This document shows positions 1-64,000 of a stretch of DNA of 64,000 nucleotides, piece after piece. The stretch lies in IMG/VR virus record IMGVR_UViG_3300023210_000021, positions 19,833 to 83,832 of that record, one strand, 5' to 3'. The translations under genes were made by a program, and so were the position numbers. Source of the stretch: a virus. Within the stretch, counting starts at the first letter, position 1; each line of letters opens with the position of its first letter. A model generated the notes under the pieces. That model was not told where the DNA came from and ran no database searches. It worked only from the letters and a program-made list of their open reading frames with translations.

Positions 1-2
1 TT

Positions 3-140
3 GTAAGAGATAAGAATGGTAAATATGAGTTAATAGAAGGGTGGCATCGCACAATGTCAGCATTATTATTGGGTGACAATGGTGAGGATTTCATTAACTG
101 GGATAAGGTAAAAATAAGAGCCTTCATTAAAAACGCTTAG
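3..140 (+). CDS. ParB-like nuclease/DNA-binding domain protein, C-terminal end (partial)
   Basis: The plus strand is open from the window edge to a TAG at 138-140, giving 45 residues of a gene that starts outside the window. The stretch YELIEGWHRTMSALLLG resembles the conserved core of ParB/sulfiredoxin-like domains, in which a G-x-HR motif follows a hydrophobic strand. Phages carry such domains in DNA-binding or nuclease proteins. Only the end is seen, so the activity cannot be stated. It is one of two plus-strand genes I can support and it converges on the minus-strand genes from 264 onward. The first copy of a direct repeat overlaps its stop codon. Confidence 0.5.
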   Translation, partial: VRDKNGKYELIEGWHRTMSALLLGDNGEDFINWDKVKIRAFIKNA

Positions 141-250
141 TGGAAAATATTTGTTGAATTCCTGCGCTTAATGGAAAATATTCACCCTTTTTTGTGGAAT
201 TCCTGCGATTAGTGGAAAATATTCGTTAAATTCCTGCGATTAGTGACATT
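134..250. repeat. Four-copy direct repeat between convergent genes
   Basis: The core TGCGMTTARTGGAAAATATT occurs, whole or in part, with its CGMTTAR element at 134, 165, 206 and 237. The spacing is 31, 41 and 31 bases; the longer spacing is one repeat unit plus a 10-base T-rich insertion. The flanking AATTCCTGCG element is present in the last three copies (157, 198, 229). No open reading frame explains the block. It fills the gap between the converging ParB-like gene and the gene at 264-566. It could be an iteron-like protein-binding array, a recombination scar or a transcription-end signal. Confidence 0.75.
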
Positions 251-263
251 TTGGTTTATACAC

Positions 264-566
264 CTAAGAAATAAGATTACCTTCATAATTTTCTACCACC
301 CACTTCTGTTTTTGTTTCCCCCACATTTTGTGGATATGACCATTTTCCCTCCAATCTTCGTTGGATTGGGATTGTAAAACCTTTTTATATTTCATTGCAT
401 CTGGCTTACTATTAAAAACTTTAGGTTTAACCCTTTCTAATTCTTTTTTATCTATTGTATAAGGAATCATACTCCACCAAACATCACCAAATGATGTGGT
501 ATCTTCATTTAAAACTAAACAAGATTTATAATCTTCATTTCTTTCTATAACAATATAATTTTTCAT
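264..566 (-). CDS. Hypothetical protein, 100 aa
   Basis: I do not recognise this protein. It is a small, soluble, charged protein (100 residues) without a membrane segment or Cys motif. Tryptophans are frequent (VWWSM near residue 30, EDWRENGH near 73, KWVVENYEG at the C-terminus). The start is the ATG at 566, which overlaps the TGA of the upstream receiver-domain gene in an ATGA arrangement, so the two are probably translationally coupled. It is the last minus-strand gene before the repeats at 134-250. Confidence 0.6.
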   Translation of the reverse strand: MKNYIVIERNEDYKSCLVLNEDTTSFGDVWWSMIPYTIDKKELERVKPKVFNSKPDAMKYKKVLQSQSNEDWRENGHIHKMWGKQKQKWVVENYEGNLIS

Positions 567-955
567 AATAAATGTTTTTTTGCGTTTTCTAAATAATTCT
601 TAATATTCTCAGCACCCACAGGGTTAGCTGAATGAACGTAATACATTGGGATATCTTTATCATTTTCCACACAATAGTCAACCAACCACTTTGCTGCGTC
701 ATAACCAGTCTTTTCCTCTAAATTCTCATATAAAATCTCATTAGTCTGATTAATTTCAAGATAATGGTCGTATGAAAGATCATGGTCAAAAGAAATCACA
801 TCAGGTATACCTCTCTCTATTAAGGTATCAACAAACTCATTATAGCTTCTAACAATAACCCAATCAGAATTATTTTCATAAATCGGCAAAATAGTTAATT
901 TGAATACATCATAGGGTATTCTGACATCATCGAGAAACAAGTTATATTTTTTCAT
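563..955 (-). CDS. Cyclic-phosphate processing receiver-domain (cREC-like) protein
   Basis: The 130 residues fit the receiver-like family predicted to process cyclic phosphates. The N-terminus reads LFLDDVRIP (acidic pair after a first strand). It is followed by DVISFDHDLSYDH near residue 53, TGYDAAKWLVDYC near 84, and YYVHSANPVGAENI near 105, with the family's His-Ser-x-Asn-Pro signature. Proteins of this family are usually small stand-alone proteins, as here, and are found in phages and RNA-repair contexts; the reaction is predicted, not proven. A host-type promoter lies directly upstream (960-991). The TGA overlaps the ATG of the next gene. Confidence 0.7.
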   Translation of the reverse strand: MKKYNLFLDDVRIPYDVFKLTILPIYENNSDWVIVRSYNEFVDTLIERGIPDVISFDHDLSYDHYLEINQTNEILYENLEEKTGYDAAKWLVDYCVENDKDIPMYYVHSANPVGAENIKNYLENAKKHLL

Positions 956-959
956 ATGA

Positions 960-991
960 CAAAGGTAAGTAATGTTTTTGGATTATAACAA
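960..991 (-). promoter_or_regulatory. Bacteroidota sigma-A-type promoter before the receiver-domain gene
   Basis: On the minus strand, TTG (991-989) is followed after 21 bases by TACCTTTG (967-960), which fits the Flavobacterium/Bacteroides consensus TTG, 17-23 nt, TANNTTTG. The gene start is at 955, so the leader would be very short or absent. Confidence 0.45.
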
Positions 992-1924
992 ACTTTCTTT
1001 AATTTTTTTTGCTGATTGTAGTATTTTTACCACACCTTTCTTACCAATCTTCTGATAAACATCGGAAATATCATACCCATCAGGCATCTTAACAACCATA
1101 ACTCTATTGTGTAACTTACTACTATTCAGTCGTTTATATAATTTAACCGAATCTCTATAAGCATCTGAATCTAAAACAATTACAACCTTTGCGGTTAGCT
1201 TGGTTAATAATTCTTCTAATATGTGATCATTTAAAACTTTTCCTAACAATGGAATACTATTAGGTATTGGAATGTGATCAAATACACCCTCCACTATATA
1301 AACATTACTATCCCAATTAATTTTTTCTTCGTTGAATATAATGTCCATCTTAGATACCTCTGGGTTTTTGTATTTCATTTTACTCCAACCATAACTTCTA
1401 CCTAAATAATAATTTATGTCCCCATTTTTGTCATAACTTGGGACAATGATTCTACCTGCATAATCACCATCTGTACAATACCCAAGATTAAACTTATTGA
1501 TTAAGTCTAAACCAATATTCCTCTTTTTAAGGTAACCTATTGCCTTCTCATAATCATAACTACCATTGTCAGTAGATAGTGGTTTAAACTCCTTCGGTAA
1601 CCCCCCTATGACAGCCTCGTTATCTTCTCTATCCTTTGCAACATATGGGTTGACAAGGTTATACCGTTTAAGGTGTCCTTTATTCCCATAATTTCTAATA
1701 AGTTTTCTGATTGTTCCATGCGTTCCATTTACTTCACCACACGACCAACATTTGTAAACACTTAATCCATAGTTAACTTCAAGGTTACCTTTTCCATCAC
1801 CAGACATCATGTTTTTTTCCATAGAACATTCAGGGCAATCAAATGAAATTTGACCCCTATCTTCATAATGTTTCTTATGTTCACCAAGAAAATCTTCTAA
1901 TATTTCTACCACCAACTCAGACAT
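983..1924 (-). CDS. DNA primase (zinc-binding plus TOPRIM)
   Basis: A 313-residue primase that would make RNA primers at the replication fork with the DnaB-type helicase encoded at 32146-33549. A CHC2/zinc-ribbon-like module is near the N-terminus: CPEC at about residues 29-32 and CWSC at about 58-61. A TOPRIM domain follows, with VYIVEGVFDH near 206 (catalytic Glu) and VVIVLDSDAYRDS near 246 (the D-x-D metal site). Its length matches small phage primases of the T4 gp61 or DnaG-core type. It lies far from the helicase, beside the resolvase gene. A TATATTTG element sits 5 bases before the ATG at 1924. Confidence 0.88.
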   Translation of the reverse strand: MSELVVEILEDFLGEHKKHYEDRGQISFDCPECSMEKNMMSGDGKGNLEVNYGLSVYKCWSCGEVNGTHGTIRKLIRNYGNKGHLKRYNLVNPYVAKDREDNEAVIGGLPKEFKPLSTDNGSYDYEKAIGYLKKRNIGLDLINKFNLGYCTDGDYAGRIIVPSYDKNGDINYYLGRSYGWSKMKYKNPEVSKMDIIFNEEKINWDSNVYIVEGVFDHIPIPNSIPLLGKVLNDHILEELLTKLTAKVVIVLDSDAYRDSVKLYKRLNSSKLHNRVMVVKMPDGYDISDVYQKIGKKGVVKILQSAKKIKESLL

Positions 1925-1929
1925 ATATC

Positions 1930-1937
1930 CAAATATA
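1930..1937 (-). promoter_or_regulatory. TATATTTG promoter -7-like element before primase
   Basis: TATATTTG on the minus strand (1937-1930) matches the Bacteroidota -7 consensus TANNTTTG. It ends 5 bases before the primase ATG. I see no well-placed TTG at the usual distance; the nearest is 12 bases away. If active, it would give a nearly leaderless mRNA. Confidence 0.3.
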
Positions 1938-1965
1938 GTGATAATTCTTCAAGAAAAAAAGTATC

Positions 1966-2604
1966 TTACTCTGTTGTTGCAGGAACCCACAAACCTTCTT
2001 TATGCATACCACCTAAAACAACCGCATAACTATCTGTCATATCAAAGTTCTCTTTTTTTAACTTCATATTCTTATCATACAACCACACAATCTGAGGTTC
2101 AATGTCACTAACCTTCTCCCATATAACCATCTTTTTATCAATGTCGAAAGGAAGTCCACCAAATAATACTTCTTTGTTTCTATCAATCGCACCCTCAGTT
2201 AAAGGTTCACCATCTCTTTTATGTGTTCTCTTAACCATTAATTCTGGAAATGCATATTTCCTAGCGTCATATGACGATATAAATGTAGGTACAACATTTA
2301 ACACATCGTAAACCGATCTACATATCATACCATTAAACCTTAAAAGTACACCAACTGTATTTACATTATTTGACCCAAGTAATGGTTCTTCAATAAAAAC
2401 TTTGTCAATATCAAAGTCTGAATATTTTTGTAGAAATTCTTCCTCAAAAGATTGAGCTTTCCTCATTAATAACTCTAAAGGTGTATCTGGTTTTGGTTTA
2501 ATCTTTGGTGTAACGTGTGTTAACTCCAATAATCTACCATCTTCCTCAAAAAGCGCAATACCGATTGTCTTTGTTGACACATCTAAACCTAAAACTCTTC
2601 CCAT
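1966..2604 (-). CDS. RuvC-like Holliday junction resolvase
   Basis: The 212 residues have the RNase H-fold acidic pattern of RuvC-type nucleases. GLDVSTKTIGIAL at residues 5-17 has the first Asp and the S/T-K turn. VFIEEPLLG near 70 has the catalytic Glu pair, and DMTDSYAVVLGG near 190 has the C-terminal Asp. Such enzymes cut four-way or branched DNA made by recombination-dependent replication, the job done by endonuclease VII (gp49) in T4. I see no endonuclease VII in the window, so this may be the functional replacement. It lies between the primase and the fibre genes. Confidence 0.8.
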   Translation of the reverse strand: MGRVLGLDVSTKTIGIALFEEDGRLLELTHVTPKIKPKPDTPLELLMRKAQSFEEEFLQKYSDFDIDKVFIEEPLLGSNNVNTVGVLLRFNGMICRSVYDVLNVVPTFISSYDARKYAFPELMVKRTHKRDGEPLTEGAIDRNKEVLFGGLPFDIDKKMVIWEKVSDIEPQIVWLYDKNMKLKKENFDMTDSYAVVLGGMHKEGLWVPATTE

Positions 2605-2638
2605 AAATTTTTCTATTTTTAAAACTTTATTTGGTTTC

Positions 2639-3946
2639 TTAAACCACTAATTGAACATCAAATATCACAAAGTCATTTTTTGCTTTTAACACATGTCTGT
2701 CCGTTTTACCGACAGCCAATATTTCACCAGTAATATCTGTTATACCAATTTCACTTATCCTAACACTATCCTTATCCGCATATGTTGCATTTTGAGATCT
2801 GTAAAATTCATCCCTACCAGCAATACAAACTAAATTTTGAACGAAGTTATTTTTTATACTATCTATTTCCGCTTGATATGTATCACCAGTAAAATACCAA
2901 AACCCACTTGGGTTAGCTACACTTGTTGTTATCGTATCAATCGTTGCACCAGTTGCATCATATAAACTAGTTGCAATACCACTAACTATTGTTGGGTCAG
3001 TAAAGGCGATAATCCCTTCAGCTAAATAAGCAATACCTATAATCTTATCTGCAACTAATCCAGTGGTTTCGTTGCTTTGGAAATTTATAAGTGATTTATC
3101 ATTAACAGCGTATGCTTTAAATGTGTCAAATCCAGTTCCCCAACTTTTTAATACATTATTATTAGGTTTCTGTGTGTTGTCTGACATTAAAAATGAAATG
3201 TTCGACCCTAATAGGTTAGTGGTGTTAATAAACCCATCACTATATCTATTATCTTGTTGTTGTCTATTGTATTGTGAGGTATTAACATACGAACTATATA
3301 TCTCATATGTTGTTAAACCTGTTTGTGTTCCACCTGTCGTTACGCCCGTATAAACTGGTAAAGTTACTTTAATTGACTTACCGTCAATTGATTCACCATA
3401 TATATCATTATTAATAACACCAATTAATACATTATCAGTATTAAACCCACTAAATGCAGTATCTAACCAACCACCATCTTTAGCGACATTATTAAAAAAC
3501 TTTTGTTGTGTATCTGTTATTGGTAATGATAAACTTCTAAAATAATTAGTATTATTATCTGAATTATTTGTTCTATCCAAAACCGTAAATAATAAATTAG
3601 ATGTTGTTGCAGTTGTTTCACCTAACGAAACCGTTTCACTTCTAACTTGATATGAATTTTTCTCAACACCTTTTAAATAGGCGTTAGTGTTACTCTTATA
3701 TAACTTACTCTTAATTTGAATACCTGTAGAAATATTGATATTTGTTAAACCCGTTTCATCTCTATTACCACTGGTTGATGGTATTTCACCTGTTGATAAC
3801 ACACCACTAGTATGGTAATTTGCATCACTATCACCAATGATAAAATGTGACAATATAGATGAAGACTCTTTTAATAGTCTTTCCCTACCTATCGATGTTA
3901 GTCTAGCTGTTACTGTTATTGTTGTTGCTGTATTGTTAAATCCCAT
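2639..3946 (-). CDS. Tail fibre/baseplate protein with collar-fibre-like ends, 435 aa
   Basis: A structural protein paralogous at both ends to its neighbour at 3958-6162. The N-terminus has TARLTSIGRERLLKES then HFIIGDSDANY. The C-terminus has ISEIGITDITGEILAVG followed by a hydrophobic beta-rich end. This layout resembles the tail-collar fibre (P2 gpH N-terminus, DUF3751) pattern: an LT-x-x-G helix, a GD site and an ExG(L/I)(F/T)D element. The middle is Thr/Asn/Gly-rich and beta-prone, as in fibres. The exact role (short fibre, gp9-12-like wedge part) cannot be fixed. It ends the structural block; the resolvase gene follows after 34 bases. Confidence 0.6.
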   Translation of the reverse strand: MGFNNTATTITVTARLTSIGRERLLKESSSILSHFIIGDSDANYHTSGVLSTGEIPSTSGNRDETGLTNINISTGIQIKSKLYKSNTNAYLKGVEKNSYQVRSETVSLGETTATTSNLLFTVLDRTNNSDNNTNYFRSLSLPITDTQQKFFNNVAKDGGWLDTAFSGFNTDNVLIGVINNDIYGESIDGKSIKVTLPVYTGVTTGGTQTGLTTYEIYSSYVNTSQYNRQQQDNRYSDGFINTTNLLGSNISFLMSDNTQKPNNNVLKSWGTGFDTFKAYAVNDKSLINFQSNETTGLVADKIIGIAYLAEGIIAFTDPTIVSGIATSLYDATGATIDTITTSVANPSGFWYFTGDTYQAEIDSIKNNFVQNLVCIAGRDEFYRSQNATYADKDSVRISEIGITDITGEILAVGKTDRHVLKAKNDFVIFDVQLVV

Positions 3947-3957
3947 TTCTTATATGT

Positions 3958-6162
3958 TTAAAAGTCCATAGTTATTTCAATTGTGGCTGTACTACTATTG
4001 GCAATTTTAATTGGTCTTGACAATTTAGCAATCATTACTACATTTTGATTATTATCTAATATACCAACCTCACTTACGAATCTATCCCCACCTGTTGTAT
4101 ATGTTGGGTTACTACTACTTCCAAACTCCGCTCCATCTATATTAACACTAAATAATGTTTTATAAACAGTAGCACCAATGTAAGTTCTAAGGTTACCAAA
4201 GAATAATCTTTCATCACCAAAGTTCATTTTATTGTAAAATGTTCCTTGTGGTAAATCTATAAAACTACCTAAGTTAAATGTGGTTGCCCCAGTGTAGGTT
4301 GATCCTTCCAATATAAACCCAGTTATTGTTGAGTTTTGATTTTGTAACAATAATGGATCAATTGTTTCCCCACTATTTGTTGTGATATTTGTTGACGTGA
4401 AGTCTATCTCTCTCCATAATTTAGGGTCTGGTCTATCAGTAAGTTTAGGATCAACAACTTGCGCCAATACTTTAAATTCATTAGCGTAGAATCCTTTTCC
4501 ATCATAACCAACAGATTCTACCTTTCTCATATATGGTAGTTGATCCACATTAGCTAACCTAAACTGAACATCTTTATCTGATGCGGTTTGATTATCTAAA
4601 ACACTGTACCTCTGACAAGGTAATGTATTTGTTACCCCTGAATTAGCTGACATATAGTATGTAAGGTATATTCTTTCACCAGCTTTTAATGTACCAGTAC
4701 ACTCTCCATTTACTGGTGATGTTAATTCTGACTTTAAATCTGGTAAAGTCCAATTTCTGTTTGACTTATATGACATCGCAGCTAATAGTTCTTCATTATC
4801 AACAACAACAATCTTTTCGTTAGGGAATACTTTACCAACAGCCAATGGGGTACTAGGTGTAACCGACATTCCACTATATTCAATTAAATCGTAATATACT
4901 ATATTTGTATTTTCTAAAGTCTTTTCCGTTGTGTCAGATAAAAATCTCATACCCATTGTTGTCCCACTAGCTGTTCCAACATCATTTTTTCTATGCCACA
5001 TTACTGGAATATCTAAATTTAATAGTTTTCCTGATTCCCCATCAATGTGGAAAAATTCACCATAGAAATTAGAGATACAACTATTAGTGTAATGTATTAT
5101 CGATATACCTTTTTGGAATGGGTCAATGTAACTAGACGCAGATTCTTTAAGTGCTTGTGTTACTTCTGGTGTATTTTTGTAATTTAAAAGTAATTTCGTT
5201 CCTACGAATTCTTCTGACCCAAACAATTGGTGATCATGATAATAATCTGTTGTGTCTTTAAACTGACCCGCCATATTCTCACACCAAGGATTGTTCATAT
5301 TCCAAACAGGAATATTATCCACACATATGTCACAACTACTATCAAACGATAAAGTACCTGTGTGCCAATATGATGTTAATGAGCTTTCCCCATAATAATC
5401 ATCTGCTGGGTCATTACCACCAGGGATTACATAATAACTAATAATCGTTCCACTATCAGCGGTAAAGTTAGGTAATGCTCTATCCACATTAACTGTTGAC
5501 CCACTATCTTCTAAATTAGTAATCATATAGTATTGTGACATTGAAGGTGTTGTCTCCGTTGTTGTTCCCGTAAGGTTACCTAATGTAGAATTACTTAAAT
5601 TTAAAACCATTATATCATTAACACTAGACGCTGTTAAAGGTGTAGATAATCTTAACACCCCTTTTGTAAAGGTTGTGGTATCGGTTTCACCACTAAACGC
5701 AGATAAATCAATAGACCCACTCTCTTTAATAAATTGTGTTGTTGTTTGTGCTGTCAAACCTAATGATGCGGTTGACCCTGAGAAAAATCCTCTGTCATCA
5801 GCTTTATTACTAATAATACCTTTTACTAATTTAACATTACTTTCACCACCAAATTGTTGTATAAAGCTCCCTTCAGTACCCAATAAAAATGATTTTGGGT
5901 AATATTGTTTATCTTTAGGTCTTAATACCGCAGAGTAATTAACCTCTGTTCCACCAGTATTAATATTAAAAAAGAATTGTCCTGTTGTCGCACTACTACT
6001 AGGTACGAAATCTTTCCAACCCTTAACATAACTATAATCCACTTCTGAATCACCCGCTACCCAAGAGTTAAACGTTAATTGACCTTTGGCAAGTAACTCC
6101 CTACCTATATCGGTAAGTTTTGTCCTTACTAATGCTGTTCTGTGTTTATTTATGTAACTCAT
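3958..6162 (-). CDS. Tail fibre/baseplate protein with collar-fibre-like ends, 734 aa
   Basis: A longer paralogue of the 435-residue neighbour. The N-terminus reads VRTKLTDIGRELLAKG, then WVAGDSEVDYSY. The C-terminus reads RFVSEVGILDNNQNVVMIAKL and ends ITMDF. The middle is a long Thr/Ser/Asn-rich beta-prone stretch, with some Cys near 280-300 (CDICVDN, MNNPWCENM). This suits a trimeric fibre or baseplate-attached adhesin, so a role in attachment is likely, but the receptor cannot be read from the sequence. A candidate late-promoter motif lies 24 bases upstream of the ATG. Confidence 0.6.
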   Translation of the reverse strand: MSYINKHRTALVRTKLTDIGRELLAKGQLTFNSWVAGDSEVDYSYVKGWKDFVPSSSATTGQFFFNINTGGTEVNYSAVLRPKDKQYYPKSFLLGTEGSFIQQFGGESNVKLVKGIISNKADDRGFFSGSTASLGLTAQTTTQFIKESGSIDLSAFSGETDTTTFTKGVLRLSTPLTASSVNDIMVLNLSNSTLGNLTGTTTETTPSMSQYYMITNLEDSGSTVNVDRALPNFTADSGTIISYYVIPGGNDPADDYYGESSLTSYWHTGTLSFDSSCDICVDNIPVWNMNNPWCENMAGQFKDTTDYYHDHQLFGSEEFVGTKLLLNYKNTPEVTQALKESASSYIDPFQKGISIIHYTNSCISNFYGEFFHIDGESGKLLNLDIPVMWHRKNDVGTASGTTMGMRFLSDTTEKTLENTNIVYYDLIEYSGMSVTPSTPLAVGKVFPNEKIVVVDNEELLAAMSYKSNRNWTLPDLKSELTSPVNGECTGTLKAGERIYLTYYMSANSGVTNTLPCQRYSVLDNQTASDKDVQFRLANVDQLPYMRKVESVGYDGKGFYANEFKVLAQVVDPKLTDRPDPKLWREIDFTSTNITTNSGETIDPLLLQNQNSTITGFILEGSTYTGATTFNLGSFIDLPQGTFYNKMNFGDERLFFGNLRTYIGATVYKTLFSVNIDGAEFGSSSNPTYTTGGDRFVSEVGILDNNQNVVMIAKLSRPIKIANSSTATIEITMDF

Positions 6163-6185
6163 TATCTAATGTCTATTATTTTATT

Positions 6186-6193
6186 ATAAATAT
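6186..6193 (-). promoter_or_regulatory. Candidate late-promoter motif ATATTTAT
   Basis: On the coding (minus) strand ATATTTATAATAAAA lies 24 bases before the start at 6162. It is one of about a dozen such sites before structural genes in this window. The function is inferred from position only. Confidence 0.35.
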
Positions 6194-6210
6194 ACTCAAT
6201 GTAAATATTA

Positions 6211-9069
6211 TCAATACGAATTTAATGCATTCGTAGTTATTTCTATCGGTGTAGTCTCACTAATTCTCTCCGATTTTATGATGTCCCCATTTAATGTGGT
6301 ATATCTCTTCTCGTTTTTTACCCTATAAATGAATTTATCACCAAACGTTCCACCACTTAATGTTACACCAGCATTATAAGATCTTTGACCTACAACATAG
6401 TCGGTAGTGCCGCTATATAATATATTATTAAATGACGTATCATCTCCACCTACAAATTCCACAATAAAAGTACCTGTTTGCCCACATACAGGGGCATTAC
6501 TGATTGTCCAACCTATAATGGGTGAAATAGTTGTAATTGGACCAATTACCGAAGCTTCAGGAACATAGAAGGCTTGAATAGTGTCACCAATTTTAATTGG
6601 TACATCTAATATTGATCGTTTTTTATTAGTTATAGATTTATAATACTCAACATTATTTACCAATATAGCACCATTCACTGTGAGTGCGATATCACCACTG
6701 GTAGGTGTGTCAGTATAAAACTCGTATTTATTAAAATCAGTGTTATAATAAATTTTATCTGTTAGTTTTTCACTGTTAGTTGTCCCACTATTTATTGTAC
6801 TCACCAATAATTTATCAATATAAGCGCTACTACCACCGCCGCCATCTACATAAACTATAGTAACTAATTGGTTATCTAATACTTCAAAATTAAACACTAA
6901 CTGCCTTATTGTAATAGTATAATCAATATCCTTTGATAATACTGATCCATTATAACTAATTATTTGATCTCCATTACTTACACTTAACGTATAACCAGTT
7001 ATACCTGATGTGGTATAAAAACTATTAACATTTAAAGTACCAATAGGTTCTGTATTAGCATTAATTTTACTGGTTAGTGTAGGAACGTCTGCCCTATACA
7101 TATTTAAAAAATACCAATCAGTAATGGGGTTATATAACCCATATAAATCACCTTTTTTACGAGTATCAATTGTATTATATCTATAACCTAATTGTTTACC
7201 AACAAATGTGTTTATTGGGTATTCGTAATAACCTTTTATAATAAACTCACCTTCACCAATACCATTTACGTTAATTGTTGTTGTGTTGGCGGTTGTAAAC
7301 GAACTATATGGTATTGTTTGAGAACTATAAACAGCGTTTGTTGTGAACCCGCTGTTTGCGCTGTTGTATTTATATATTTCACTATAAAAATTTAATTCTT
7401 TATCCCCTATAACCCCAGTAACATCATTAATAGTATATTCAAAATTAAAATTATCAGAACCCGTTTCTCTTATATACGCGTACCTGTCACAAGATAAAAT
7501 TGTATTGTTTATTTGGTTAGGTAACCCCCATTGGGATGTCGTACCACTTAGAAGTTTTACACTATCCTCATCGAAATTACAATTAACACCTAACCCATTA
7601 GGGTAGTGAATTACATGTAATGTATCATTATCAAAATTACTAACATATATTTTTTCATCTGGACCCATTTGTAATGATCCGTTAGTGTTACCTGTGATAT
7701 CAGCAACTATAATAGAGTAATCTACCATATCGGTTGACGATGAATAAGATAAATCGAATTGATAAATTTTACCTTGAGCCCCATCTGAAATATATAATTT
7801 AGAAGAGTCCGAAGAAAATTCTACACCATAAGGTCCGTTATCAAATGTAAATCCAGTAATTGTTATTAAATTACTTAATGTACCCGCAGATGAGGTGAAA
7901 TCCATTATATCTATAATATCTTCATCATATATTGCATTGACTATTTTACTTGCATCGTGTGAAACTTTTAAATACCCTCTTGGAGTATTATTTACACTAC
8001 CAATATTAGTTACCACAGGTGGTGATATTCCACCCGATGTTATTTTATAACTATAAAATATACTATCACCAGTTTTATGTGTGATAGCCCAATAATCAAT
8101 ACCATTACTATGTTTGGCACCAGCTACTTTTTCTGTAAGTCCGCTAGATAATAAATCAATATTTTTTGTTTGTACCTGTCCGTTACCACCCTGTAAAGAC
8201 ATGTCAACAACTGAATAACTAAATCCGTTGTTGGCGCCATCATAATTTGTGGTAAAAACGTAATATTGATTTGTGGTTGGTCTTGGTACAATAAGTGATG
8301 ATTGTGTTGACCCTGTATTACCATTTAATCCAGTACCATTTGTCATTATTGTATTTGCGCTAGTATAAATTGTTTCACCATCACTATAAAATAATAGGTC
8401 ACCTTCTGTATTTGATATTACAGATGAACCTTCAGTTGATACAACACTACCACTAATCGATGTTGGTGTTGCTCCACTTTCGATAGGGTTGAAGTTTATC
8501 CCCGCATTAATTCCAAAAAACCAATTATAATTACTTCTATTAGATGACTCAGATTCTGGTCCACATATTGTTTCACCAGTTAATGGTATTTTTCTAGCAC
8601 CCCTAACAGAAAATTCAGGATAATCAAAACCATCAATATCACTTCTAGTTATTGTAGTAAATAATTCTGTATTACTTCTAGGTAACCACCCAAAATTATT
8701 ACTTTCATTCCTTACACCTGTTTGATAGTAATCATCACCACCATCTATATACCTTAATGTGTGATTTGCGTCTACTGTATACCCACTTAACACACTACCT
8801 GTGTTTCCTGTCATTACGTATGTTATAACGGGTTCATCCTTTATTGTATCAAAAATCCTTAACCCACTAAATAAAGGTAATGGTTTAGGTAAGATAACAG
8901 GTGTTTTTGATAAATCAGTCATAAACCAAGTACCATTAAAAACCTGTATAAACTCGCCCCTATTATATTGTGAATATATAGTGGGTGCGAAATCAGATTG
9001 TGATTCATACTCTGTAATCACATTTATACTAGTTTCTAATATTTTTATATTACCTGACGCTGATGCCAT
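6211..9069 (-). CDS. Tail fibre/adhesin with a Bacteroidota-type beta-propeller domain, 952 aa
   Basis: Residues about 180-520 resemble a beta-propeller common in large secreted Bacteroidota surface proteins. The hallmarks run in order: NYNWFFGINAGINFNP, STEGSSVISNTEGDLLFYSD, GLNGNTGSTQSSLIVPRP, FSYSVVDMSLQGGNG, AKHSNGIDYWAITHK, PYGVEFSSDSSKLYISD, QMGPDEKIYVSN and CNFDEDSVKLLSG then GLPNQINN. The flanks are beta-rich, phage-fibre-like sequence, and the gene lies between two other large structural genes. I infer a host-derived adhesion module grafted on a virion protein that would contact the cell surface. No signal peptide is seen, as expected for a virion part. A late-like motif lies 12 bases upstream. 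Confidence 0.65.
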   Translation of the reverse strand: MASASGNIKILETSINVITEYESQSDFAPTIYSQYNRGEFIQVFNGTWFMTDLSKTPVILPKPLPLFSGLRIFDTIKDEPVITYVMTGNTGSVLSGYTVDANHTLRYIDGGDDYYQTGVRNESNNFGWLPRSNTELFTTITRSDIDGFDYPEFSVRGARKIPLTGETICGPESESSNRSNYNWFFGINAGINFNPIESGATPTSISGSVVSTEGSSVISNTEGDLLFYSDGETIYTSANTIMTNGTGLNGNTGSTQSSLIVPRPTTNQYYVFTTNYDGANNGFSYSVVDMSLQGGNGQVQTKNIDLLSSGLTEKVAGAKHSNGIDYWAITHKTGDSIFYSYKITSGGISPPVVTNIGSVNNTPRGYLKVSHDASKIVNAIYDEDIIDIMDFTSSAGTLSNLITITGFTFDNGPYGVEFSSDSSKLYISDGAQGKIYQFDLSYSSSTDMVDYSIIVADITGNTNGSLQMGPDEKIYVSNFDNDTLHVIHYPNGLGVNCNFDEDSVKLLSGTTSQWGLPNQINNTILSCDRYAYIRETGSDNFNFEYTINDVTGVIGDKELNFYSEIYKYNSANSGFTTNAVYSSQTIPYSSFTTANTTTINVNGIGEGEFIIKGYYEYPINTFVGKQLGYRYNTIDTRKKGDLYGLYNPITDWYFLNMYRADVPTLTSKINANTEPIGTLNVNSFYTTSGITGYTLSVSNGDQIISYNGSVLSKDIDYTITIRQLVFNFEVLDNQLVTIVYVDGGGGSSAYIDKLLVSTINSGTTNSEKLTDKIYYNTDFNKYEFYTDTPTSGDIALTVNGAILVNNVEYYKSITNKKRSILDVPIKIGDTIQAFYVPEASVIGPITTISPIIGWTISNAPVCGQTGTFIVEFVGGDDTSFNNILYSGTTDYVVGQRSYNAGVTLSGGTFGDKFIYRVKNEKRYTTLNGDIIKSERISETTPIEITTNALNSY

Positions 9070-9080
9070 ATCTTTTTATT

Positions 9081-9088
9081 ATAAATAT
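9081..9088 (-). promoter_or_regulatory. Candidate late-promoter motif ATATTTAT
   Basis: The coding strand reads AATATTTATAATAAAAAG before the start at 9069. The site is partly self-complementary and also matches on the other strand, so it is a weaker case than the others. Confidence 0.3.
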
Positions 9089-9116
9089 TTATTATATAAT
9101 ATTATTTTATTATATG

Positions 9117-12100
9117 TTATGAACAATCATATATTAATTCATCGTATTTATCCCACTCAGGATCCCCTACAATTGTTACATCACCTTCATACTCATTTGT
9201 ATCATATATCTGAGTGATAAATACTTTGTTAAATTGAGTTATAGGGTCATAAGAGTTAATAACCTCTTGTGCCTTTATAGTTGGTCCGTCATATACCTCA
9301 GATTGACCATTACCCGATTCACCAATTATCACCGTTTCCGTTAATTCAACACATAACCTTTCTTCACCTATAGATTCTGTAGTAACACCTTCTAATGTAC
9401 ATTCAGTACCATTGATTAATCCATCAGTATTTTCATAAAAGTAATTTAATGCGTATCTCTTATATGAGTGTTTAGGTTGATCAAATATGTGGTTTCTATA
9501 TACTTTACCAGAATTATCACAACCATCCATAATAGTGGTAGCTGGTATTACTTGTTCTAATAAATCTAACCAATAATCACCAATTAAATCAGTAAACTCA
9601 AATAAATTATTATAATCTAAATGCCCACTTAATTCTTTACCACAATTACTTGCTTGTAGATATAATTCATAAAAACCAGCCAACAACGGATAGCCACCTA
9701 ACACTTGTCTACTCTTAACATCGATTAGATTAGACACTACCATCGCGTCCATATTTTCTTTAACATTAATCTCTGATGGTTTAAAATCTAAAAAGTCTAA
9801 TGGATTTACTTCTATATATTTTTGTTCTGTTGAGCATCCAGTACAACTTATTATCGCAGCTTCTTTACTAATAGAGACACAAGTAAATTCATCCCCACAC
9901 GTTTGTAACGCAAATCCAGATGGGCAACTAAAACCACTATTTTCACCTAAATCAAAGACACCACCATTATTTCTTATTGTTTCTGTTGAGAATATCGTAA
10001 CAGCACTTAAAGCTGATTCGGTGGTGATACCAGTTAATGTTGGTATATCTGCATCATAAATCTCAGCACCAAATCTTGCTTTACTCCCATCATTTTTTGC
10101 CTCCATTTCAAAAATATTACGACCACCAGATAATTCTATATTAAAAATGTGCCAATAATTAAAATTGAATGTTGACCCCTGATTCATTTCCATATATGTC
10201 GACCCATTAACTTTAAGACGTATTCTATTATCGGCAGCCATACCAATAGTGTATGACCCACCACTGATGGTGTCAACACAAAAACTAAAACCTATCCATT
10301 CACCCACTGGTAACCTATCTCCGTTACTAACACTTAATGTTGTCCATACACCTACATCATTTAACCTACCATTTTTTGTGTTGTCATTCTGCCCCCAAAG
10401 AGTATTTTCAATTATATTTAATGGTATTATTTCGGTTGGGGTGTTGTCATTAAATTTATTATTACTATCTAATGTTATTGGTAATTTATTACTATCAACA
10501 TTAGAGTAAAATCTTCCACCCCTATAACCATATGACACTAGTGTATTTGACCCACCGACATTTAAAATTGTACCATTAGCAATTGCTAGTTCTTCTTCAA
10601 TTTTTGTACATGTTACATTATCACCTTCTAAGGTATAACCATCTGAACAAGTTATACACTCACTACCGCCACTAAAAACCTCACATACACACACTGTCGT
10701 GTATCCAGTAATTAAGCAATCTGACTTTGTAACCGCTGATGTTGTTCCAGTACAAGCTGATGATGAACAATCAATTTGTTGCCAGAAATTATAAACATCA
10801 CATTCTATCGCCTTAGCTGCATCTATTCTAAATGTTGCTGACTTAGAATTTAATACTAAGTGTTCATGATTAACTTCATAATCTGCATTTCTATATTCTA
10901 AATCTAACCATAACCTTTCTTGTGGTTTTTCGAATTTTATAATCTTTGTTGTATTGTCTAATTGTGCTGGTAGGTTACAGCTATTAATTCCTGGTACATC
11001 TACTACCTCAGTTACACCACCATCACTAAATACCCAAGATTTCTTATCATCTATAACACAACTTAAATCAAATGATGGACAACTCTCCATAGAGAATTTT
11101 CTTTCTATCTCATCTGTTTCGATATTGATTTGTATATTATCAATCAATACACAAACATCACATTCAAAGTTTTTGATTGCTACACCGATAAAGAATGGTC
11201 TATCTGGGTAAAGTGTTTTTAGTTGCATTAGTTGCACATCTGATATCGGTAATGATGTATGTTTCCAATTAGCAACAAATGTATTCTGAGTAACTGACTC
11301 ATCACCATACCTTTCCCTCATTTTAACAAACATAGCCTGTTCTATAGCATTAACCTTAGTTGTGTCACCTTCGAATATAATACCAGTATAATCCTCATAA
11401 GGATCAAATTCCCAAACCGTTGTTGTTAGACTATCTATTGTTGTGTACCTTTGATTTAAATCAACAGTGGTTGTTCCAATATTGTTATCCACCTCTAATG
11501 TTAAACAAACCTCTAGATCATCCACATAATTTAATACCTGCTCAATTTGATCAGCTAAATATTGTTGGTAATTTTGCTCCCTTTCGGTATTAAGGTTATC
11601 ATAACAATTCTTGGCATCAATAAGAGCTATTTCTCTACCACTACCAGCTAACATTAAAAGGTTTTCTAAATCATCTAACACCCGCACATTACAACAACTT
11701 AATGATGTTATCTCTGTTGTAAGGTTTCTAATATTTATGTTAATAAGTTTTATTGATTCTTTAATTTCAGAAGTTGTAATAGCACACTCTTCTTTAGTAT
11801 TTTCTAATTGTGTTGAAATTTCATCACAAATAGTTTGTTGTTCACCTAAAAGAATAAGTTGTTGGTTTATTTGTGACGTAATCACCTGTATTTGAGAATT
11901 ACTATTTATAATATTTTGTTGGTTAGCAGCTAATTGAGCCGGGTCATGACCACTTTTTGGGGGGTTATCAATATAATTCTGTGATACGCTAATTGAGTTT
12001 TGTAAATCTAATATTAAAGTGCTATAAGATTTTATAGTATTGTTTATACTTTCAATAGTTTTATTACATTCCGATAAATTATTTTCATAACCTTCTATTG

Positions 12101-15100
12101 TTCTTTTACACTCTTTTTTAAGGGTTGATAAAGTAACTAACAATTCTCTTTTTTCGGCAATTAATTCGGTAAGATTACTTTCAAGTGTTTCTCTCTGATC
12201 GATACAATCCTCAATTTCTTCTTTTGCAAGTTGTAGTTGATTAATCATTACCCAATACCCCTCAATTATTTTAGAGTAAATACCACATTCTGCTGGTATA
12301 GTTAAATAGCACACATTTTCTGTTGTGATTAATTGTGTAAAATCAATACATTTTTCACCGTCATAATTAAAAGTAGTGAGATCAATGCAGGTGATACCAC
12401 TTACCACACTCCCATATGTGTTCGTTAAAGTTAATAAATCACTAATATAAGAATCATAATTGTTTTCTGTTGTTGTGCCATTACTCTCAATTAACCCATT
12501 AAACTGAGTATTAATTTCGTTTACATTTGTTGTATGTATATTACCCCATTCACTAGTAGAGACTAATTCACCACCCAAAGCTTGACAACACCCACTATTT
12601 GGTTCAGATTGTAACCCCGGTGTTTGCCACACATCAATATTAATATCATCAAAATAAGGTATGTATTGTGAAGTATTAATATCACCTAACCCAACATAAT
12701 TTGGGTTAACTTCCGACCACTCAATTACACTATTTAAATCGACTATTTGTTTGTTATTTCTTAAATCATCTAATACATTATCATATTCTGTAAAGGTTAC
12801 CCAGTTCATACAATTAACATCATATAAACTATTATCGTATTGGGGATAATGGAACCCACATGTATTATTAGAAGCACAACCTAATAAACTTTCTGCATCA
12901 TACTTAATCATTATATCTGCCTGAATGTCAATTTCACATTTACCATCTACCTCTTTTGGTAAATAAAACCCATTCCACTCATTTGCTGCGAATACCATTT
13001 TAACATCCGATACATCAGTACAGGTGATAAAATCAGGATCAACACATTTTTTAATTGTATTTACCGAGCTATTGGGTGAAACTCCATTGGTTGCGAATTG
13101 GGTATCACCATTGGATCTATTTATATCTCGGATATTGGATGGTATATTTTCTGATCCCGGACCAACACTTCCTTCATCACAAACAACTGGTATTAAACTA
13201 CCATCAACCCCACTTTGTTTAAAACAACCAAACGTATATCCTTTCGCACTACAACAATTTTTATATAACTCCCTATCTTCTGGTAGGTTAAAAACTTCAC
13301 CATCTACATCGGTAACTTCAAATGATACAAAACCAGTTAGTTGATCAACCTTTGGTTGCCATACAGTACAATCATTTAATTCAGGGTTTTCAAACGCGGA
13401 GTCAAAATTTGCTGATGTAATATCAATAGTGGTGAATTTTAAATACACACCATTATTTAATCTATTGTATTGACCACCTAATGTATTATATATGGAAGTA
13501 TCCATATTAAGGTTACCACCAATTTCATACTCACTAACTCTTTTTTCTGCATTATAAGTAGTCTGTTTTTGTTGGTTACTAATATCTGACTCATACGATT
13601 GGTATAATGATTGTCTAGCATCAAGTACACTTTTTATTTCTATTGTGGTTTTACTATCCGGGCCAAATTTTGCCAATGAAGTTTCATATTCTTTATTAAT
13701 AACATCTAATGATTCAAGTGATACCGCTGTATTTGTTTCAGTGCTATTATTACCCTGTTGTAATGAATTGTCGTTACATACCACATTACCATCCTCATTA
13801 ATAGAAAACAAATAACCATACCACACACAACACTCCGCTGATACGTTTGTAACAACTGGTGGGGATTGTAATACATTCCACCCATTTTCATCTAAAATAG
13901 TTAAACCCTCAATACTACCTTTAAAACATGTTTCGGTAACATACCCTAAATTTAAATAACCACTAAGACTTCCACTATCTGTTTGGAACAATATTTCTGG
14001 TGTTAATCCATTACTTTCACCAATGGGTGTTATTTGATAGTAACAATTTAAAGACACCTCTGAAATCGAAAAATAAATATTTTCACTATTTGATTCTGCA
14101 ATATTAACTGATGGTACATTGGTATTACCATCCGTTTGTTCCCAAACAACAATACCGTCTGTTCCGGTAGCTGATGGTACTAAACCATTACAAGGTGCGG
14201 ATCTAGCACAATAACAAGCTTCTTTACCGTTTTGAAATGTGAAGTCTTTATAAACACCCCCATTCGCAACACAACACACTGGAAAGTCGTCAAATAAAAC
14301 TTTATTATCATCACTATCTGTGAAATATATAAATGGTGCTGAATCAGCGTCATCAACCAAAACCCATTCATCACATGGATTAGTATCTGTCTTATTATTA
14401 ACCCCAACACATAACTCTATACAAGAATTATCATTACAAACACTACCAGCATTTACACTACCAAAATAATTTATACTCGCAATCTCATTGTTTCGTTTAA
14501 TTATCTCCCATTCAGGACTATATTGTAAATAAGGCTCTTCTTGTATTTTTAATACCCATTCATCATATTCTTTCTTAGCATTAATACATAACTCCTCTAA
14601 AATTGTACTAGGTGCGTTTTCAACCGTACCACCAGATAATGGTGGGCAACTATTATCAATTGTTGCTGTTAAATTTATACATTCACTTAACAACTGATTG
14701 GTTGTTGTTAATGGTGAAGCGTATAAATCGAATGTTGTCGGCATACCATTTATAAATCCGTAATTATAGTTTATAAATAAATTTTCATATAATCTAGTAT
14801 GAGCACTAAATACTGTATTCGTTGGTGAGTATCCTGGAATGAAGCAATCTGATGTGAAGTAATTTACGTATTCTCTACCAGCATCGTATGGTCCAACATG
14901 TGGGTTGTTACCACTATTTAAATCTAAACTAGAATTATCCCCACCAGTTTCTCTGTACCAACCCCCGCCTTTTTGGAAGTATATCTCCTGTGGATCACTA
15001 AATATTGTATTACCAGATGCGTCAATGAATGATAAAATTCTTTGATCACCGTTTTGTGGCGGTAATGGATACCCATTTTCATCAAAGGGTAAATTAGTTA

Positions 15101-16673
15101 TGTCTACATCACCAGTGTAAAGGTATAACATCCTTTTTACTTGTTCCACATCTAATGGTTTATCTGCCACATATACGTGTTCATCAAACACCACTATAGA
15201 TTCTGGTGCACCAATAAATCTAAATAAAAATTCTATTGCCTTTCTAGCTCCTTTTGATTTCCACAACCAAGCGATGTTAAGTATAATTCTTCTATATAAT
15301 TCAATATCTAATTCTTGTAGTGTTAAGTTTCTTGATGTACCACTAAATTCCCCCTTACCATTACTCGGTAATAAACTTTTATTTAAATCTATATCTGAAA
15401 GGAAATCAACACCATCAAAACCCAACATCCAAGCTAAATCTTTAACTAAGGTATCAGGAACATTATCTTTTTTATCGTAAGTAACAACGTGAGCGTATTT
15501 TATACCATTTATGTATTTCTTAACCTCATCAAATTCTCTACCATAAATATTTAATAAACTTGTTGCCTTAGCACCATCATTTATTAAGTCATCACCATCA
15601 CATCTAGGTGCAGTATCAAAACTATTAATAATTTCCGCAGTATACTTCCTAACCATTAAGTTAGTTTGTGTGTCGTCATACCCCTCAGTTATATTAACCA
15701 ATTGTTCTGCATAACTATTATATATGCCGTCAAAGAAATTAAGGTTATAACCATCATCCATTAATGGGAAAGTTAGTTTTGTATTTGTATAAACAATAAT
15801 ACCACCACTACCTTCTTGTGGGTAAGATAATTCTATAGTATATATTGGGTTTGTTAACCTATTTAAAATGTTCCTTTGGAATTCATTTAACCCACTGAAA
15901 AATCCCTCTCTCTCTTGCTCGTTTGGTTTAATAAAATATGGTATGGATCCACTATTACCAGTTAACGTTGGGAATACTTCTTTATCAACCACAACATTAA
16001 TAATATCATTTGTTGTTGTTGTTGACCCAGTAAATTCTTTTAACTTAAATTCAACCCCATTAACATCTATAATATAAGAAAGATAATTAACCGTCATATT
16101 TCTTAGTGTAGACAATTCTTCTGAATCATTAACTAATGATGCGTCCTTAGTGTATTTAATACTAAATGGGTTAATAAAATATTTTGTCGGTATGGTTATC
16201 GTTGATGTGTCGGAAATTGGATCATAAGAATAATTAGTAATGTTATCCCCACTAATAGATCCAACTTTATTGTCAACATATATCGCTCCAGGCCATTTAT
16301 TAGAAATATCACCTAATGATACCCTTGCAAACTCTTTGAAGTTGCCATACCACACATAATGTAGTGGGTTTGTAATATCTAAATTTAACTGAGTTTTTAG
16401 ATTACCTTCAATTGTTAAATAAGTTGTATCGTCTGATGATATGTCATCTAAACAGAAATAATCTGAAAAAGTACCCGTTTTAAATACCCTATCGGGTTTT
16501 GGGTCAAGGTTTGTAGTAACCGTAAAGTTACCCATAGTAAATAACGTTACACCACCTTCTGATGTAAACTGGTTACCTACTAAATTTTCACTAAAATCTC
16601 TATATTCAATGTTATCATTAAAAAAGACTCTTTGCGCATACCCAGATACTTTTACTCTGTTATTATTAGCCAT
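9117..16673 (-). CDS. Giant baseplate/tail-fibre protein with gpI-like region, 2518 aa
   Basis: At about residues 455-495, ELYRRIILNIAWLWKSKGA and then RKAIEFLFRFIGAP resemble the P2 gpI-type tail protein core (R-I-L-x-N-x8-KGT-x2-AI). A role at the baseplate-to-fibre junction is therefore likely. Residues about 795-1370 hold repeated modules with a CC-x3-G element (CCVANGG, CCVWYGY, CCSAKGY, CCQALGG). Residues about 1470-1650 form a long Glu/Leu/Asn-rich coiled coil. Residues about 2030-2215 resemble a PA14/galactose-binding-type jelly roll (YTIGMAADNRIRLKVNG, YWHIFNIELSGGRNIFEME, FGAEIYD). The length is extreme for a tail protein. The stop lies just before the adhesin gene, and the start is 8 bases after the upstream stop. 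Confidence 0.65.
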   Translation of the reverse strand: MANNNRVKVSGYAQRVFFNDNIEYRDFSENLVGNQFTSEGGVTLFTMGNFTVTTNLDPKPDRVFKTGTFSDYFCLDDISSDDTTYLTIEGNLKTQLNLDITNPLHYVWYGNFKEFARVSLGDISNKWPGAIYVDNKVGSISGDNITNYSYDPISDTSTITIPTKYFINPFSIKYTKDASLVNDSEELSTLRNMTVNYLSYIIDVNGVEFKLKEFTGSTTTTNDIINVVVDKEVFPTLTGNSGSIPYFIKPNEQEREGFFSGLNEFQRNILNRLTNPIYTIELSYPQEGSGGIIVYTNTKLTFPLMDDGYNLNFFDGIYNSYAEQLVNITEGYDDTQTNLMVRKYTAEIINSFDTAPRCDGDDLINDGAKATSLLNIYGREFDEVKKYINGIKYAHVVTYDKKDNVPDTLVKDLAWMLGFDGVDFLSDIDLNKSLLPSNGKGEFSGTSRNLTLQELDIELYRRIILNIAWLWKSKGARKAIEFLFRFIGAPESIVVFDEHVYVADKPLDVEQVKRMLYLYTGDVDITNLPFDENGYPLPPQNGDQRILSFIDASGNTIFSDPQEIYFQKGGGWYRETGGDNSSLDLNSGNNPHVGPYDAGREYVNYFTSDCFIPGYSPTNTVFSAHTRLYENLFINYNYGFINGMPTTFDLYASPLTTTNQLLSECINLTATIDNSCPPLSGGTVENAPSTILEELCINAKKEYDEWVLKIQEEPYLQYSPEWEIIKRNNEIASINYFGSVNAGSVCNDNSCIELCVGVNNKTDTNPCDEWVLVDDADSAPFIYFTDSDDNKVLFDDFPVCCVANGGVYKDFTFQNGKEACYCARSAPCNGLVPSATGTDGIVVWEQTDGNTNVPSVNIAESNSENIYFSISEVSLNCYYQITPIGESNGLTPEILFQTDSGSLSGYLNLGYVTETCFKGSIEGLTILDENGWNVLQSPPVVTNVSAECCVWYGYLFSINEDGNVVCNDNSLQQGNNSTETNTAVSLESLDVINKEYETSLAKFGPDSKTTIEIKSVLDARQSLYQSYESDISNQQKQTTYNAEKRVSEYEIGGNLNMDTSIYNTLGGQYNRLNNGVYLKFTTIDITSANFDSAFENPELNDCTVWQPKVDQLTGFVSFEVTDVDGEVFNLPEDRELYKNCCSAKGYTFGCFKQSGVDGSLIPVVCDEGSVGPGSENIPSNIRDINRSNGDTQFATNGVSPNSSVNTIKKCVDPDFITCTDVSDVKMVFAANEWNGFYLPKEVDGKCEIDIQADIMIKYDAESLLGCASNNTCGFHYPQYDNSLYDVNCMNWVTFTEYDNVLDDLRNNKQIVDLNSVIEWSEVNPNYVGLGDINTSQYIPYFDDINIDVWQTPGLQSEPNSGCCQALGGELVSTSEWGNIHTTNVNEINTQFNGLIESNGTTTENNYDSYISDLLTLTNTYGSVVSGITCIDLTTFNYDGEKCIDFTQLITTENVCYLTIPAECGIYSKIIEGYWVMINQLQLAKEEIEDCIDQRETLESNLTELIAEKRELLVTLSTLKKECKRTIEGYENNLSECNKTIESINNTIKSYSTLILDLQNSISVSQNYIDNPPKSGHDPAQLAANQQNIINSNSQIQVITSQINQQLILLGEQQTICDEISTQLENTKEECAITTSEIKESIKLININIRNLTTEITSLSCCNVRVLDDLENLLMLAGSGREIALIDAKNCYDNLNTEREQNYQQYLADQIEQVLNYVDDLEVCLTLEVDNNIGTTTVDLNQRYTTIDSLTTTVWEFDPYEDYTGIIFEGDTTKVNAIEQAMFVKMRERYGDESVTQNTFVANWKHTSLPISDVQLMQLKTLYPDRPFFIGVAIKNFECDVCVLIDNIQINIETDEIERKFSMESCPSFDLSCVIDDKKSWVFSDGGVTEVVDVPGINSCNLPAQLDNTTKIIKFEKPQERLWLDLEYRNADYEVNHEHLVLNSKSATFRIDAAKAIECDVYNFWQQIDCSSSACTGTTSAVTKSDCLITGYTTVCVCEVFSGGSECITCSDGYTLEGDNVTCTKIEEELAIANGTILNVGGSNTLVSYGYRGGRFYSNVDSNKLPITLDSNNKFNDNTPTEIIPLNIIENTLWGQNDNTKNGRLNDVGVWTTLSVSNGDRLPVGEWIGFSFCVDTISGGSYTIGMAADNRIRLKVNGSTYMEMNQGSTFNFNYWHIFNIELSGGRNIFEMEAKNDGSKARFGAEIYDADIPTLTGITTESALSAVTIFSTETIRNNGGVFDLGENSGFSCPSGFALQTCGDEFTCVSISKEAAIISCTGCSTEQKYIEVNPLDFLDFKPSEINVKENMDAMVVSNLIDVKSRQVLGGYPLLAGFYELYLQASNCGKELSGHLDYNNLFEFTDLIGDYWLDLLEQVIPATTIMDGCDNSGKVYRNHIFDQPKHSYKRYALNYFYENTDGLINGTECTLEGVTTESIGEERLCVELTETVIIGESGNGQSEVYDGPTIKAQEVINSYDPITQFNKVFITQIYDTNEYEGDVTIVGDPEWDKYDELIYDCS

Positions 16674-16681
16674 TATAAAAT

Positions 16682-17587
16682 TTAGAAATCAGTAATGTTA
16701 TCAAAATCCTTTGTCTCATCAATCTGCTCTCGCTCTTCTCGCACTTCATACAGTGGTTTACCAGAGAATTTATCCTTAACTTCATATAAGTTGTATTGAC
16801 GATAAATCTGTTCCCCAAAGTTGTATATTGTGTAAATACCATCATCGAGAGATTTTGTCTGAGGACCATACAACGCATAAGCAAGAGTTTCATTATCATG
16901 CTCTACCATTTCTACTTCTAACATTATAGGGTTAAAAAACGTATTTGTTATTATAACTTCTTGACCCGGCTCACCAATGAATGGTATTGCGTTAGGTTTT
17001 ACTGAAGGTGCGGATGAAGGTGTCATAGTACAAAACACTAAGTTAGAATTATCATTAAATCTATATCTTAATGCTTTTTGTGATGTATTTGACAAATTCT
17101 CACTTACCGCCTCAGCGTAGTTGTTTGATGTTACTACCCTGTAGAAGTTTTGAATTTTCTTTTCTTCTGACGCTGGGTTAGTTGTTAGATATTCCATTCT
17201 ATACCCAACTAAGTTACCATTATTGAATCTGACTCTATCACCTGATGGTACATTATTTATATCTAAAATTACACCAACAACATCTGGTTTAGATGATAAT
17301 ACACCACAATCAATAATGGTGGTTTTAATTTCTTTTGGCCTAATGATGATAGTATAAATTCCTTTATTACCAAAATCAGAAGCTGGTAGTTTAAGTGTAT
17401 ATAAACCACCAAATATTTGACCGACATTTTCAGGATTGTCAACCTTAATTAGATTTTGTGATGGGTCTAATTTTATTAAATCAACATCACCAACCTGATC
17501 CCTATTAGGGGTATAGTGATACCACATTTCCACATCGTTAGGTGAAACATCAGCTGATCTTACTGTACCATAATTACCTGTTGCCAT
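16682..17587 (-). CDS. Putative virion structural protein, 301 aa
   Basis: I do not recognise the family. It is a soluble, beta-rich protein without a membrane segment or obvious catalytic motif. The C-terminal 60 residues are charged and Tyr-rich (YTIYNFGEQIYRQYNLYEV, then many Glu). It lies in a tight run of baseplate-region genes, 2 bases after the stop of the 255-residue gene and 8 bases before the giant gpI-like gene. I infer that it is a baseplate or fibre-connector protein expressed with them. Confidence 0.5.
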   Translation of the reverse strand: MATGNYGTVRSADVSPNDVEMWYHYTPNRDQVGDVDLIKLDPSQNLIKVDNPENVGQIFGGLYTLKLPASDFGNKGIYTIIIRPKEIKTTIIDCGVLSSKPDVVGVILDINNVPSGDRVRFNNGNLVGYRMEYLTTNPASEEKKIQNFYRVVTSNNYAEAVSENLSNTSQKALRYRFNDNSNLVFCTMTPSSAPSVKPNAIPFIGEPGQEVIITNTFFNPIMLEVEMVEHDNETLAYALYGPQTKSLDDGIYTIYNFGEQIYRQYNLYEVKDKFSGKPLYEVREEREQIDETKDFDNITDF

Positions 17588-17589
17588 TA

Positions 17590-18357
17590 TTAAACATTTT
17601 TATTTATTAAGTAACCGTTTCTAAATTCACTTATGTCGTCTACGGTTTTTATTTCTGCCAATACCATATGTTTTTCAAATATATCTTCCCCACCTCTTTC
17701 TATAAATACATCACTTTGTACTTCTTGTGGAAAAACTATACCTAAAAATTCTTCTTCTTTTGTAATGGCAGATAAACTAGTATTAAATTCTGTCCTACCA
17801 TTAGTTTTATAATTAAACGTTGTCTTTTTATAACGATCATTATCACCCGTTTCAGGATCAATGTTATCAACATACTCGTTCAAATAGGTTGAATAATGTA
17901 TTCCAGTATCTGTAATATCATTAGGATTTGCGCCTAATGTATAGTTTACTACATTATTCGATATACTATCTACACCATCGAAAGTAAATTCTATATCATC
18001 CGCCATATTAATACCACTACTAAATGATGGCTTACTATTTAAAGGGTTAATAATATAACTCTGAACCTCTATTAAGTTTCCATCGTCTGTTGATCCAGTC
18101 ACTGTAGACTCACCATTATAATACATACCAATAGTAACACCTGTTGGTCTACCTATACCTATGAAATCGGCAGGTGGTGTAGTTAATAATGGTGATGTTT
18201 GTATAAAAGGCATGTCAGTAAATAACCCCATATCATCAAACTTTTGTGTAAGAAATATTGATATGTTAAATGTTGTCGCAGTTAAAACACCATACGTTGA
18301 TCCTGTCATCCTATCAATACTATTCTCCAATAATATTTTTCTTCTAATTATTTCCAT
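17590..18357 (-). CDS. Putative virion structural protein, 255 aa
   Basis: No family is recognised. The N-terminus MEIIRRKILLENSIDRMTG is helical and charged; the rest is Asn/Thr/Asp-rich and beta-prone, with no Cys pairs or membrane segments. The ATG shares bases with the stop of the upstream gene (TAATG at 18355-18359), which points to coupled translation in a fixed ratio with the 289-residue neighbour. The context suggests a baseplate-associated structural protein. Confidence 0.5.
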   Translation of the reverse strand: MEIIRRKILLENSIDRMTGSTYGVLTATTFNISIFLTQKFDDMGLFTDMPFIQTSPLLTTPPADFIGIGRPTGVTIGMYYNGESTVTGSTDDGNLIEVQSYIINPLNSKPSFSSGINMADDIEFTFDGVDSISNNVVNYTLGANPNDITDTGIHYSTYLNEYVDNIDPETGDNDRYKKTTFNYKTNGRTEFNTSLSAITKEEEFLGIVFPQEVQSDVFIERGGEDIFEKHMVLAEIKTVDDISEFRNGYLINKNV

Positions 18358-19226
18358 TATTGTTGTTCGTTAGGGGCTATTTGATAAAACGTTATTGTGG
18401 GGGTACCTGTCGATACATTCCAGTCAACACCATTTTGTATGGTTAATTTCTCAAATGTATACTTATAAACACCATTATCATTTTTTAAGATGCACTTTAA
18501 AAATAAACCACCATTCGATCCGTTAATGTCAGCCAACTGAATGTCGTTTATATCTGATGTTGTTTTAGTGTACAATGCAGATGTAATACCACTCATTGCA
18601 TTACTGTAAGTCGCTGTCATATACATCTCATATTCTTGATTTGGCGCGTCGTCAATCAAATCTTGATACCAATACATATGAAAACCCTGATGAATACTTT
18701 CGGGTTTTAATTGTGGATCACCTATTCTATAACTTATAGGTACGTTATCCGATTCTTTTACCTGTCCAGTGTCTTCTTTTTGATCATCACCTATTTGTGT
18801 GTAGATTGTACTAATTGTTAATAACTTATTGTTTTGGGTATTTGTGGAGTCAAAATATGATAAAGTTAAAAAACTATTCATTAACCTATTTGTTCGACAA
18901 AATACATCTGAGTCAGTAAAATCTATATCACCATAGTTAGATGGTGTTTGACTATATACTGGTGGTGTATTATTGTTAAACATAGTTAATTGTAATTTAA
19001 ATTCATCAACTACCTCCCAGTTACCATTTTTTATTATTGCAGGTTTAAGTCTAACCTTTTTATAATCAGTTATCGGATTTATTGACTTAACCACCTCATC
19101 CTTAACAAACTTATCCTCTATTAACTCCGAATTATCTACAGGTGTAAAATCTAACCTAATAGGGATATTAATAGACGTATTATTTGTAGTCTTATCGTAT
19201 CTTATTTCGTATTTCTTAACAAACAT
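18357..19226 (-). CDS. Putative virion structural protein, 289 aa
   Basis: No family is recognised. It is a beta-rich protein with short hydrophobic strands and acidic loops (DDQKEDTGQVKESDNVP mid-protein). The start at 19226 overlaps the end of the 658-residue gene by 11 bases and the stop overlaps the next start. It therefore sits in the middle of a translationally coupled trio (658, 289 and 255 aa), a pattern common for subunits that assemble together. A baseplate or fibre role is inferred from context only. Confidence 0.5.
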   Translation of the reverse strand: MFVKKYEIRYDKTTNNTSINIPIRLDFTPVDNSELIEDKFVKDEVVKSINPITDYKKVRLKPAIIKNGNWEVVDEFKLQLTMFNNNTPPVYSQTPSNYGDIDFTDSDVFCRTNRLMNSFLTLSYFDSTNTQNNKLLTISTIYTQIGDDQKEDTGQVKESDNVPISYRIGDPQLKPESIHQGFHMYWYQDLIDDAPNQEYEMYMTATYSNAMSGITSALYTKTTSDINDIQLADINGSNGGLFLKCILKNDNGVYKYTFEKLTIQNGVDWNVSTGTPTITFYQIAPNEQQ

Positions 19227-21192
19227 TGCTTATATCTTTAACTGCAATTAGGCTAATGTCCGCACAACCACCAGCGACATCTCTTTTTCCTAATTCATAT
19301 TCCCCAAAGTACTCAACCATCCTAACCGTAACGTCTAAGTCAAATGGACCACTATCATTAGTAAATACTTCTACTTCATCACCAACACTAACCACCGCAC
19401 CAACAGCAGGTACCATACTAACTATTTGAACGAATTTTGGGTCACTTAATTTTATCGCCAACTCCGATGAATCAGCAGGTAATGTATATGTTAAGTTAGT
19501 GTATACAAAATCACAAGGTGGATCTTGTCTCCTTAAATAAAATCTATTACCTAAAAATATGTAATGTGCGCCACTATCAAACGGATAATCAACACCAGCA
19601 TTTCCTACATCAAAAATACCAATATCTAACAAGTCCCTCCATTTATAAACTTGTTCACCATTTGTTCCTGAATATGATAAAATTGCGTAATCGGGAATAC
19701 CAACAGTATCTACTGGGTCACCATCTTCAATATAAGAAGAAAAATCTTTTATCTTTATTCTATAATGTGGTTTATAAACATACCCCTCTTTTTTATCGCT
19801 AAGTTCTTCTCTGAAATATGTATTAAATCTATGGTATATATCACTTAACACCCTTTCCTTTAATTCTTCTGTGTTATATTCCACAATATCACCAACAAAC
19901 TCTGAATCTGTCTCGTCAATTGGGTTGAAGTATGTCTGATTAACATTAGGGTCCCCGAAACCTCTAAGGTTGTAGTTTATATTATTCTGGTTTGATGGTA
20001 GGAAATTAGGATTAGACTGATTAGCGGTTAAGAAACCAGGTGTTCTGTCCACCCAAAAAGGGTTTCCATCCCCTTCATCATCCCAATATTGATCTTGTAT
20101 TGTAGTTATGTCACTATCATTATCTATCTTTATGATTGTTAAATACAATTCTGATAGTGGTCTACCTAAATTATCCCTATAAATATCTGGATCAATATCA
20201 ATATCTTTATTAAAATTAAAACCAGCTTCTTTATCACTATAAATATTTTCTGCGAAACCAGCAGGGAATATTTCATAGTCTTTATCATCCGTTGTCATTG
20301 CGGAAAAAACCCTTAGATAATATGATGACTCAACATCATTTACCACCCTTTTGAATGTACACAACCCCAAATTAATTTCTATTTCTAATGGGTTAATGTC
20401 AATAACAAAAATGTTGTCTTTATCATCATTTAATTGATCCCCTAACTTAAATACAGTAAAACTTCTTTCAGTTAGAGCCAACTCACCATTAGTTAAATCA
20501 GTAAACCCATATAATTTAACTTCATCCTCATCACTTAACCCATGATTAATTGGTGATTTGAATGCAGTATAATTCCTGTCATTAAGAGATACCCTACCAA
20601 TATTGACTATCGGAATACCCTCCGCTATTGTTACTTCATCATTACCATTAGTCACCAAAGAGATATCATCCCTAGTATACGCTGGGTATGTTATTTTAAG
20701 TAAATAATTAGGTGTTCCCTCTGAATCTAAAAAACTTAAACGGTTATATCCAGGGTCAAAGGGAATAAATTCACAAAGACTACTTTTATTATCATTAAAA
20801 TCGGTAGCACTTTGTGAGAATTCTTGAGCTTGTTCTGGAACATTATCATAATAACCAAACCAACCATCTTCTTCCACTATATCAGGTGATTGTACAACCG
20901 CAGTTGTTCTTTGACCAAAAGTTACATTATCATCATCTTTATCAATAAAAATTTTTATATTGTCATTATATAGTGCGTTACTTATAACTGGTTTAACTGA
21001 ACCATAGAATCTGTACTTGTTAGATTCTTGCCTTTCTTTATCTGATTGTAATGACTGACTTATTACCTTATTAATTTTATTTAAAGGTAAAGGTCTAGTT
21101 GTATTATTTAACCATACGCTACTTTGTGAGTCTAAATTAACATCTTCGAAAGATTTTTCTTGTGTTAGTAATTTTTCTATTCTACCATCCAT
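19216..21192 (-). CDS. Putative baseplate structural protein, 658 aa
   Basis: No family is recognised. The first 60 residues are helical and charged (KLLTQEKSFEDVNLDSQSS). The rest is acidic and beta-prone, with repeated Asp/Asn-rich loops and a Cys-containing stretch near 555-560 (DPPCDFVYTNLTY). No enzyme motif is seen. It begins 4 bases after the stop of the 1463-residue gene and overlaps the 289-residue gene by 11 bases. A large protein in this position in a T4-like baseplate run could play the part of a gp7/gp8/gp10-type wedge component, but I cannot show homology. Confidence 0.5.
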   Translation of the reverse strand: MDGRIEKLLTQEKSFEDVNLDSQSSVWLNNTTRPLPLNKINKVISQSLQSDKERQESNKYRFYGSVKPVISNALYNDNIKIFIDKDDDNVTFGQRTTAVVQSPDIVEEDGWFGYYDNVPEQAQEFSQSATDFNDNKSSLCEFIPFDPGYNRLSFLDSEGTPNYLLKITYPAYTRDDISLVTNGNDEVTIAEGIPIVNIGRVSLNDRNYTAFKSPINHGLSDEDEVKLYGFTDLTNGELALTERSFTVFKLGDQLNDDKDNIFVIDINPLEIEINLGLCTFKRVVNDVESSYYLRVFSAMTTDDKDYEIFPAGFAENIYSDKEAGFNFNKDIDIDPDIYRDNLGRPLSELYLTIIKIDNDSDITTIQDQYWDDEGDGNPFWVDRTPGFLTANQSNPNFLPSNQNNINYNLRGFGDPNVNQTYFNPIDETDSEFVGDIVEYNTEELKERVLSDIYHRFNTYFREELSDKKEGYVYKPHYRIKIKDFSSYIEDGDPVDTVGIPDYAILSYSGTNGEQVYKWRDLLDIGIFDVGNAGVDYPFDSGAHYIFLGNRFYLRRQDPPCDFVYTNLTYTLPADSSELAIKLSDPKFVQIVSMVPAVGAVVSVGDEVEVFTNDSGPFDLDVTVRMVEYFGEYELGKRDVAGGCADISLIAVKDISNVC

Positions 21193-21196
21193 ACTT

Positions 21197-24100
21197 TTAT
21201 GATTTATTTAAACAAGTTTTTAATAACGCACCTGCCGATTGTGGTGTACCACCTGGTTGTGTTGGGTTGGGTTCGTCTAAATCATCAATACCTGCTAACG
21301 TTTCTTCATCTATTTTATCTGCGAAGAATTTACCCACAGTCTTATGTAGTGCTGTTTTACCAGGGATTAACCCAAAGTAAAAATAATAAGGTGTTTGTGA
21401 AGTTCTAAAACTAACCCCCTCGACCGATTCATTAATACTATCAGGATCATCTTTTAATATTTCGGTGTTATGATTTATACCATAAATATATTTCCCATCC
21501 TTCATTTTACATAAATCTCCTGATGTAAACCCATTACCATCATTTATAGTGTCGCCTGACATAGGACCTAAATCAACCAGTAGATTTGGTGTATTGTCTG
21601 GAATCTCTGGGTATGTTTCGTATGTGTTGTCTCTATTAATTGTTGATGGTTGTGCATATGAAATATCGTGATTTGGATCTGTATAGGTACTGAACCTCCT
21701 ACAAAAATAACCCCTAATTTCCTCGTCATGGTCGAATAACGATTCACATGTTTCCAATTCATGAGCTTGATCCGTTACATCATTTACTTCTATCCCTATT
21801 TGTGAAGAAACGACAACATTCTTGGGGTTGATGCACTTAGTAGCATTACACCCAAAATCAGCGTATGTCGTCACATTAATTGTACTTTTATCACCACCAG
21901 GTTGTTCGCTAATCTTAAATGTTGTAGGTTCTAACTTATCAATTAAAAATGGTTGATCGTCAATATCACAGAATGTGCTACTCCCCAACTCAGTTATGTT
22001 TGTTGGGTATAATAAAGTTGATTTAAGGAATGGCCCATCGTATATTGCATTTAATTCAGCTCCGTTATAGTCAGCGGTTGGTTTGTTAGGTATGATAGAT
22101 GCATAATATATATTACCTTTTTCATATTTAATAATACCATGTGATATTTCCATTGTATTATACCCTAACCCTAAATCCTCCTCTTTACAGGCGCAAAATG
22201 CAGAACAACCCTTAACTCCAGGTATACAAGTTCCCTTTGCACATGCTTTTAATTCTTCTTGCGTAGGTGGTGCCAAATCAAGATCCTCAGTAGAACCACT
22301 ATCAGGTGTTGGTGGTGTACTCTCAGTATCAACATAACAATCCATATTAAGTTTAGTGAATTCTTTTCTTTCCACCAAGTAACTTGAATTACATATGTTT
22401 TGGTGATGGGCATGACCACCAATATTCTGAAATTGGGTAAAACCTAAATCTGTATTTTCATACTCCACATATTTTGGTTTTCCATGAATCTTGTTATATA
22501 GTCTATTATTAACACCATCCTGTAAAAATGGGTAATACCAAGGTAAAACCGCAGGTGGTGTTCCGGTTAGAAGAAAGATGGGGTTGGGAATTGGAAAAGT
22601 ATTATATAGAAAAAAGGGTAACTCACCATAGTTATCTGTATTACTTAGTAAATACTTACCCTTACCACCCTGTAAAGACACAGGTGGAATACCACCATTA
22701 CCTGTGGGGGGGAGAGGATAGATTGGTGATGATGTCTCTGGTTGTTCAGGAACATAACAATTGAAATCACAAAACTTATCTTTTTTAATTTGCCCGAATT
22801 TTTTCTTTCTTTTTTTAGTTTTAAATTTTCTTTTAATTAATGGGAAATATAAAGAACCATTTAACCAATCATTATAAAAATCAAATTTTATTAACCCCAA
22901 GAACGCAGCAATTGCCTCTAATTTACATCTTACCCATTCATCAATAGGTGATAATTCTAAACCACCACAAGTTGGGCAAGGGATTACTTGATTAACATTA
23001 CAAGAGAGTGGTGCAAATGGTGTTGGAAACAATGTAGGGGTAATGAGGATTTCTTCTTTACACCTTAATTTAATTAACGGAATTTTAACACAACAATCAC
23101 TACAACAGCTATTTGCCCCACCCACATCTGCATCGTTATCATTAGGGTCACCATTGATTGATTCACATGGTATCTCTTTATCGCCCGACCATTTTTTACA
23201 CTTACTATTTGGGCACGGTGGGTTTGCATTTGGGTTATCGTTTTCATCCTTACATTCGTCACAACCCTGACCACACCCATAAGGATGATCATCAGGACCA
23301 CAACAACCATGTCTATCATCATTCGGATCCGATGGTAGACATGATGAACAAAATACACCACCGAATATACATTTATATTTGATAGTGATGGTAGCGCACC
23401 TACATAAACCAATGCCTGCAATTTCTACATCTATTTGTGGTCCACCCGGTGGGGAACAATCTGAGGGGCAAACATTAAGACAAGTATCTTTTTCATCACC
23501 AGTTTTTATGTCATCCCATTTTCGATAAGACTGGGCACAACAACCTAAACCAGAAGCGGTTTCACATAGTGCCTTTGTTGTAAATAACACATTGTGTCCA
23601 TCCGCGTCCGGTATACTACCATCTCCAGTAGTGGCCGCCCTGAGTTTCCAATCTTGACAATCACTATACGAACCAAAATCTCCAACATTATTACAAACAC
23701 CCCACACCTGATCATATGTTTGGTAATTTGTTATTATTTGAGATAAATCTGGTGTGTTGTCTGACACAGAACATTCTGCTCGGTTTATGGAAATTGTTGT
23801 TTCCGGAAATCCGTTGGCGACGTTGACGGGGTTATTTGTGTAATATTTTTCGGTAAGACTATGTGAATAACTCCAATCTACTTTACCAGCGTTTAGTAAT
23901 GTCCTACAGCTTTGGTCTAGCGTTTTTCGTTCTACTTTACGCCACCATTTTTTACTTTCACCTGCACATTCTTTAAGGCAGAATTCAATACTACAAGGGA
24001 TTTTTATCTGACATATCATGGTTAAAAAACCATTAAATAGATTTAATATACCATTAACCAATGCTAATAGTATCCCAATAAAGGACAATAAAATACATAA

Positions 24101-25588
24101 TAAAGTATATAACGGGTTTACGTTGGTGTCAATCCTATTAAATGGTATTTTATTAACACCGAAACCATCACTAATATCTTTAAGACCTATGAAATTTCTA
24201 TTCTCATCATTATCGTTTGGTTGGAATCTCCCTATATATTGTCTTACCGTATAAACTTTCTTCCACCTGAATGTAAAAAATTCTTTTAAATAATTATATT
24301 CATTTGCTGGGTCATCAGCAAAAGCAGTCGGTGTTAGTGAAGTTTGTTCGTTAATATCAAATATTGTCGTTCCTGTTCCAGCATCTTGAGCAAACTGAGC
24401 ATCTCTCAATTCTGATCTATCAAAACTATCAAAATTGTAATTACCCAACATATTAGGAACTAACATCTTAGCTCTTGTTCTAAGTTTTTTATCATCGTTA
24501 GACTTATCCATAGATATTCTAAACCTAACATCAGCCTCTGTTGCAACACCCTTTATACCGTCTGGTGAAGGAATTAAACTACCATCTTCTTCGGTGATTA
24601 CCTTCCTTAAATTCATTGGGACTTGAAAAGACCAATTTCCATTTTCATCAATTAAATCATCACCTAAATCCCTATAAAATTCTATATCACCTTGTTGTGT
24701 TCTACGAATGATTTCAATATTACCCTCACCAGTAATTAATTCATTCATATTACCCATTTTCTTTCTAGGCCTACAATTTTTATTCAATGAGTCTTTTTCA
24801 TCGTCACTAAATAAACCACCCATAAAAATTGCTGTGGGGTTTAATTCATAACTTTCTATAGGTATATCTTGTCTAGTAATACCAATCTCTCGACCTATAT
24901 TAAGTGTATCACACCAAAATGGTTTTACAACTATAGGGATGGTTTCACTTATAACTTGAGTTAGTTGATCAAGACTTCCACTTTTAAAGGTGAATTTATC
25001 TTGAAATCTTGATTCTGGTGCCCCCTGAGCAATTAATTCATATGGTCTTGCAGATAGAAACCCTATATCACTTACATCTAAATCATAGAATAATTGTTGT
25101 TGACCATTGGGTACACCGAATAACATAAAATCACCAGCCTCATTTGTCTTTGTGGTGTATTTATAATACTTCTCATATACCTCAATATATGTTTCATCAT
25201 CTAAAACCTCTCTTTTTCCAGGAAACCCACCAACTGGTGTGTGATCGGTATGTTGTTTTCTATTTGGTAATAGGTTATACCTTAAACCATTTCTATTTTT
25301 ATCTACCGTTGATTCATAAGGATATATTTCCCTTATTATTGCATTGTCTTTATCATCATCTGATATAGGGACAAATATTGATACCTTTACGTTGGGTAAC
25401 CCGAAACCATCATTGACTGAAATTCTACCAGCGACTACCCCGTAGTTTGCACAAAAACTCTGATAAGCATCTTCTTGCGTAATCTTTAAACTTAAAATTT
25501 CTAATAAGTCAAAGTCTTGCTCTAACTTTATCTTAACGTATTTATCGTCACTATTAGGTGTTGTTCTAATTCTAATGGAACTTGACAT
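21197..25588 (-). CDS. Large virion protein with CnaB-like domain, hydrophobic segment and Cys-rich region, 1463 aa
   Basis: Near residues 48-75, VVAGRISVNDGFGLPNVKVS matches the opening strand of carboxypeptidase-regulatory/CnaB-like beta-sandwich domains. NEAGDFMLFGVPNGQQQLFY, about 100 residues later, is their usual second element. Around residues 490-526, a run of about 36 nearly all hydrophobic residues could span a membrane or be buried in the particle. Residues about 550-890 are unusually Cys-rich (several CC and C-x2-C pairs), and about 917-940 is a cluster of Lys/Arg. I cannot name the family. Its place among wedge and fibre genes argues for a virion protein, possibly one that contacts the membrane. 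Confidence 0.5.
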   Translation of the reverse strand: MSSSIRIRTTPNSDDKYVKIKLEQDFDLLEILSLKITQEDAYQSFCANYGVVAGRISVNDGFGLPNVKVSIFVPISDDDKDNAIIREIYPYESTVDKNRNGLRYNLLPNRKQHTDHTPVGGFPGKREVLDDETYIEVYEKYYKYTTKTNEAGDFMLFGVPNGQQQLFYDLDVSDIGFLSARPYELIAQGAPESRFQDKFTFKSGSLDQLTQVISETIPIVVKPFWCDTLNIGREIGITRQDIPIESYELNPTAIFMGGLFSDDEKDSLNKNCRPRKKMGNMNELITGEGNIEIIRRTQQGDIEFYRDLGDDLIDENGNWSFQVPMNLRKVITEEDGSLIPSPDGIKGVATEADVRFRISMDKSNDDKKLRTRAKMLVPNMLGNYNFDSFDRSELRDAQFAQDAGTGTTIFDINEQTSLTPTAFADDPANEYNYLKEFFTFRWKKVYTVRQYIGRFQPNDNDENRNFIGLKDISDGFGVNKIPFNRIDTNVNPLYTLLCILLSFIGILLALVNGILNLFNGFLTMICQIKIPCSIEFCLKECAGESKKWWRKVERKTLDQSCRTLLNAGKVDWSYSHSLTEKYYTNNPVNVANGFPETTISINRAECSVSDNTPDLSQIITNYQTYDQVWGVCNNVGDFGSYSDCQDWKLRAATTGDGSIPDADGHNVLFTTKALCETASGLGCCAQSYRKWDDIKTGDEKDTCLNVCPSDCSPPGGPQIDVEIAGIGLCRCATITIKYKCIFGGVFCSSCLPSDPNDDRHGCCGPDDHPYGCGQGCDECKDENDNPNANPPCPNSKCKKWSGDKEIPCESINGDPNDNDADVGGANSCCSDCCVKIPLIKLRCKEEILITPTLFPTPFAPLSCNVNQVIPCPTCGGLELSPIDEWVRCKLEAIAAFLGLIKFDFYNDWLNGSLYFPLIKRKFKTKKRKKKFGQIKKDKFCDFNCYVPEQPETSSPIYPLPPTGNGGIPPVSLQGGKGKYLLSNTDNYGELPFFLYNTFPIPNPIFLLTGTPPAVLPWYYPFLQDGVNNRLYNKIHGKPKYVEYENTDLGFTQFQNIGGHAHHQNICNSSYLVERKEFTKLNMDCYVDTESTPPTPDSGSTEDLDLAPPTQEELKACAKGTCIPGVKGCSAFCACKEEDLGLGYNTMEISHGIIKYEKGNIYYASIIPNKPTADYNGAELNAIYDGPFLKSTLLYPTNITELGSSTFCDIDDQPFLIDKLEPTTFKISEQPGGDKSTINVTTYADFGCNATKCINPKNVVVSSQIGIEVNDVTDQAHELETCESLFDHDEEIRGYFCRRFSTYTDPNHDISYAQPSTINRDNTYETYPEIPDNTPNLLVDLGPMSGDTINDGNGFTSGDLCKMKDGKYIYGINHNTEILKDDPDSINESVEGVSFRTSQTPYYFYFGLIPGKTALHKTVGKFFADKIDEETLAGIDDLDEPNPTQPGGTPQSAGALLKTCLNKS

Positions 25589-25591
25589 ATT

Positions 25592-26014
25592 TTAACCCTC
25601 TTTGGTACCCTCATTATACTCCTCAGTTTCAAATACTTCTATATCTAGTAACTCACTATCACCACTATAGTCTCTATTCTTATTGAATTGTCTTTCTTTC
25701 TTTTTAATAATTCTATTAGCTTTAAATGTCGCATACTTATGAACGACATTTTCTATTAAATCACCAATAACTTTCTGACCATCTCTTTTAGGCATAAAGA
25801 AATTTACAAATAACACATAAAAAAGTGTTATTGTTATTAACGGCCACGAAATAATAATTATTATAAGTGCCAATAATTTTAAAATAAAATTACCATTGAA
25901 ATCTCCATTCTGAAGACTTTCAGGTATTAAACTAATATTAATATTTTCACTATCAGCACCACCACTATTAGTGTTGTTTTTTGAACTTTTTCCTTTACAT
26001 GTTGAACATCCCAT
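25592..26014 (-). CDS. Small membrane-anchored protein, 140 aa
   Basis: The N-terminus MGCSTCKGKSS has two Cys close together. Residues about 44-75 are strongly hydrophobic with one Pro in the middle, enough for one long or two short membrane spans. The C-terminal half is charged (KKKERQFNKNRDYSGD) and ends acidic. No signal peptidase II site of usual form is seen. Its function is unknown. It lies 3 bases before the 1463-residue gene, which also has a long hydrophobic stretch, so the two may act together at a membrane. Confidence 0.5.
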   Translation of the reverse strand: MGCSTCKGKSSKNNTNSGGADSENINISLIPESLQNGDFNGNFILKLLALIIIIISWPLITITLFYVLFVNFFMPKRDGQKVIGDLIENVVHKYATFKANRIIKKKERQFNKNRDYSGDSELLDIEVFETEEYNEGTKEG

Positions 26015-26068
26015 AACTTTTAATTTTTCTTAAAAAATACACCTAAAACCCCCAAAATAAAGCACACA

Positions 26069-27880
26069 TTACTTTATTCTTATTTTAATGTCCTTACTTG
26101 GTAATTTAACTTCGAACATTGCATTTGGTTGTCCGAATAATGTGTATTGACCTAACAAATCAATTTGTCTAGTGTCGGCATCAATATATGGTTGTGCAAT
26201 TTCATTAACAGAATATTTACCATCAGCGACTTTATTATATACCCTTAAATCAACCACATTTAATACCCCACCGACATTATTAATATTTTCAATTAATTGT
26301 GCTAAGTAGATATTATCACCCATAAACCATTTGTTGATGTCCATGAAATCGGTGATACTATTAATAACACCCGTCATTATTTCAGTTTTAGAAACTGACT
26401 TATCTACAAATAAGTCTACCTCATAACCTAAGTTTATAATCTTTCCATCCTTAATTGTGACGTAATCATTTAACATTCTATATTCTGCAAGATATTCTGC
26501 GATATTTTCTTTTAATGTTGATGTTGATTTATTTGTTAATTTTCCAGCACTATCTAATGATAAAGTAGTAACCTGTATTTTATTTCTTTCTTCCCAAACA
26601 CCACACCTAAATGGTACACCAAACTTACCAGGCATTGCTGATATTCTACTCTGGTAATCTTTAATTGTGACTGATCTGTTTTGTGCCGAAAAATTGTATC
26701 TTATTAAATTTCTAATTTCTTCAATAGATGGTTGGTTTTTTCCTCCTATTGCAGGAATTGGGTTATTAACCTTCAAACTATTTCTAACAGACTGGTTTAT
26801 GGTGTTATCATCCCCATTAATAACTAAATTTACCGTACCTAACTTTGTTAATACACCTGACCCAATGTTACTATCTGACCCACCGCCAACTCTATACTTT
26901 ATAAACATTGTGTTGTTTGTTGGTGGGATTGACCCTAACGATAGATTATTCGCAAAATCACCTATCCTATCAATTTGACCTCTACACCCCACAAAATCAT
27001 TTAGTGAGGATGTGTCGGTGTCACCAGCACCAAAGACTAACTTACAAAACCCATTATCAGTAAATTCTTTAATAAATCTTTGTGATGTATTTAACCATTT
27101 ACCAGGTAAAATACTAGTATTGTCACTGACTTTATTAGTGTCCTCTATGAATACCTCAGCCTCTGCCAATGCCATCATTTCGAACCACCTATTGTCAAAT
27201 ATTTGGAATTCTGATAGTGTTGGTGTTGAACTATAATTAGTTCCTTCTTTGGTTATAATACTATCTACCGACAATACATTTGTATCTGGTAATACCATTT
27301 CCATAAATGGTTTATAATCTTCTGGTCTAATTACCTTTTTAAATATTTTTGTAAAACCATTTAAAACAATTTCTCTTTTTGTTAATGTATAATTTTGAAT
27401 AACCCCATTGGATATGTTGGGTATGATTAATCTGTTCGGTATCCCACCTATAGTAAATGGTGATGAAAAATCACAATCTTCTAACAACTCAAATACTTTA
27501 CCCGACCCTGTTGCTTGTGACCCCTGATAAATAATAGGGGAATATGTATTATCAAAGGAATCCCCTAATACTGGGACAACCACCGACCAGTCAACAATAG
27601 TAATACTTGGTCTTTTTCCTGGTATGTTTAACCCAAATGTTCTCGCTAACTCCAATACAGAAGATCTCTCTTGCATGTAATTAATTTGTGTCTCATTAAA
27701 CATCCTGTCCGTATGAAATGATAACATATCACCCACCGCAGCGTTTAATTCTAATAACATCATCCCAACAGATGCATCATTAAAGTCGTTAAAAATATCT
27801 GGGTAATATTGTTGAACGAAATTGACTAACTCCGATCTTACATCAGAGAAATTACGACTATTATAATCTATTTTCTTCAT
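26069..27880 (-). CDS. Baseplate wedge protein, T4 gp6/baseplate J-like
   Basis: The N-terminal region carries the wedge signature: YPDIFNDFNDASVGMMLLEL followed by SFHTDRMFNETQINYMQERS and VLELARTFGLNIPGKRPS. This is the pattern of gp6 and J-type proteins that form the inner baseplate ring around the hub. The C-terminal half has IRNLIRYNFSAQNRSVTIKD and a LINNIGGV-like beta-alpha stretch typical of J proteins. At 603 residues it is close to T4 gp6. The gp25-like gene lies 2 bases upstream, the usual pairing in contractile tails. Confidence 0.85.
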   Translation of the reverse strand: MKKIDYNSRNFSDVRSELVNFVQQYYPDIFNDFNDASVGMMLLELNAAVGDMLSFHTDRMFNETQINYMQERSSVLELARTFGLNIPGKRPSITIVDWSVVVPVLGDSFDNTYSPIIYQGSQATGSGKVFELLEDCDFSSPFTIGGIPNRLIIPNISNGVIQNYTLTKREIVLNGFTKIFKKVIRPEDYKPFMEMVLPDTNVLSVDSIITKEGTNYSSTPTLSEFQIFDNRWFEMMALAEAEVFIEDTNKVSDNTSILPGKWLNTSQRFIKEFTDNGFCKLVFGAGDTDTSSLNDFVGCRGQIDRIGDFANNLSLGSIPPTNNTMFIKYRVGGGSDSNIGSGVLTKLGTVNLVINGDDNTINQSVRNSLKVNNPIPAIGGKNQPSIEEIRNLIRYNFSAQNRSVTIKDYQSRISAMPGKFGVPFRCGVWEERNKIQVTTLSLDSAGKLTNKSTSTLKENIAEYLAEYRMLNDYVTIKDGKIINLGYEVDLFVDKSVSKTEIMTGVINSITDFMDINKWFMGDNIYLAQLIENINNVGGVLNVVDLRVYNKVADGKYSVNEIAQPYIDADTRQIDLLGQYTLFGQPNAMFEVKLPSKDIKIRIK

Positions 27881-27882
27881 AA

Positions 27883-28263
27883 TTAGAATGTTATATCGAT
27901 AGTATCAGTAGATGAAAATACACCTTCGGTTATAGTATAAGAAAGTATTACCTTTATCGCCTCTTCTACTTCTATATTCTCAAAAGTGATACTATCAATC
28001 TGTAGGTTTGGAATATATTTCTTTATTGTGTCATTTAAATTAGTTTTGATTTCTTCATGAGTAATTTGATCATTCATTTCAAAAATGAATTTCTTTAAAT
28101 CACTACCGAAATCTGGCATATACAACCTTTCACCTTTATTAGTTAATAAAAGGTGTAATAAATCAGCCTTTATTGCGTCTTTTGATGTAGAGGTTATGTC
28201 AACATAGAACCCTTCGTCACTATCCTTAAAAGGGAAGTTTATATTTATATATTTAGAAGGCAT
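27883..28263 (-). CDS. Baseplate wedge protein, gp25-like (GPW/gp25 family)
   Basis: The protein of about 126 residues has the gp25 pattern: ININFPFKDSDEGFYVDIT, KADLLHLLLTNKGERLYMP then DFGSDLKKFIFEMND, and a C-terminal strand with LSYTITEG. In contractile machines this protein clips sheath to wedge and interacts with gp6, encoded next. I prefer the ATG at 28263. It gives an 11-base overlap with the upstream gene, the same overlap seen at 19216-19226 and 46021-46031, and leaves a normal gp25 N-terminus. An in-frame ATG at 28287 would add eight residues. Confidence 0.88.
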   Translation of the reverse strand: MPSKYININFPFKDSDEGFYVDITSTSKDAIKADLLHLLLTNKGERLYMPDFGSDLKKFIFEMNDQITHEEIKTNLNDTIKKYIPNLQIDSITFENIEVEEAIKVILSYTITEGVFSSTDTIDITF

Positions 28264-28498
28264 TTTTATATTTCCATTTAAACCCACATGTGGTTTTTAT
28301 TAACCCATCACGCATCATTATAATATTTTTTTTATTTTTTGTTTCTTCACTATGTTTTTCACCTACTCTATAAGTATTACCAATACTTATTTTACCTAAG
28401 CTATATTTAGGTTTTTTAGTGGTATTATCAATATACCTAACATTAGATATATCACCATTAGAAACTAAACTATAAATATTAATATACTTTTCTTCCAT
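28253..28498 (-). CDS. Mini homing-endonuclease-like protein (NUMOD3/IENR1-like), 81 aa
   Basis: The 81 residues contain GEKHSEETKNKKN, resembling the NUMOD3 motif, and end in IKTTCGFKWKYKNAF, resembling the C-terminal element of HNH/GIY-YIG homing endonucleases (G-F/Y-K-W). The N-terminal INIYSLVSNGDISNVRYI is faintly like the start of a GIY-YIG domain, but the catalytic Arg and Glu are not visible. It is probably a degenerate or DNA-binding-only remnant of a mobile nuclease. It stands at the junction between the replication block (nrdB) and the baseplate genes and overlaps the gp25-like gene. A late-like motif precedes it. Confidence 0.45.
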   Translation of the reverse strand: MEEKYINIYSLVSNGDISNVRYIDNTTKKPKYSLGKISIGNTYRVGEKHSEETKNKKNIIMMRDGLIKTTCGFKWKYKNAF

Positions 28499-28503
28499 TA
28501 CTT

Positions 28504-28511
28504 ATAAATAT
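28504..28511 (-). promoter_or_regulatory. Candidate late-promoter motif ATATTTAT
   Basis: The coding strand reads ATATTTATAAG 6 bases before the ATG at 28498, right after the terminator of nrdB. It is the first possible promoter for the downstream gp25/gp6 baseplate run. Confidence 0.4.
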
Positions 28512-28550
28512 TGTAATATAAATTTTCGTTAAGAAAAGTGTGGACATAAA

Positions 28551-28576
28551 AAAAGTCGTTACATGTAACGACTTTT
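28551..28576. terminator. Perfect palindromic terminator after nrdB
   Basis: The arm AAAAGTCGTTACA is followed directly by its reverse complement, ending in T runs on both strands. The 26-base palindrome lies 21 bases beyond the nrdB stop. It separates the replication/nucleotide genes from the baseplate genes. Confidence 0.85.
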
Positions 28577-28597
28577 ATCTTATATTATATATTTTCT

Positions 28598-29677
28598 TTA
28601 AAATTCAAAACCATCAAAGGTACTATCACCTAAATCTGACTTAACAGATCCAATATTATATGAATCAATTTCTGTTTCTTGTGGTGCGTTTTGCGTACCA
28701 TCTGATGATGTCCAAGCATTAATCCAGTTTATTGGGTTTTTTATTTTTTCGAAAATGGGTTCTAACCTAACAGCCTTCATTCTTTTGTTGGTAAGATACT
28801 TCATATACCTTTTAAGAATTTCTGCGTTTAAACCTAACATTGAACCATCTTTAAAAAGATAATCTGCCCACAACATTTCTTCTTCTGCGGCATCTTTAAA
28901 CATCTGGATTACAGTAGGTTTACATTCCTCAACAACCTCTAAAAACCCCTCATCCTCTCTTTTTGCAAGGTCATTTAATAATTTTTGGGTGAAACCTAAG
29001 TGTAGATTTTCATCTTTATTAATCAATGAAATGATTTTAGAGTTACCCTCCATTTTACCATTCTGAGCAAAGGCGTATGAACAAGCAAATGAAACATAAA
29101 AACGTATACCCTCTAATATATTTATTGACATTAGTGTTAGATAAAGTTTTTTCTTTCTTTCTTTAACACTTTCACCCAACGAATTCATCATATCGTCATA
29201 ATACTTAGTAACCGACACAGTTCTTTTGACAATCTGTTCGTCATTAAGAATATTATCAAACACATCACCAGGGGATGAATAAACATTTTTAATGATAAAT
29301 GTATATGAGTATGAGTGAATAGTCTCAAACATAGCCCAAGCCGAACAAAACGCCTCTACCTCTGGGTTTGACAAGTCTTCTGTTAGATGGGGAATACCTC
29401 TACTCTGAACACTATCTAGTAATATTTGATATTTTAAGTTAGACGTGAATATGAATTTTTCATTATCTGTCATTTCCTTATAATCCAACCTATCTTTAGA
29501 TAAATCAATTTCCTCGGGTAACCAAAAAGAATTTAATTGTTTTTTAAATAATTCAAAATACCCAACATACCTAAATTTATCATATCTCTCTAAATTCAAT
29601 GGTTTACCAAAAAATACTGGTTCTTTTGTAAAATCCACATTAGGATCTAAATTTACTAAACTTCTTCTTTCACTCAT
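28598..29677 (-). CDS. nrdB: Ribonucleotide reductase class I beta subunit
   Basis: The 359-residue di-iron subunit would house the radical used by NrdA to make deoxynucleotides. The ferritin-like iron ligands are visible as the E-x2-H pairs in MFETIHSYSY (about residues 117-126) and DENLHLGFTQ (about 227-236). The C-terminal tail (DSTFDGFEF) is the acidic/aromatic peptide that docks in the alpha subunit. Length and order are as in T4 and bacterial class Ia enzymes. It follows nrdA after a terminator hairpin and has its own palindromic terminator. Confidence 0.95.
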   Translation of the reverse strand: MSERRSLVNLDPNVDFTKEPVFFGKPLNLERYDKFRYVGYFELFKKQLNSFWLPEEIDLSKDRLDYKEMTDNEKFIFTSNLKYQILLDSVQSRGIPHLTEDLSNPEVEAFCSAWAMFETIHSYSYTFIIKNVYSSPGDVFDNILNDEQIVKRTVSVTKYYDDMMNSLGESVKERKKKLYLTLMSINILEGIRFYVSFACSYAFAQNGKMEGNSKIISLINKDENLHLGFTQKLLNDLAKREDEGFLEVVEECKPTVIQMFKDAAEEEMLWADYLFKDGSMLGLNAEILKRYMKYLTNKRMKAVRLEPIFEKIKNPINWINAWTSSDGTQNAPQETEIDSYNIGSVKSDLGDSTFDGFEF

Positions 29678-29701
29678 ATTATTTTTTATTTTATTTTAGA
29701 C

Positions 29702-29723
29702 AAAAAAGGGTAGTATCACTACC
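29702..29723 (-). terminator. Intrinsic terminator after nrdA
   Basis: On the minus strand GGTAGT-GAT-ACTACC (29723-29709) is followed by C and a run of six T. It lies 34 bases beyond the nrdA stop and ahead of the nrdB start. Confidence 0.8.
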
Positions 29724-29756
29724 ACCCTATAAAATTAATCATTTTTTTTAATATTG

Positions 29757-32066
29757 TCAAATTGCACACGCACCAGATTCACAATCATCCATATCCATCA
29801 ACAAAACTTCCTCACTAGCATTTTGTGTGTTTGTTATCATTTCATCTAATTTATCTGATTTATAGTCTTTTGAGTTAGAATAGTAGATTTGTTTACCACC
29901 AAATTTATAGAAATTTAATATATCCTTTGCCACTTCAGATATTGGTAAGTCATTACCTTCATATTTTCTTGGGTCGTAATAATGATTTACTGATATACCT
30001 TGATCAAAATACTTCTGTATTATAGAAACAATATTATTCATTGCGGTATTATCAAAACCCCAAGCAAATTGATATTTGTTTTTATATTTTGCGACTTCAG
30101 GTACAACAACTGGTAATGGCGCACCGCTCTTAGATTTTTTAACCACAATAAGTTTTCTAGGTGCTTCAATACCATTTGTAGATGAGGATACTACCGATGA
30201 ACTTTCACAAGGCATCTGAGCAGTAACCGTAGAATTCCTTAATCCATACTCTAAGATATCCTTTCTTAATGTTTGCCAATCCATTGTTAACTCTCTATCA
30301 ACAATTTTGTCTACATTTTTATTATAATGGTCAATTGGTAATAACCCTTTAGAGTATTTTGTTCTATTAAAGTATTCACAAGCACCTTCTTCTTTCGCTA
30401 ACTGATTTGATGCTTTTAATAAATAGTATTGGATATTCTCAAATAACTCGTCTATCCTTCCTAATGATGTGGAATCATCATAAGATAAACCATTCTTAAC
30501 CAACCAATAAGCAAAGTTTGTTACACCAACACCAATTGATCTTCTCTTTAACATTTTTCTTGCCGCCTCAATAGGGTAGTCTTGATAACTTATTACACTA
30601 TCTAAACTTCTAACAATGTATTCACACACAATTTCTAACTCATCTAAATTTTTAATCGACCCTAAGTTAATTGCTGCTAATACACAAAGTGCAATTTCTG
30701 CGTCTGTATCGTCTCCATCATCAATGTGTTGTATTGGTGTGGTCGGTAGATTTATTTCTGTACAAAGATTAGACATTCTAATCATATCTAAGAAAGCAGA
30801 ATGATCATTAGCGTTATCTATATTCATAATATAAATTCTACCAGTCTCAATTCTTTCTTGTATTAGTTTGTCTAATAAATTCCTAGCACTTACTTCTCTT
30901 CTTGGTATGGTGACATCTTTTTCATATTTTTCATATAAAGGATCAAACTTTTCATTATCACCAAAAACCTCATATAATCCAGGAACATCAGATGGGGAGA
31001 AAAGAGAAATATTTTTATCTTCCACAAAACGTTTGTAAAAAAGTCTACTAAACTGAATCGCGTGATCCATTCTTCTAACCCTATTTAATTCGTTACCCCT
31101 ATTATTTTTTAATACAACAATATCTTCCGCCTCTAAATGCCAGAATGGGTAATAAGCTGTTGCCGCACCACCCCTAATTCCTCCTTGTGAACAAGATTTA
31201 ACAGTACCCTCAAACATCTTTAAGAATGGGATTATTCCTGTGTGAACAGCTTCTCCATTTCTTATTTTAGAGCCAATACCTCTTAATCGAAAATTCAAAC
31301 CAATTCCAGCTCTTTTAGAAATATATTTACCTACCGCAGTATTAGAGTGAAAGATAGAATCTAAATTATCGTCAACGTCAATTAACACACACGATGAGTA
31401 TTGTCTTGTTGGGGTTCTTACCCCAGCAACTATTGGTGTTGGTAGTGATATCTTGTGAGTCGATATTAAGTCGTAGAATGTTTTTACCATTTTTAACCTT
31501 TCTGACCCCTCTTTATTCGCAAATAAAGTCATAGAAATTAACATATACATAAATTGTGGTGTTTCGTAAACCACATCTGTTTTTCTATCTTTAATCAGAT
31601 ATTTGTCAACTAATTGTTGTAGACCAGAATATGTTAACTCTTCATCCCTTTCATGTTTAATGTAAGACTCTATTTTATCATAATCATAGTCTGTATAGTG
31701 ATTAAGAATATCCTCATCATACACACCCCTATCTACATTTAACTTAACAAAATTCTTTAATCTAGGAAAGTTGTTATATGTATTGAATACTTCTTTTCTT
31801 AAAAGATAATTTAATAATTTACTAGCTACAAATTGATAGTTTGGTGTTTCCTCGGTAATCATATCCGCTGCTGATTGTATCAAAACTTTATGGATCTGAG
31901 TTGTGGTAATACCATCAAATAGTTGTAAGTGAGCGTTCATACCAACGTCAGAATAATTTACACTATTAATACCATTAACTGCCCATTCAAGTACTTTGTT
32001 TATTTTATCGTAGTTTAAGTCTTCATGACCACCTTTTCTTTTTATTACATTGATTTTTGACATCAT
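29757..32066 (-). CDS. nrdA: Ribonucleotide reductase class I alpha subunit
   Basis: The 769 residues form a complete class Ia-type large subunit. An ATP-cone is at residues 1-90 (VIKRKGGHEDLNYDKINKV). Redox Cys in RQYSSCVLIDVDD, the catalytic loop NLCTEINLPT and the partner Cys in LCVLAAINLGSI are all present. QMPCESSSVVSSSTNGIEAP, which closes the substrate site, and a C-terminal GACAI tail for thioredoxin or glutaredoxin are also present. It reduces ribonucleotides with NrdB and supplies the AT-rich phage genome with dNTPs. The start at 32066 (MMSK) has two adjacent ATG codons. The ATP-cone suggests dATP feedback control. Confidence 0.96.
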   Translation of the reverse strand: MMSKINVIKRKGGHEDLNYDKINKVLEWAVNGINSVNYSDVGMNAHLQLFDGITTTQIHKVLIQSAADMITEETPNYQFVASKLLNYLLRKEVFNTYNNFPRLKNFVKLNVDRGVYDEDILNHYTDYDYDKIESYIKHERDEELTYSGLQQLVDKYLIKDRKTDVVYETPQFMYMLISMTLFANKEGSERLKMVKTFYDLISTHKISLPTPIVAGVRTPTRQYSSCVLIDVDDNLDSIFHSNTAVGKYISKRAGIGLNFRLRGIGSKIRNGEAVHTGIIPFLKMFEGTVKSCSQGGIRGGAATAYYPFWHLEAEDIVVLKNNRGNELNRVRRMDHAIQFSRLFYKRFVEDKNISLFSPSDVPGLYEVFGDNEKFDPLYEKYEKDVTIPRREVSARNLLDKLIQERIETGRIYIMNIDNANDHSAFLDMIRMSNLCTEINLPTTPIQHIDDGDDTDAEIALCVLAAINLGSIKNLDELEIVCEYIVRSLDSVISYQDYPIEAARKMLKRRSIGVGVTNFAYWLVKNGLSYDDSTSLGRIDELFENIQYYLLKASNQLAKEEGACEYFNRTKYSKGLLPIDHYNKNVDKIVDRELTMDWQTLRKDILEYGLRNSTVTAQMPCESSSVVSSSTNGIEAPRKLIVVKKSKSGAPLPVVVPEVAKYKNKYQFAWGFDNTAMNNIVSIIQKYFDQGISVNHYYDPRKYEGNDLPISEVAKDILNFYKFGGKQIYYSNSKDYKSDKLDEMITNTQNASEEVLLMDMDDCESGACAI

Positions 32067-32091
32067 TTTAATTTTAATTTTTACTAAAAAT

Positions 32092-32139
32092 TAGGGGTGC
32101 TTATTTCATTACCATTGACTGATTTAACACTTACCCCTA
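32092..32139 (-). terminator. Possible weak terminator after the helicase gene
   Basis: Inverted arms TAGGGGT (32092-32098) and ACCCCTA (32133-32139) flank a 34-base loop. On the minus strand the stem is followed by AATTTTT. The stem is short for its loop, so termination is uncertain. Confidence 0.35.
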
Positions 32140-32145
32140 AATTAT

Positions 32146-33549
32146 TTACCCCTGTTTGTTTTTCTTAGCCATTCTAGCGTCTCTTTTATTCAACGCATCA
32201 ACCACTAAATTTGATCTTTTTTGATCCTCACCTTTTTCAAATTGTAAAAATGAAACATCACTAGTATCTTCAGTATCAATAACTAATGTACCATTATCAA
32301 AAACAATATCTTCGAATATAATACCATCTTTACCAAACCTAGATTTAAGTATCGCCATAGTTGCTCTACCTTCCTCTTTTTGTTCTAGTGTTTTTGCGAC
32401 AGACATAATAAAGTGACCAATTTGTCCTTTCTTAATAGAACCACCAATCATATCAGCTTCAACTACATTAGCACCTATCGAACTTCTATTACCCTGTATA
32501 GCTGTCCAACCAGCAATATCTAATTCAGAAATCATAGTTTCAAATTGTCTCATAATTGGACCTTCTCCAGAATATTCATCCCTATATTGTTTTGTACTCT
32601 CCACACAATCAATGTAATCTAAGAATAAGATATCGGGTTTATTACCCAATGACGTTAGTTTTCTTAAATATTGTTTAATATGTGGGATGGTTGTTCCATC
32701 ACTAGGCATCTTCTTTAATATAAGACTACCCTTTTGTCTGTCCTGAAATTTAGCAATTGCGGTTCTTACCTCATCTTTTCTTTCAGTCAACTCATTCAAT
32801 GAAATCTCTGACCAACAAGTATAATGTTTTCTCTGAATAACCTTTGGGTTATCTTCAAAGAATATTTGTACCACATTATAACCTAAGTTATATGCTGTAT
32901 TCGCCATTCTAGTAACTAATGTAGTTTTACCCACACCGAATGGTGCTAGAATCACACCTAGTTCTCCTTTTGATAATCCTCCATCCATTAAGTTATCTAA
33001 CCCCACTAACCCTGTTGGTATAGGTTTTCTGAAATCATCAGACAACACATCCTCAACTGCGTGAAATACATCGATACCACTATCGGCTTCTGTACCAACA
33101 GAAAGAGCATCTTTCATAATTTCTTCACATTCATCATAACGATCGAAGTCACCTGACTCCATAATTTTCTGAATTTTCTGTGTAGCCTTTTTCAACTCTT
33201 GTTGTTTGCAAAATTGTATCGCTGTATCTTGAATGTGGAAACAATCTTTATTATCAGTGTTTTGAATCTCCTCAATCATAGCCATTGCAGATTCTCTTGC
33301 AATTTCTCGCTTGATATCTTTATTAACTAATTGTTTGATTGTATCATATATCGGAATTGTCTCATACTTTTCGTGATAGTCTTTAACACTCGCAATCAAT
33401 AACCTTAAATATTCATTATCAAAATATTGTGGGTCAAGAATATCAATTATACCCTCTGAAAACTTAACGTCTTCCACTACCTGTTTAGCTAACTTTACCT
33501 GAAAACCATACCCTAAAAAACCTAAGTTTTTACTTTCTTTTTTCGCCAT
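32146..33549 (-). CDS. Replicative DNA helicase (DnaB/T4 gp41-like)
   Basis: The 467 residues have an N-terminal helical region and a RecA-type motor. GLVGLDNLMDGGLSKGELGV precedes Walker A (APFGVGKTTL, about residues 199-208). Walker B is DILFLDYID near 322, and SIGANVVEADMIGGS near 380 matches motif 4. The enzyme unwinds the lagging-strand template and recruits the primase encoded at 983-1924. It belongs to the replication block with the RNase H, RecA and SSB genes upstream. A late-like ATATTTAT motif lies 24 bases before the start, which is unusual for a replication gene. Confidence 0.93.
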   Translation of the reverse strand: MAKKESKNLGFLGYGFQVKLAKQVVEDVKFSEGIIDILDPQYFDNEYLRLLIASVKDYHEKYETIPIYDTIKQLVNKDIKREIARESAMAMIEEIQNTDNKDCFHIQDTAIQFCKQQELKKATQKIQKIMESGDFDRYDECEEIMKDALSVGTEADSGIDVFHAVEDVLSDDFRKPIPTGLVGLDNLMDGGLSKGELGVILAPFGVGKTTLVTRMANTAYNLGYNVVQIFFEDNPKVIQRKHYTCWSEISLNELTERKDEVRTAIAKFQDRQKGSLILKKMPSDGTTIPHIKQYLRKLTSLGNKPDILFLDYIDCVESTKQYRDEYSGEGPIMRQFETMISELDIAGWTAIQGNRSSIGANVVEADMIGGSIKKGQIGHFIMSVAKTLEQKEEGRATMAILKSRFGKDGIIFEDIVFDNGTLVIDTEDTSDVSFLQFEKGEDQKRSNLVVDALNKRDARMAKKNKQG

Positions 33550-33572
33550 ATCTTTTGAAATGTTTGTTATAA

Positions 33573-33580
33573 ATAAATAT
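33573..33580 (-). promoter_or_regulatory. Candidate promoter motif ATATTTAT before helicase
   Basis: The coding strand reads GATATTTATTTATAAC 24 bases before the helicase start. It is the only copy of this motif I noticed before a replication gene. Confidence 0.3.
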
Positions 33581-33583
33581 CAA

Positions 33584-34048
33584 TTAAAGTGCGATTCCTC
33601 CATATTCTTTTGATAAATTTTCCTCACTTAACGTTTCTTGTATTGTAGATATGATAGAGGGTATAAGTTTTCTAATATCCACATCATATCTCACTTTTGG
33701 TGGGTACCAATTTCCACTAAACATTTTAGTTGCCACAGTTCTACCAAACGCACGTATCTCAAATGTGAAGATGTCTTCATTATCAAAAACATTTCTTCTG
33801 TCGATATCATCCTCATTTTGTTTCTCATATGAGTTATAATATTTATACGAGTAATCCTCAGATTTTGCTTTGAATTGTTTTTCAATTACACTAACACAAT
33901 CGTCTATACATTCCTTCATCTCCATTGATCTAAGGGATTGTGAATTATAACCCTTAATACCAAAATTTCTACCCACAATCGGTCTTTCGTTACCATTAAT
34001 TCTTAAATAGAATTCAAATGGTAAATTATCATACTTTCTTTTATTCAT
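33584..34048 (-). CDS. Hypothetical protein in replication block, 154 aa
   Basis: I do not recognise this family. It is a soluble protein with a mixed charged N-terminus (KYDNLPFEFYLRINGNERPI), a helical middle containing an acidic stretch (NEDDIDRRNVFDNEDIF) and a C-terminal helix. The context is strong: it lies 4 bases before the RNase H/FEN gene in gene order and 34 bases from the helicase. I infer a replication accessory role. T4 has a helicase loader (gp59) near such genes, but no similarity to gp59 can be shown by eye. Confidence 0.55.
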   Translation of the reverse strand: MNKRKYDNLPFEFYLRINGNERPIVGRNFGIKGYNSQSLRSMEMKECIDDCVSVIEKQFKAKSEDYSYKYYNSYEKQNEDDIDRRNVFDNEDIFTFEIRAFGRTVATKMFSGNWYPPKVRYDVDIRKLIPSIISTIQETLSEENLSKEYGGIAL

Positions 34049-34052
34049 TTTT

Positions 34053-35090
34053 TTAATTTACTTGTTTAAAATACTTTTTTTCTTTTTTTATAATACTTAA
34101 AAATGGTCGTAGATACTCTATATACCCATCTCTACCACCAGGAATCGCCATAACAAACCCATCTTCAATCATCATACTTAAAACATTCTTTGTATTCCTA
34201 TCTTCTGGGTCTATCGGTGATTCAATTATGTTATCAACATTGTCTTTACAGTTTTCAGTCATTATTGGGTCAGTGAGATTAATTATCCTCTCATTTATCT
34301 CATATAACCTTTCACCCTGTACTCCAGTGGTAACACCGTTTAAAATATTGTCTAACGTTTTTAACCTCGTTTTCCTATCGTTTTGTATACCATTAATTTT
34401 AATGAAAATTTCACCCAATGTCAATTTTTTTTCACTTAACTCAGGGAAATATTTTAATAGGGTTTTTTCTTTAACACCTTTCACCCCTTTAATATTATCA
34501 CTACTATCACCAGTAATTATTTTTATTAAAGCAGAGTTACTTTGGTGGTGATCGAAATATTCACCATAATTATATTTTGATACGATTGTTCTCTTATTTA
34601 AAATATATATCGCAACCCTATCATCGATAAGTTGACACATATCTCTATCATTGGTTAGGATTACTACTTTTTCATCGTCTTTGATTTGAGAGCAGTAATA
34701 CCCAATACAATCATCAGCCTCACAAACCTCATCCTCATATTGTCGTATGAATAGTTCTTCTGCGTAAGCCTTAACTCTTTCTTTTTGTAAAAATAATGAT
34801 AAATCCTTTGGTTCGGTTACATTATAGAAATCTTTATCTCTATTAGACTTATATTCGTTGTAAATTTCATGTCGTAACCTACCACTGAATGGTCCATCCC
34901 AAAAGATGAACACCTTATCAAACCTATTTGTTGTAATAACTTTTCTTAGAAGAGAAAAAAACTGGAAGAGACCCCCAATGTGGGTGTCTTTATAATAGAG
35001 ATTCGAAGCTCCATGATACGCTGTTTTAATTAATGCATCACCATCTACTAATAGTGTATGATTAAATTTCTTTTTTGAGGGTCTTTCCAA
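34053..35090 (-). CDS. RNase H/5'-3' flap exonuclease (T4 Rnh/FEN family)
   Basis: The 345 residues carry the acidic metal sites of FEN-type nucleases: TLLVDGDALI (residues 12-21), VFIFWDGPFSGRLRHEIYNE with the Lys/Arg clamp, DEVCEADDCIGYYC near 119, VVILTNDRDMCQLID near 140 and ITGDSSDNIKGVKGV near 192. The last of these leads into the helix-hairpin-helix. It would remove RNA primers and flaps during Okazaki fragment maturation, working with SSB. The gene sits between RecA and the 154-residue gene. Confidence 0.92.
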   Translation of the reverse strand: MERPSKKKFNHTLLVDGDALIKTAYHGASNLYYKDTHIGGLFQFFSLLRKVITTNRFDKVFIFWDGPFSGRLRHEIYNEYKSNRDKDFYNVTEPKDLSLFLQKERVKAYAEELFIRQYEDEVCEADDCIGYYCSQIKDDEKVVILTNDRDMCQLIDDRVAIYILNKRTIVSKYNYGEYFDHHQSNSALIKIITGDSSDNIKGVKGVKEKTLLKYFPELSEKKLTLGEIFIKINGIQNDRKTRLKTLDNILNGVTTGVQGERLYEINERIINLTDPIMTENCKDNVDNIIESPIDPEDRNTKNVLSMMIEDGFVMAIPGGRDGYIEYLRPFLSIIKKEKKYFKQVN

Positions 35091-35123
35091 TTTTCATAAT
35101 TAACGGATTAAACAATATATTAA

Positions 35124-36155
35124 TTAATCGTCAGAAGTACTGATTTCAGCCTCTAACACATCTTCTTCATCTAACGTAAAATCTACTGAAGTACCTGCCT
35201 TTTCAAATACTTCTGACCAATAATCTTTATGTTCAGTTTTGTATTTTTCAATAGACTCTTTACTATCTTCGATGAATCCATGTGTGGTTGCTAATAACCT
35301 ACAATCAGCATACCCTAAACCATTCATATGATTTTTATGTATACCTACCTTTGTACGAATAGCAAAATTAACTTTCCTTCCTGAGGCACCTGCATTCAAT
35401 TTAGATACACCAGCACTTTTCTGATTTCCAAATAGGAATACTAAAGCGCAAGATAAGTATATTGATTGACCACCTTTCGGCTGTATCTTTGGTTTTTGAC
35501 CGAAACCATCTGGTGTCTCTACCCAAGGTTGGTTGACGAAAATCATCGTATTAGTATATGGTGATTTTTCTTTCCTAGATGCGGTAATTCTTTGTGCCAG
35601 ACCCATACCCCATTTTTCAGAGATTGCTCTCGCAGTATGTTGATTACCACCTTTACCTTCGAAACTCATTAGACAAGGTATTGTACCAACTGAATCCCAT
35701 AAGAATAGAATATCATGTGGAATTTCACCTTTCTTCTGAGCATCAAGTACATCAGTTACGTATTGGAATGCTTCTTCTATGTAATCAAAACCTAATTTGT
35801 AGAGTAAGTGACCACCCCAATAGGCTTCGTCACCATCTTCTACATATTCTGTCTCTAAACCCATAAGTTTAGCATGTTCAAAACTCCATTTCTGTTCAGT
35901 AATAATGAATACAGGTAACACACCTTTCTTCTGAGCATCTATTGCTGCTTGAATTAATGCGGTAGTCTTACCAGTATCAGAATGACCTAAAAACATATTA
36001 ACCTGACCCATAGCTGGTCCAGGAACTCCTGTCGCTTTATGAAATGGTTCTCCACAATCAAAATACTTTTGATCTTTGTATTTATCACTTGTGGAGAACT
36101 TTTTTCTTATAGAGGAAAAGTCTGTTTTTTTCTTTTTAATAGGTGTCTTTGACAT
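35124..36155 (-). CDS. uvsX: RecA/UvsX-like recombinase
   Basis: The 343 residues form a RecA-fold strand-exchange protein. MFLGHSDTGKTTALIQAAID (about residues 53-72) is Walker A, ILFLWDSVGT near 148 is Walker B, and NTMIFVNQPWVETPDGFG then KPKIQPKGGQSIYLS carries the DNA-binding loop region. The acidic C-terminal tail (DEEDVLEAEISTSDD) resembles regulatory tails of RecA and UvsX. In T4-like phages this protein drives recombination-dependent replication and repair. It is 10 bases from the SSB gene, with which it would compete and cooperate on single strands. Confidence 0.92.
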   Translation of the reverse strand: MSKTPIKKKKTDFSSIRKKFSTSDKYKDQKYFDCGEPFHKATGVPGPAMGQVNMFLGHSDTGKTTALIQAAIDAQKKGVLPVFIITEQKWSFEHAKLMGLETEYVEDGDEAYWGGHLLYKLGFDYIEEAFQYVTDVLDAQKKGEIPHDILFLWDSVGTIPCLMSFEGKGGNQHTARAISEKWGMGLAQRITASRKEKSPYTNTMIFVNQPWVETPDGFGQKPKIQPKGGQSIYLSCALVFLFGNQKSAGVSKLNAGASGRKVNFAIRTKVGIHKNHMNGLGYADCRLLATTHGFIEDSKESIEKYKTEHKDYWSEVFEKAGTSVDFTLDEEDVLEAEISTSDD

Positions 36156-36165
36156 AATACTTTAA

Positions 36166-37086
36166 TTAAAACGGTAACTCGTCATCGTCATCATCATTTC
36201 CACCAGCGGTTTCTAACGATGTAACTTCAACTTCCTTTTCTAACTCTTTTGAGTCGGTTTCACCCATAGATCCCATCATATTGATTTCTTCTTCCAATGA
36301 AGCCGTTTCTTTCTCATCTTTATCTTCCTCAGCAACGTATTTCTTTTGTTCAGAATCCCAAACTGGTGTCTTTTGTTCTGCAACAATAGTAACAAATTCA
36401 GGGGATTTTACAGCGTATACATCTCTCCAAGTTTCGGAATTACCTATCCACTCTTTTGCCTCTGCCGATTTAGGGTCAGTTATTACTGCCTCATCTTCTG
36501 GCATAATAGATGTTACTACCGACCAACCTTTTTCATTACGAACAGTACTGATAGTAATATCTCTACCCGTTCTTGGATCCATAATGTTTCCTTTTCTTTT
36601 TAGAATTGGAATTAGTTTGTCCATTACACCATCACCTGTGTATTTATGTTTGAATCTCCAAAATTTAACACCATGATCGGCGTTATCTCTATCAATCCCT
36701 TTAACAACATAAAATTTTCTTGCGGTATATGTTGACCCTAATAGTTTTGCTTTCTTACTACCATCTTCATATAAAGCGTCTTTTGCTTCACAAATTTTAC
36801 AATCTCCACCATCGTTTAACTTTGCACAATGGATTTTTTCGAATTTACTATTCACACTCAATTCGTGGTAATAAGCCTCTACGAATGGAGATTTTGTAGG
36901 GTCGCTAGATGGTAATATTCTAAATGTTTTTTCAGCGGATTTCTCACCCTTTTTCAACTTTTCTGTGAAGTATTTTTTTAGTCTTTCTTCATTAGACATC
37001 TTTGGTTTGTTGCCACCCCTATTTTCAGTATTTTTTTCATACTGATTAAGAATCGCATCTAATGGATTTATTGTTTCTTTTCCCAT
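36166..37086 (-). CDS. Single-stranded DNA-binding protein, gp32-like with bacterial-type tip
   Basis: The 306 residues match the gp32 plan. There is a basic N-terminal arm (res 1-45). The OB core has a zinc-type cluster (IHCAKLNDGGDCKICEAKD near 85-105) and aromatic strands such as FWRFKHKY, and a long acidic tail follows. The tail ends in GGNDDDDDELPF, close to the D-D-I-P-F tip of bacterial SSB proteins, which recruits repair and replication proteins; T4 gp32 lacks such a Pro-Phe end. Expression is likely early: a well-formed host-type promoter lies upstream at 37131-37161. It heads the SSB, RecA, RNase H and helicase gene run. Confidence 0.88.
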   Translation of the reverse strand: MGKETINPLDAILNQYEKNTENRGGNKPKMSNEERLKKYFTEKLKKGEKSAEKTFRILPSSDPTKSPFVEAYYHELSVNSKFEKIHCAKLNDGGDCKICEAKDALYEDGSKKAKLLGSTYTARKFYVVKGIDRDNADHGVKFWRFKHKYTGDGVMDKLIPILKRKGNIMDPRTGRDITISTVRNEKGWSVVTSIMPEDEAVITDPKSAEAKEWIGNSETWRDVYAVKSPEFVTIVAEQKTPVWDSEQKKYVAEEDKDEKETASLEEEINMMGSMGETDSKELEKEVEVTSLETAGGNDDDDDELPF

Positions 37087-37130
37087 TTTAAATGATTTTT
37101 TTAATTGTTAATAAATTTGTTTAATATACT

Positions 37131-37161
37131 CAAATATAATCAGTTTTTCTTTAAAAGTCAA
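37131..37161 (-). promoter_or_regulatory. Bacteroidota sigma-A-type promoter before SSB
   Basis: TTGAC (37161-37157) is followed after 18 bases by TATATTTG (37138-37131), an exact match to the Bacteroidota pattern TTG, 17-23 nt, TANNTTTG. The start codon is 44 bases downstream. A terminator lies just before it, so this is probably the main promoter of the replication operon. Confidence 0.7.
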
Positions 37162-37186
37162 CAAAGATATCGACTATAAAATAAAA

Positions 37187-37220
37187 AACGGACAATGATT
37201 AATTATAATCAATGTCCGTT
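37187..37220 (-). terminator. Intrinsic terminator before the replication operon
   Basis: The arms AACGGACATTGATTA and its near-perfect complement (one mismatch) enclose a 4-base loop and are followed on the minus strand by a run of six T. It lies 48 bases beyond the stop of the 187-residue gene and isolates the SSB promoter. Confidence 0.85.
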
Positions 37221-37268
37221 AAAGTATCAATACCCTTTCTAGGTTTTATGTATTTTTTTACGTATAAT

Positions 37269-37832
37269 CTACGATAATGCCTTTTCTATAATACCATAAC
37301 TTCTCATAATAGATTGTTTATAAGTTGTTCTTCTTACATCCATATCACCCTGCACAATCTTTATTAGACTTCCTTTTAAACCTGTTTTTTGTTGAACTAA
37401 TTTTTCAACTTCTTTATAAAGTTTAGGGTTTTTAGCAATTGCAATAAAAAGTGCTTCTGCAATTTCTTCTTCATCATCCCTTAACAACTGTTCAATTTTA
37501 TCATCTGATTTTGACATTTCAGATTCAAGCTCACTTGTTTGGTTTCTATATGGTACCGACCCAGGTTTACTATCAGTATCACCAAAAGCTAACACTATTG
37601 GTATTACGAATGATGCTGCAACATCAATCCAAGATGCGTTACTACCCCTCAAACCTAACGCCTTTATCAATGCATCTGCAATATCTTCCGAATCTTCGAA
37701 ATCTTCAAAATATTCATAATCTAATTCACCTAGAACTTCATCTTTAATTTTACTTAAACCTGTTTGTTCTTTAATTACTTTTCTAACAATTCTCGTTAAA
37801 TCGTTTTCTGTTAACCTTACTATTCTTTTCAT
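37269..37832 (-). CDS. Presequence-bearing protein, putative packaged protein, 187 aa
   Basis: Residues 1-22 form a distinctive presequence, IVRLTENDLTRIVRKVIKE, shared with both ends of the protein at 59327-59884. It ends in I-K-E, the form of a T4-type prohead protease site (L/I-x-E). The rest has one hydrophobic stretch (WIDVAASFVIPIVLAFG, about 68-84) that could enter a membrane, then an acidic helix. I do not recognise a fold. I infer a protein packaged in the head or tail and delivered on infection. A terminator follows its stop. Confidence 0.55.
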   Translation of the reverse strand: MKRIVRLTENDLTRIVRKVIKEQTGLSKIKDEVLGELDYEYFEDFEDSEDIADALIKALGLRGSNASWIDVAASFVIPIVLAFGDTDSKPGSVPYRNQTSELESEMSKSDDKIEQLLRDDEEEIAEALFIAIAKNPKLYKEVEKLVQQKTGLKGSLIKIVQGDMDVRRTTYKQSIMRSYGIIEKALS

Positions 37833-37840
37833 AATAATTA

Positions 37841-38587
37841 TTAGTCTTTTTTAGGTTTAAATGTATTTCTTATGTCTGTTTCGTTGTAATCATAATCAAC
37901 CTCATCTTGTGTTAACGTATATTCTTTTTCTACTTCTTCACCACCTGTATCGTAACCTTCTCTATCTTCCCAGAAATCAGTTAACTTTACACTATACGGA
38001 AATGATTCCATTGATCTCATATTCAATTTTTCTACTGGTGTTGGGTTTCTTTGTATCACCTCTTTTTCTAATTCATCCATCTTAGAAATGATTTCATCCA
38101 TACCACCTAAACGGCTTTCTAATTCAGAAAATTTTCCCAATAAATCATCAACCTTAGAAGATACTTGTGCGGTTTCTTCTTTTGCTTCTTCTGTTTTGGT
38201 TACTATGTCAGTGACATCTACCTCAACTTGTTCTTCACCACCCATGTCATCCATTACTGGTTCTTCAGCAAATTCATTTTCTACAGGAATTTCACCACCA
38301 AAAGGATCTTCACTCATTGCTGGATCTTCCATCGGTATCTCTTCTTCACCCGCCATTGGATCTTCCATTGATGGTTCTTCAACAGGAATATCTTCTACCG
38401 GAATTTCGTCAGTAACTGGTTCTTCAACATCTGTTATTTCTTCCTCTTGTTCTTCAAGATTATCAAATAACAAATTCTCTGTCTCACCTTCTGGTTCATC
38501 ACCTTCTTCTGTAACATAAAAATTATATTCTAAAATTTGTTTATGTCTTTTAAGTTCTTCTTTTAATAATTCTTTTTTCTTATCCAT
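37841..38587 (-). CDS. Acidic repeat protein, possible core/scaffold or packaged protein, 248 aa
   Basis: The N-terminus (KKELLKEELKRHKQILE) is an amphipathic helix with L-K-E and I-L-E ends, like the other presequences here. Residues 28-130 are extremely acidic and low in complexity, with repeats of the type P-V/M-E-D/E-P. A coiled-coil segment (LLGKFSELESRLGGMDEIIS) and a polar C-terminus follow. This composition recalls phage prohead core or scaffold proteins, or a highly charged internal protein such as T4 Alc/IP types, but no homology can be shown. It is 8 bases from the 187-residue gene. Confidence 0.5.
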   Translation of the reverse strand: MDKKKELLKEELKRHKQILEYNFYVTEEGDEPEGETENLLFDNLEEQEEEITDVEEPVTDEIPVEDIPVEEPSMEDPMAGEEEIPMEDPAMSEDPFGGEIPVENEFAEEPVMDDMGGEEQVEVDVTDIVTKTEEAKEETAQVSSKVDDLLGKFSELESRLGGMDEIISKMDELEKEVIQRNPTPVEKLNMRSMESFPYSVKLTDFWEDREGYDTGGEEVEKEYTLTQDEVDYDYNETDIRNTFKPKKD

Positions 38588-38599
38588 AATTTTATATTT

Positions 38600-39607
38600 T
38601 TATAACCCATCCACACCTTTATCACTAGATTTAAATCTAATCCATGGATTAGATTTACCACCACCGATACTCGTTGAATTTCCTTTACCACTAGTAGTGA
38701 TACATTTTAATATATCAGAACGATTAATAAGATCTTTTTTACCAAATAATCTAGATAAACAAAATTTTAATTCATCACAATCAATACCTTTAAGGAAATC
38801 ACTATTGAATTTGCCACCAATACCCTTATCTGTCTTGTTTGAATCCTTTTTATCTGATTGTGTTTTTTCATCACAATCACATTTAGTATTACATAATAAT
38901 TTAGTGTAATCGTAATTATCACCTAATAATTCACAAATCTTTTTAAGTGTTTCTGCACCAACAACACCATCTACCTTTATTTTAGCATCTTTTTGAAAAC
39001 CCTGCACAGCCTTTTGTGTTTCACCTCTAAACTTACCATCACAGCTCTGATATTTCTCACTACAACCTGAGTCCATACCACCACCACTATGATCACTATT
39101 ATATGGTCCATATCCTTTCGCACCTTTAGCTAAATGATGTTGTATTAATTTCACAACATCACCTGTTGATCCATTTTTTGCGATCTTTCTCTTACATTTA
39201 ATTTCACAAACATCATCACCTTCTTGAATGATACCCTCATATGCCTCATTTAATAAGACCTTATTAGATTCTTCCATAATGTTTTTTCCTGGAAACCCAC
39301 CTAGGTGTATATCATCTCCTGTTCCCATATATTTAATGAAGTCGTTGGTGTTATCCTCATCTTCCTTTAATCTTTCATCATAATAGTCAGCGTTTTTTGT
39401 CATATCCTTATTGTATTTGACATTATCAACTAACATATAAATCATGTTATCATCACCAGTTTCCTCAACCCATTTTTTTGACTTTTCGGGGTTATCTTCA
39501 ATAAGTTTGACAACCTGATCATACAAACCACCAGAGGATTGTTCATTTAATAATGATTTATTAGCTTCTTCCATAAGAAGTCTTTTTTCTCTTGCTAATC
39601 TACCCAT
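38600..39607 (-). CDS. Peptidoglycan-binding-domain protein with repeated presequence, 335 aa
   Basis: The first 20 residues (REKRLLMEEANKSLLNEQ) recur at about residues 93-107 as NIMEESNKVLLNEAY, so a MEE-x-NK-x-LLNE element is present twice. From about 130 to 215 the sequence fits a peptidoglycan-binding domain (PF01471 type): VVKLIQHHLAKG, a Cys-containing loop, FRGETQKAVQGFQKDAKI, then VDGVVGAETLKKIC. The C-terminal third is Lys/Asp/Ser-rich with a Cys cluster (CNTKCDCDE). I infer a packaged protein that acts at the cell wall. The stop overlaps nothing downstream; the start overlaps the 62-residue gene stop (TAATG). Confidence 0.6.
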   Translation of the reverse strand: MGRLAREKRLLMEEANKSLLNEQSSGGLYDQVVKLIEDNPEKSKKWVEETGDDNMIYMLVDNVKYNKDMTKNADYYDERLKEDEDNTNDFIKYMGTGDDIHLGGFPGKNIMEESNKVLLNEAYEGIIQEGDDVCEIKCKRKIAKNGSTGDVVKLIQHHLAKGAKGYGPYNSDHSGGGMDSGCSEKYQSCDGKFRGETQKAVQGFQKDAKIKVDGVVGAETLKKICELLGDNYDYTKLLCNTKCDCDEKTQSDKKDSNKTDKGIGGKFNSDFLKGIDCDELKFCLSRLFGKKDLINRSDILKCITTSGKGNSTSIGGGKSNPWIRFKSSDKGVDGL

Positions 39608-39795
39608 TACATTAATAATTGTCTACCGTCAGTTGTCTTATAAACCTTATCTACTCTTTCTACAATTTCTTTACCATCATTGATAATACATTCTTCACCA
39701 ACACACTCTTGTTCGGTATCATTTTTTGTTCCTAAAAAATCATCCAAATTGTTTTCTAATTCTTGATTCTTTTTAATATCTTTTTCGTTTAACAT
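39607..39795 (-). CDS. Small acidic protein, 62 aa
   Basis: I do not recognise this small protein. The N-terminal MLNEKDIKKNQELENNLDDF is a charged amphipathic helix that again begins with an LNE element. C-x4-C (CVGEEC) is in the middle. The stop and the start of the next gene share bases in a TAATG arrangement, so it is coupled to the peptidoglycan-binding protein and may be its partner. Confidence 0.5.
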   Translation of the reverse strand: MLNEKDIKKNQELENNLDDFLGTKNDTEQECVGEECIINDGKEIVERVDKVYKTTDGRQLLM

Positions 39796-39825
39796 AACAT
39801 TAAATTTTATAATTGTTATTTACTA

Positions 39826-39833
39826 ATAAATAT
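39826..39833 (-). promoter_or_regulatory. Candidate late-promoter motif ATATTTAT
   Basis: The coding strand reads GTATATTTATTAG 31 bases before the start at 39795, in the short gap after the stop of the 134-residue gene. It would serve the run of genes from 39795 to 37269. Confidence 0.4.
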
Positions 39834-39840
39834 ACGATTA

Positions 39841-40245
39841 TTAAGAAAAAACACGTTTAATGTTATTAACAACTAAACCTTCTTTGTTGGTTAATATCAT
39901 TTTGTTTTGAAATTTTTCCCAATCAATCTGGTAATTTTTATGTTCTATGTTACCACTATCTAAATTATGTTCACGTTCAATTAGGCTATTAAGTGCATTG
40001 ATTGTGTAGAAACACTCACCTTTTTTATGTACAATAATTGTGGTAGGGTAGATACTTTTTAAATCCACTCTTTTTCCATTTTTAAGAAATACCTTGTATG
40101 TTACTATATTTTGGGTTGGTTCATCTTCATTTTTATATACGAAAATTCTATCCCTATTCATTTTGAACCTTTTAATTAAATAGTCCAAAAACGTCTCTAA
40201 TCTCTCTGTGGAGACGAAAGACGCTAAAATTATACTTCTATCCAT
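39841..40245 (-). CDS. Hypothetical protein, 134 aa
   Basis: No family is recognised. It is a small alpha/beta protein with basic patches (LIKRFKMNRDRIFVYKNED, LKNGKRVDLKSIYPTTIIV). It has no Cys motif or membrane segment. It overlaps the end of the 202-residue gene by 8 bases, so the two are probably one translational unit. The neighbourhood gives no clear function, as it lies between hub and presequence genes. Confidence 0.5.
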   Translation of the reverse strand: MDRSIILASFVSTERLETFLDYLIKRFKMNRDRIFVYKNEDEPTQNIVTYKVFLKNGKRVDLKSIYPTTIIVHKKGECFYTINALNSLIEREHNLDSGNIEHKNYQIDWEKFQNKMILTNKEGLVVNNIKRVFS

Positions 40246-40840
40246 TACTCTCTATATCACATAAATAAGGTAAAAACCTAACCTTATTGTTTATTTTTGT
40301 CATTATATTCTTATACTTATTAAATATTTCTGTGTCCATCAAAAGACACCCTGACAAATTACGCAATTTAGTTATTACCCTATTCGGTTCGATACCGAGA
40401 TACTCTACCACATCTAAATCAATACCAAAAATCATACCCTCAGCATACAGATACACCATTCTGTCGTTGTGGATATAAAGTTTAGGATTTTTTAGTGAGT
40501 AAATTTTTCTTAAAATTTTATTTATTTTTTTTCTTGAATCATGAATAATATCAACATAAATGTAATGGATTTCGTCACCGATTCTATTGTAACTGTTGTA
40601 TATAAATTTTTTTACATCCTTTTCATAATCAACCCTTCTTTCTTTGGGGGAGAATGTCCAACAGGTTGTTGGACTAATTTCCTTATGGAGTATGGATACC
40701 TCATCACCATACAACTCCTTTGTCTTATCCCAACCAACTATAAGTGTGGGTAAACCCTCAATAATGGTTTCTACCTTTCTACACACCTTAAAATTAGGAT
40801 CTTCTATTTTTGACGTTGTGACTATGTTTCCAATATACAT
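40238..40840 (-). CDS. Hypothetical protein, about 200 aa
   Basis: No family is recognised. It is a soluble protein with alternating hydrophobic strands and Lys-rich helices (KKINKILRKIYSLKNPKLYI) and one Cys-Trp pair (TTCWTFSPKERRVDYE). I choose the ATG at 40840; a GTG two codons earlier (40846) is also in frame but falls inside a TATATTTG element. That element lies 5 bases before the ATG, as at the primase gene. It overlaps the 134-residue gene. The function is unknown. Confidence 0.55.
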   Translation of the reverse strand: MYIGNIVTTSKIEDPNFKVCRKVETIIEGLPTLIVGWDKTKELYGDEVSILHKEISPTTCWTFSPKERRVDYEKDVKKFIYNSYNRIGDEIHYIYVDIIHDSRKKINKILRKIYSLKNPKLYIHNDRMVYLYAEGMIFGIDLDVVEYLGIEPNRVITKLRNLSGCLLMDTEIFNKYKNIMTKINNKVRFLPYLCDIESNG

Positions 40841-40845
40841 AAACA

Positions 40846-40853
40846 CAAATATA
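40846..40853 (-). promoter_or_regulatory. TATATTTG element before the hypothetical gene at 40840
   Basis: TATATTTG on the minus strand ends 5 bases before the ATG at 40840, the same geometry as at the primase gene. No clear TTG partner is seen at 17-23 bases. Confidence 0.25.
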
Positions 40854-40871
40854 AGGAAAATAAATTACATT

Positions 40872-43800
40872 TTAAATATTTTCTTCATCTTTAAGATCAA
40901 GGATGTCCAGTACTTTACTAAACACCGAATATCTCTCAGTAGAGTGTTTATAATCCTCACCATTAATTTTATTAAACAATTCAGTGTAAGAAGCTGATTT
41001 TCCACCTTTAGCAATTTCATTTATTTCATTTTTTTTCCAAAAAGATGCCGCACTAGCTAATGATACTACTGGGTTGGTAACCATTACGTCTAGGTCATCA
41101 AAAAAGTCGCCCGTTATAAATGGCTCTAACACTTGTTTGAAGTCATTATCACCCTTTATTGTTTGGTATTGATCTCTTCCGGTTAATAAAAACGCCCCCC
41201 TCCCTCTAAACTTATAACCATCACCATCTTCAGTATTACCTAACCCACCAACACCATCACTATTTTCATATGCCAATTGTGCTCTACTACCATTTTGTGC
41301 AATTCTATTGTCATCAATGTTTGGTGTATTCCATACCTCTTCCGTTATAGTCATATTACTAGATTCATAAAGAACCGAAGCTAAAAACATTGTCACCTGA
41401 GAGTTTGTTAATATTTTAAATTTAATAAGAATTTTTTTAAATTCACTATCTGTGCCAGTATCGTCACTTATTATTTCTGATGTGGTTTGTGTTATACCTA
41501 ATCTACGGAACCCTGCAGCCGTTAACGTTGTAAATTTATCGAATACATTATCGGGGTTTTGAACCGACCATGGCGCTGGATTTCGATTTATTGGTTTTTG
41601 ATCAATTTTTTTAGAAGCAAACTCTTCAGTTAAGTTTAAATTTAAAAAAGTTGTTGCGGTATCAATTATGGGGGTTGATACACTACTTTGTCTAACACCT
41701 TCAAAATTTGTACTAATATGGTTGGGTGTAATACTATGTGTCACATTAGTTATTAAGTATGCCCCCCTGAAAAAAGGAACGTTGTCCAATTGGAAGTACA
41801 TTAGTGGTTGTATATTCATACACCCTAACGACTCTACCTTACACTTGTAAGACCTAGCTTGATAAATTTGGTATAAGTCAGTTCCCTGATAAGTTCTTTT
41901 AGACCCGCCCCTATTATCAATCAATTCAGTTAAGACTTTAAAATATTCACCAGTTTCCCTATGTTCTTCTTGATTTAAGTTAAGGTTTTTAAATATGCTT
42001 TGGTTTTCTGCACCAAAAGCAACCCTGAAAGCAACTAAATTATATGAAAGACCATTTGAGTCTGTTGGTTTGTTACAATTAGTAAATTCTGATGGAACAG
42101 CTTGAGGGGTATCAAAATCCATACCATCATTACTATAATCACTATCTTCTATTTCTAATGATTTTGAACTACCCCCTGCGTAGATACAAGTATAGATTGG
42201 ACCACCCGAACTATTAGGATCTAAACTCGTTGTGGGTTTGAAAATACCTTCAACCTCTATTTCATCTTTAAAATTTATATATGTTGGTAGTATTTGTAAA
42301 AGAAAGTTACTATCCCTTAAAACCTTTGCCAAATAAAAATACATATTAATATCATAGTCACCACTTAATGTTGCAACACTATTTAGGTTTACTGCCGCAT
42401 TATCACCTATGTCACACCAAGATCTATTAATAAACTTAAAATAATTAATTAAATTATCGTCTGGGTTTGGTGCACATGCGTTATACATGTCTTTACCATT
42501 AATTGACCCACCAATCCATTTATCGTAAATATTTTTAAAATACTTATAAAACGCATTTTTTAAGTCAGAATTATTTGTGGTAGCTAATGGGTTGTTATTA
42601 CCATCATCATTCTCACTACTTGATTTTTCTTGTATAGACTCTGGTTTCCAAAAATTAATAAAAGAATTTTTGTATTCATTTACATATGTCAGAATATTAT
42701 CTGTTTCTACAATGTTACCATTTAATTTTTTATTCCATAGGTTTGGTGTGGTTGATATCAGTGTGGTTTGTTCTTTTAAATCATTAATTAAAGAATTAAT
42801 ATCTGAAGTATACTCATTATTTAGTTGGTCGCTTGGTTCTAATGATTCTAAATATGATTCCATTAACCTACTAAATTCAACTAACTCAGATTTAACCCAT
42901 CGTTTATAATAATTTATTAATAATTCTTTTGTTTTAGGTGGTAAAGTTAAAAGTAAACTAGGAATTTGCCTTCCCTCTATGGTGTCTCCATATATTTTAT
43001 TTTTCCCCACATTATAAAGGAAATTTGACGGGGATGTTTGACCTACCTCACTCCCAGACCATATTATAGGGTCATTAGCTAAAACCCCAGATGATTCTTC
43101 ATACCTCCAAATAGATCCACACAACCATAATAAATAATATTTAGGTAATTTTATAACTTTAGCAACATCACCTAAAAGTGGTATAATTTTATTTGGGTTA
43201 TCAAAGGGTAATGTATTAAGTAATAATAAAGCTTGTGATTCATTGTTAGTTTGCCCAGAATAAAGATCACTTTTAAATATATTTTGTTTTTCAGGCTCTA
43301 AGAACCCTATAAAATTATTATTACTTTGACCATTTTGTGCTGACCCGTCAAAATCATTAATACTTTTAAAAGGGAGTATATAATTTATATCATTAGTCCC
43401 TTCTGGTGGTTTTATTTTGTTAAAAATAGTATCACCCCACACTAAATATGAAATATTGTGTGTTGGTAACTTATAGCTAACATTAAAATATTTAATACCA
43501 TTTTTAATGCCATTAGTTTTATAAGACTTATTTATATTACCAATAGCTTTTTTTGCTTTACCATTACCACTTATTTTGGGGGACACATCAAGTGTGTTTT
43601 GGAGAATGCTTTTACCTATTGAATTGGAAAAGTCTTTACCGATATAAAGGTATGAATTATCACAACTCGTTTCACCGTCTATAATAAATGAACCCGACGC
43701 TATTGTATCCTTTAGGTAATTATCATCACCACCAGAAATGGGTTTAATTATTTGATTATCTTTAGCGTATTCTATAATCTCCTCACCGTTAAGGTTTTCA

Positions 43801-46031
43801 ATTATGGATTGAGCATAGATTTTATCCTTAGTATTTATCCCAGAATACGCTCCATCTAATAAAGCGTAATTCTTTAAGGTATCGTTATATTTTGAGGTGT
43901 TGGTGAGAAATATTACCCTGTCTATTATTTCAACAATTAAAGATTCCGGAACACCTTTTTTGGTTTTTATATCCCAAAAATCTGTTTGGTTTAACCCTAT
44001 ATAAGGAAAAGATTTATAACCATATGGTGTTATGGGGTACCAATTATTAGATATCTCTTTAACCGCACCTTTTGATGCAATTTCTGAATCAGCATTAACT
44101 CTGGCAGATGATGTTAAATACGCATCAACAACTTCCTCAACAAAAGATATTTCAGGGAAAAGATAAGTTTTGTCATCTTCTTTTGGTAATACGTCACCTA
44201 TCCACCTACTTTTTTCACCATCTTTTAGGTTTTCTATAATTTCAGGCCACGCGTAAACCGTTTTGTTGTTGGTTGGTGTGTCTGTGTTCCCTTTTGATCC
44301 CGATGCAGGGTTAACTTTATTTAATATATCGTATCGTTCAGAACTATATTTTTCTGCATTTATTGACACATCATATATTGTAGATAACATTGCTTGGGTG
44401 TTATTTGTGAAAACATTAACAACCTCTCTAATATATGGGTTAAATGTTAGTTTTTTAGATAATTTTTCATTAATATCGATTATAGCTTTTTTCTGTATTT
44501 CATCTAATTGTGATTTTTTATTTATAAAGGTGGTTTCAAGTTCATTCCTAAATGGGTATAAATCTACAGCAAATACCTTATCGTCACCGTCATTACTGAA
44601 TTTTCCTGCACCAAAATAATTTCCTTTTTGTTCCTTTAAACTTTTGAAATCAAAGTCATACAACCAAATATCACCTAGTTTTTCGGTTCCAGTTATTGTC
44701 AATTGATCGTTATAAATGGATCTAAAAGTGTCCCCATCACCTGGTTCTTTGAGTTTACTAAAAAATTCAGTGAAACTATAACCAATATCCGCAGATTCAT
44801 CTTCTGATTTTTCAAATGGGTAAAGGGTAAAAGGATTGTCTGTCGCGGGAGTAGCTTCGGTCTTTTCAAATTTTACATAATCTTCATATAAATTGTATGT
44901 TTTTTCCACAAAATCCAAAAATTCTTTTTTCATTACGTGCTTAACTATTAATAAATCTCTAATAATTACATAATCAGTACCCTCTATTAAACTACTATAC
45001 CCAATTTCATCCGATAGTAATTGTTTTGACGCTTTTACATTTGATTTTCCACCAGATACACCTTTATTGACGCTCGTATCATTTCCAACTTTGTTATCAA
45101 TGTTTATATCAATTGAATTAATTACTGGTTTACCAAAAAGAGAAATGAATCTTTTTAATTTACTTATTTCAGTATTTAATGTTTTTAAACTTTGGAAACT
45201 ATCGCTATCCGCCTTTAATTCTTTAGTTATCTCACTAATTTTTGTTACCTCATTTATGAAATCATCTATCTTTGGTGTTGGTTTTTCCACACCATTACTA
45301 TCCTTTATTGTTAACTTACTTAAAGCGTCTGCACCAGCTCTAGTGTTAACCACACCAACAATATTACCTAAAACCATATCAGCTAAAAAAGCTTGTTGGA
45401 ACCCTACAAAATTTGATTTAATCTGAAAATTACCTGTTGATCCGTCAAAATCAAAATTAGATTTTACCATGTGTAAACAATAAGTTACCGCCTTTCCATA
45501 ATAACCTTTAACAGTTAATTTGAATACTGGGTATGGTAGTGAGAAAAATACACTATATGGTGATTGTCTATTTTCAGAGTCTATTACATTAAACAAAGAA
45601 CTACCCCTTAAATCTGTAAATGTAATATCTACCTTTGGTACAAGGGCTGCCCCAAAACTGATATTTATACTATTAATACCAAAACCCTCTAATATTCCAC
45701 TACTACCATCTTTAACACCACCCATATTTGTCCAATCGGTAGTTGCGTAACTATTGGTTATTGTTTGTTCGGTAGACCCTTTATCTACACTTGTAGCAAT
45801 AAAATTTATAACACCATCACTACCATCGGTATCCAATATTTCTGCACTATTGGCTGATGAGTCTATTTCAACTACACTACGTTTTTTTTTAACAGCGCTT
45901 AGTTTTACATAGATAAAAAGATCTTCGTTTGGGACTACATCCCTACCAGGTGGGTTGGGGTCAACTAAAAATAAATTTGCTTTACCTTCTATGTCCCCAC
46001 CTAAATTCTCTGCTGTCGGTTCATTCCCCAT
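40872..46031 (-). CDS. Baseplate hub protein fused to GH19-type lysozyme, 1719 aa
   Basis: The body looks like a hub protein. An early FGAALVPKVDITFTDLRG leads into a barrel-like region, and PFFRGAYLITNVTHSITPNH near 1440 resembles gp27/gpD-type hub strands. From about residue 1504 the sequence fits a GH19 chitinase/lysozyme: AAGFRRLGIT, then a helix with FLASVLYESSNMTITEEVWN (the likely catalytic Glu in the E-S and TEE elements), YKFRGRGAFLLTGRDQYQTI, and NPVVSLASAASFW. The enzyme would cut peptidoglycan as the tail tube enters, as gp5 does in T4. The ATG overlaps the gp53-like stop by 11 bases. Confidence 0.75.
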   Translation of the reverse strand: MGNEPTAENLGGDIEGKANLFLVDPNPPGRDVVPNEDLFIYVKLSAVKKKRSVVEIDSSANSAEILDTDGSDGVINFIATSVDKGSTEQTITNSYATTDWTNMGGVKDGSSGILEGFGINSINISFGAALVPKVDITFTDLRGSSLFNVIDSENRQSPYSVFFSLPYPVFKLTVKGYYGKAVTYCLHMVKSNFDFDGSTGNFQIKSNFVGFQQAFLADMVLGNIVGVVNTRAGADALSKLTIKDSNGVEKPTPKIDDFINEVTKISEITKELKADSDSFQSLKTLNTEISKLKRFISLFGKPVINSIDINIDNKVGNDTSVNKGVSGGKSNVKASKQLLSDEIGYSSLIEGTDYVIIRDLLIVKHVMKKEFLDFVEKTYNLYEDYVKFEKTEATPATDNPFTLYPFEKSEDESADIGYSFTEFFSKLKEPGDGDTFRSIYNDQLTITGTEKLGDIWLYDFDFKSLKEQKGNYFGAGKFSNDGDDKVFAVDLYPFRNELETTFINKKSQLDEIQKKAIIDINEKLSKKLTFNPYIREVVNVFTNNTQAMLSTIYDVSINAEKYSSERYDILNKVNPASGSKGNTDTPTNNKTVYAWPEIIENLKDGEKSRWIGDVLPKEDDKTYLFPEISFVEEVVDAYLTSSARVNADSEIASKGAVKEISNNWYPITPYGYKSFPYIGLNQTDFWDIKTKKGVPESLIVEIIDRVIFLTNTSKYNDTLKNYALLDGAYSGINTKDKIYAQSIIENLNGEEIIEYAKDNQIIKPISGGDDNYLKDTIASGSFIIDGETSCDNSYLYIGKDFSNSIGKSILQNTLDVSPKISGNGKAKKAIGNINKSYKTNGIKNGIKYFNVSYKLPTHNISYLVWGDTIFNKIKPPEGTNDINYILPFKSINDFDGSAQNGQSNNNFIGFLEPEKQNIFKSDLYSGQTNNESQALLLLNTLPFDNPNKIIPLLGDVAKVIKLPKYYLLWLCGSIWRYEESSGVLANDPIIWSGSEVGQTSPSNFLYNVGKNKIYGDTIEGRQIPSLLLTLPPKTKELLINYYKRWVKSELVEFSRLMESYLESLEPSDQLNNEYTSDINSLINDLKEQTTLISTTPNLWNKKLNGNIVETDNILTYVNEYKNSFINFWKPESIQEKSSSENDDGNNNPLATTNNSDLKNAFYKYFKNIYDKWIGGSINGKDMYNACAPNPDDNLINYFKFINRSWCDIGDNAAVNLNSVATLSGDYDINMYFYLAKVLRDSNFLLQILPTYINFKDEIEVEGIFKPTTSLDPNSSGGPIYTCIYAGGSSKSLEIEDSDYSNDGMDFDTPQAVPSEFTNCNKPTDSNGLSYNLVAFRVAFGAENQSIFKNLNLNQEEHRETGEYFKVLTELIDNRGGSKRTYQGTDLYQIYQARSYKCKVESLGCMNIQPLMYFQLDNVPFFRGAYLITNVTHSITPNHISTNFEGVRQSSVSTPIIDTATTFLNLNLTEEFASKKIDQKPINRNPAPWSVQNPDNVFDKFTTLTAAGFRRLGITQTTSEIISDDTGTDSEFKKILIKFKILTNSQVTMFLASVLYESSNMTITEEVWNTPNIDDNRIAQNGSRAQLAYENSDGVGGLGNTEDGDGYKFRGRGAFLLTGRDQYQTIKGDNDFKQVLEPFITGDFFDDLDVMVTNPVVSLASAASFWKKNEINEIAKGGKSASYTELFNKINGEDYKHSTERYSVFSKVLDILDLKDEENI

Positions 46032-46344
46032 ATAATAATTTGTATCTCCTCACCGCACTAGTATATTGTTGTAATGTGTCATTAAATGGGTAAGGAACTC
46101 TTATGATTTCACCATCTGGAATTGCGTCCTCTACACCACCATATTTAGGGTTAGCTAACATTATTAACCAACCATGAAAGGGATTACCATAATAATCCTG
46201 ACTAAACTTATCCATTCTATCTCTTTGTATTTTCCACGTAACTTGTTTATCACTAGATTTTTCTTCAAGTTTAATAAATGGTAACATTTCATATCCACCA
46301 TTGGCTTTAAAACTTTGATATCTATCGTAATATTCTTTTGCCAT
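46021..46344 (-). CDS. Baseplate wedge protein, T4 gp53-like (LysM-type fold)
   Basis: The 107-residue protein has the gp53/tail-X pattern. WKIQRDRMDKFSQDYYGNPF gives the D-R-x-D and YYG elements. WLIMLANP follows, and GEIIRVPYPF supplies the I-P strand. In T4, gp53 links wedges during baseplate assembly. It sits between the 1031-residue baseplate protein and the hub-lysozyme gene, which it overlaps by 11 bases. Confidence 0.72.
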   Translation of the reverse strand: MAKEYYDRYQSFKANGGYEMLPFIKLEEKSSDKQVTWKIQRDRMDKFSQDYYGNPFHGWLIMLANPKYGGVEDAIPDGEIIRVPYPFNDTLQQYTSAVRRYKLLYGE

Positions 46345-46396
46345 TATATATCATTTTAATTGTTTTATTTTTTTAATAAAGGTTTTCTGGAATTTA

Positions 46397-49300
46397 TCAC
46401 GTCAGATCATCGGTGTACCTCGCTGAGGAGTTTTCAGCTAATCTCTTCAATTCTTTTTCTCGTTTCCTTTGTTCCCTTTCCTTTTTCCTTTGTTCCCTCC
46501 TTGTTAAATCATCTATGGTTTTGTTTTTTTCTTTTTCTGGGGGGACGTGGTTAGGTTTATACCCATCAATTATTTTTGATCCAGTGGTTTGTTTTTGAAT
46601 TTTGTCAGATCTTTTATCATAATACTCCGTATTAGCATAATAATTAAATGATAACGCATTTTGTATTCGATTAATTGGTCCCAGTAAAGATTGACCACCT
46701 ATAATATCAATGGATAAATTTACATCAACTACCATTGGTTGTACACCTATACCCTCTGGGTTTAAATCCCATTGTATAGATCCGCCACCAGCGTGATTTA
46801 TTGAAAGGCTATTAATAATAACTTTTGAGTAGAAGAAATCACCAATACGTAATATACAAACTGGTGGTCTACCAAAAGCAAGATTTTGGGGGTTTCTATC
46901 ACCACCCACATTATCATAAATACTTGGTCCTTGTCTCATACATTGATGTAGGAATGTCATTCTACTATTTAAACCTTCAGGTGTCATCGAATGGAATGCT
47001 GGTTGGAAATACTTTATTTTTTCTGATATGGTTTTGAAGTAGTTAGGGTAACTATCATCAATAATGTCAAAGAAATTACACTCATCAATTGTTACATTAG
47101 CTAATTTTTCAGGATCAATCTTAAACCCTTCTTCGGCATTTTGGTTTTCAGACTCTATCTTCCTTGGCTCAAATTTTATGGTGAAATCAACTCGCATGTC
47201 ACTTTCCACAAATTCTTTTTTGTTTGATTTTGTTGCACCATAAGATTTTGTTTTTATATTACTTGATTTGACACCCCACCCCAATACAATGTCTTCAATT
47301 TTAGCAACCCTTAACTCACTTAGGTTTTGTGTCAAATTTTTCAATTCCTTTTTAGTTAAATTCTCATCTGGGTATTCAAAGTTTGAGGCGTATCCTTTAA
47401 TATCCACAATTACAATTGGTTCATCATCATCGTTTTTTGGTGCGTTATCAATAATGTCTTTATACAAACCGTTAGATGTTGAATTATTATCCCAATCTTG
47501 GTTTTTAACATTACTTCCACTGGGATTGATCTGTCTTGGATCAAAATATATTTTAGTTTCAGCCGTGTCTATATTTGGCGCTGATAATGCTTGTCCTATT
47601 GATGAATTTTTAGCATTCTCAATAGCTCTCATAGTATTAATATCTATAACATTAACCAAATTAGCGTTATCCATAAATTCATCAACTGTTCTACCACCAG
47701 CAAATAACTTCTCAATCAAATCACTTTGTCTTCCTCTAAATTCATTTATAACCGATGGGTGGTCAACTAACATTTTAAAACGTAATTGACCAGACCTCTT
47801 AGTGTTATTGTAAGTATATAGTGGTTCACCCCTACCAATAAATTCTGTAGATGTCCAATTAGCATCTACATTCTCATCAAATTGTAAATCATATGGTGGA
47901 AACCACATAATTCTTCCTTTATTACCCGATATAGGATCACCATTACCTCTTTCACAAGGTGGAAGGTCATCCCAATTATCTGACCACGCTAAATTTTCTA
48001 TTGAAAACATAAATTTCTTATTATCCGAATTTCTATCTAATGATGTTGGGTGCGTTTTTACTATACCATTAGCTTGTATAACACTTAGTGTGTCTTTGTC
48101 TCTACCAATAGAACCTTTTTTGAATTGTAATCCTGTTTTTTTAATTGCGTTTTCGTAAGAGTACCCACGCTCAACCGTCCAAGTTCTGAAAAATGATGTA
48201 GCGTCATTATCGTTTGATTTTATTGCGCTACCTCTTGAAATATATTTATCTGCAATTGTATCTTTAAAAAATTTATCCGTTTGGTTTATGAATATTCTGT
48301 CTGAATTATCGTTTACTAACTTTTGGGTTTTACCTAATAAAGTATCGGGGTTAAACTCGCCACCATCTAACTTCCAAAAGAAATCATCTTCTACATTTGT
48401 TTTATATTCTGTGTCTACCGAATCATTAAATTGTTCTGTTTTAAACACTTTCGTTAGTGTATCACCTCTATTTGTACTTCTATCATCACCGATATAATAC
48501 CTGCTTTTTGGTGCATCTGACCCTAACAATGATGATAATCTAGGATCTTCATATTTAGGGATAAACTTATTCATACCTAAATTAGTATATAATAAAAGTT
48601 TTTGACCATCACTTGTTCTAGACAACATTTCATTATTCCTTGCTTCGGTTGATAATGCGGTATCAGATTTTACACCTAAACTTCCTAATATATCCATTAC
48701 CTTTCCTTCATCACCTTTGATTTGTGAATACTCTTGCCAACCAACCGCTTCGTCAGGTAATTGACTATAGGGTGTTTCTGACCCATCTAAATAATTTATA
48801 AATGTAACCGTTTTATCAACTTTATCTTTCGGTATTGTAATATCGTAACTATCTACATTCGCCCCATTTTTTAATGCACTTAGGGTTTTGTTTGGTTGAA
48901 TAAATTCACTCTCTATGATTTGAGCCTTTCTGTCTAATATAGAAGACTTTAATCTTTCCATCCCAATTATACCAAGAAAACTCTCCGTATTTGTTGTTAC
49001 GTCATTGGTTTGGATAAGCTGATATGGGTCTCTACGTCCAATTTCGTCACCTGTGGCAACCAATTTAAACCTATCTAGGTTAAGGGATACGGGGTAGGTA
49101 GAACGTATGTTAGTGACATCGTAATAACTTTCGTATGGTGCAGGTAAATAAGGGAATGGTGTGGGTGGTACGTTAAAATTATATTGGTTATATTCCTCTT
49201 CGTTCGCTGCGTTGTGGATATTAAGTAATAATTGTTTTTCTCTTTCTTCGTTGGAAACATCTTCTAAGGGATATTCACCCTCATCTACCTTCGGAACGTA

Positions 49301-49492
49301 CTCCCCTATAAGTGGATTAGGTAAACTAATAACTTGACCTAAACTACCAAAGTAAGATGCAAATTCTGTTTCTCTTAAAGAATTGGGTATTGGTGGTGGT
49401 AGGTTTCTCCCCAACAACCTATTTCTTAACTCAGCAGTTGTTGTCTTAACCCCATTGACATATAAATCCTTATTTAATATTCCAGCAGACAT
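46397..49492 (-). CDS. Baseplate/tube-associated protein with OmpA-like domain, 1031 aa
   Basis: The first 500 residues are polar and of unknown fold. Near 520-570, MWFPPYDLQFDENVDANWTS and then YNNTKRSGQLRFKMLVDHPS resemble baseplate or tail-completion proteins of large myophages. At about 645-780 an OmpA-like peptidoglycan-binding module is visible: KIYFDPRQINPSG, VIVDIKGYASNFEYPD, LSELRVAKIEDIVLGWGV and SSNIKTKSYGATKSN. The C-terminal part has PVCILRIGDFFYSKVIINSL, a hub-like strand set, and a Lys/Arg/Glu coiled tail. I infer a baseplate component that touches peptidoglycan. It follows the tape measure gene in transcription order. Confidence 0.65.
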   Translation of the reverse strand: MSAGILNKDLYVNGVKTTTAELRNRLLGRNLPPPIPNSLRETEFASYFGSLGQVISLPNPLIGEYVPKVDEGEYPLEDVSNEEREKQLLLNIHNAANEEEYNQYNFNVPPTPFPYLPAPYESYYDVTNIRSTYPVSLNLDRFKLVATGDEIGRRDPYQLIQTNDVTTNTESFLGIIGMERLKSSILDRKAQIIESEFIQPNKTLSALKNGANVDSYDITIPKDKVDKTVTFINYLDGSETPYSQLPDEAVGWQEYSQIKGDEGKVMDILGSLGVKSDTALSTEARNNEMLSRTSDGQKLLLYTNLGMNKFIPKYEDPRLSSLLGSDAPKSRYYIGDDRSTNRGDTLTKVFKTEQFNDSVDTEYKTNVEDDFFWKLDGGEFNPDTLLGKTQKLVNDNSDRIFINQTDKFFKDTIADKYISRGSAIKSNDNDATSFFRTWTVERGYSYENAIKKTGLQFKKGSIGRDKDTLSVIQANGIVKTHPTSLDRNSDNKKFMFSIENLAWSDNWDDLPPCERGNGDPISGNKGRIMWFPPYDLQFDENVDANWTSTEFIGRGEPLYTYNNTKRSGQLRFKMLVDHPSVINEFRGRQSDLIEKLFAGGRTVDEFMDNANLVNVIDINTMRAIENAKNSSIGQALSAPNIDTAETKIYFDPRQINPSGSNVKNQDWDNNSTSNGLYKDIIDNAPKNDDDEPIVIVDIKGYASNFEYPDENLTKKELKNLTQNLSELRVAKIEDIVLGWGVKSSNIKTKSYGATKSNKKEFVESDMRVDFTIKFEPRKIESENQNAEEGFKIDPEKLANVTIDECNFFDIIDDSYPNYFKTISEKIKYFQPAFHSMTPEGLNSRMTFLHQCMRQGPSIYDNVGGDRNPQNLAFGRPPVCILRIGDFFYSKVIINSLSINHAGGGSIQWDLNPEGIGVQPMVVDVNLSIDIIGGQSLLGPINRIQNALSFNYYANTEYYDKRSDKIQKQTTGSKIIDGYKPNHVPPEKEKNKTIDDLTRREQRKKEREQRKREKELKRLAENSSARYTDDLT

Positions 49493-49507
49493 AAATTTTC
49501 TTTATTT

Positions 49508-49515
49508 ATAAATAT
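49508..49515 (-). promoter_or_regulatory. Candidate late-promoter motif ATATTTAT
   Basis: The coding strand reads GATATTTATAAATAAAG. It contains both ATATTTAT and a T4-late-like TATAAATA, 16 bases before the start at 49492. Confidence 0.45.
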
Positions 49516-49555
49516 CAAACAAGAAATTTCCAGGAATTATATATTATATTAAAGA

Positions 49556-49600
49556 TCTTGTAATATATTGTTCTTGTTATATATTCAAGTTTTAAACTTG
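49556..49600. repeat. Tandem direct repeat and palindrome in a 197-base gap
   Basis: A 14-base element, TCTTGTAATATATT, is repeated with one change at 49572-49585. It is followed by the palindrome CAAGTTTTAAACTTG (49586-49600) and further CTTGT boxes. The gap from 49493 to 49689 has no gene on either strand that I can support. It follows the tape measure stop, so it may hold a terminator, a structured leader or protein-binding sites. Confidence 0.5.
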
Positions 49601-49689
49601 TTTTATAATTATTTAATCTTGTTTATCCTGTTATAAGGACCGTCCCGAAAATCGCTTAAGTAAAGGTTATGGTAAGATTATTTTTATAT

Positions 49690-51651
49690 TTATGCTGTAT
49701 TTAATGAAGAACCAACTTTTCCACCTGAATAATTAGCTCCATTTAAAGAATCTGTTATCATTTTAGTTACTACACCTTTTATTGATTCCATATCTAAATC
49801 TATATTGGTACTCCCATTTGGGGCATTAAGTGTTAAATCACCATTAATTGTCATTGTAATTGGTTCTACCTTAATTGTGTCACCACCTCCCGAACCACCT
49901 AATAAATTTTGTGGTTTACCAGCGATAACCAAATCTCTATTATCTAACGAAAAATCACCAAAACCCCCAGATAAAATTCTATTACCACCACCTACCGACG
50001 CTACATCATGCTCTGGTGTTACATTAGGTTTCCCTTTGTTATCAACACCACTTACATCTTCCTTTTCCCCTCGCAATAGTTTTTGAATGGTTATTTTAGC
50101 ATCCTCTACAGTAATTTCTTTAATTTTACCTAATGCATTCTCCAAATCCTTAGATGCTGCACCCATTAAAGACTTAGTAAATGTGCCCGCTTTTAAACCT
50201 GCCCCACTAAACATTTTATCAATATTCTTTTGTATGTCAGTACTATTGAAAGCTTCGATAGTTTGATCAACAATTTTTTCTGTACCTTTTGTCCATTCAT
50301 CTATAATAGGTTCCATAGTATCCTCAAATGCCATATAAACATTTGCTTCACCTAAAAATCTTGTTTCCAATGACTTATCGATCTGTTCAAGATACTTGTT
50401 AGTAGTCATTGCTTCTTTTGCTGTAAGTAAAATAGCGTCTTCTGAAGTTGTCGGTACTTCTAAAATACCTTCTTCCATCGCTTTCTTAATACCATCTGTA
50501 TCACCAATCTCTATCTCCTTACCGTCAAAATCAACAACCCATTTCTTTTCTTTATTTAACCTAGCTAGATTTGCAATACCTTCTCTCGATTCTTCATCAC
50601 CAAAACCAACATCCATCTTAATGTCTTTAATTTTTGATGCTTGTCTAGCCATATCAATCATGTTATCGGTATTGATATTTAATTGATCCCCAGCAGCTTT
50701 AAGTTGCATCCTTGCTTCTGGTGGGAAGTCATACTCACCAGTTTCTTTGTTGAATGACATCATATTTTCTGTCATATCAGCAACCTTTTGAGCAAGTTCT
50801 TCTGGTTTGTTCCGAGCTAAATACATTATCTCAAACGGATCACCAAACGCATCTGCAACATCACCCCCTAACATTTGTAAATTAGCAACGGCTTCTATTG
50901 CTGCCTCTGGTTCGTAGAACTTATCTGCCATACTTAACATTTCACCAACATCCATTCTCATTTTAACCGCTAGTTGAGCCATTTGTGTCATGCCTTTAAC
51001 ACCACCTCTAAATGACATGTTTTGCATACTACTAAAATTATCGGATAATACTTTTGTAACTTTTGATGCGTTTAAACCTAATTTTTGAGAGTCTTTAAAA
51101 ATTTCTTTAATGGCTGTCATAGAAGCTTCACTGGATTTTCCCATAAAATCCATTCTCTCCATTAATTTTGCTGCGGATTCACCCACCAACCCAGTTGCTT
51201 TCTCTAACGCAATAACGTTTCCAACTTCTTCTGGGGTTACAATTCTAGCTCTACCTGATTGTTCAGCAATTGCGGTAATTGCAGTCTCAACGTCACCAAC
51301 CTCCGCACCTAACCTTTGAGCTATTTCAACAGATTTAATAAATGACTTACCGAATTCTTGTTGTTTTTTAGTGGATATACCAACATTAATAGAAGTTTTT
51401 TTGTAACTTTCAGCTAACAACTCAGCCGCTTTATATTGTTTCTCAATACTTTTAGCAAATACCACACTGTTTTGCCCAATCTTCGTCATCCTCTTTGCTG
51501 CATCTGCAACTAGATTAGATGTTTCACCGATACTTGCCCCTAACCTTTCAGATGACTTAGCGGCACCATCCAATGATTTTTTCAGATTCGTTATCTGAAC
51601 CTGTAAATCATCTAACTGATCTTTTAACTCTTGATTAGTTGGTGTTCCCAT
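49690..51651 (-). CDS. Tail tape measure protein
   Basis: The 653 residues are mostly long amphipathic helices with Ala, Lys and Glu, starting with a coiled coil (QLDDLQVQITNLKKSLDGAA). Phage tape-measure-type stretches follow, such as VDFDGKEIEIG, TAKEAMTTNKYLEQIDKSLE and a C-terminal Gly/Asn-rich tail. This composition, the position before the baseplate genes and a frameshift-type chaperone pair upstream all argue for the tape measure. At about 1.5 angstrom per residue it would fit a tail of roughly 100 nm, similar to T4. The N-terminal region recalls TP901-type tape measures. No peptidase motif is seen. Confidence 0.75.
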   Translation of the reverse strand: MGTPTNQELKDQLDDLQVQITNLKKSLDGAAKSSERLGASIGETSNLVADAAKRMTKIGQNSVVFAKSIEKQYKAAELLAESYKKTSINVGISTKKQQEFGKSFIKSVEIAQRLGAEVGDVETAITAIAEQSGRARIVTPEEVGNVIALEKATGLVGESAAKLMERMDFMGKSSEASMTAIKEIFKDSQKLGLNASKVTKVLSDNFSSMQNMSFRGGVKGMTQMAQLAVKMRMDVGEMLSMADKFYEPEAAIEAVANLQMLGGDVADAFGDPFEIMYLARNKPEELAQKVADMTENMMSFNKETGEYDFPPEARMQLKAAGDQLNINTDNMIDMARQASKIKDIKMDVGFGDEESREGIANLARLNKEKKWVVDFDGKEIEIGDTDGIKKAMEEGILEVPTTSEDAILLTAKEAMTTNKYLEQIDKSLETRFLGEANVYMAFEDTMEPIIDEWTKGTEKIVDQTIEAFNSTDIQKNIDKMFSGAGLKAGTFTKSLMGAASKDLENALGKIKEITVEDAKITIQKLLRGEKEDVSGVDNKGKPNVTPEHDVASVGGGNRILSGGFGDFSLDNRDLVIAGKPQNLLGGSGGGDTIKVEPITMTINGDLTLNAPNGSTNIDLDMESIKGVVTKMITDSLNGANYSGGKVGSSLNTA

Positions 51652-51653
51652 TA

Positions 51654-51776
51654 TTACTTATCGTCTATATTCTCAGGGTTATCAATCGACTCTTGTATAA
51701 TACCCTCCAATCGTTTCAACTCATCCTCAATGGATTGGATTTGACCCACAAATATAACTGGTAATATCTCAGTCAT
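51654..51776 (-). CDS. Small coiled-coil protein before the tape measure, 40 aa
   Basis: A short ORF begins at the ATG at 51776, 1 base from the stop of the 220-residue gene, and ends 2 bases before the tape measure start. The 40 residues (VGQIQSIEDELKRLEGIIQE in the middle) form one amphipathic helix with heptads. Such tiny helical proteins near tape measures can be assembly chaperones. Its close fit between two genes supports it being real. Confidence 0.5.
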   Translation of the reverse strand: MTEILPVIFVGQIQSIEDELKRLEGIIQESIDNPENIDDK

Positions 51777-51777
51777 A

Positions 51778-52440
51778 TTATTTTAATTTTATGAACTTGA
51801 AATAAACATCCTCTTCATCACCACTAACATCTTTTTCAGTTGAGAATCCATATTTATTATATGATAAACTGACTTCACCTTTTTGATCTATATTAGTTTT
51901 AAGGTTATTATACCTAAGTCGTATAATTAATGTATCAGGAAAACTATTAGTTTTAATGTCAATTGTTTTACTTTTTTCATTAATACCAACAACAGAAAAA
52001 TACATTGACCCTGTTAACTTTCGTTTATAATCAGGTGAAGACAGTTTTTGGATATCTAATTCAACATCATTTTTAAAACTAATTACAACCCTTTTATATT
52101 TTAATTTTTTACTTTTAGATTTTCTTAAATTACTAATACCACCGGATATTTCCGCAATATCATCCTTCAACTTATTAATACTATCTTGTAGTTTATTTCT
52201 TTCTTCTTCATCCTCAGATTCTTTCTTCTTTTTTTCTAGTTCCTTTAATTTGTCTTTATTATCGGACTCCTTCTCCTCCCCATCATCAATAAGCTTACTA
52301 ATAATCTTTTTAGTTAATAAACCCCCAGGTCCAAATCTAATAAATGTTATGATATCATTTGCAATACCTTCATTAATGTTACTCTCAATAAGGTTGTTTA
52401 TATCTTTAATTATTTTTTCTTGTTCATTAATTGATTTCAT
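51778..52440 (-). CDS. Presequence-bearing coiled-coil protein, 220 aa
   Basis: The N-terminus (INEQEKIIKDINNLIESNIN) has L-I-E and I-N-E ends, like the other presequences. Residues about 55-105 are a Lys/Glu coiled coil (KDKLKELEKKKKESEDEEER). A beta-rich C-terminal domain follows (YKRVVISFKNDVELDIQKLS, then TLIIRLRYNNLK). I do not recognise the fold. It sits between the gp26-like genes and the tape measure, which is an odd place for cargo, so a tail-assembly role is also possible. Confidence 0.5.
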   Translation of the reverse strand: MKSINEQEKIIKDINNLIESNINEGIANDIITFIRFGPGGLLTKKIISKLIDDGEEKESDNKDKLKELEKKKKESEDEEERNKLQDSINKLKDDIAEISGGISNLRKSKSKKLKYKRVVISFKNDVELDIQKLSSPDYKRKLTGSMYFSVVGINEKSKTIDIKTNSFPDTLIIRLRYNNLKTNIDQKGEVSLSYNKYGFSTEKDVSGDEEDVYFKFIKLK

Positions 52441-52455
52441 AGAAATAGTTTTTTA

Positions 52456-52463
52456 ATAAATAT
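52456..52463 (-). promoter_or_regulatory. Candidate late-promoter motif ATATTTAT
   Basis: The coding strand reads GATATTTATTAAAAAAC 16 bases before the start at 52440. It would serve the tape measure run. Confidence 0.4.
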
Positions 52464-52480
52464 CAAGAAATAAATAAAAT

Positions 52481-52705
52481 TTACCCTTCTTGGTTTGGTT
52501 GTAATAATCTGATAAAATATCGTCTTGAATATGTGGGCATTATTAAAGTATCTGAATAACTATACCCATTACTTACTAGAAACGCTATTTCTTTATGTAA
52601 CTGAGCGTTATAACTAGAGTTCAGGCCATAAAAAATTAGATCCGAATCTAAGAAAGGTGGCAGTTTCGACCCCCCCTTGAATCGTAGCAGTCGTCTTAAA
52701 ATCAA
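52481..52705 (-). CDS. +1-frame extension or overlapping ORF of the gp26-like gene
   Basis: This frame overlaps the end of the gp26-like gene by 92 bases and continues 133 bases beyond its stop, where no other gene lies. The non-overlapping part (HKEIAFLVSNGYSYSDTLIM, then PTYSRRYFIRLLQ) looks like real protein. It resembles the short C-terminal partners found downstream of gp26-like genes in T4-like phages (a MP-x-Y-x-R-R-x-F type end). It has no start codon after the overlap, so it is reached either by re-initiation within the overlap (ATG at 52705) or by a frameshift at the run of seven G near 52675. This is the layout of tail assembly chaperones such as lambda G/GT or P2 E/E'. Confidence 0.5.
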   Translation of the reverse strand: MILRRLLRFKGGSKLPPFLDSDLIFYGLNSSYNAQLHKEIAFLVSNGYSYSDTLIMPTYSRRYFIRLLQPNQEG

Positions 52706-53396
52706 TTCCGGGTTCTATTTCACTAATATATTTTCTTAATGACCTTGAATCTATAATGCTCATATTTTTTATTAAAGCAGAAATCTTCATTTTATCACGA
52801 ATCCCATCTACCTCCATTATTTCCCTTTCAAGTCTTAATGTAGTTTCATAAGAAATATCATCCCCATTTCTTTTCATGGTCATTTCATTTTTCTCAGATA
52901 TTTCACTTTCATCTTTTCCAGTTAATAATCTAAATTTCACTGTTTTCTTTGTGGTTGGCAATTCATAATCAAATTCACCTGATTGATCTGGGGTAATCCC
53001 CAACTTTTTTTGTTTAAGTGTGGATAAGTCAATCTCCCCCATCTCCACTTTTTTTGTCTTTGGGTTAATAACTGGTTGTGAATACATATGACCAAACCCT
53101 GTTGATCTTAAATAAATTAATATAGCTATCCTATCACCCTCTATTAAGTCTTCTACATTAAACCCTAAATCCTTAACTTTCCTCTCTAACAAAACATCTA
53201 TCATCCGACCACCACTTGATAAATTAGGTGATGTTAATATATTTTCATCCATTGTTGTTAGGTATTCCACCTTAACTGTTGGTTTTTTATTTGGGTATAG
53301 AATCCCCTGCGAGGGTAATTCAATAATATCGAATGGCACCCTATATTCCTCAGGAATAAAATTTGGATCCATATTTTGTGCATAGTTATTTTCCAT
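52614..53396 (-). CDS. Baseplate hub assembly/tail chaperone protein, T4 gp26-like
   Basis: The 260 residues fit the T4 baseplate protein family (gp26, PF12322). FDIIELPSQGILYPNKKPTV gives the L-P-S-x-G-x-x-Y start, VEYLTTMDENILTSPNLSSG follows, and then DRIAILIYLRSTGFGHMY. A C-terminal helical part ends in FGSNFLWPEL, like the F-F-W-P end of the family. It lies upstream of the tape measure, where other phages encode a tail assembly chaperone. The stop at 52614 lies within the second ORF described at 52481-52705. Confidence 0.65.
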   Translation of the reverse strand: MENNYAQNMDPNFIPEEYRVPFDIIELPSQGILYPNKKPTVKVEYLTTMDENILTSPNLSSGGRMIDVLLERKVKDLGFNVEDLIEGDRIAILIYLRSTGFGHMYSQPVINPKTKKVEMGEIDLSTLKQKKLGITPDQSGEFDYELPTTKKTVKFRLLTGKDESEISEKNEMTMKRNGDDISYETTLRLEREIMEVDGIRDKMKISALIKNMSIIDSRSLRKYISEIEPGIDFKTTATIQGGVETATFLRFGSNFLWPEL

Positions 53397-53444
53397 AAAA
53401 CAATTTTAATATACTTTCTTTATAAGTAAAGAAACATTAATGGG

Positions 53445-54965
53445 TTATAGTTTAATTTTCTTCCCTTTTCCTGTTCCCTCTTCTGGTGTTACTTCCTCTT
53501 TATCTGCGAAATCCTTATCGTCAAAAACGTCAAAAACTGGTGTATTTTCTGCTGATGCTGGTGCACTGTCACAGTGTTTTACCTTCAAATCGGATACTAA
53601 CTTTTCTGAATTGACTATAACTTTACTACTAATCAACTCTACACCACCAAAAGTTTCTAATACAAATGAAACAGTTTCTGAACCAGAAACCGCCTCAATA
53701 TGGTTTTTAACTGCTTCTTGTATTTGTTGGTCGGTAACCCCTTTAACCTTATTTTCTATCTGTCCACAATCTAACCCACCATACTCATCCTCTAACAAAG
53801 GTATCATAAGTGCCGATATTGCGTTATTTATCTCCTCTGACCATTCAGCAGCATCCTTACCCGTTTTCTCTTTTAAAAGATAATTATTAGCCTCCATCTG
53901 CCTCTTTTTCGCTGAATCTGGCATTAAATTATAAGCATCTTTCCAAAAACCATAAAAGGGGTATGCTAGTGCTGGCACTATCCAGTTAACTGGGTTAATT
54001 GAGGGTGATGTTCCATCTGGTCCGAACCAACTATACGCACCATACGTCCCTGCCTTCACACCAACACCCTTTAAATATTGTGAGTATCTAAATGCCATCC
54101 TGTAATACCATTTATTCCCTGGCTCAATCCCCGCCTTTTTAAAGATATTACTTGATGACATATATGTTTTAATCTTCGTTGGAGTATCTAAGAAGAAAAA
54201 ATGTTTTCTCAAAAAATTAAGTCCCTTTTTAAAGTTTGATGGGTCTTTCACTGCTTCCATCACTTCTTCTGCACTACCTGTCATAACAGGTTTCCCACCA
54301 ACTTCACCTGCAAGACGAACCCCTGACATTTGTGAAAACGTGTCAAACATCTTAGCAGCAAATTCATCTGAGATATGACTACCACCCACAACCTTATTAG
54401 GGTCGATTTTCGGGTCGTCAATCTTAACTACTGGTTCTTTCACTTTTTCTGGGTGTATATAACCCCCATCTGAGTTATTTAAATACTCATTAAATTTTTT
54501 GTTACCAATCTTATTACGATAAGATTCTAACGCATTAACCCTAAAATTACCATCAACTGGTAAAGCTTCATACCAAAACTCATCTGTACCTGGTATTTTA
54601 CTAAAAAAATCAAAATCATTTCCCTGTTTTTTGGCAATCCTCAATGTAACTAATACATTATCTACATTGTTAGGTGGTTGTATAATCTCATCCCATATAT
54701 ATTTATACCCCTCTAAATGTTTTAATAAATCATCAAAGTTATTATTAGGGGCAACTTTAAATTTTTCTATAATATCATCCGTTATAGTAATACCCTTTTT
54801 ACCTAACACAGACGATATCTCATCCCAACTCTTAACTAAAAACTTACCAGGTCCTCCTTCATTTAACAACCCCTCATTAATTAAGTTACCATACAACCTA
54901 CTTTCATCCATAAGTTGCTTCATCCTATCCATCTGTTCGTTTAGTGTTTTAAAATTCTTTCTCAT
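53445..54965 (-). CDS. Presequence-bearing protein, 506 aa, putative packaged protein
   Basis: The N-terminus (FKTLNEQMDRMKQLMDESRL) is a long amphipathic helix followed by NLINEGLLNEGGPG, with INE and LNE elements like other presequences here. The remainder has no family I can name. There is an alpha-rich N-terminal domain with Trp (YKYIWDEIIQPP), a middle basic region (FLRKHFFFLDTPTKIKTYMS), one moderately hydrophobic stretch (NPVNWIVPALAYPFYGFW, about 323-340) and a low-complexity acidic tail ending in basic residues. I infer a large injected protein. Confidence 0.5.
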   Translation of the reverse strand: MRKNFKTLNEQMDRMKQLMDESRLYGNLINEGLLNEGGPGKFLVKSWDEISSVLGKKGITITDDIIEKFKVAPNNNFDDLLKHLEGYKYIWDEIIQPPNNVDNVLVTLRIAKKQGNDFDFFSKIPGTDEFWYEALPVDGNFRVNALESYRNKIGNKKFNEYLNNSDGGYIHPEKVKEPVVKIDDPKIDPNKVVGGSHISDEFAAKMFDTFSQMSGVRLAGEVGGKPVMTGSAEEVMEAVKDPSNFKKGLNFLRKHFFFLDTPTKIKTYMSSSNIFKKAGIEPGNKWYYRMAFRYSQYLKGVGVKAGTYGAYSWFGPDGTSPSINPVNWIVPALAYPFYGFWKDAYNLMPDSAKKRQMEANNYLLKEKTGKDAAEWSEEINNAISALMIPLLEDEYGGLDCGQIENKVKGVTDQQIQEAVKNHIEAVSGSETVSFVLETFGGVELISSKVIVNSEKLVSDLKVKHCDSAPASAENTPVFDVFDDKDFADKEEVTPEEGTGKGKKIKL

Positions 54966-54978
54966 ATCAATATCTTTT

Positions 54979-55626
54979 TTATTTTATAAAATTTAATAAT
55001 TCTTTTAAGTTACCATTACCTTCCAAGTCCTCAGCCTTCAAAAATGTACCAGACCTGTAACTCGTTGCGGTACCATCACTTTTTAATATGCTAAAATCAG
55101 CACCACTATGTTTTTTACCTTTAGCATCAATACCAGCACTATAACTTAAATCAGTATAAATCTTACTAGTGTTATCACAAGTAAAATCACCTTCGTTCAT
55201 AAGTTTATAAAACACATCATCACCATCCCTCACCCCAACGGGCAATGTCCTTGTTAAAGTAAAATCACCATCATCCCAGAAAGTTAAAAAATAAGATGGG
55301 ATTGTTTTACTACCATGTGTTACCATATCTGTTGATTTAACTAGAATGTAACAATTCCCTGATACTTTATTAACAACAAAATTATCCTCACTAAACCCAA
55401 CATCTTCCAATAATTTCAAAACACACTTAATGTTTGTTTTTGAATTACAAGTATTAGTTGTTTGTTCGTAGTTAGAGACAGGAACCACTTTATATTTATT
55501 ACCATCACTATCTTGTAACTTATCGATACATTCTTGATCAGACACATCCTCCTTAATAATTTTATTAGAATTAATACCCTCTATTAAAGTTTTATATTGT
55601 TCCTCGGTTATTTTAATCTTTCCCAT
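54979..55626 (-). CDS. Presequence-bearing protein, 215 aa
   Basis: The first 15 residues, GKIKITEEQYKTLIEG, match the presequence type also found at 57855 (IIITEEQYKRIFLQE) and 59320 (VQLTETQYDLLLE). The likely cleavage site is L-I-E. After it comes a compact domain with six Cys (for example CNSKTNIKC) and aromatic beta-strands (SYFLTFWDDGDFTLTR), followed by an Asp/Gly-rich end. I do not recognise the fold. A disulphide-stabilised secreted or injected protein is possible. Confidence 0.5.
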   Translation of the reverse strand: MGKIKITEEQYKTLIEGINSNKIIKEDVSDQECIDKLQDSDGNKYKVVPVSNYEQTTNTCNSKTNIKCVLKLLEDVGFSEDNFVVNKVSGNCYILVKSTDMVTHGSKTIPSYFLTFWDDGDFTLTRTLPVGVRDGDDVFYKLMNEGDFTCDNTSKIYTDLSYSAGIDAKGKKHSGADFSILKSDGTATSYRSGTFLKAEDLEGNGNLKELLNFIK

Positions 55627-55635
55627 ATTATACCA

Positions 55636-55643
55636 ATAAATAT
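55636..55643 (-). promoter_or_regulatory. Candidate late-promoter motif ATATTTAT
   Basis: The coding strand reads GATATTTATTGG 10 bases before the start at 55626, directly after the stop of the 55-residue gene. Confidence 0.35.
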
Positions 55644-55811
55644 CTAAATTTTATTTTTCTCTTGAAGTGATTCAATCTCTTCATTCAAAATACCTAATTC
55701 TTCTAAAAAAGAATTAGATAACTCCTCATCAGAATTATAACTTGATGCCATCTCACTAATAAACTCAATCCTTTTAGTAATTCGTTTTATATCGTCTTCA
55801 ATTGTTACCAT
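55644..55811 (-). CDS. Small coiled-coil protein, 55 aa
   Basis: A 55-residue ORF begins at 55811, 1 base from the stop of the 680-residue gene. It is mostly one charged amphipathic helix (EDDIKRITKRIEFISEMASS, then FLEELGILNEEIESLQEK). Its tight position between two genes and its resemblance in style to the 40-residue protein at 51654-51776 argue that it is real. It may be a chaperone for the cargo protein encoded upstream. Confidence 0.5.
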   Translation of the reverse strand: MVTIEDDIKRITKRIEFISEMASSYNSDEELSNSFLEELGILNEEIESLQEKNKI

Positions 55812-55812
55812 A

Positions 55813-57855
55813 TTATTTTTTCATTAATGATTGTTTATATTTTTGTATTGCATTTAACGTGGAAATTTCTATATTTTTCTTACTGTCATCCGTTGGGTTG
55901 GTAATTGATTTATATTTTTCAACATTCACTTTCTCCTTTTTAATATAAAAGGCATCCATATCATAATAAGGATCCCCCTTCTTTGGTTTTTCCTTAATTG
56001 TTTTATTATTACCCTTTAAATCTTTTAGTGATCCCCCATTACCCGTCTGAGTTGGTTCACCGTCAGATCCGATTGTTGCTGAAACTGCTCCACCATATAT
56101 TACCTTCTCCATCGCAGAAGCCTCCCCATACTTACTATCCTTAGCCCAACTATGAAGATGTTTCTCTAATTCTGGGTTAGCATCTATTAATTTCTTTTTA
56201 AAAGCTGGTTTGTTATTTTTAGCTAATTTACTTAATTCCTTAACCTCTTTCTCAATAACGTCAGGATTACCCAATATTTTAGTTAATGCTTTCTGTTCTA
56301 TTTTATTTAGTTTACTATAACTCTTTGTTATAAAATCCATTTTCTCTGCATCTGACCCTAATTTCTCAGCACCTGTTATAATTTTTCTAATTTTTTTAAC
56401 ACCTGTTACACCTATTTTTCTAACTAATGGTCCAATTGCTGGTAACGCAGCAAACGCTATTGCAATACCACCACTCACCTTATCTCCCTCAACAAAGTAA
56501 CCAATCCCATCCACTAACTCAAGCGCCGCTGAAGCAATCACACCACCTGGTATGAAAAATGCTACTGCCGCAGCAACTTGAAGTAAATCATGGTAGGTAA
56601 AATCATCTGTAAATTGTCCCCAACCACCTCTAATATCCACACCTTTACTAATCTGGTTAGCAGAATAACTACTACCATTGGTTGATAGGTGTTGTTGCGA
56701 AGAAGCATAACCATCAATACAATCACAACTAAATACATTACTTTTTGTTGTTGCCGAAACCCACACACCATTTTTACTTCCAGACAAAGAGCAATACCCC
56801 TTTACTGAATTTCTCTCAACCTTATTTGTTTTAACGTAAGGGTATTTATTACGATTTATCCCTTCAATTTCATCTCCATTTGGTGCGTAATATGTTGTTA
56901 TTGTTTGTGTTTTATCGCAACCTACTTTATTGAACTTTTCTGTTGTTTGTGAAAAAATCTGATCATTGTGTTGGTTTATATAGTTAATGGTATTTTCTAG
57001 TATTTGTAATTTCCCCTCTAAAATAGATAATTGTCTTTTGTCAATTTTAATTTTCCCGATATTCTGTATTTCCTTTGGTATAATAATGTTGGTTCCTTGT
57101 ACACCTAACCCACCAGCACCTTGCGGATCCATTGATGAAAGTCCTGGAATATTTTGTAGTGTTTGTAATTGTTGTTGATTATAATAATCAAAGCCCTGAG
57201 ATACTATTTCATCTTGTTTCTTTTGTGTTTCTAACGCGGATTTCTCTTCCTCTTGTTTCTTCTTTTTATCCCACAAGCTAATTAATTTTGTTGTTTCGTC
57301 ATCTTGTTTTAGTTGAGTATAAAAGAAAGTATATGTTGTTGCAATATACTGAGGGTTAATTAAAATATTAGGGTTAAGTTTTTTCATCTTATCAACCCAC
57401 CCATCAGAAGCAAAGAATTTTTCATCAGCAATTAAATCTTTAACATCCGACCAACCATATAACCCAGAAACTTTCTTTTTGTGTTTCACAGCCTCATTGA
57501 ATTTATGAACAGTGTCGTACGATAGTTTATTCCCCGTTGCTGGTACTAATGTTTTTAAATTCAGAGTACCACCCATTGGCCCATTAATTGCATCGGTAGG
57601 GTTATTACCACAAACCCTCCTACCATCGGGACAAACATAACACCCCCCACCTGATGGTCCAATTTCCCATCGACAGTTAGCAACAGACATCTTTTTCTTT
57701 TGATTTTCCTTATTAAAATCTTCTTGTGTATAACCTTCTGGTCTCCATGTTATTGATTTTCCATTATATTGTTTAGGTATGTTAATCCCAGGGATTTGTT
57801 CTTGTAAAAATATTCTTTTATATTGTTCCTCTGTTATAATTATGGTTTTAGGCAT
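55813..57855 (-). CDS. Presequence-bearing protein with toxin-like hydrophobic hairpin, 680 aa
   Basis: The presequence IIITEEQYKRIFLQEQ is followed by a Cys-containing module (CYVCPDGRRVCG near 70-85). A long Gln/Lys coiled region (about 200-300) and a second Cys region (near 375-385) come next. At about 420-482 lies a hydrophobic hairpin (LLQVAAAVAFFIPGGVIAS, ALELVDGIGYFVEGDKVSGG, then IAFAALPAIGPLVRK). This pattern (IPG then EGD-x3-G then IP-x-G) is typical of the membrane hairpin before the toxin domain in polymorphic toxins. The C-terminal 150 residues are basic and helical. I infer an injected protein that enters the host membrane. Confidence 0.6.
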   Translation of the reverse strand: MPKTIIITEEQYKRIFLQEQIPGINIPKQYNGKSITWRPEGYTQEDFNKENQKKKMSVANCRWEIGPSGGGCYVCPDGRRVCGNNPTDAINGPMGGTLNLKTLVPATGNKLSYDTVHKFNEAVKHKKKVSGLYGWSDVKDLIADEKFFASDGWVDKMKKLNPNILINPQYIATTYTFFYTQLKQDDETTKLISLWDKKKKQEEEKSALETQKKQDEIVSQGFDYYNQQQLQTLQNIPGLSSMDPQGAGGLGVQGTNIIIPKEIQNIGKIKIDKRQLSILEGKLQILENTINYINQHNDQIFSQTTEKFNKVGCDKTQTITTYYAPNGDEIEGINRNKYPYVKTNKVERNSVKGYCSLSGSKNGVWVSATTKSNVFSCDCIDGYASSQQHLSTNGSSYSANQISKGVDIRGGWGQFTDDFTYHDLLQVAAAVAFFIPGGVIASAALELVDGIGYFVEGDKVSGGIAIAFAALPAIGPLVRKIGVTGVKKIRKIITGAEKLGSDAEKMDFITKSYSKLNKIEQKALTKILGNPDVIEKEVKELSKLAKNNKPAFKKKLIDANPELEKHLHSWAKDSKYGEASAMEKVIYGGAVSATIGSDGEPTQTGNGGSLKDLKGNNKTIKEKPKKGDPYYDMDAFYIKKEKVNVEKYKSITNPTDDSKKNIEISTLNAIQKYKQSLMKK

Positions 57856-57869
57856 TAAATCTTTTCTTT

Positions 57870-57877
57870 ATAAATAT
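57870..57877 (-). promoter_or_regulatory. Candidate late-promoter motif ATATTTAT
   Basis: The coding strand reads CATATTTATAAAGAAAAG 15 bases before the start at 57855, just after the terminator of the tail tube gene. Confidence 0.4.
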
Positions 57878-57886
57878 GGTTAAAAA

Positions 57887-57916
57887 CAAAAAAAGCCTCC
57901 TTATTAGGGAAGCTTT
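57887..57916 (-). terminator. Intrinsic terminator after the tail tube gene
   Basis: On the minus strand AGCTTCC and GGAGGCT (one G-T pair) flank a 7-base loop and are followed by CTTTTTTTG. It lies 28 bases beyond the tail tube stop and suits a very highly expressed structural gene. Confidence 0.75.
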
Positions 57917-57943
57917 CTATAGTTATATTTGTATGTTTATTGT

Positions 57944-58432
57944 TTAATATACGTTAACCGCTCTATCGAACCTTAAAGTACAAGTAATCTCTGCTAAATC
58001 AGAAGAACTATAATCTAATCCACCGAAATCAGCATCATTTAATTGTGTCCCTTGAAGAATCCATTTTTGAACCGTTACACCAGCAGGATCCAACATTTCT
58101 AATTCTACGTCTTTCTTATAACCAGCAGCGTAACCTTGTCTTCCTGTTACTGACTCAGAGTGAAGTCTTACCCACTCCATAAGTGCTTGTGTCGCTGATG
58201 GACCGATAGGATCCCTAAATACAACCTGTATTGAGTCCCATCTGAATTTACCGATAACATAAGTTTCAGTGTTTAAGAACGGGATTGCTACCTCGTCACT
58301 TGTATATTTTGGTCTTGAACCTGTGGATACCCACCATTCTTGAATACCCAATTCATCTGGGAATCTAAATATAAACCTATTCTTTCTTAGTGGTTCGTAA
58401 GGAACGGGCATTCTCATTAATAAATCAGCCAT
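57944..58432 (-). CDS. Tail tube protein, T4 gp19-like
   Basis: The 162 residues have the tube-protein pattern. RKNRFIFRFPDELGIQEWWV is followed by RPKYTSDEVAIPFLN with the T-x-Y strand. FRWDSIQVVFRDPIGPSATQ and LMEWVRLHSESVTGRQGYA are hallmarks of gp19-family tubes, and a C-terminal strand with ITCTLRFDRAVNVY closes the protein. It forms the hexameric inner tube that is driven through the envelope when the sheath contracts. A terminator follows, and a late-like motif lies 38 bases upstream. Confidence 0.93.
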   Translation of the reverse strand: MADLLMRMPVPYEPLRKNRFIFRFPDELGIQEWWVSTGSRPKYTSDEVAIPFLNTETYVIGKFRWDSIQVVFRDPIGPSATQALMEWVRLHSESVTGRQGYAAGYKKDVELEMLDPAGVTVQKWILQGTQLNDADFGGLDYSSSDLAEITCTLRFDRAVNVY

Positions 58433-58468
58433 AGTTGTATTGTTTTAATTTTCTTTTATTCTTTATTT

Positions 58469-58476
58469 ATAAATAT
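58469..58476 (-). promoter_or_regulatory. Candidate late-promoter motif ATATTTAT
   Basis: The coding strand reads AATATTTATAAATAAAG, containing both ATATTTAT and TATAAATA, 37 bases before the tail tube start. Confidence 0.45.
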
Positions 58477-58492
58477 TTACTTTTCAGAAATA

Positions 58493-59320
58493 TTACTTTT
58501 TAATTACAATTCTTTTTTTCTTAGTGTCTTTAGGGTCTGAAGTATCATACACTAAAAACTTAATATTGGGGTATGCTTTATGTAATTCAGCTCTAATAAA
58601 CTCTTCAGCTTTAATGACATTACCTAAATCATCGTCACTAAACCCAACACTCAATCCCTCATAACCATCATCACCTTGTAATTGTTTTGCTGATTGAACA
58701 ACTCTTCTAACAAAATCTTCTAACGCAATAGTTTTTGATTTTTCTGGGTTAGCACCACCACCTGAAACATCCACACCAAACCTTTTACCGAATTCTTCTG
58801 ATGATACTGGGTGATAGTCTTGTAAATCTAAATATTGTTTAATGGTGGTACCTTTAAGGTTATCCTCCATTGTTCTTTTCTCTTCTTCACTAAACGATAA
58901 ATCAATAAGTAATTGTGTCCCATCCCTTAACGCTTTAGGTGAATTACCTCTGGCAGTTATAATTGAAAAATCGTTACCATACATTAATGCTTCTTTAAAT
59001 TTTTCAAAACTTGGTCCGAATGATTTTTCTTTTATTGCTTTTTTAATATCTAATTGAAATAGGTGATTATTTGTAAAATCTGCAAATGCTTGTTTAGCAT
59101 CATCATTTAATAGTCTATATCGACCACCTAACTCACCTCTTACCTCTGCAAATTCAGCAGTAGAAACATCAACAGGTATCCAATCATCCATACCAACTTT
59201 CTTCTCCAAATGGATATGTGTGGGCATGTTTAAAATATTATCATCCCAATCAAAAGAGTAAGCTCTTTTCTGAAACTCTAATAATAAATCGTATTGTGTT
59301 TCTGTTAGTTGTACCTTCAT
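58493..59320 (-). CDS. HAD-like phosphatase with N-terminal presequence, 275 aa
   Basis: The N-terminus VQLTETQYDLLLEFQKRA is of the same presequence type as at 55626 and 57855, with an L-L-E end. The following domain has the HAD motifs: FDWDDN (about residues 23-28, motif I D-x-D), SIITARGNS (about 115-123, motif II with Thr) and GFSDDDLGN (about 226-234, motif IV). HAD enzymes transfer phosphate from nucleotides, sugars or proteins; the substrate here is unknown. Placed between sheath and tube genes and carrying a presequence, it may be a packaged enzyme. Confidence 0.68.
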   Translation of the reverse strand: MKVQLTETQYDLLLEFQKRAYSFDWDDNILNMPTHIHLEKKVGMDDWIPVDVSTAEFAEVRGELGGRYRLLNDDAKQAFADFTNNHLFQLDIKKAIKEKSFGPSFEKFKEALMYGNDFSIITARGNSPKALRDGTQLLIDLSFSEEEKRTMEDNLKGTTIKQYLDLQDYHPVSSEEFGKRFGVDVSGGGANPEKSKTIALEDFVRRVVQSAKQLQGDDGYEGLSVGFSDDDLGNVIKAEEFIRAELHKAYPNIKFLVYDTSDPKDTKKKRIVIKK

Positions 59321-59326
59321 AATTAT

Positions 59327-59884
59327 TTAGTTATGTGAAATCACTTTCTTAACTATTCTACTAATATCATTTTCTGTTACAAAATCTGCATAACCAGAAG
59401 TTATTTGTTTAGGTCTAATACCAAATGTATCAACCCCATTATCATTAAGTAATTGAAGGTAGTTTCTTGCATCTTTAACTGTTGATGGTAAGGATACATT
59501 ATTTCCATGTAAGTATGTCTTAATTTTATTATTTCTTTCGTCTACGAAAATATCAAACCTAAATTTTGATGTTTCACCATCATCACCCTTATTTACATCC
59601 CCCCTAAACGATAAACCATCGGGGCTAAATTCTATATTTTTAACAACATTGGTACCATAATATTGAATATCAAAAGATATGTCACCAACAATGTTTGTCC
59701 CAAAGTCACGTCCATGTGAAGCGAATCTATCACCCAATTTACTCATACCTCGTTCTCTGGCTTCACCAGCAGCCCTAGTATAAGTTTTTTTATCTAATTC
59801 ATTTATATTCTCTTCTTTAACGATTTTCTTAACTATTGATTCAATGTCGTTTGATGTCATTCTTACTATTTTTTTCATCTTCAT
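59327..59884 (-). CDS. Presequence-bearing protein, motif at both ends, 185 aa
   Basis: The N-terminus KKIVRMTSNDIESIVKKIVK and the C-terminus VTENDISRIVKKVISHN are copies of one motif, also found at the start of the 187-residue protein at 37269. Between them is a beta-rich domain (GDISFDIQYYGTNVVKNIEF, then FRFDIFVDERNNKIKTYLHG) of a type I do not recognise. A motif at both ends is unusual; it could be targeting or pairing. The gene lies 6 bases before the HAD gene, so they are probably co-expressed. Confidence 0.5.
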   Translation of the reverse strand: MKMKKIVRMTSNDIESIVKKIVKEENINELDKKTYTRAAGEARERGMSKLGDRFASHGRDFGTNIVGDISFDIQYYGTNVVKNIEFSPDGLSFRGDVNKGDDGETSKFRFDIFVDERNNKIKTYLHGNNVSLPSTVKDARNYLQLLNDNGVDTFGIRPKQITSGYADFVTENDISRIVKKVISHN

Positions 59885-59923
59885 AGGTTTTATCTTTATT
59901 CGTTCTATTAGTAGCTATATACG

Positions 59924-59931
59924 ATAAATAT
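59924..59931 (-). promoter_or_regulatory. Candidate late-promoter motif ATATTTAT
   Basis: The coding strand reads CTATATTTATCG 40 bases before the start at 59884, directly after the terminator of the sheath gene. Confidence 0.35.
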
Positions 59932-59939
59932 AGTCAAAA

Positions 59940-59973
59940 AATAAAAGGTAACAAAATTTTGCCACCTTTTATT
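59940..59973 (-). terminator. Intrinsic terminator after the tail sheath gene
   Basis: Perfect 10-base arms AATAAAAGGT and ACCTTTTATT enclose an inner CAAAATTTTG and end on the minus strand in a T run. It lies 25 bases beyond the sheath stop. Confidence 0.85.
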
Positions 59974-59997
59974 AAAATTATTATAAAAACCTATTTA

Positions 59998-62859
59998 TTA
60001 AATATTATCAAAATTAGCCCCTGTGTTGGTTATATTAAACTCTACACAGATAAATTCTAACGTTCTTGTTGGTTTAATAAAGATTCTACCACACAACTCA
60101 TTTCTGTCAATCTGTTCTGGATCGTTATCTAATTGAACTCTAAAGTCAGTTAAACCTCTTTCTTTTCTAATGTTATCCAATATAGGGTTAACAAGTGATA
60201 AGAATTGATTTCTAACTACATCATCGTTTTGCTCAAATAATAATCTGATTGAAACTGCGGATATAAGTTTTCTAGCTTGTAACAACAATCTTCTAACGTT
60301 GATTCTGTTAAGGGCTGTCTCTTTTGATTGAAGTGTCTTATTACCCCATATAACCACACCTACATCTGAGAATGTTGCCATTGGGTTAATTCTACCTTCA
60401 TAAAGAGTGTCTCTTTGATCTAACGTCAGTTTCTTTCTTGCTTTCACTGCTGTTGTTGTACCTCTGTTTAAACCAGCTGCTGCAAACCAAGGGAAGGCAA
60501 CATTATCGGTAAGTGCAATGTTCTTAACTACCTCTCCCGTTGGTGGTAACCATAGGTATTGATTGTTTTCCGTATCTTGCATTTGTAACCAAGGCCAATA
60601 TGTGGCTGAATAATTTGAGTCAACCGAAGAATCTTCAATAATATCAACCGCTTCATCTTCTGTTAATACCGTTCCACCACTATCTAAATCTGGTGTTGTA
60701 ATGATATATAATGAATCAGCTCTATCTTCTTCAACCATATCAATAGCTTCACCTACTAGACCGATGTTATCTCTTAAATCGATACCTGGTGTTGCAAATA
60801 AGTTAATGTTAACTGCTTCTGGGTTAGAGAAAGTTCTTAAACCCTCAAAGTATGCGTAATAATCAGAATCAATTGCTGTTTCCTCAGTAGTTGTTACATA
60901 ACTATCGAATATGTTTGTTCCATTAGGTCCACCTGCAACTCCTCTTGTTCCACTAACTTTATACCTATCATCATTTGTTCTCTCAGTACGATAAATATCC
61001 CATCCATCCCATCCACCATAAGGTGCAAATGTGAATTTTCTAGAGTTTATTTTTTCATAGTCAGTTCCTTCTAAACTAGCTTCATTTCTAAACTCAGCGT
61101 TACCTACTTGAAAGTTAAATATTGGTGTGAAAATTGAACCATCACCTAACGTAATTGTTACCCCCTCAATAGAAGTTGAAGTTGTTCCTGAATCTAAATG
61201 GTAACCATCAGTTCTTCCAGTCCAAACAGCAATATCACTATCATCATTTACACCTTTATAATTGAAGAAATCTTGATCAACACCGATAACACTATTTAAA
61301 CCTAAGTAAACTTTTCTTTTCTTATCGGTTCCTGAATAGGCTGTTTTATATTCTAATGTTGGTTGTGCTGCCGTTCCATTACCACCGATGTAATCTCTAA
61401 CTGGTACTCCTTCGAATCCAGCAGGTACACCATTGGTTGGCCAATTCTCAGCCATCTCTACCATCATAGATTTACTTCTTAATGGATATTCACCATCAGT
61501 TGTTCCAATCTTTCTACCAATAAATCCATTTTCTGCTGGGTTTAAAGATAATTGAGAGTATTTCTCAATAATGGTAGGTCTTGCATCGTCATCAGCAAAT
61601 TTTCTAACAACCAAATCAAATGTTTTATCATCTGGTCTAATGTTAATGATTGAAAATTTAATATCCTCATTTGCTGCATTACCATCAGATATTGTAACTA
61701 ACCTAAATAACCTATAAAGTTTGTTACCCCTTAATTCTGATAATACATATGGAGATGCTGCTGATTTGTAAGCTTCATTATAGTCATTTAAGTTTGTATC
61801 AACAGTATCCTTATCAATCTGTATGATTGTTGAGTTTATACCCCTAACTTTACCATCTGAATTTAAATCATCCAATGTATTTGAATAGAATTCCTCTACC
61901 CATAATTCAGCGTCTTTATCTTGTGCTCCCCTTCCTAATACAGAAGTGATGTAATTTGTGTTTGTTTTATCGAAAGATACATTGTAATTAAATGTTTCCA
62001 TATCTTTATTTGTACCAGTAATTGATAGACTCGATAATGGATCTTTAATGTATCCAGTGGGTGTCGTTCCGATTTCTACTGATGTTGTAGCTGATACATT
62101 ATAAACCATTACCTCTGATGCATTAACTGCACCTCTTGATCTTAATGTCGCTACCACCACATCCTCAACAGATGAGTATGAAGTTCCTGCATATTCAGTT
62201 ACCGTACCTGACGTAGTTCCCGTTGTTTGTGTACCAGATAACCCACTTGATGTTACTTCCATACTGAAAGACGCACCTGAGAAACTAGTTCCTGTTTTAA
62301 CGTATTTTGCGGTTGATTGAGCAATTATATCACCCACCGATTTACTACCGATAGTTGTAAATAATGAAGAAATTTCCCCATCATTGTAAAGTGCCTCTAA
62401 GTTTGAGTTACCCCAAACCAATGAAGTTGGTGTTCCTGCTGTAGTGGCACTATAAGTTAAAAGAACCCCGTAAGTTGTTGCTGACACTGTTTCCGTTACT
62501 GTGTCTGGATCCAACGCTGCGTCTAATGTTAGTGACCACGCACTACCTGCTTTATATCCTGATAAGCCTAATACCCTACTAACATATAGTTGGTTAGTTT
62601 GAGAAAGATATGACTTTGAAATGTAATTTAATTCATATTTGTGGTAACCACTTCCTTTGAATTTTTCACTATTTAACCCACCGAAGTATTTTTGAAATTC
62701 ATCGTAGTCTGAAATGAAAACTGGTTCAAACGCTGGTCCTTTTGGTGTTTCCCCCACTAATCCTAGCGTAGTAACCCCAACTTGTCTTGTGACAAATGTT
62801 AAGTCCTTTTCCGATGTAAAAACACCGGGACTTACAAATATTTTATCTGTTGATGCCAT
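59998..62859 (-). CDS. Tail sheath protein, T4 gp18-like
   Basis: The 953-residue sheath starts with FVSPGVFTSEKDLTFVTRQV and TLGLVGETPKGPAFEPVFIS, the usual myophage sheath opening. It contains a variable beta-rich insertion, and ends with the conserved assembly domain: VVIWGNKTLQSKETALNRIN, RRLLLQARKLISAVSIRLLF, FLSLVNPILDNIRKERGLTD and an RTLEFICVEFNITNTG end. It forms the contractile sheath around the gp19-like tube. It is longer than T4 gp18 (659), owing to surface insertions. It is the first structural gene of the leftward run. Confidence 0.94.
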   Translation of the reverse strand: MASTDKIFVSPGVFTSEKDLTFVTRQVGVTTLGLVGETPKGPAFEPVFISDYDEFQKYFGGLNSEKFKGSGYHKYELNYISKSYLSQTNQLYVSRVLGLSGYKAGSAWSLTLDAALDPDTVTETVSATTYGVLLTYSATTAGTPTSLVWGNSNLEALYNDGEISSLFTTIGSKSVGDIIAQSTAKYVKTGTSFSGASFSMEVTSSGLSGTQTTGTTSGTVTEYAGTSYSSVEDVVVATLRSRGAVNASEVMVYNVSATTSVEIGTTPTGYIKDPLSSLSITGTNKDMETFNYNVSFDKTNTNYITSVLGRGAQDKDAELWVEEFYSNTLDDLNSDGKVRGINSTIIQIDKDTVDTNLNDYNEAYKSAASPYVLSELRGNKLYRLFRLVTISDGNAANEDIKFSIINIRPDDKTFDLVVRKFADDDARPTIIEKYSQLSLNPAENGFIGRKIGTTDGEYPLRSKSMMVEMAENWPTNGVPAGFEGVPVRDYIGGNGTAAQPTLEYKTAYSGTDKKRKVYLGLNSVIGVDQDFFNYKGVNDDSDIAVWTGRTDGYHLDSGTTSTSIEGVTITLGDGSIFTPIFNFQVGNAEFRNEASLEGTDYEKINSRKFTFAPYGGWDGWDIYRTERTNDDRYKVSGTRGVAGGPNGTNIFDSYVTTTEETAIDSDYYAYFEGLRTFSNPEAVNINLFATPGIDLRDNIGLVGEAIDMVEEDRADSLYIITTPDLDSGGTVLTEDEAVDIIEDSSVDSNYSATYWPWLQMQDTENNQYLWLPPTGEVVKNIALTDNVAFPWFAAAGLNRGTTTAVKARKKLTLDQRDTLYEGRINPMATFSDVGVVIWGNKTLQSKETALNRINVRRLLLQARKLISAVSIRLLFEQNDDVVRNQFLSLVNPILDNIRKERGLTDFRVQLDNDPEQIDRNELCGRIFIKPTRTLEFICVEFNITNTGANFDNI

Positions 62860-62904
62860 TTAATTTTCGTTTTTGTTTTTATTTATTATTTTATCCTTTA
62901 CAAT

Positions 62905-62912
62905 ATAAATAC
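62905..62912 (-). promoter_or_regulatory. Near match to the late-promoter motif before the sheath gene
   Basis: The coding strand reads GTATTTATATTG (first base of the motif differs) 46 bases before the sheath start. Confidence 0.3.
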
Positions 62913-62939
62913 ATCAGAAAATTCAAAAGTTTTTCTTAT

Positions 62940-62980
62940 GGGTATGTAATACCCAAAATTAGTATGAATTTTATCATACT
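62940..62980. promoter_or_regulatory. Operator-like inverted repeats in a divergent promoter region
   Basis: Two inverted repeats lie between the divergent sheath gene and the small plus-strand gene: GGGTAT-GTA-ATACCC (62940-62954) and AGTATGA with TCATACT six bases apart (62961-62980). A further TATCATA half-site lies at 62982-62989. They share TATG/CATA half-sites, as expected for a dimeric or tetrameric ribbon-helix-helix repressor. Confidence 0.5.
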
Positions 62981-62994
62981 TTTATCATAGTTTT

Positions 62995-63002
62995 ATATTT
63001 AT
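62995..63002 (+). promoter_or_regulatory. ATATTTAT motif before the plus-strand gene
   Basis: On the plus strand TATATTTATAG lies 5 bases before the ATG at 63008. The motif keeps the same orientation relative to the gene as at minus-strand genes, which supports a strand-specific signal. Confidence 0.4.
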
Positions 63003-63007
63003 AGTAT

Positions 63008-63166
63008 ATGAAAAGGGACAAAAACTTAAAAATTACACCACAAACACATAAACTATTAAAAGAATATTGTGAAGAAAATGGATTAAAGATGTTCGCATAC
63101 GTAGAAAAACTAATCAGAGAAAAATGTGTCACTAAGAAAGATATCTATGGTGACGACATTAATTAA
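63008..63166 (+). CDS. Small ribbon-helix-helix-like DNA-binding protein, 52 aa
   Basis: The ORF starts at the ATG at 63008 and stops at 63166. The sequence KITPQTHKLLKEYCEENGLK and then MFAYVEKLIREKC fits the ribbon-helix-helix plan: one strand, a first helix after P-x-T-H, a turn with E-N-G, and a second helix. Proteins of this size and type (CopG, Arc) are repressors that bind short inverted repeats, and two such repeats lie just upstream. It is one of two plus-strand genes in the window. I infer autoregulation, perhaps with an effect on the divergent sheath promoter. Confidence 0.6.
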   Translation: MKRDKNLKITPQTHKLLKEYCEENGLKMFAYVEKLIREKCVTKKDIYGDDIN

Positions 63167-63288
63167 ACTACCTGTTGATGCCCCAATTAATAAATCGTAT
63201 TCTTTTTTTCATCGTCTATTAAATATTGTGCAACACCACCACCAAATACACCCTTGCTACCACCCCCAGAAATTACTAATGCTTTCAT
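63110..63288 (-). pseudogene. Patatin-like phospholipase, truncated and frameshifted N-terminal fragment
   Basis: From the ATG at 63288 the minus strand encodes KALVISGGGSKGVFGGGVAQ, the oxyanion-hole start of patatin-like phospholipases (G-G-G-x-K-G). The frame stops at 63187 after 33 residues. In the -1 frame the family's nucleophile elbow follows at once: EYDLLIGASTGSLIN, with G-x-S-x-G. The switch falls on the heptamer A-AAA-AAG, the slippery site used in dnaX. Homology ends near 63164, where the plus-strand gene ends, so 200 or more residues are missing. It is probably a decayed remnant; a base-calling error in the A run is possible. The ATG overlaps the upstream gene's TGA. Confidence 0.6.
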
Positions 63289-63488
63289 TTTTTCTTTTTC
63301 TTTTTTTCTTCGTATATTATTAAAATGGCTGTAATTGCACCATAGTGTTTATTACCACTTATTGAATATTTTATATCTGTAATTATTGGTGACTCCTCCA
63401 GTATCCAATCATTAACATCGTTATCTAATGTGGATTCAACTGACCCATCAAATATTGGTACGATACTATTAAAGGTTTTAATCTTCAT
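63285..63488 (-). CDS. Hypothetical protein, 67 aa
   Basis: The 67 residues (FDGSVESTLDNDVNDWILEE near the N-terminus, then KHYGAITAILIIYEE) suggest a small alpha/beta protein, ending in a run of Lys. I do not recognise it. The TGA overlaps the patatin ATG, and its start overlaps the end of the SET-domain remnant by 11 bases. The three form one leftward accessory unit. The poly-Lys end is encoded by an A-rich run and could be affected by sequence error. Confidence 0.45.
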   Translation of the reverse strand: MKIKTFNSIVPIFDGSVESTLDNDVNDWILEESPIITDIKYSISGNKHYGAITAILIIYEEKKKKKK

Positions 63489-63885
63489 CTTTATTTTTTA
63501 TAAACACTGGGTTCTTGTCATATTTTATAAATAATTCCTCACCCTTTTTTATTTTTTTAAATGAGATAAACTCAAACAACCCTAACTCAGTGTCGGTAAT
63601 GTAGTCAACATTTGGTTTTAAGGAGTGATTATATAATGAACCATAACCTAATACAACTACTTGGATTAATTTATCTATTTTTTTATTACTATCTTTAATT
63701 TACCCAAAAACTCTTGGGTATGGAAATGAATAATGTATTATAGTGTCACCTTCGTTATAAGTTTCTATTGGAACGTAAAGACATTCCTCGATTGTGTCAC
63801 CGATTTCAATATCTTCTAAAGCAAACACACCCCAACCATGTACGGGTGATTTTTTAATCCCTATTTTATTAGATTTAAATAAAAC
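63478..63885 (-). pseudogene. SET-domain lysine methyltransferase remnant with in-frame stop
   Basis: One minus-strand frame carries all the main SET signatures: SPVHGWGVFALEDIEIGD (opening strands), then GYGSLYNHSLKPNVDY (the N-H-S-x2-P-N site that binds the cofactor) and ISFKKIKKGEELFIKY (the G-E-E-L and Tyr site). A TAA at 63700-63702 lies in the same frame between the two halves, and the frame opens after a TGA at 63886-63888 with no start codon. The intact protein would be about 135 residues, like compact viral SET enzymes. It is either inactivated or affected by sequence error. Confidence 0.65.
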
Positions 63886-63941
63886 TCAATCCAAAATTCA
63901 AAATTTATATTAAGATAGTAAGTTTAAAGTGAAAATAAAGA

Positions 63942-64000
63942 CTAAATGTATTGTTCTATCTCTGGCCAGAAATATGGGTCAATAAGTGTATTTTGTAAAT
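63942..64000 (-). CDS. C-terminal end of a gene that starts outside the window
   Basis: The minus strand is open from the window edge to a TAG at 63942-63944 and encodes LQNTLIDPYFWPEIEQYI. I cannot assign this 18-residue end, but it fits the leftward gene direction. The 56 bases between it and the SET remnant hold no signal I recognise. Confidence 0.3.
   Translation of the reverse strand, partial: LQNTLIDPYFWPEIEQYI

Follow-up and report, generated by a model that had tools for sequence, protein, structure and literature searches.

Phages lambda (G/GT), P2 (E/E') and Mu produce their tail assembly chaperone as a short form and a low-level, frameshift-extended form, in each case from a position just upstream of the tape measure gene, and T4 is the textbook exception to such frameshifting. 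Its gp26 and gp51 (TAC-N and TAC-NC) belong to the same profile family, phrog_150, and are encoded by two genes on opposite strands, between which no frameshift is possible. T4-like phages reportedly use another mechanism involving TAC-N and TAC-NC, to go by the title of the work of Vladimirov et al. from 2022. Tail-chaperone frameshifting is known in -1, -2 and +1 versions (PMC5009743); "some" T4-like phages use two genes (PMC10885494), and Vladimirov et al. 2022 is cited in PMC12846349 for poly-T sites in T4-like TAC-N genes. Some gp26-like genes may therefore already be known to frameshift; a +1 direction, a UUU_Y site, relocation of the site and a 5' hairpin were not found for such genes in the searchable literature.

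Here we describe a locus within a window of 64,000 nt (the whole stretch of DNA analysed) that very likely encodes both forms of the tail assembly chaperone of a contractile-tailed phage in the T4 superfamily, the longer one produced by a +1 slip at UUU_CUU_AGA with the help of a 5' stem-loop. The case is built on sequence comparison, through the two-frame architecture, selection on both frames, a bracket around the slip, invariance of UUU_CUU, a covarying hairpin in relatives and kinship with gp26 and gp51. In contrast to T4, one gene would give rise to both forms. Whereas lambda and P2 shift by -1 and Mu by -2, the window locus would shift by +1 at UUU_Y, with gp26/gp51 family proteins and a 5' stem-loop; it is also unlike the tail assembly chaperone genes of Vandenendeviridae and Andersonviridae, where a GTTTTT site leads into the -1 frame (PMC12846349). 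The tail chaperone pair of the haloarchaeal myovirus HSTV-2 is likewise in the +1 arrangement, in an archaeal host (PMC5009743). With the bacterial +1 sites UUU_Y and RF2 CUU_U (YopN-TyeA, rhizobial ICE; PMC5009743) the locus would share P-site tRNA re-pairing by +1 on UUU_Y, but it differs from them in having no adjacent stop codon, in carrying a 5' hairpin and in its proposed service to a tail chaperone.

Locus architecture and kinship with gp26 and gp51

The window is a portion of an 83.8-kb virus record and carries a T4-type tail module on the minus strand, in the order sheath, tube, ORF1 with ORF2, a 220-aa coiled-coil-like protein and a 653-aa candidate tape measure. Its features are as follows.

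Tail module, minus strand: sheath gene, phrog_23 match, E 2e-58
Tail module, minus strand, before ORF1: tube gene, phrog_4542 match
53396..52614, minus strand: ORF1, 260 aa, gp26-family putative short tail assembly chaperone (TAC-N)
52705..52481 (from the first TTG), minus strand: ORF2, in the +1 (= -2) frame relative to ORF1
52684-52667, minus strand: proposed 5' stem-loop, arms 52684-52679 (CGATTC) and 52672-52667 (GGGTCG), loop 52678-52673
52676-52670, minus strand: G7 run, read by ORF1 as GGG GGG G; loop and 3' arm of the proposed stem-loop
52655-52647, minus strand: proposed +1 slip site UUU_CUU_AGA (F248 L249 R250)
52651..52481, minus strand: predicted +1-frame extension (TAC-C / gp51 C-terminal-like domain), 56 codons LDSDLIFYGLNSSYNAQLHKEIAFLVSNGYSYSDTLIMPTYSRRYFIRLLQPNQEG plus stop TAA (52483-52481)
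52634-52623, minus strand: F-[FL]-W-P motif TTT TTA TGG CCT, homologue of the wider-family TTT TTT TGG CCT slip site, degraded here
51651..49690, minus strand: candidate tape measure gene, 653 aa, downstream in the same tail module, assigned by position only

The layout is exactly that given in the preliminary description, which had reported a gp26-like ORF ending at 52614, overlapped over 92 nt by an ORF in the +1/-2 frame that runs 133 nt beyond its stop, and a G7 run read GGG GGG G in the first frame. ORF1 ends in FLRFGSNFLWPEL and ORF2 in PTYSRRYFIRLLQPNQEG. Homology searches with the 653-aa candidate tape measure found no detectable tape-measure homology; the annotations of the isolates immuto and LIS04 name the next large gene as tape measure. 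Elsewhere in the window, a 1719-aa tail protein (46031-40872, minus strand) possesses a C-terminal endolysin-like domain (phrog_181, residues 1528-1708, E 2.6e-23).

Both T4 proteins fall within phrog_150 (gp26, E 6.7e-71, positions 14-235; gp51, E 2.6e-84, positions 13-280). ORF1 alone matched this profile with E 9.4e-7 (29.5 bits, positions 11-221), and the fused window protein reached 34.3 bits over positions 11-277 of 282, a modest gain, compared with 30.1 bits for a control fusion carrying the reversed extension; among relatives, E-values went down to 1e-15. Based on these alignment spans, ORF1 corresponds to gp26 and ORF1 plus ORF2 to gp51, with the fusion aligning along gp51 including its C-terminus, and the extension matches the C-terminal part of this family, to which both gp26 and gp51 belong. 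Pfam PF12322 gave only E 0.011 for the window protein and 1.3e-6 for a relative (L144), another relative's fusion (L022) also matched phrog_634 ("baseplate hub assembly catalyst", E 0.011), and direct hhalign comparison to the single T4 sequences was suggestive only (gp51, E 0.03-0.15). An AlphaFold2 model of ORF1 (pLDDT 90.5) matched 55 predicted viral proteins in BFVD at E<=1e-3, some of them T4-like baseplate hub assembly proteins. A PDB fold search returned no significant match, the only tail assembly chaperone listed being that of HK97 (2ob9, E 4-5.6); NCBIfam held no family for ORF1, and tblastn of ORF2 alone against phages gave no match. The extension domain of L144 (2357-2581, plus strand) showed a weak similarity to Pfam DUF6760 (E 0.0028), which might help to locate further loci pairing a gp26-like gene with an extension.

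Conservation of both reading frames

Relatives were drawn from IMG/VR, INPHARED and GTDB contigs, and an extension was scored where it continued at least 100 nt past the ORF1 stop. The ORF1 stop could be read in 220 homologous loci. Such an extension is present in the +1 frame of 205 of them, whereas the -1 frame has one in 48; the loci share phylogeny rather than being independent, so that p-values drawn from them are overstated. A reduced set retained the +1 extension in 169 of 182 loci, the remaining 13 comprising six cut by a contig end, one with a mis-parsed start (L055) and six true exceptions. The extension was also identified in contigs binned with Bacteroidota MAGs, and in isolates infecting Flavobacterium (immuto), Microcystis (Mel-JY01), Bacillus (SP-15), Listeria (LIS04) and Streptococcus (GXN1). 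Substitutions in the extension were distributed 208/100/535 over ORF2 codon positions 1, 2 and 3 (52 independent pairs), from which we conclude that it evolves as protein-coding sequence; across relatives its consensus is GLxxxYxxxLHxEIFxLVxHGxxGFxxxxVYxMPxxxRxxY. These counts, together with the coding signature and the phrog_150 match, support the suggestion, made from the window sequence alone, that a phage of the T4 superfamily carries a gp26-family tail assembly chaperone lengthened by frameshifting.

The preliminary description had also allowed for a missing or extra G in the assembly. Homopolymers are indeed error-prone; however, the same architecture is shared by more than 200 other assemblies and by isolate genomes with differing site sequences, and a miscount of the G run or a T run is therefore extremely improbable. 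No such correction is needed, as ORF1 family sequence flanks the run on either side, and alignment with relatives whose G-run sequences differ found both frames retained.

A start codon within ORF2 had been named as a further alternative, under which ORF2 would be a separate gene translated from its own start by translational coupling, in the manner of two relatives with their own ATG (L115 and L008) or of T4 gp51. The window does offer a TTG at 52705, but such a start is not conserved: the +1 frame holds no ATG, GTG or TTG ahead of the conserved core in 15 of 33 window-clade lineages and in 63 of 166 wider-set loci, starts upstream of the slip site run into a stop in 14 of the 33 lineages, and the conserved residues begin at the slip point. 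Independent initiation in the window is thus very unlikely, and an extension reached by frameshifting is preferred.

A small number of relatives depart from the +1 arrangement. In three loci (L034, L043 and L048, around 2220-2260) the extension lies in the -1 frame, and a canonical -1 heptamer, A_AAU_UUC, stands at the corresponding place; a fourth locus (L031) has it in the -1 frame after a run of nine T. These four may represent a natural switch of frameshift direction. At L115 (about 2248-2290) the extension has its own ATG after AAGGA, and at L008 (about 3769) it begins with its own ATG at a TAATG overlap, such that independent initiation has apparently replaced frameshifting in both. The exceptions fit the rule that the extension is retained by whatever means.

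Deposited annotations of the isolates examined hold no record of a frameshift. In immuto, Mel-JY01, LIS04 and SP-15 (L005, L007, L010 and L011) the extension is left out of the annotation, shortened to begin at an internal start or assigned a start within ORF1. The present analysis corrects these annotations, which either overlook the C-terminal part or place its start wrongly.

Position of the proposed slip site and the upstream stem-loop

In the wider family (166 loci), stops in the +1 frame come as close as four codons to the start of the first post-slip codon; that none follows it is in part a consequence of how the loci were chosen. The place so delimited corresponds to the ORF1 motif F-F-W-P, encoded as TTT TTT TGG CCT in 107 of 169 loci; its Pro codon is CCT in 154 of 163 cases as against 35% elsewhere, a preference attributable to the need for Leu in the +1 frame. 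In the window clade this 12-mer is degraded, and a TTT CTT seven codons upstream is invariant instead (45 of 45 loci, 33 of 33 lineages). Its Leu is encoded by CTT in all 33 lineages, compared with 10% of Leu codons elsewhere in these genes, and the other invariant Leu columns of the clade are mostly TTA. Stops in the +1 frame lie three codons before TTT CTT in 14 of the 33 lineages, and none lies between TTT CTT and the ORF1 stop. Together these patterns point to a slip at or adjoining UUU_CUU in the window clade. The CTT constraint could come partly from keeping the +1 frame open before AGA, a need which itself places the slip at or before the CTT codon. An in-frame UUU_Y falls within the permitted interval at all 214 loci, against a background of 0.0064 per codon, and UUU_Ynn is especially prone to +1 frameshifting in bacteria (PMC5009743). 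As for a -2 shift, the window TTT CTT AGA offers no cognate re-pairing, nor does any position within the bracket in 28 of 214 loci. In four lineages lying between the clades (L280, L281, L282 and L287), the upstream TTT CTT coexists with the downstream TTT YTT TGG CCT.

A second UUU_U, at 52634 in the F-F-W-P motif, is likewise in frame and inside the open bracket of the window, and it occupies the place used by the wider family. A +1 slip there, rather than at UUU_C (52655), would nevertheless leave unexplained both the invariant CTT at L249 and the hairpin 5' of TTT CTT, and the canonical TTTTTTTGGCCT is degraded in the window clade; we regard it as unlikely. Transcriptional slippage at a T run, in place of ribosomal frameshifting, might be considered given that 133 of the 166 wider-family sites contain seven T in a row. 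It is nonetheless highly improbable, since the site proposed for the window, TTTCTTAGA, lacks any long run, and 15 of the 166 sites still keep the frame with a longest T run of at most 4.

The preliminary description had placed the slip on the G7 run. Such a run is slippery in principle, the +1 frame of the window is open upstream of it, and in two relatives (L001 and L004) GGG GGT would also permit a -2 shift onto GGG. Against a -2 (or +1) slip of this Mu-like kind, the 14 clade lineages noted above have their +1 stop between the G run and TTT CTT, which lies 15 nt downstream of the run, so that G7 cannot be the slip site in those lineages; the wider-family stops, as near as four codons before the slip point, exclude an upstream slip there as well. 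Since the run is also accounted for as the loop of a covarying hairpin, slippage on G7 retains very little probability, and a +1 slip at UUU_CUU_AGA remains our preferred reading.

Evidence for the hairpin comes from synonymous conservation extending ten codons upstream of the slip in the window clade. A 6-bp stem closing a G-rich loop of 8 nt accounts for this conservation, and in most relatives its end lies 9 nt ahead of UUU. Stems in relatives include GGACUC-AGGGGGGA-GAGUCC (L013), GGAUGC/GCAUCC (L014), GGACGC/GCGUCC (L016) and CGACUC/GAGUCG (L244), and 34 of 39 loci pair at all six positions in one of two registers, the arms being shifted by 2 nt in the window and in L236, L239 and L240. 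Mean folding energy is -10.4 compared with -4.6 for synonymous shuffles, stem covariation is 0.474 compared with 0.172 (reached in 0 of 500 shuffles), and 98% of stem cells are paired as opposed to 28-57% in slid versions. The window's own hairpin is weak (-4.2 kcal/mol) and is not the minimum-energy fold of its 33-nt region. In the wider family, 6-bp stems at the corresponding place number 43 where 19.3 are expected, an enrichment only, and an Rfam search returned nothing credible. Comparison among relatives thus identifies G7 with the loop region of a stem-loop that covaries, and not with the slip site.

Proposed mechanism and wider significance

Under the proposed mechanism, most ribosomes would stop at the end of ORF1 and release the 260-aa, gp26-like TAC-N, while a fraction would slip one base forward at UUU_CUU_AGA (52655-52647). 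With UUU in the P site, the peptidyl-tRNA-Phe would re-pair with the overlapping UUC, allowing UUA to enter the A site; the +1 frame would then be read for 56 codons, giving a 304-aa TAC-NC equivalent to T4 gp51, with the junction ...VETATF-LDSDLIF..., i.e. ...ETATF-LDSDLIFYGLNSSY. The 5' stem-loop, holding the G run in its loop, probably refolds behind the ribosome and pushes it forward, raising the rate of slipping. We infer the chaperone role from gp51 kinship, from gene position and from analogy with lambda G/GT. On that analogy, TAC-N would cover the tape measure, and tail tube subunits would be brought in by the C-terminal domain of TAC-NC.

Beyond this locus, the evidence is evenly balanced on whether UUU_Y with a refolding 5' stem-loop constitutes a new class of bacterial +1 programmed frameshifting and the ancestral T4-superfamily route to two chaperones, replaced in T4 by two genes, with the slip site having moved seven codons within one clade and the direction having changed in others. 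The loci amount to hundreds of naturally occurring versions of a simple +1 site preceded by an RNA hairpin, and so allow a direct test of how bacterial ribosomes shift by +1 where no stop codon adjoins the site. Taken together, tail-chaperone frameshifting appears to be in use across a large section of the T4 superfamily, for the most part uncultured, and in the unusual +1 direction.
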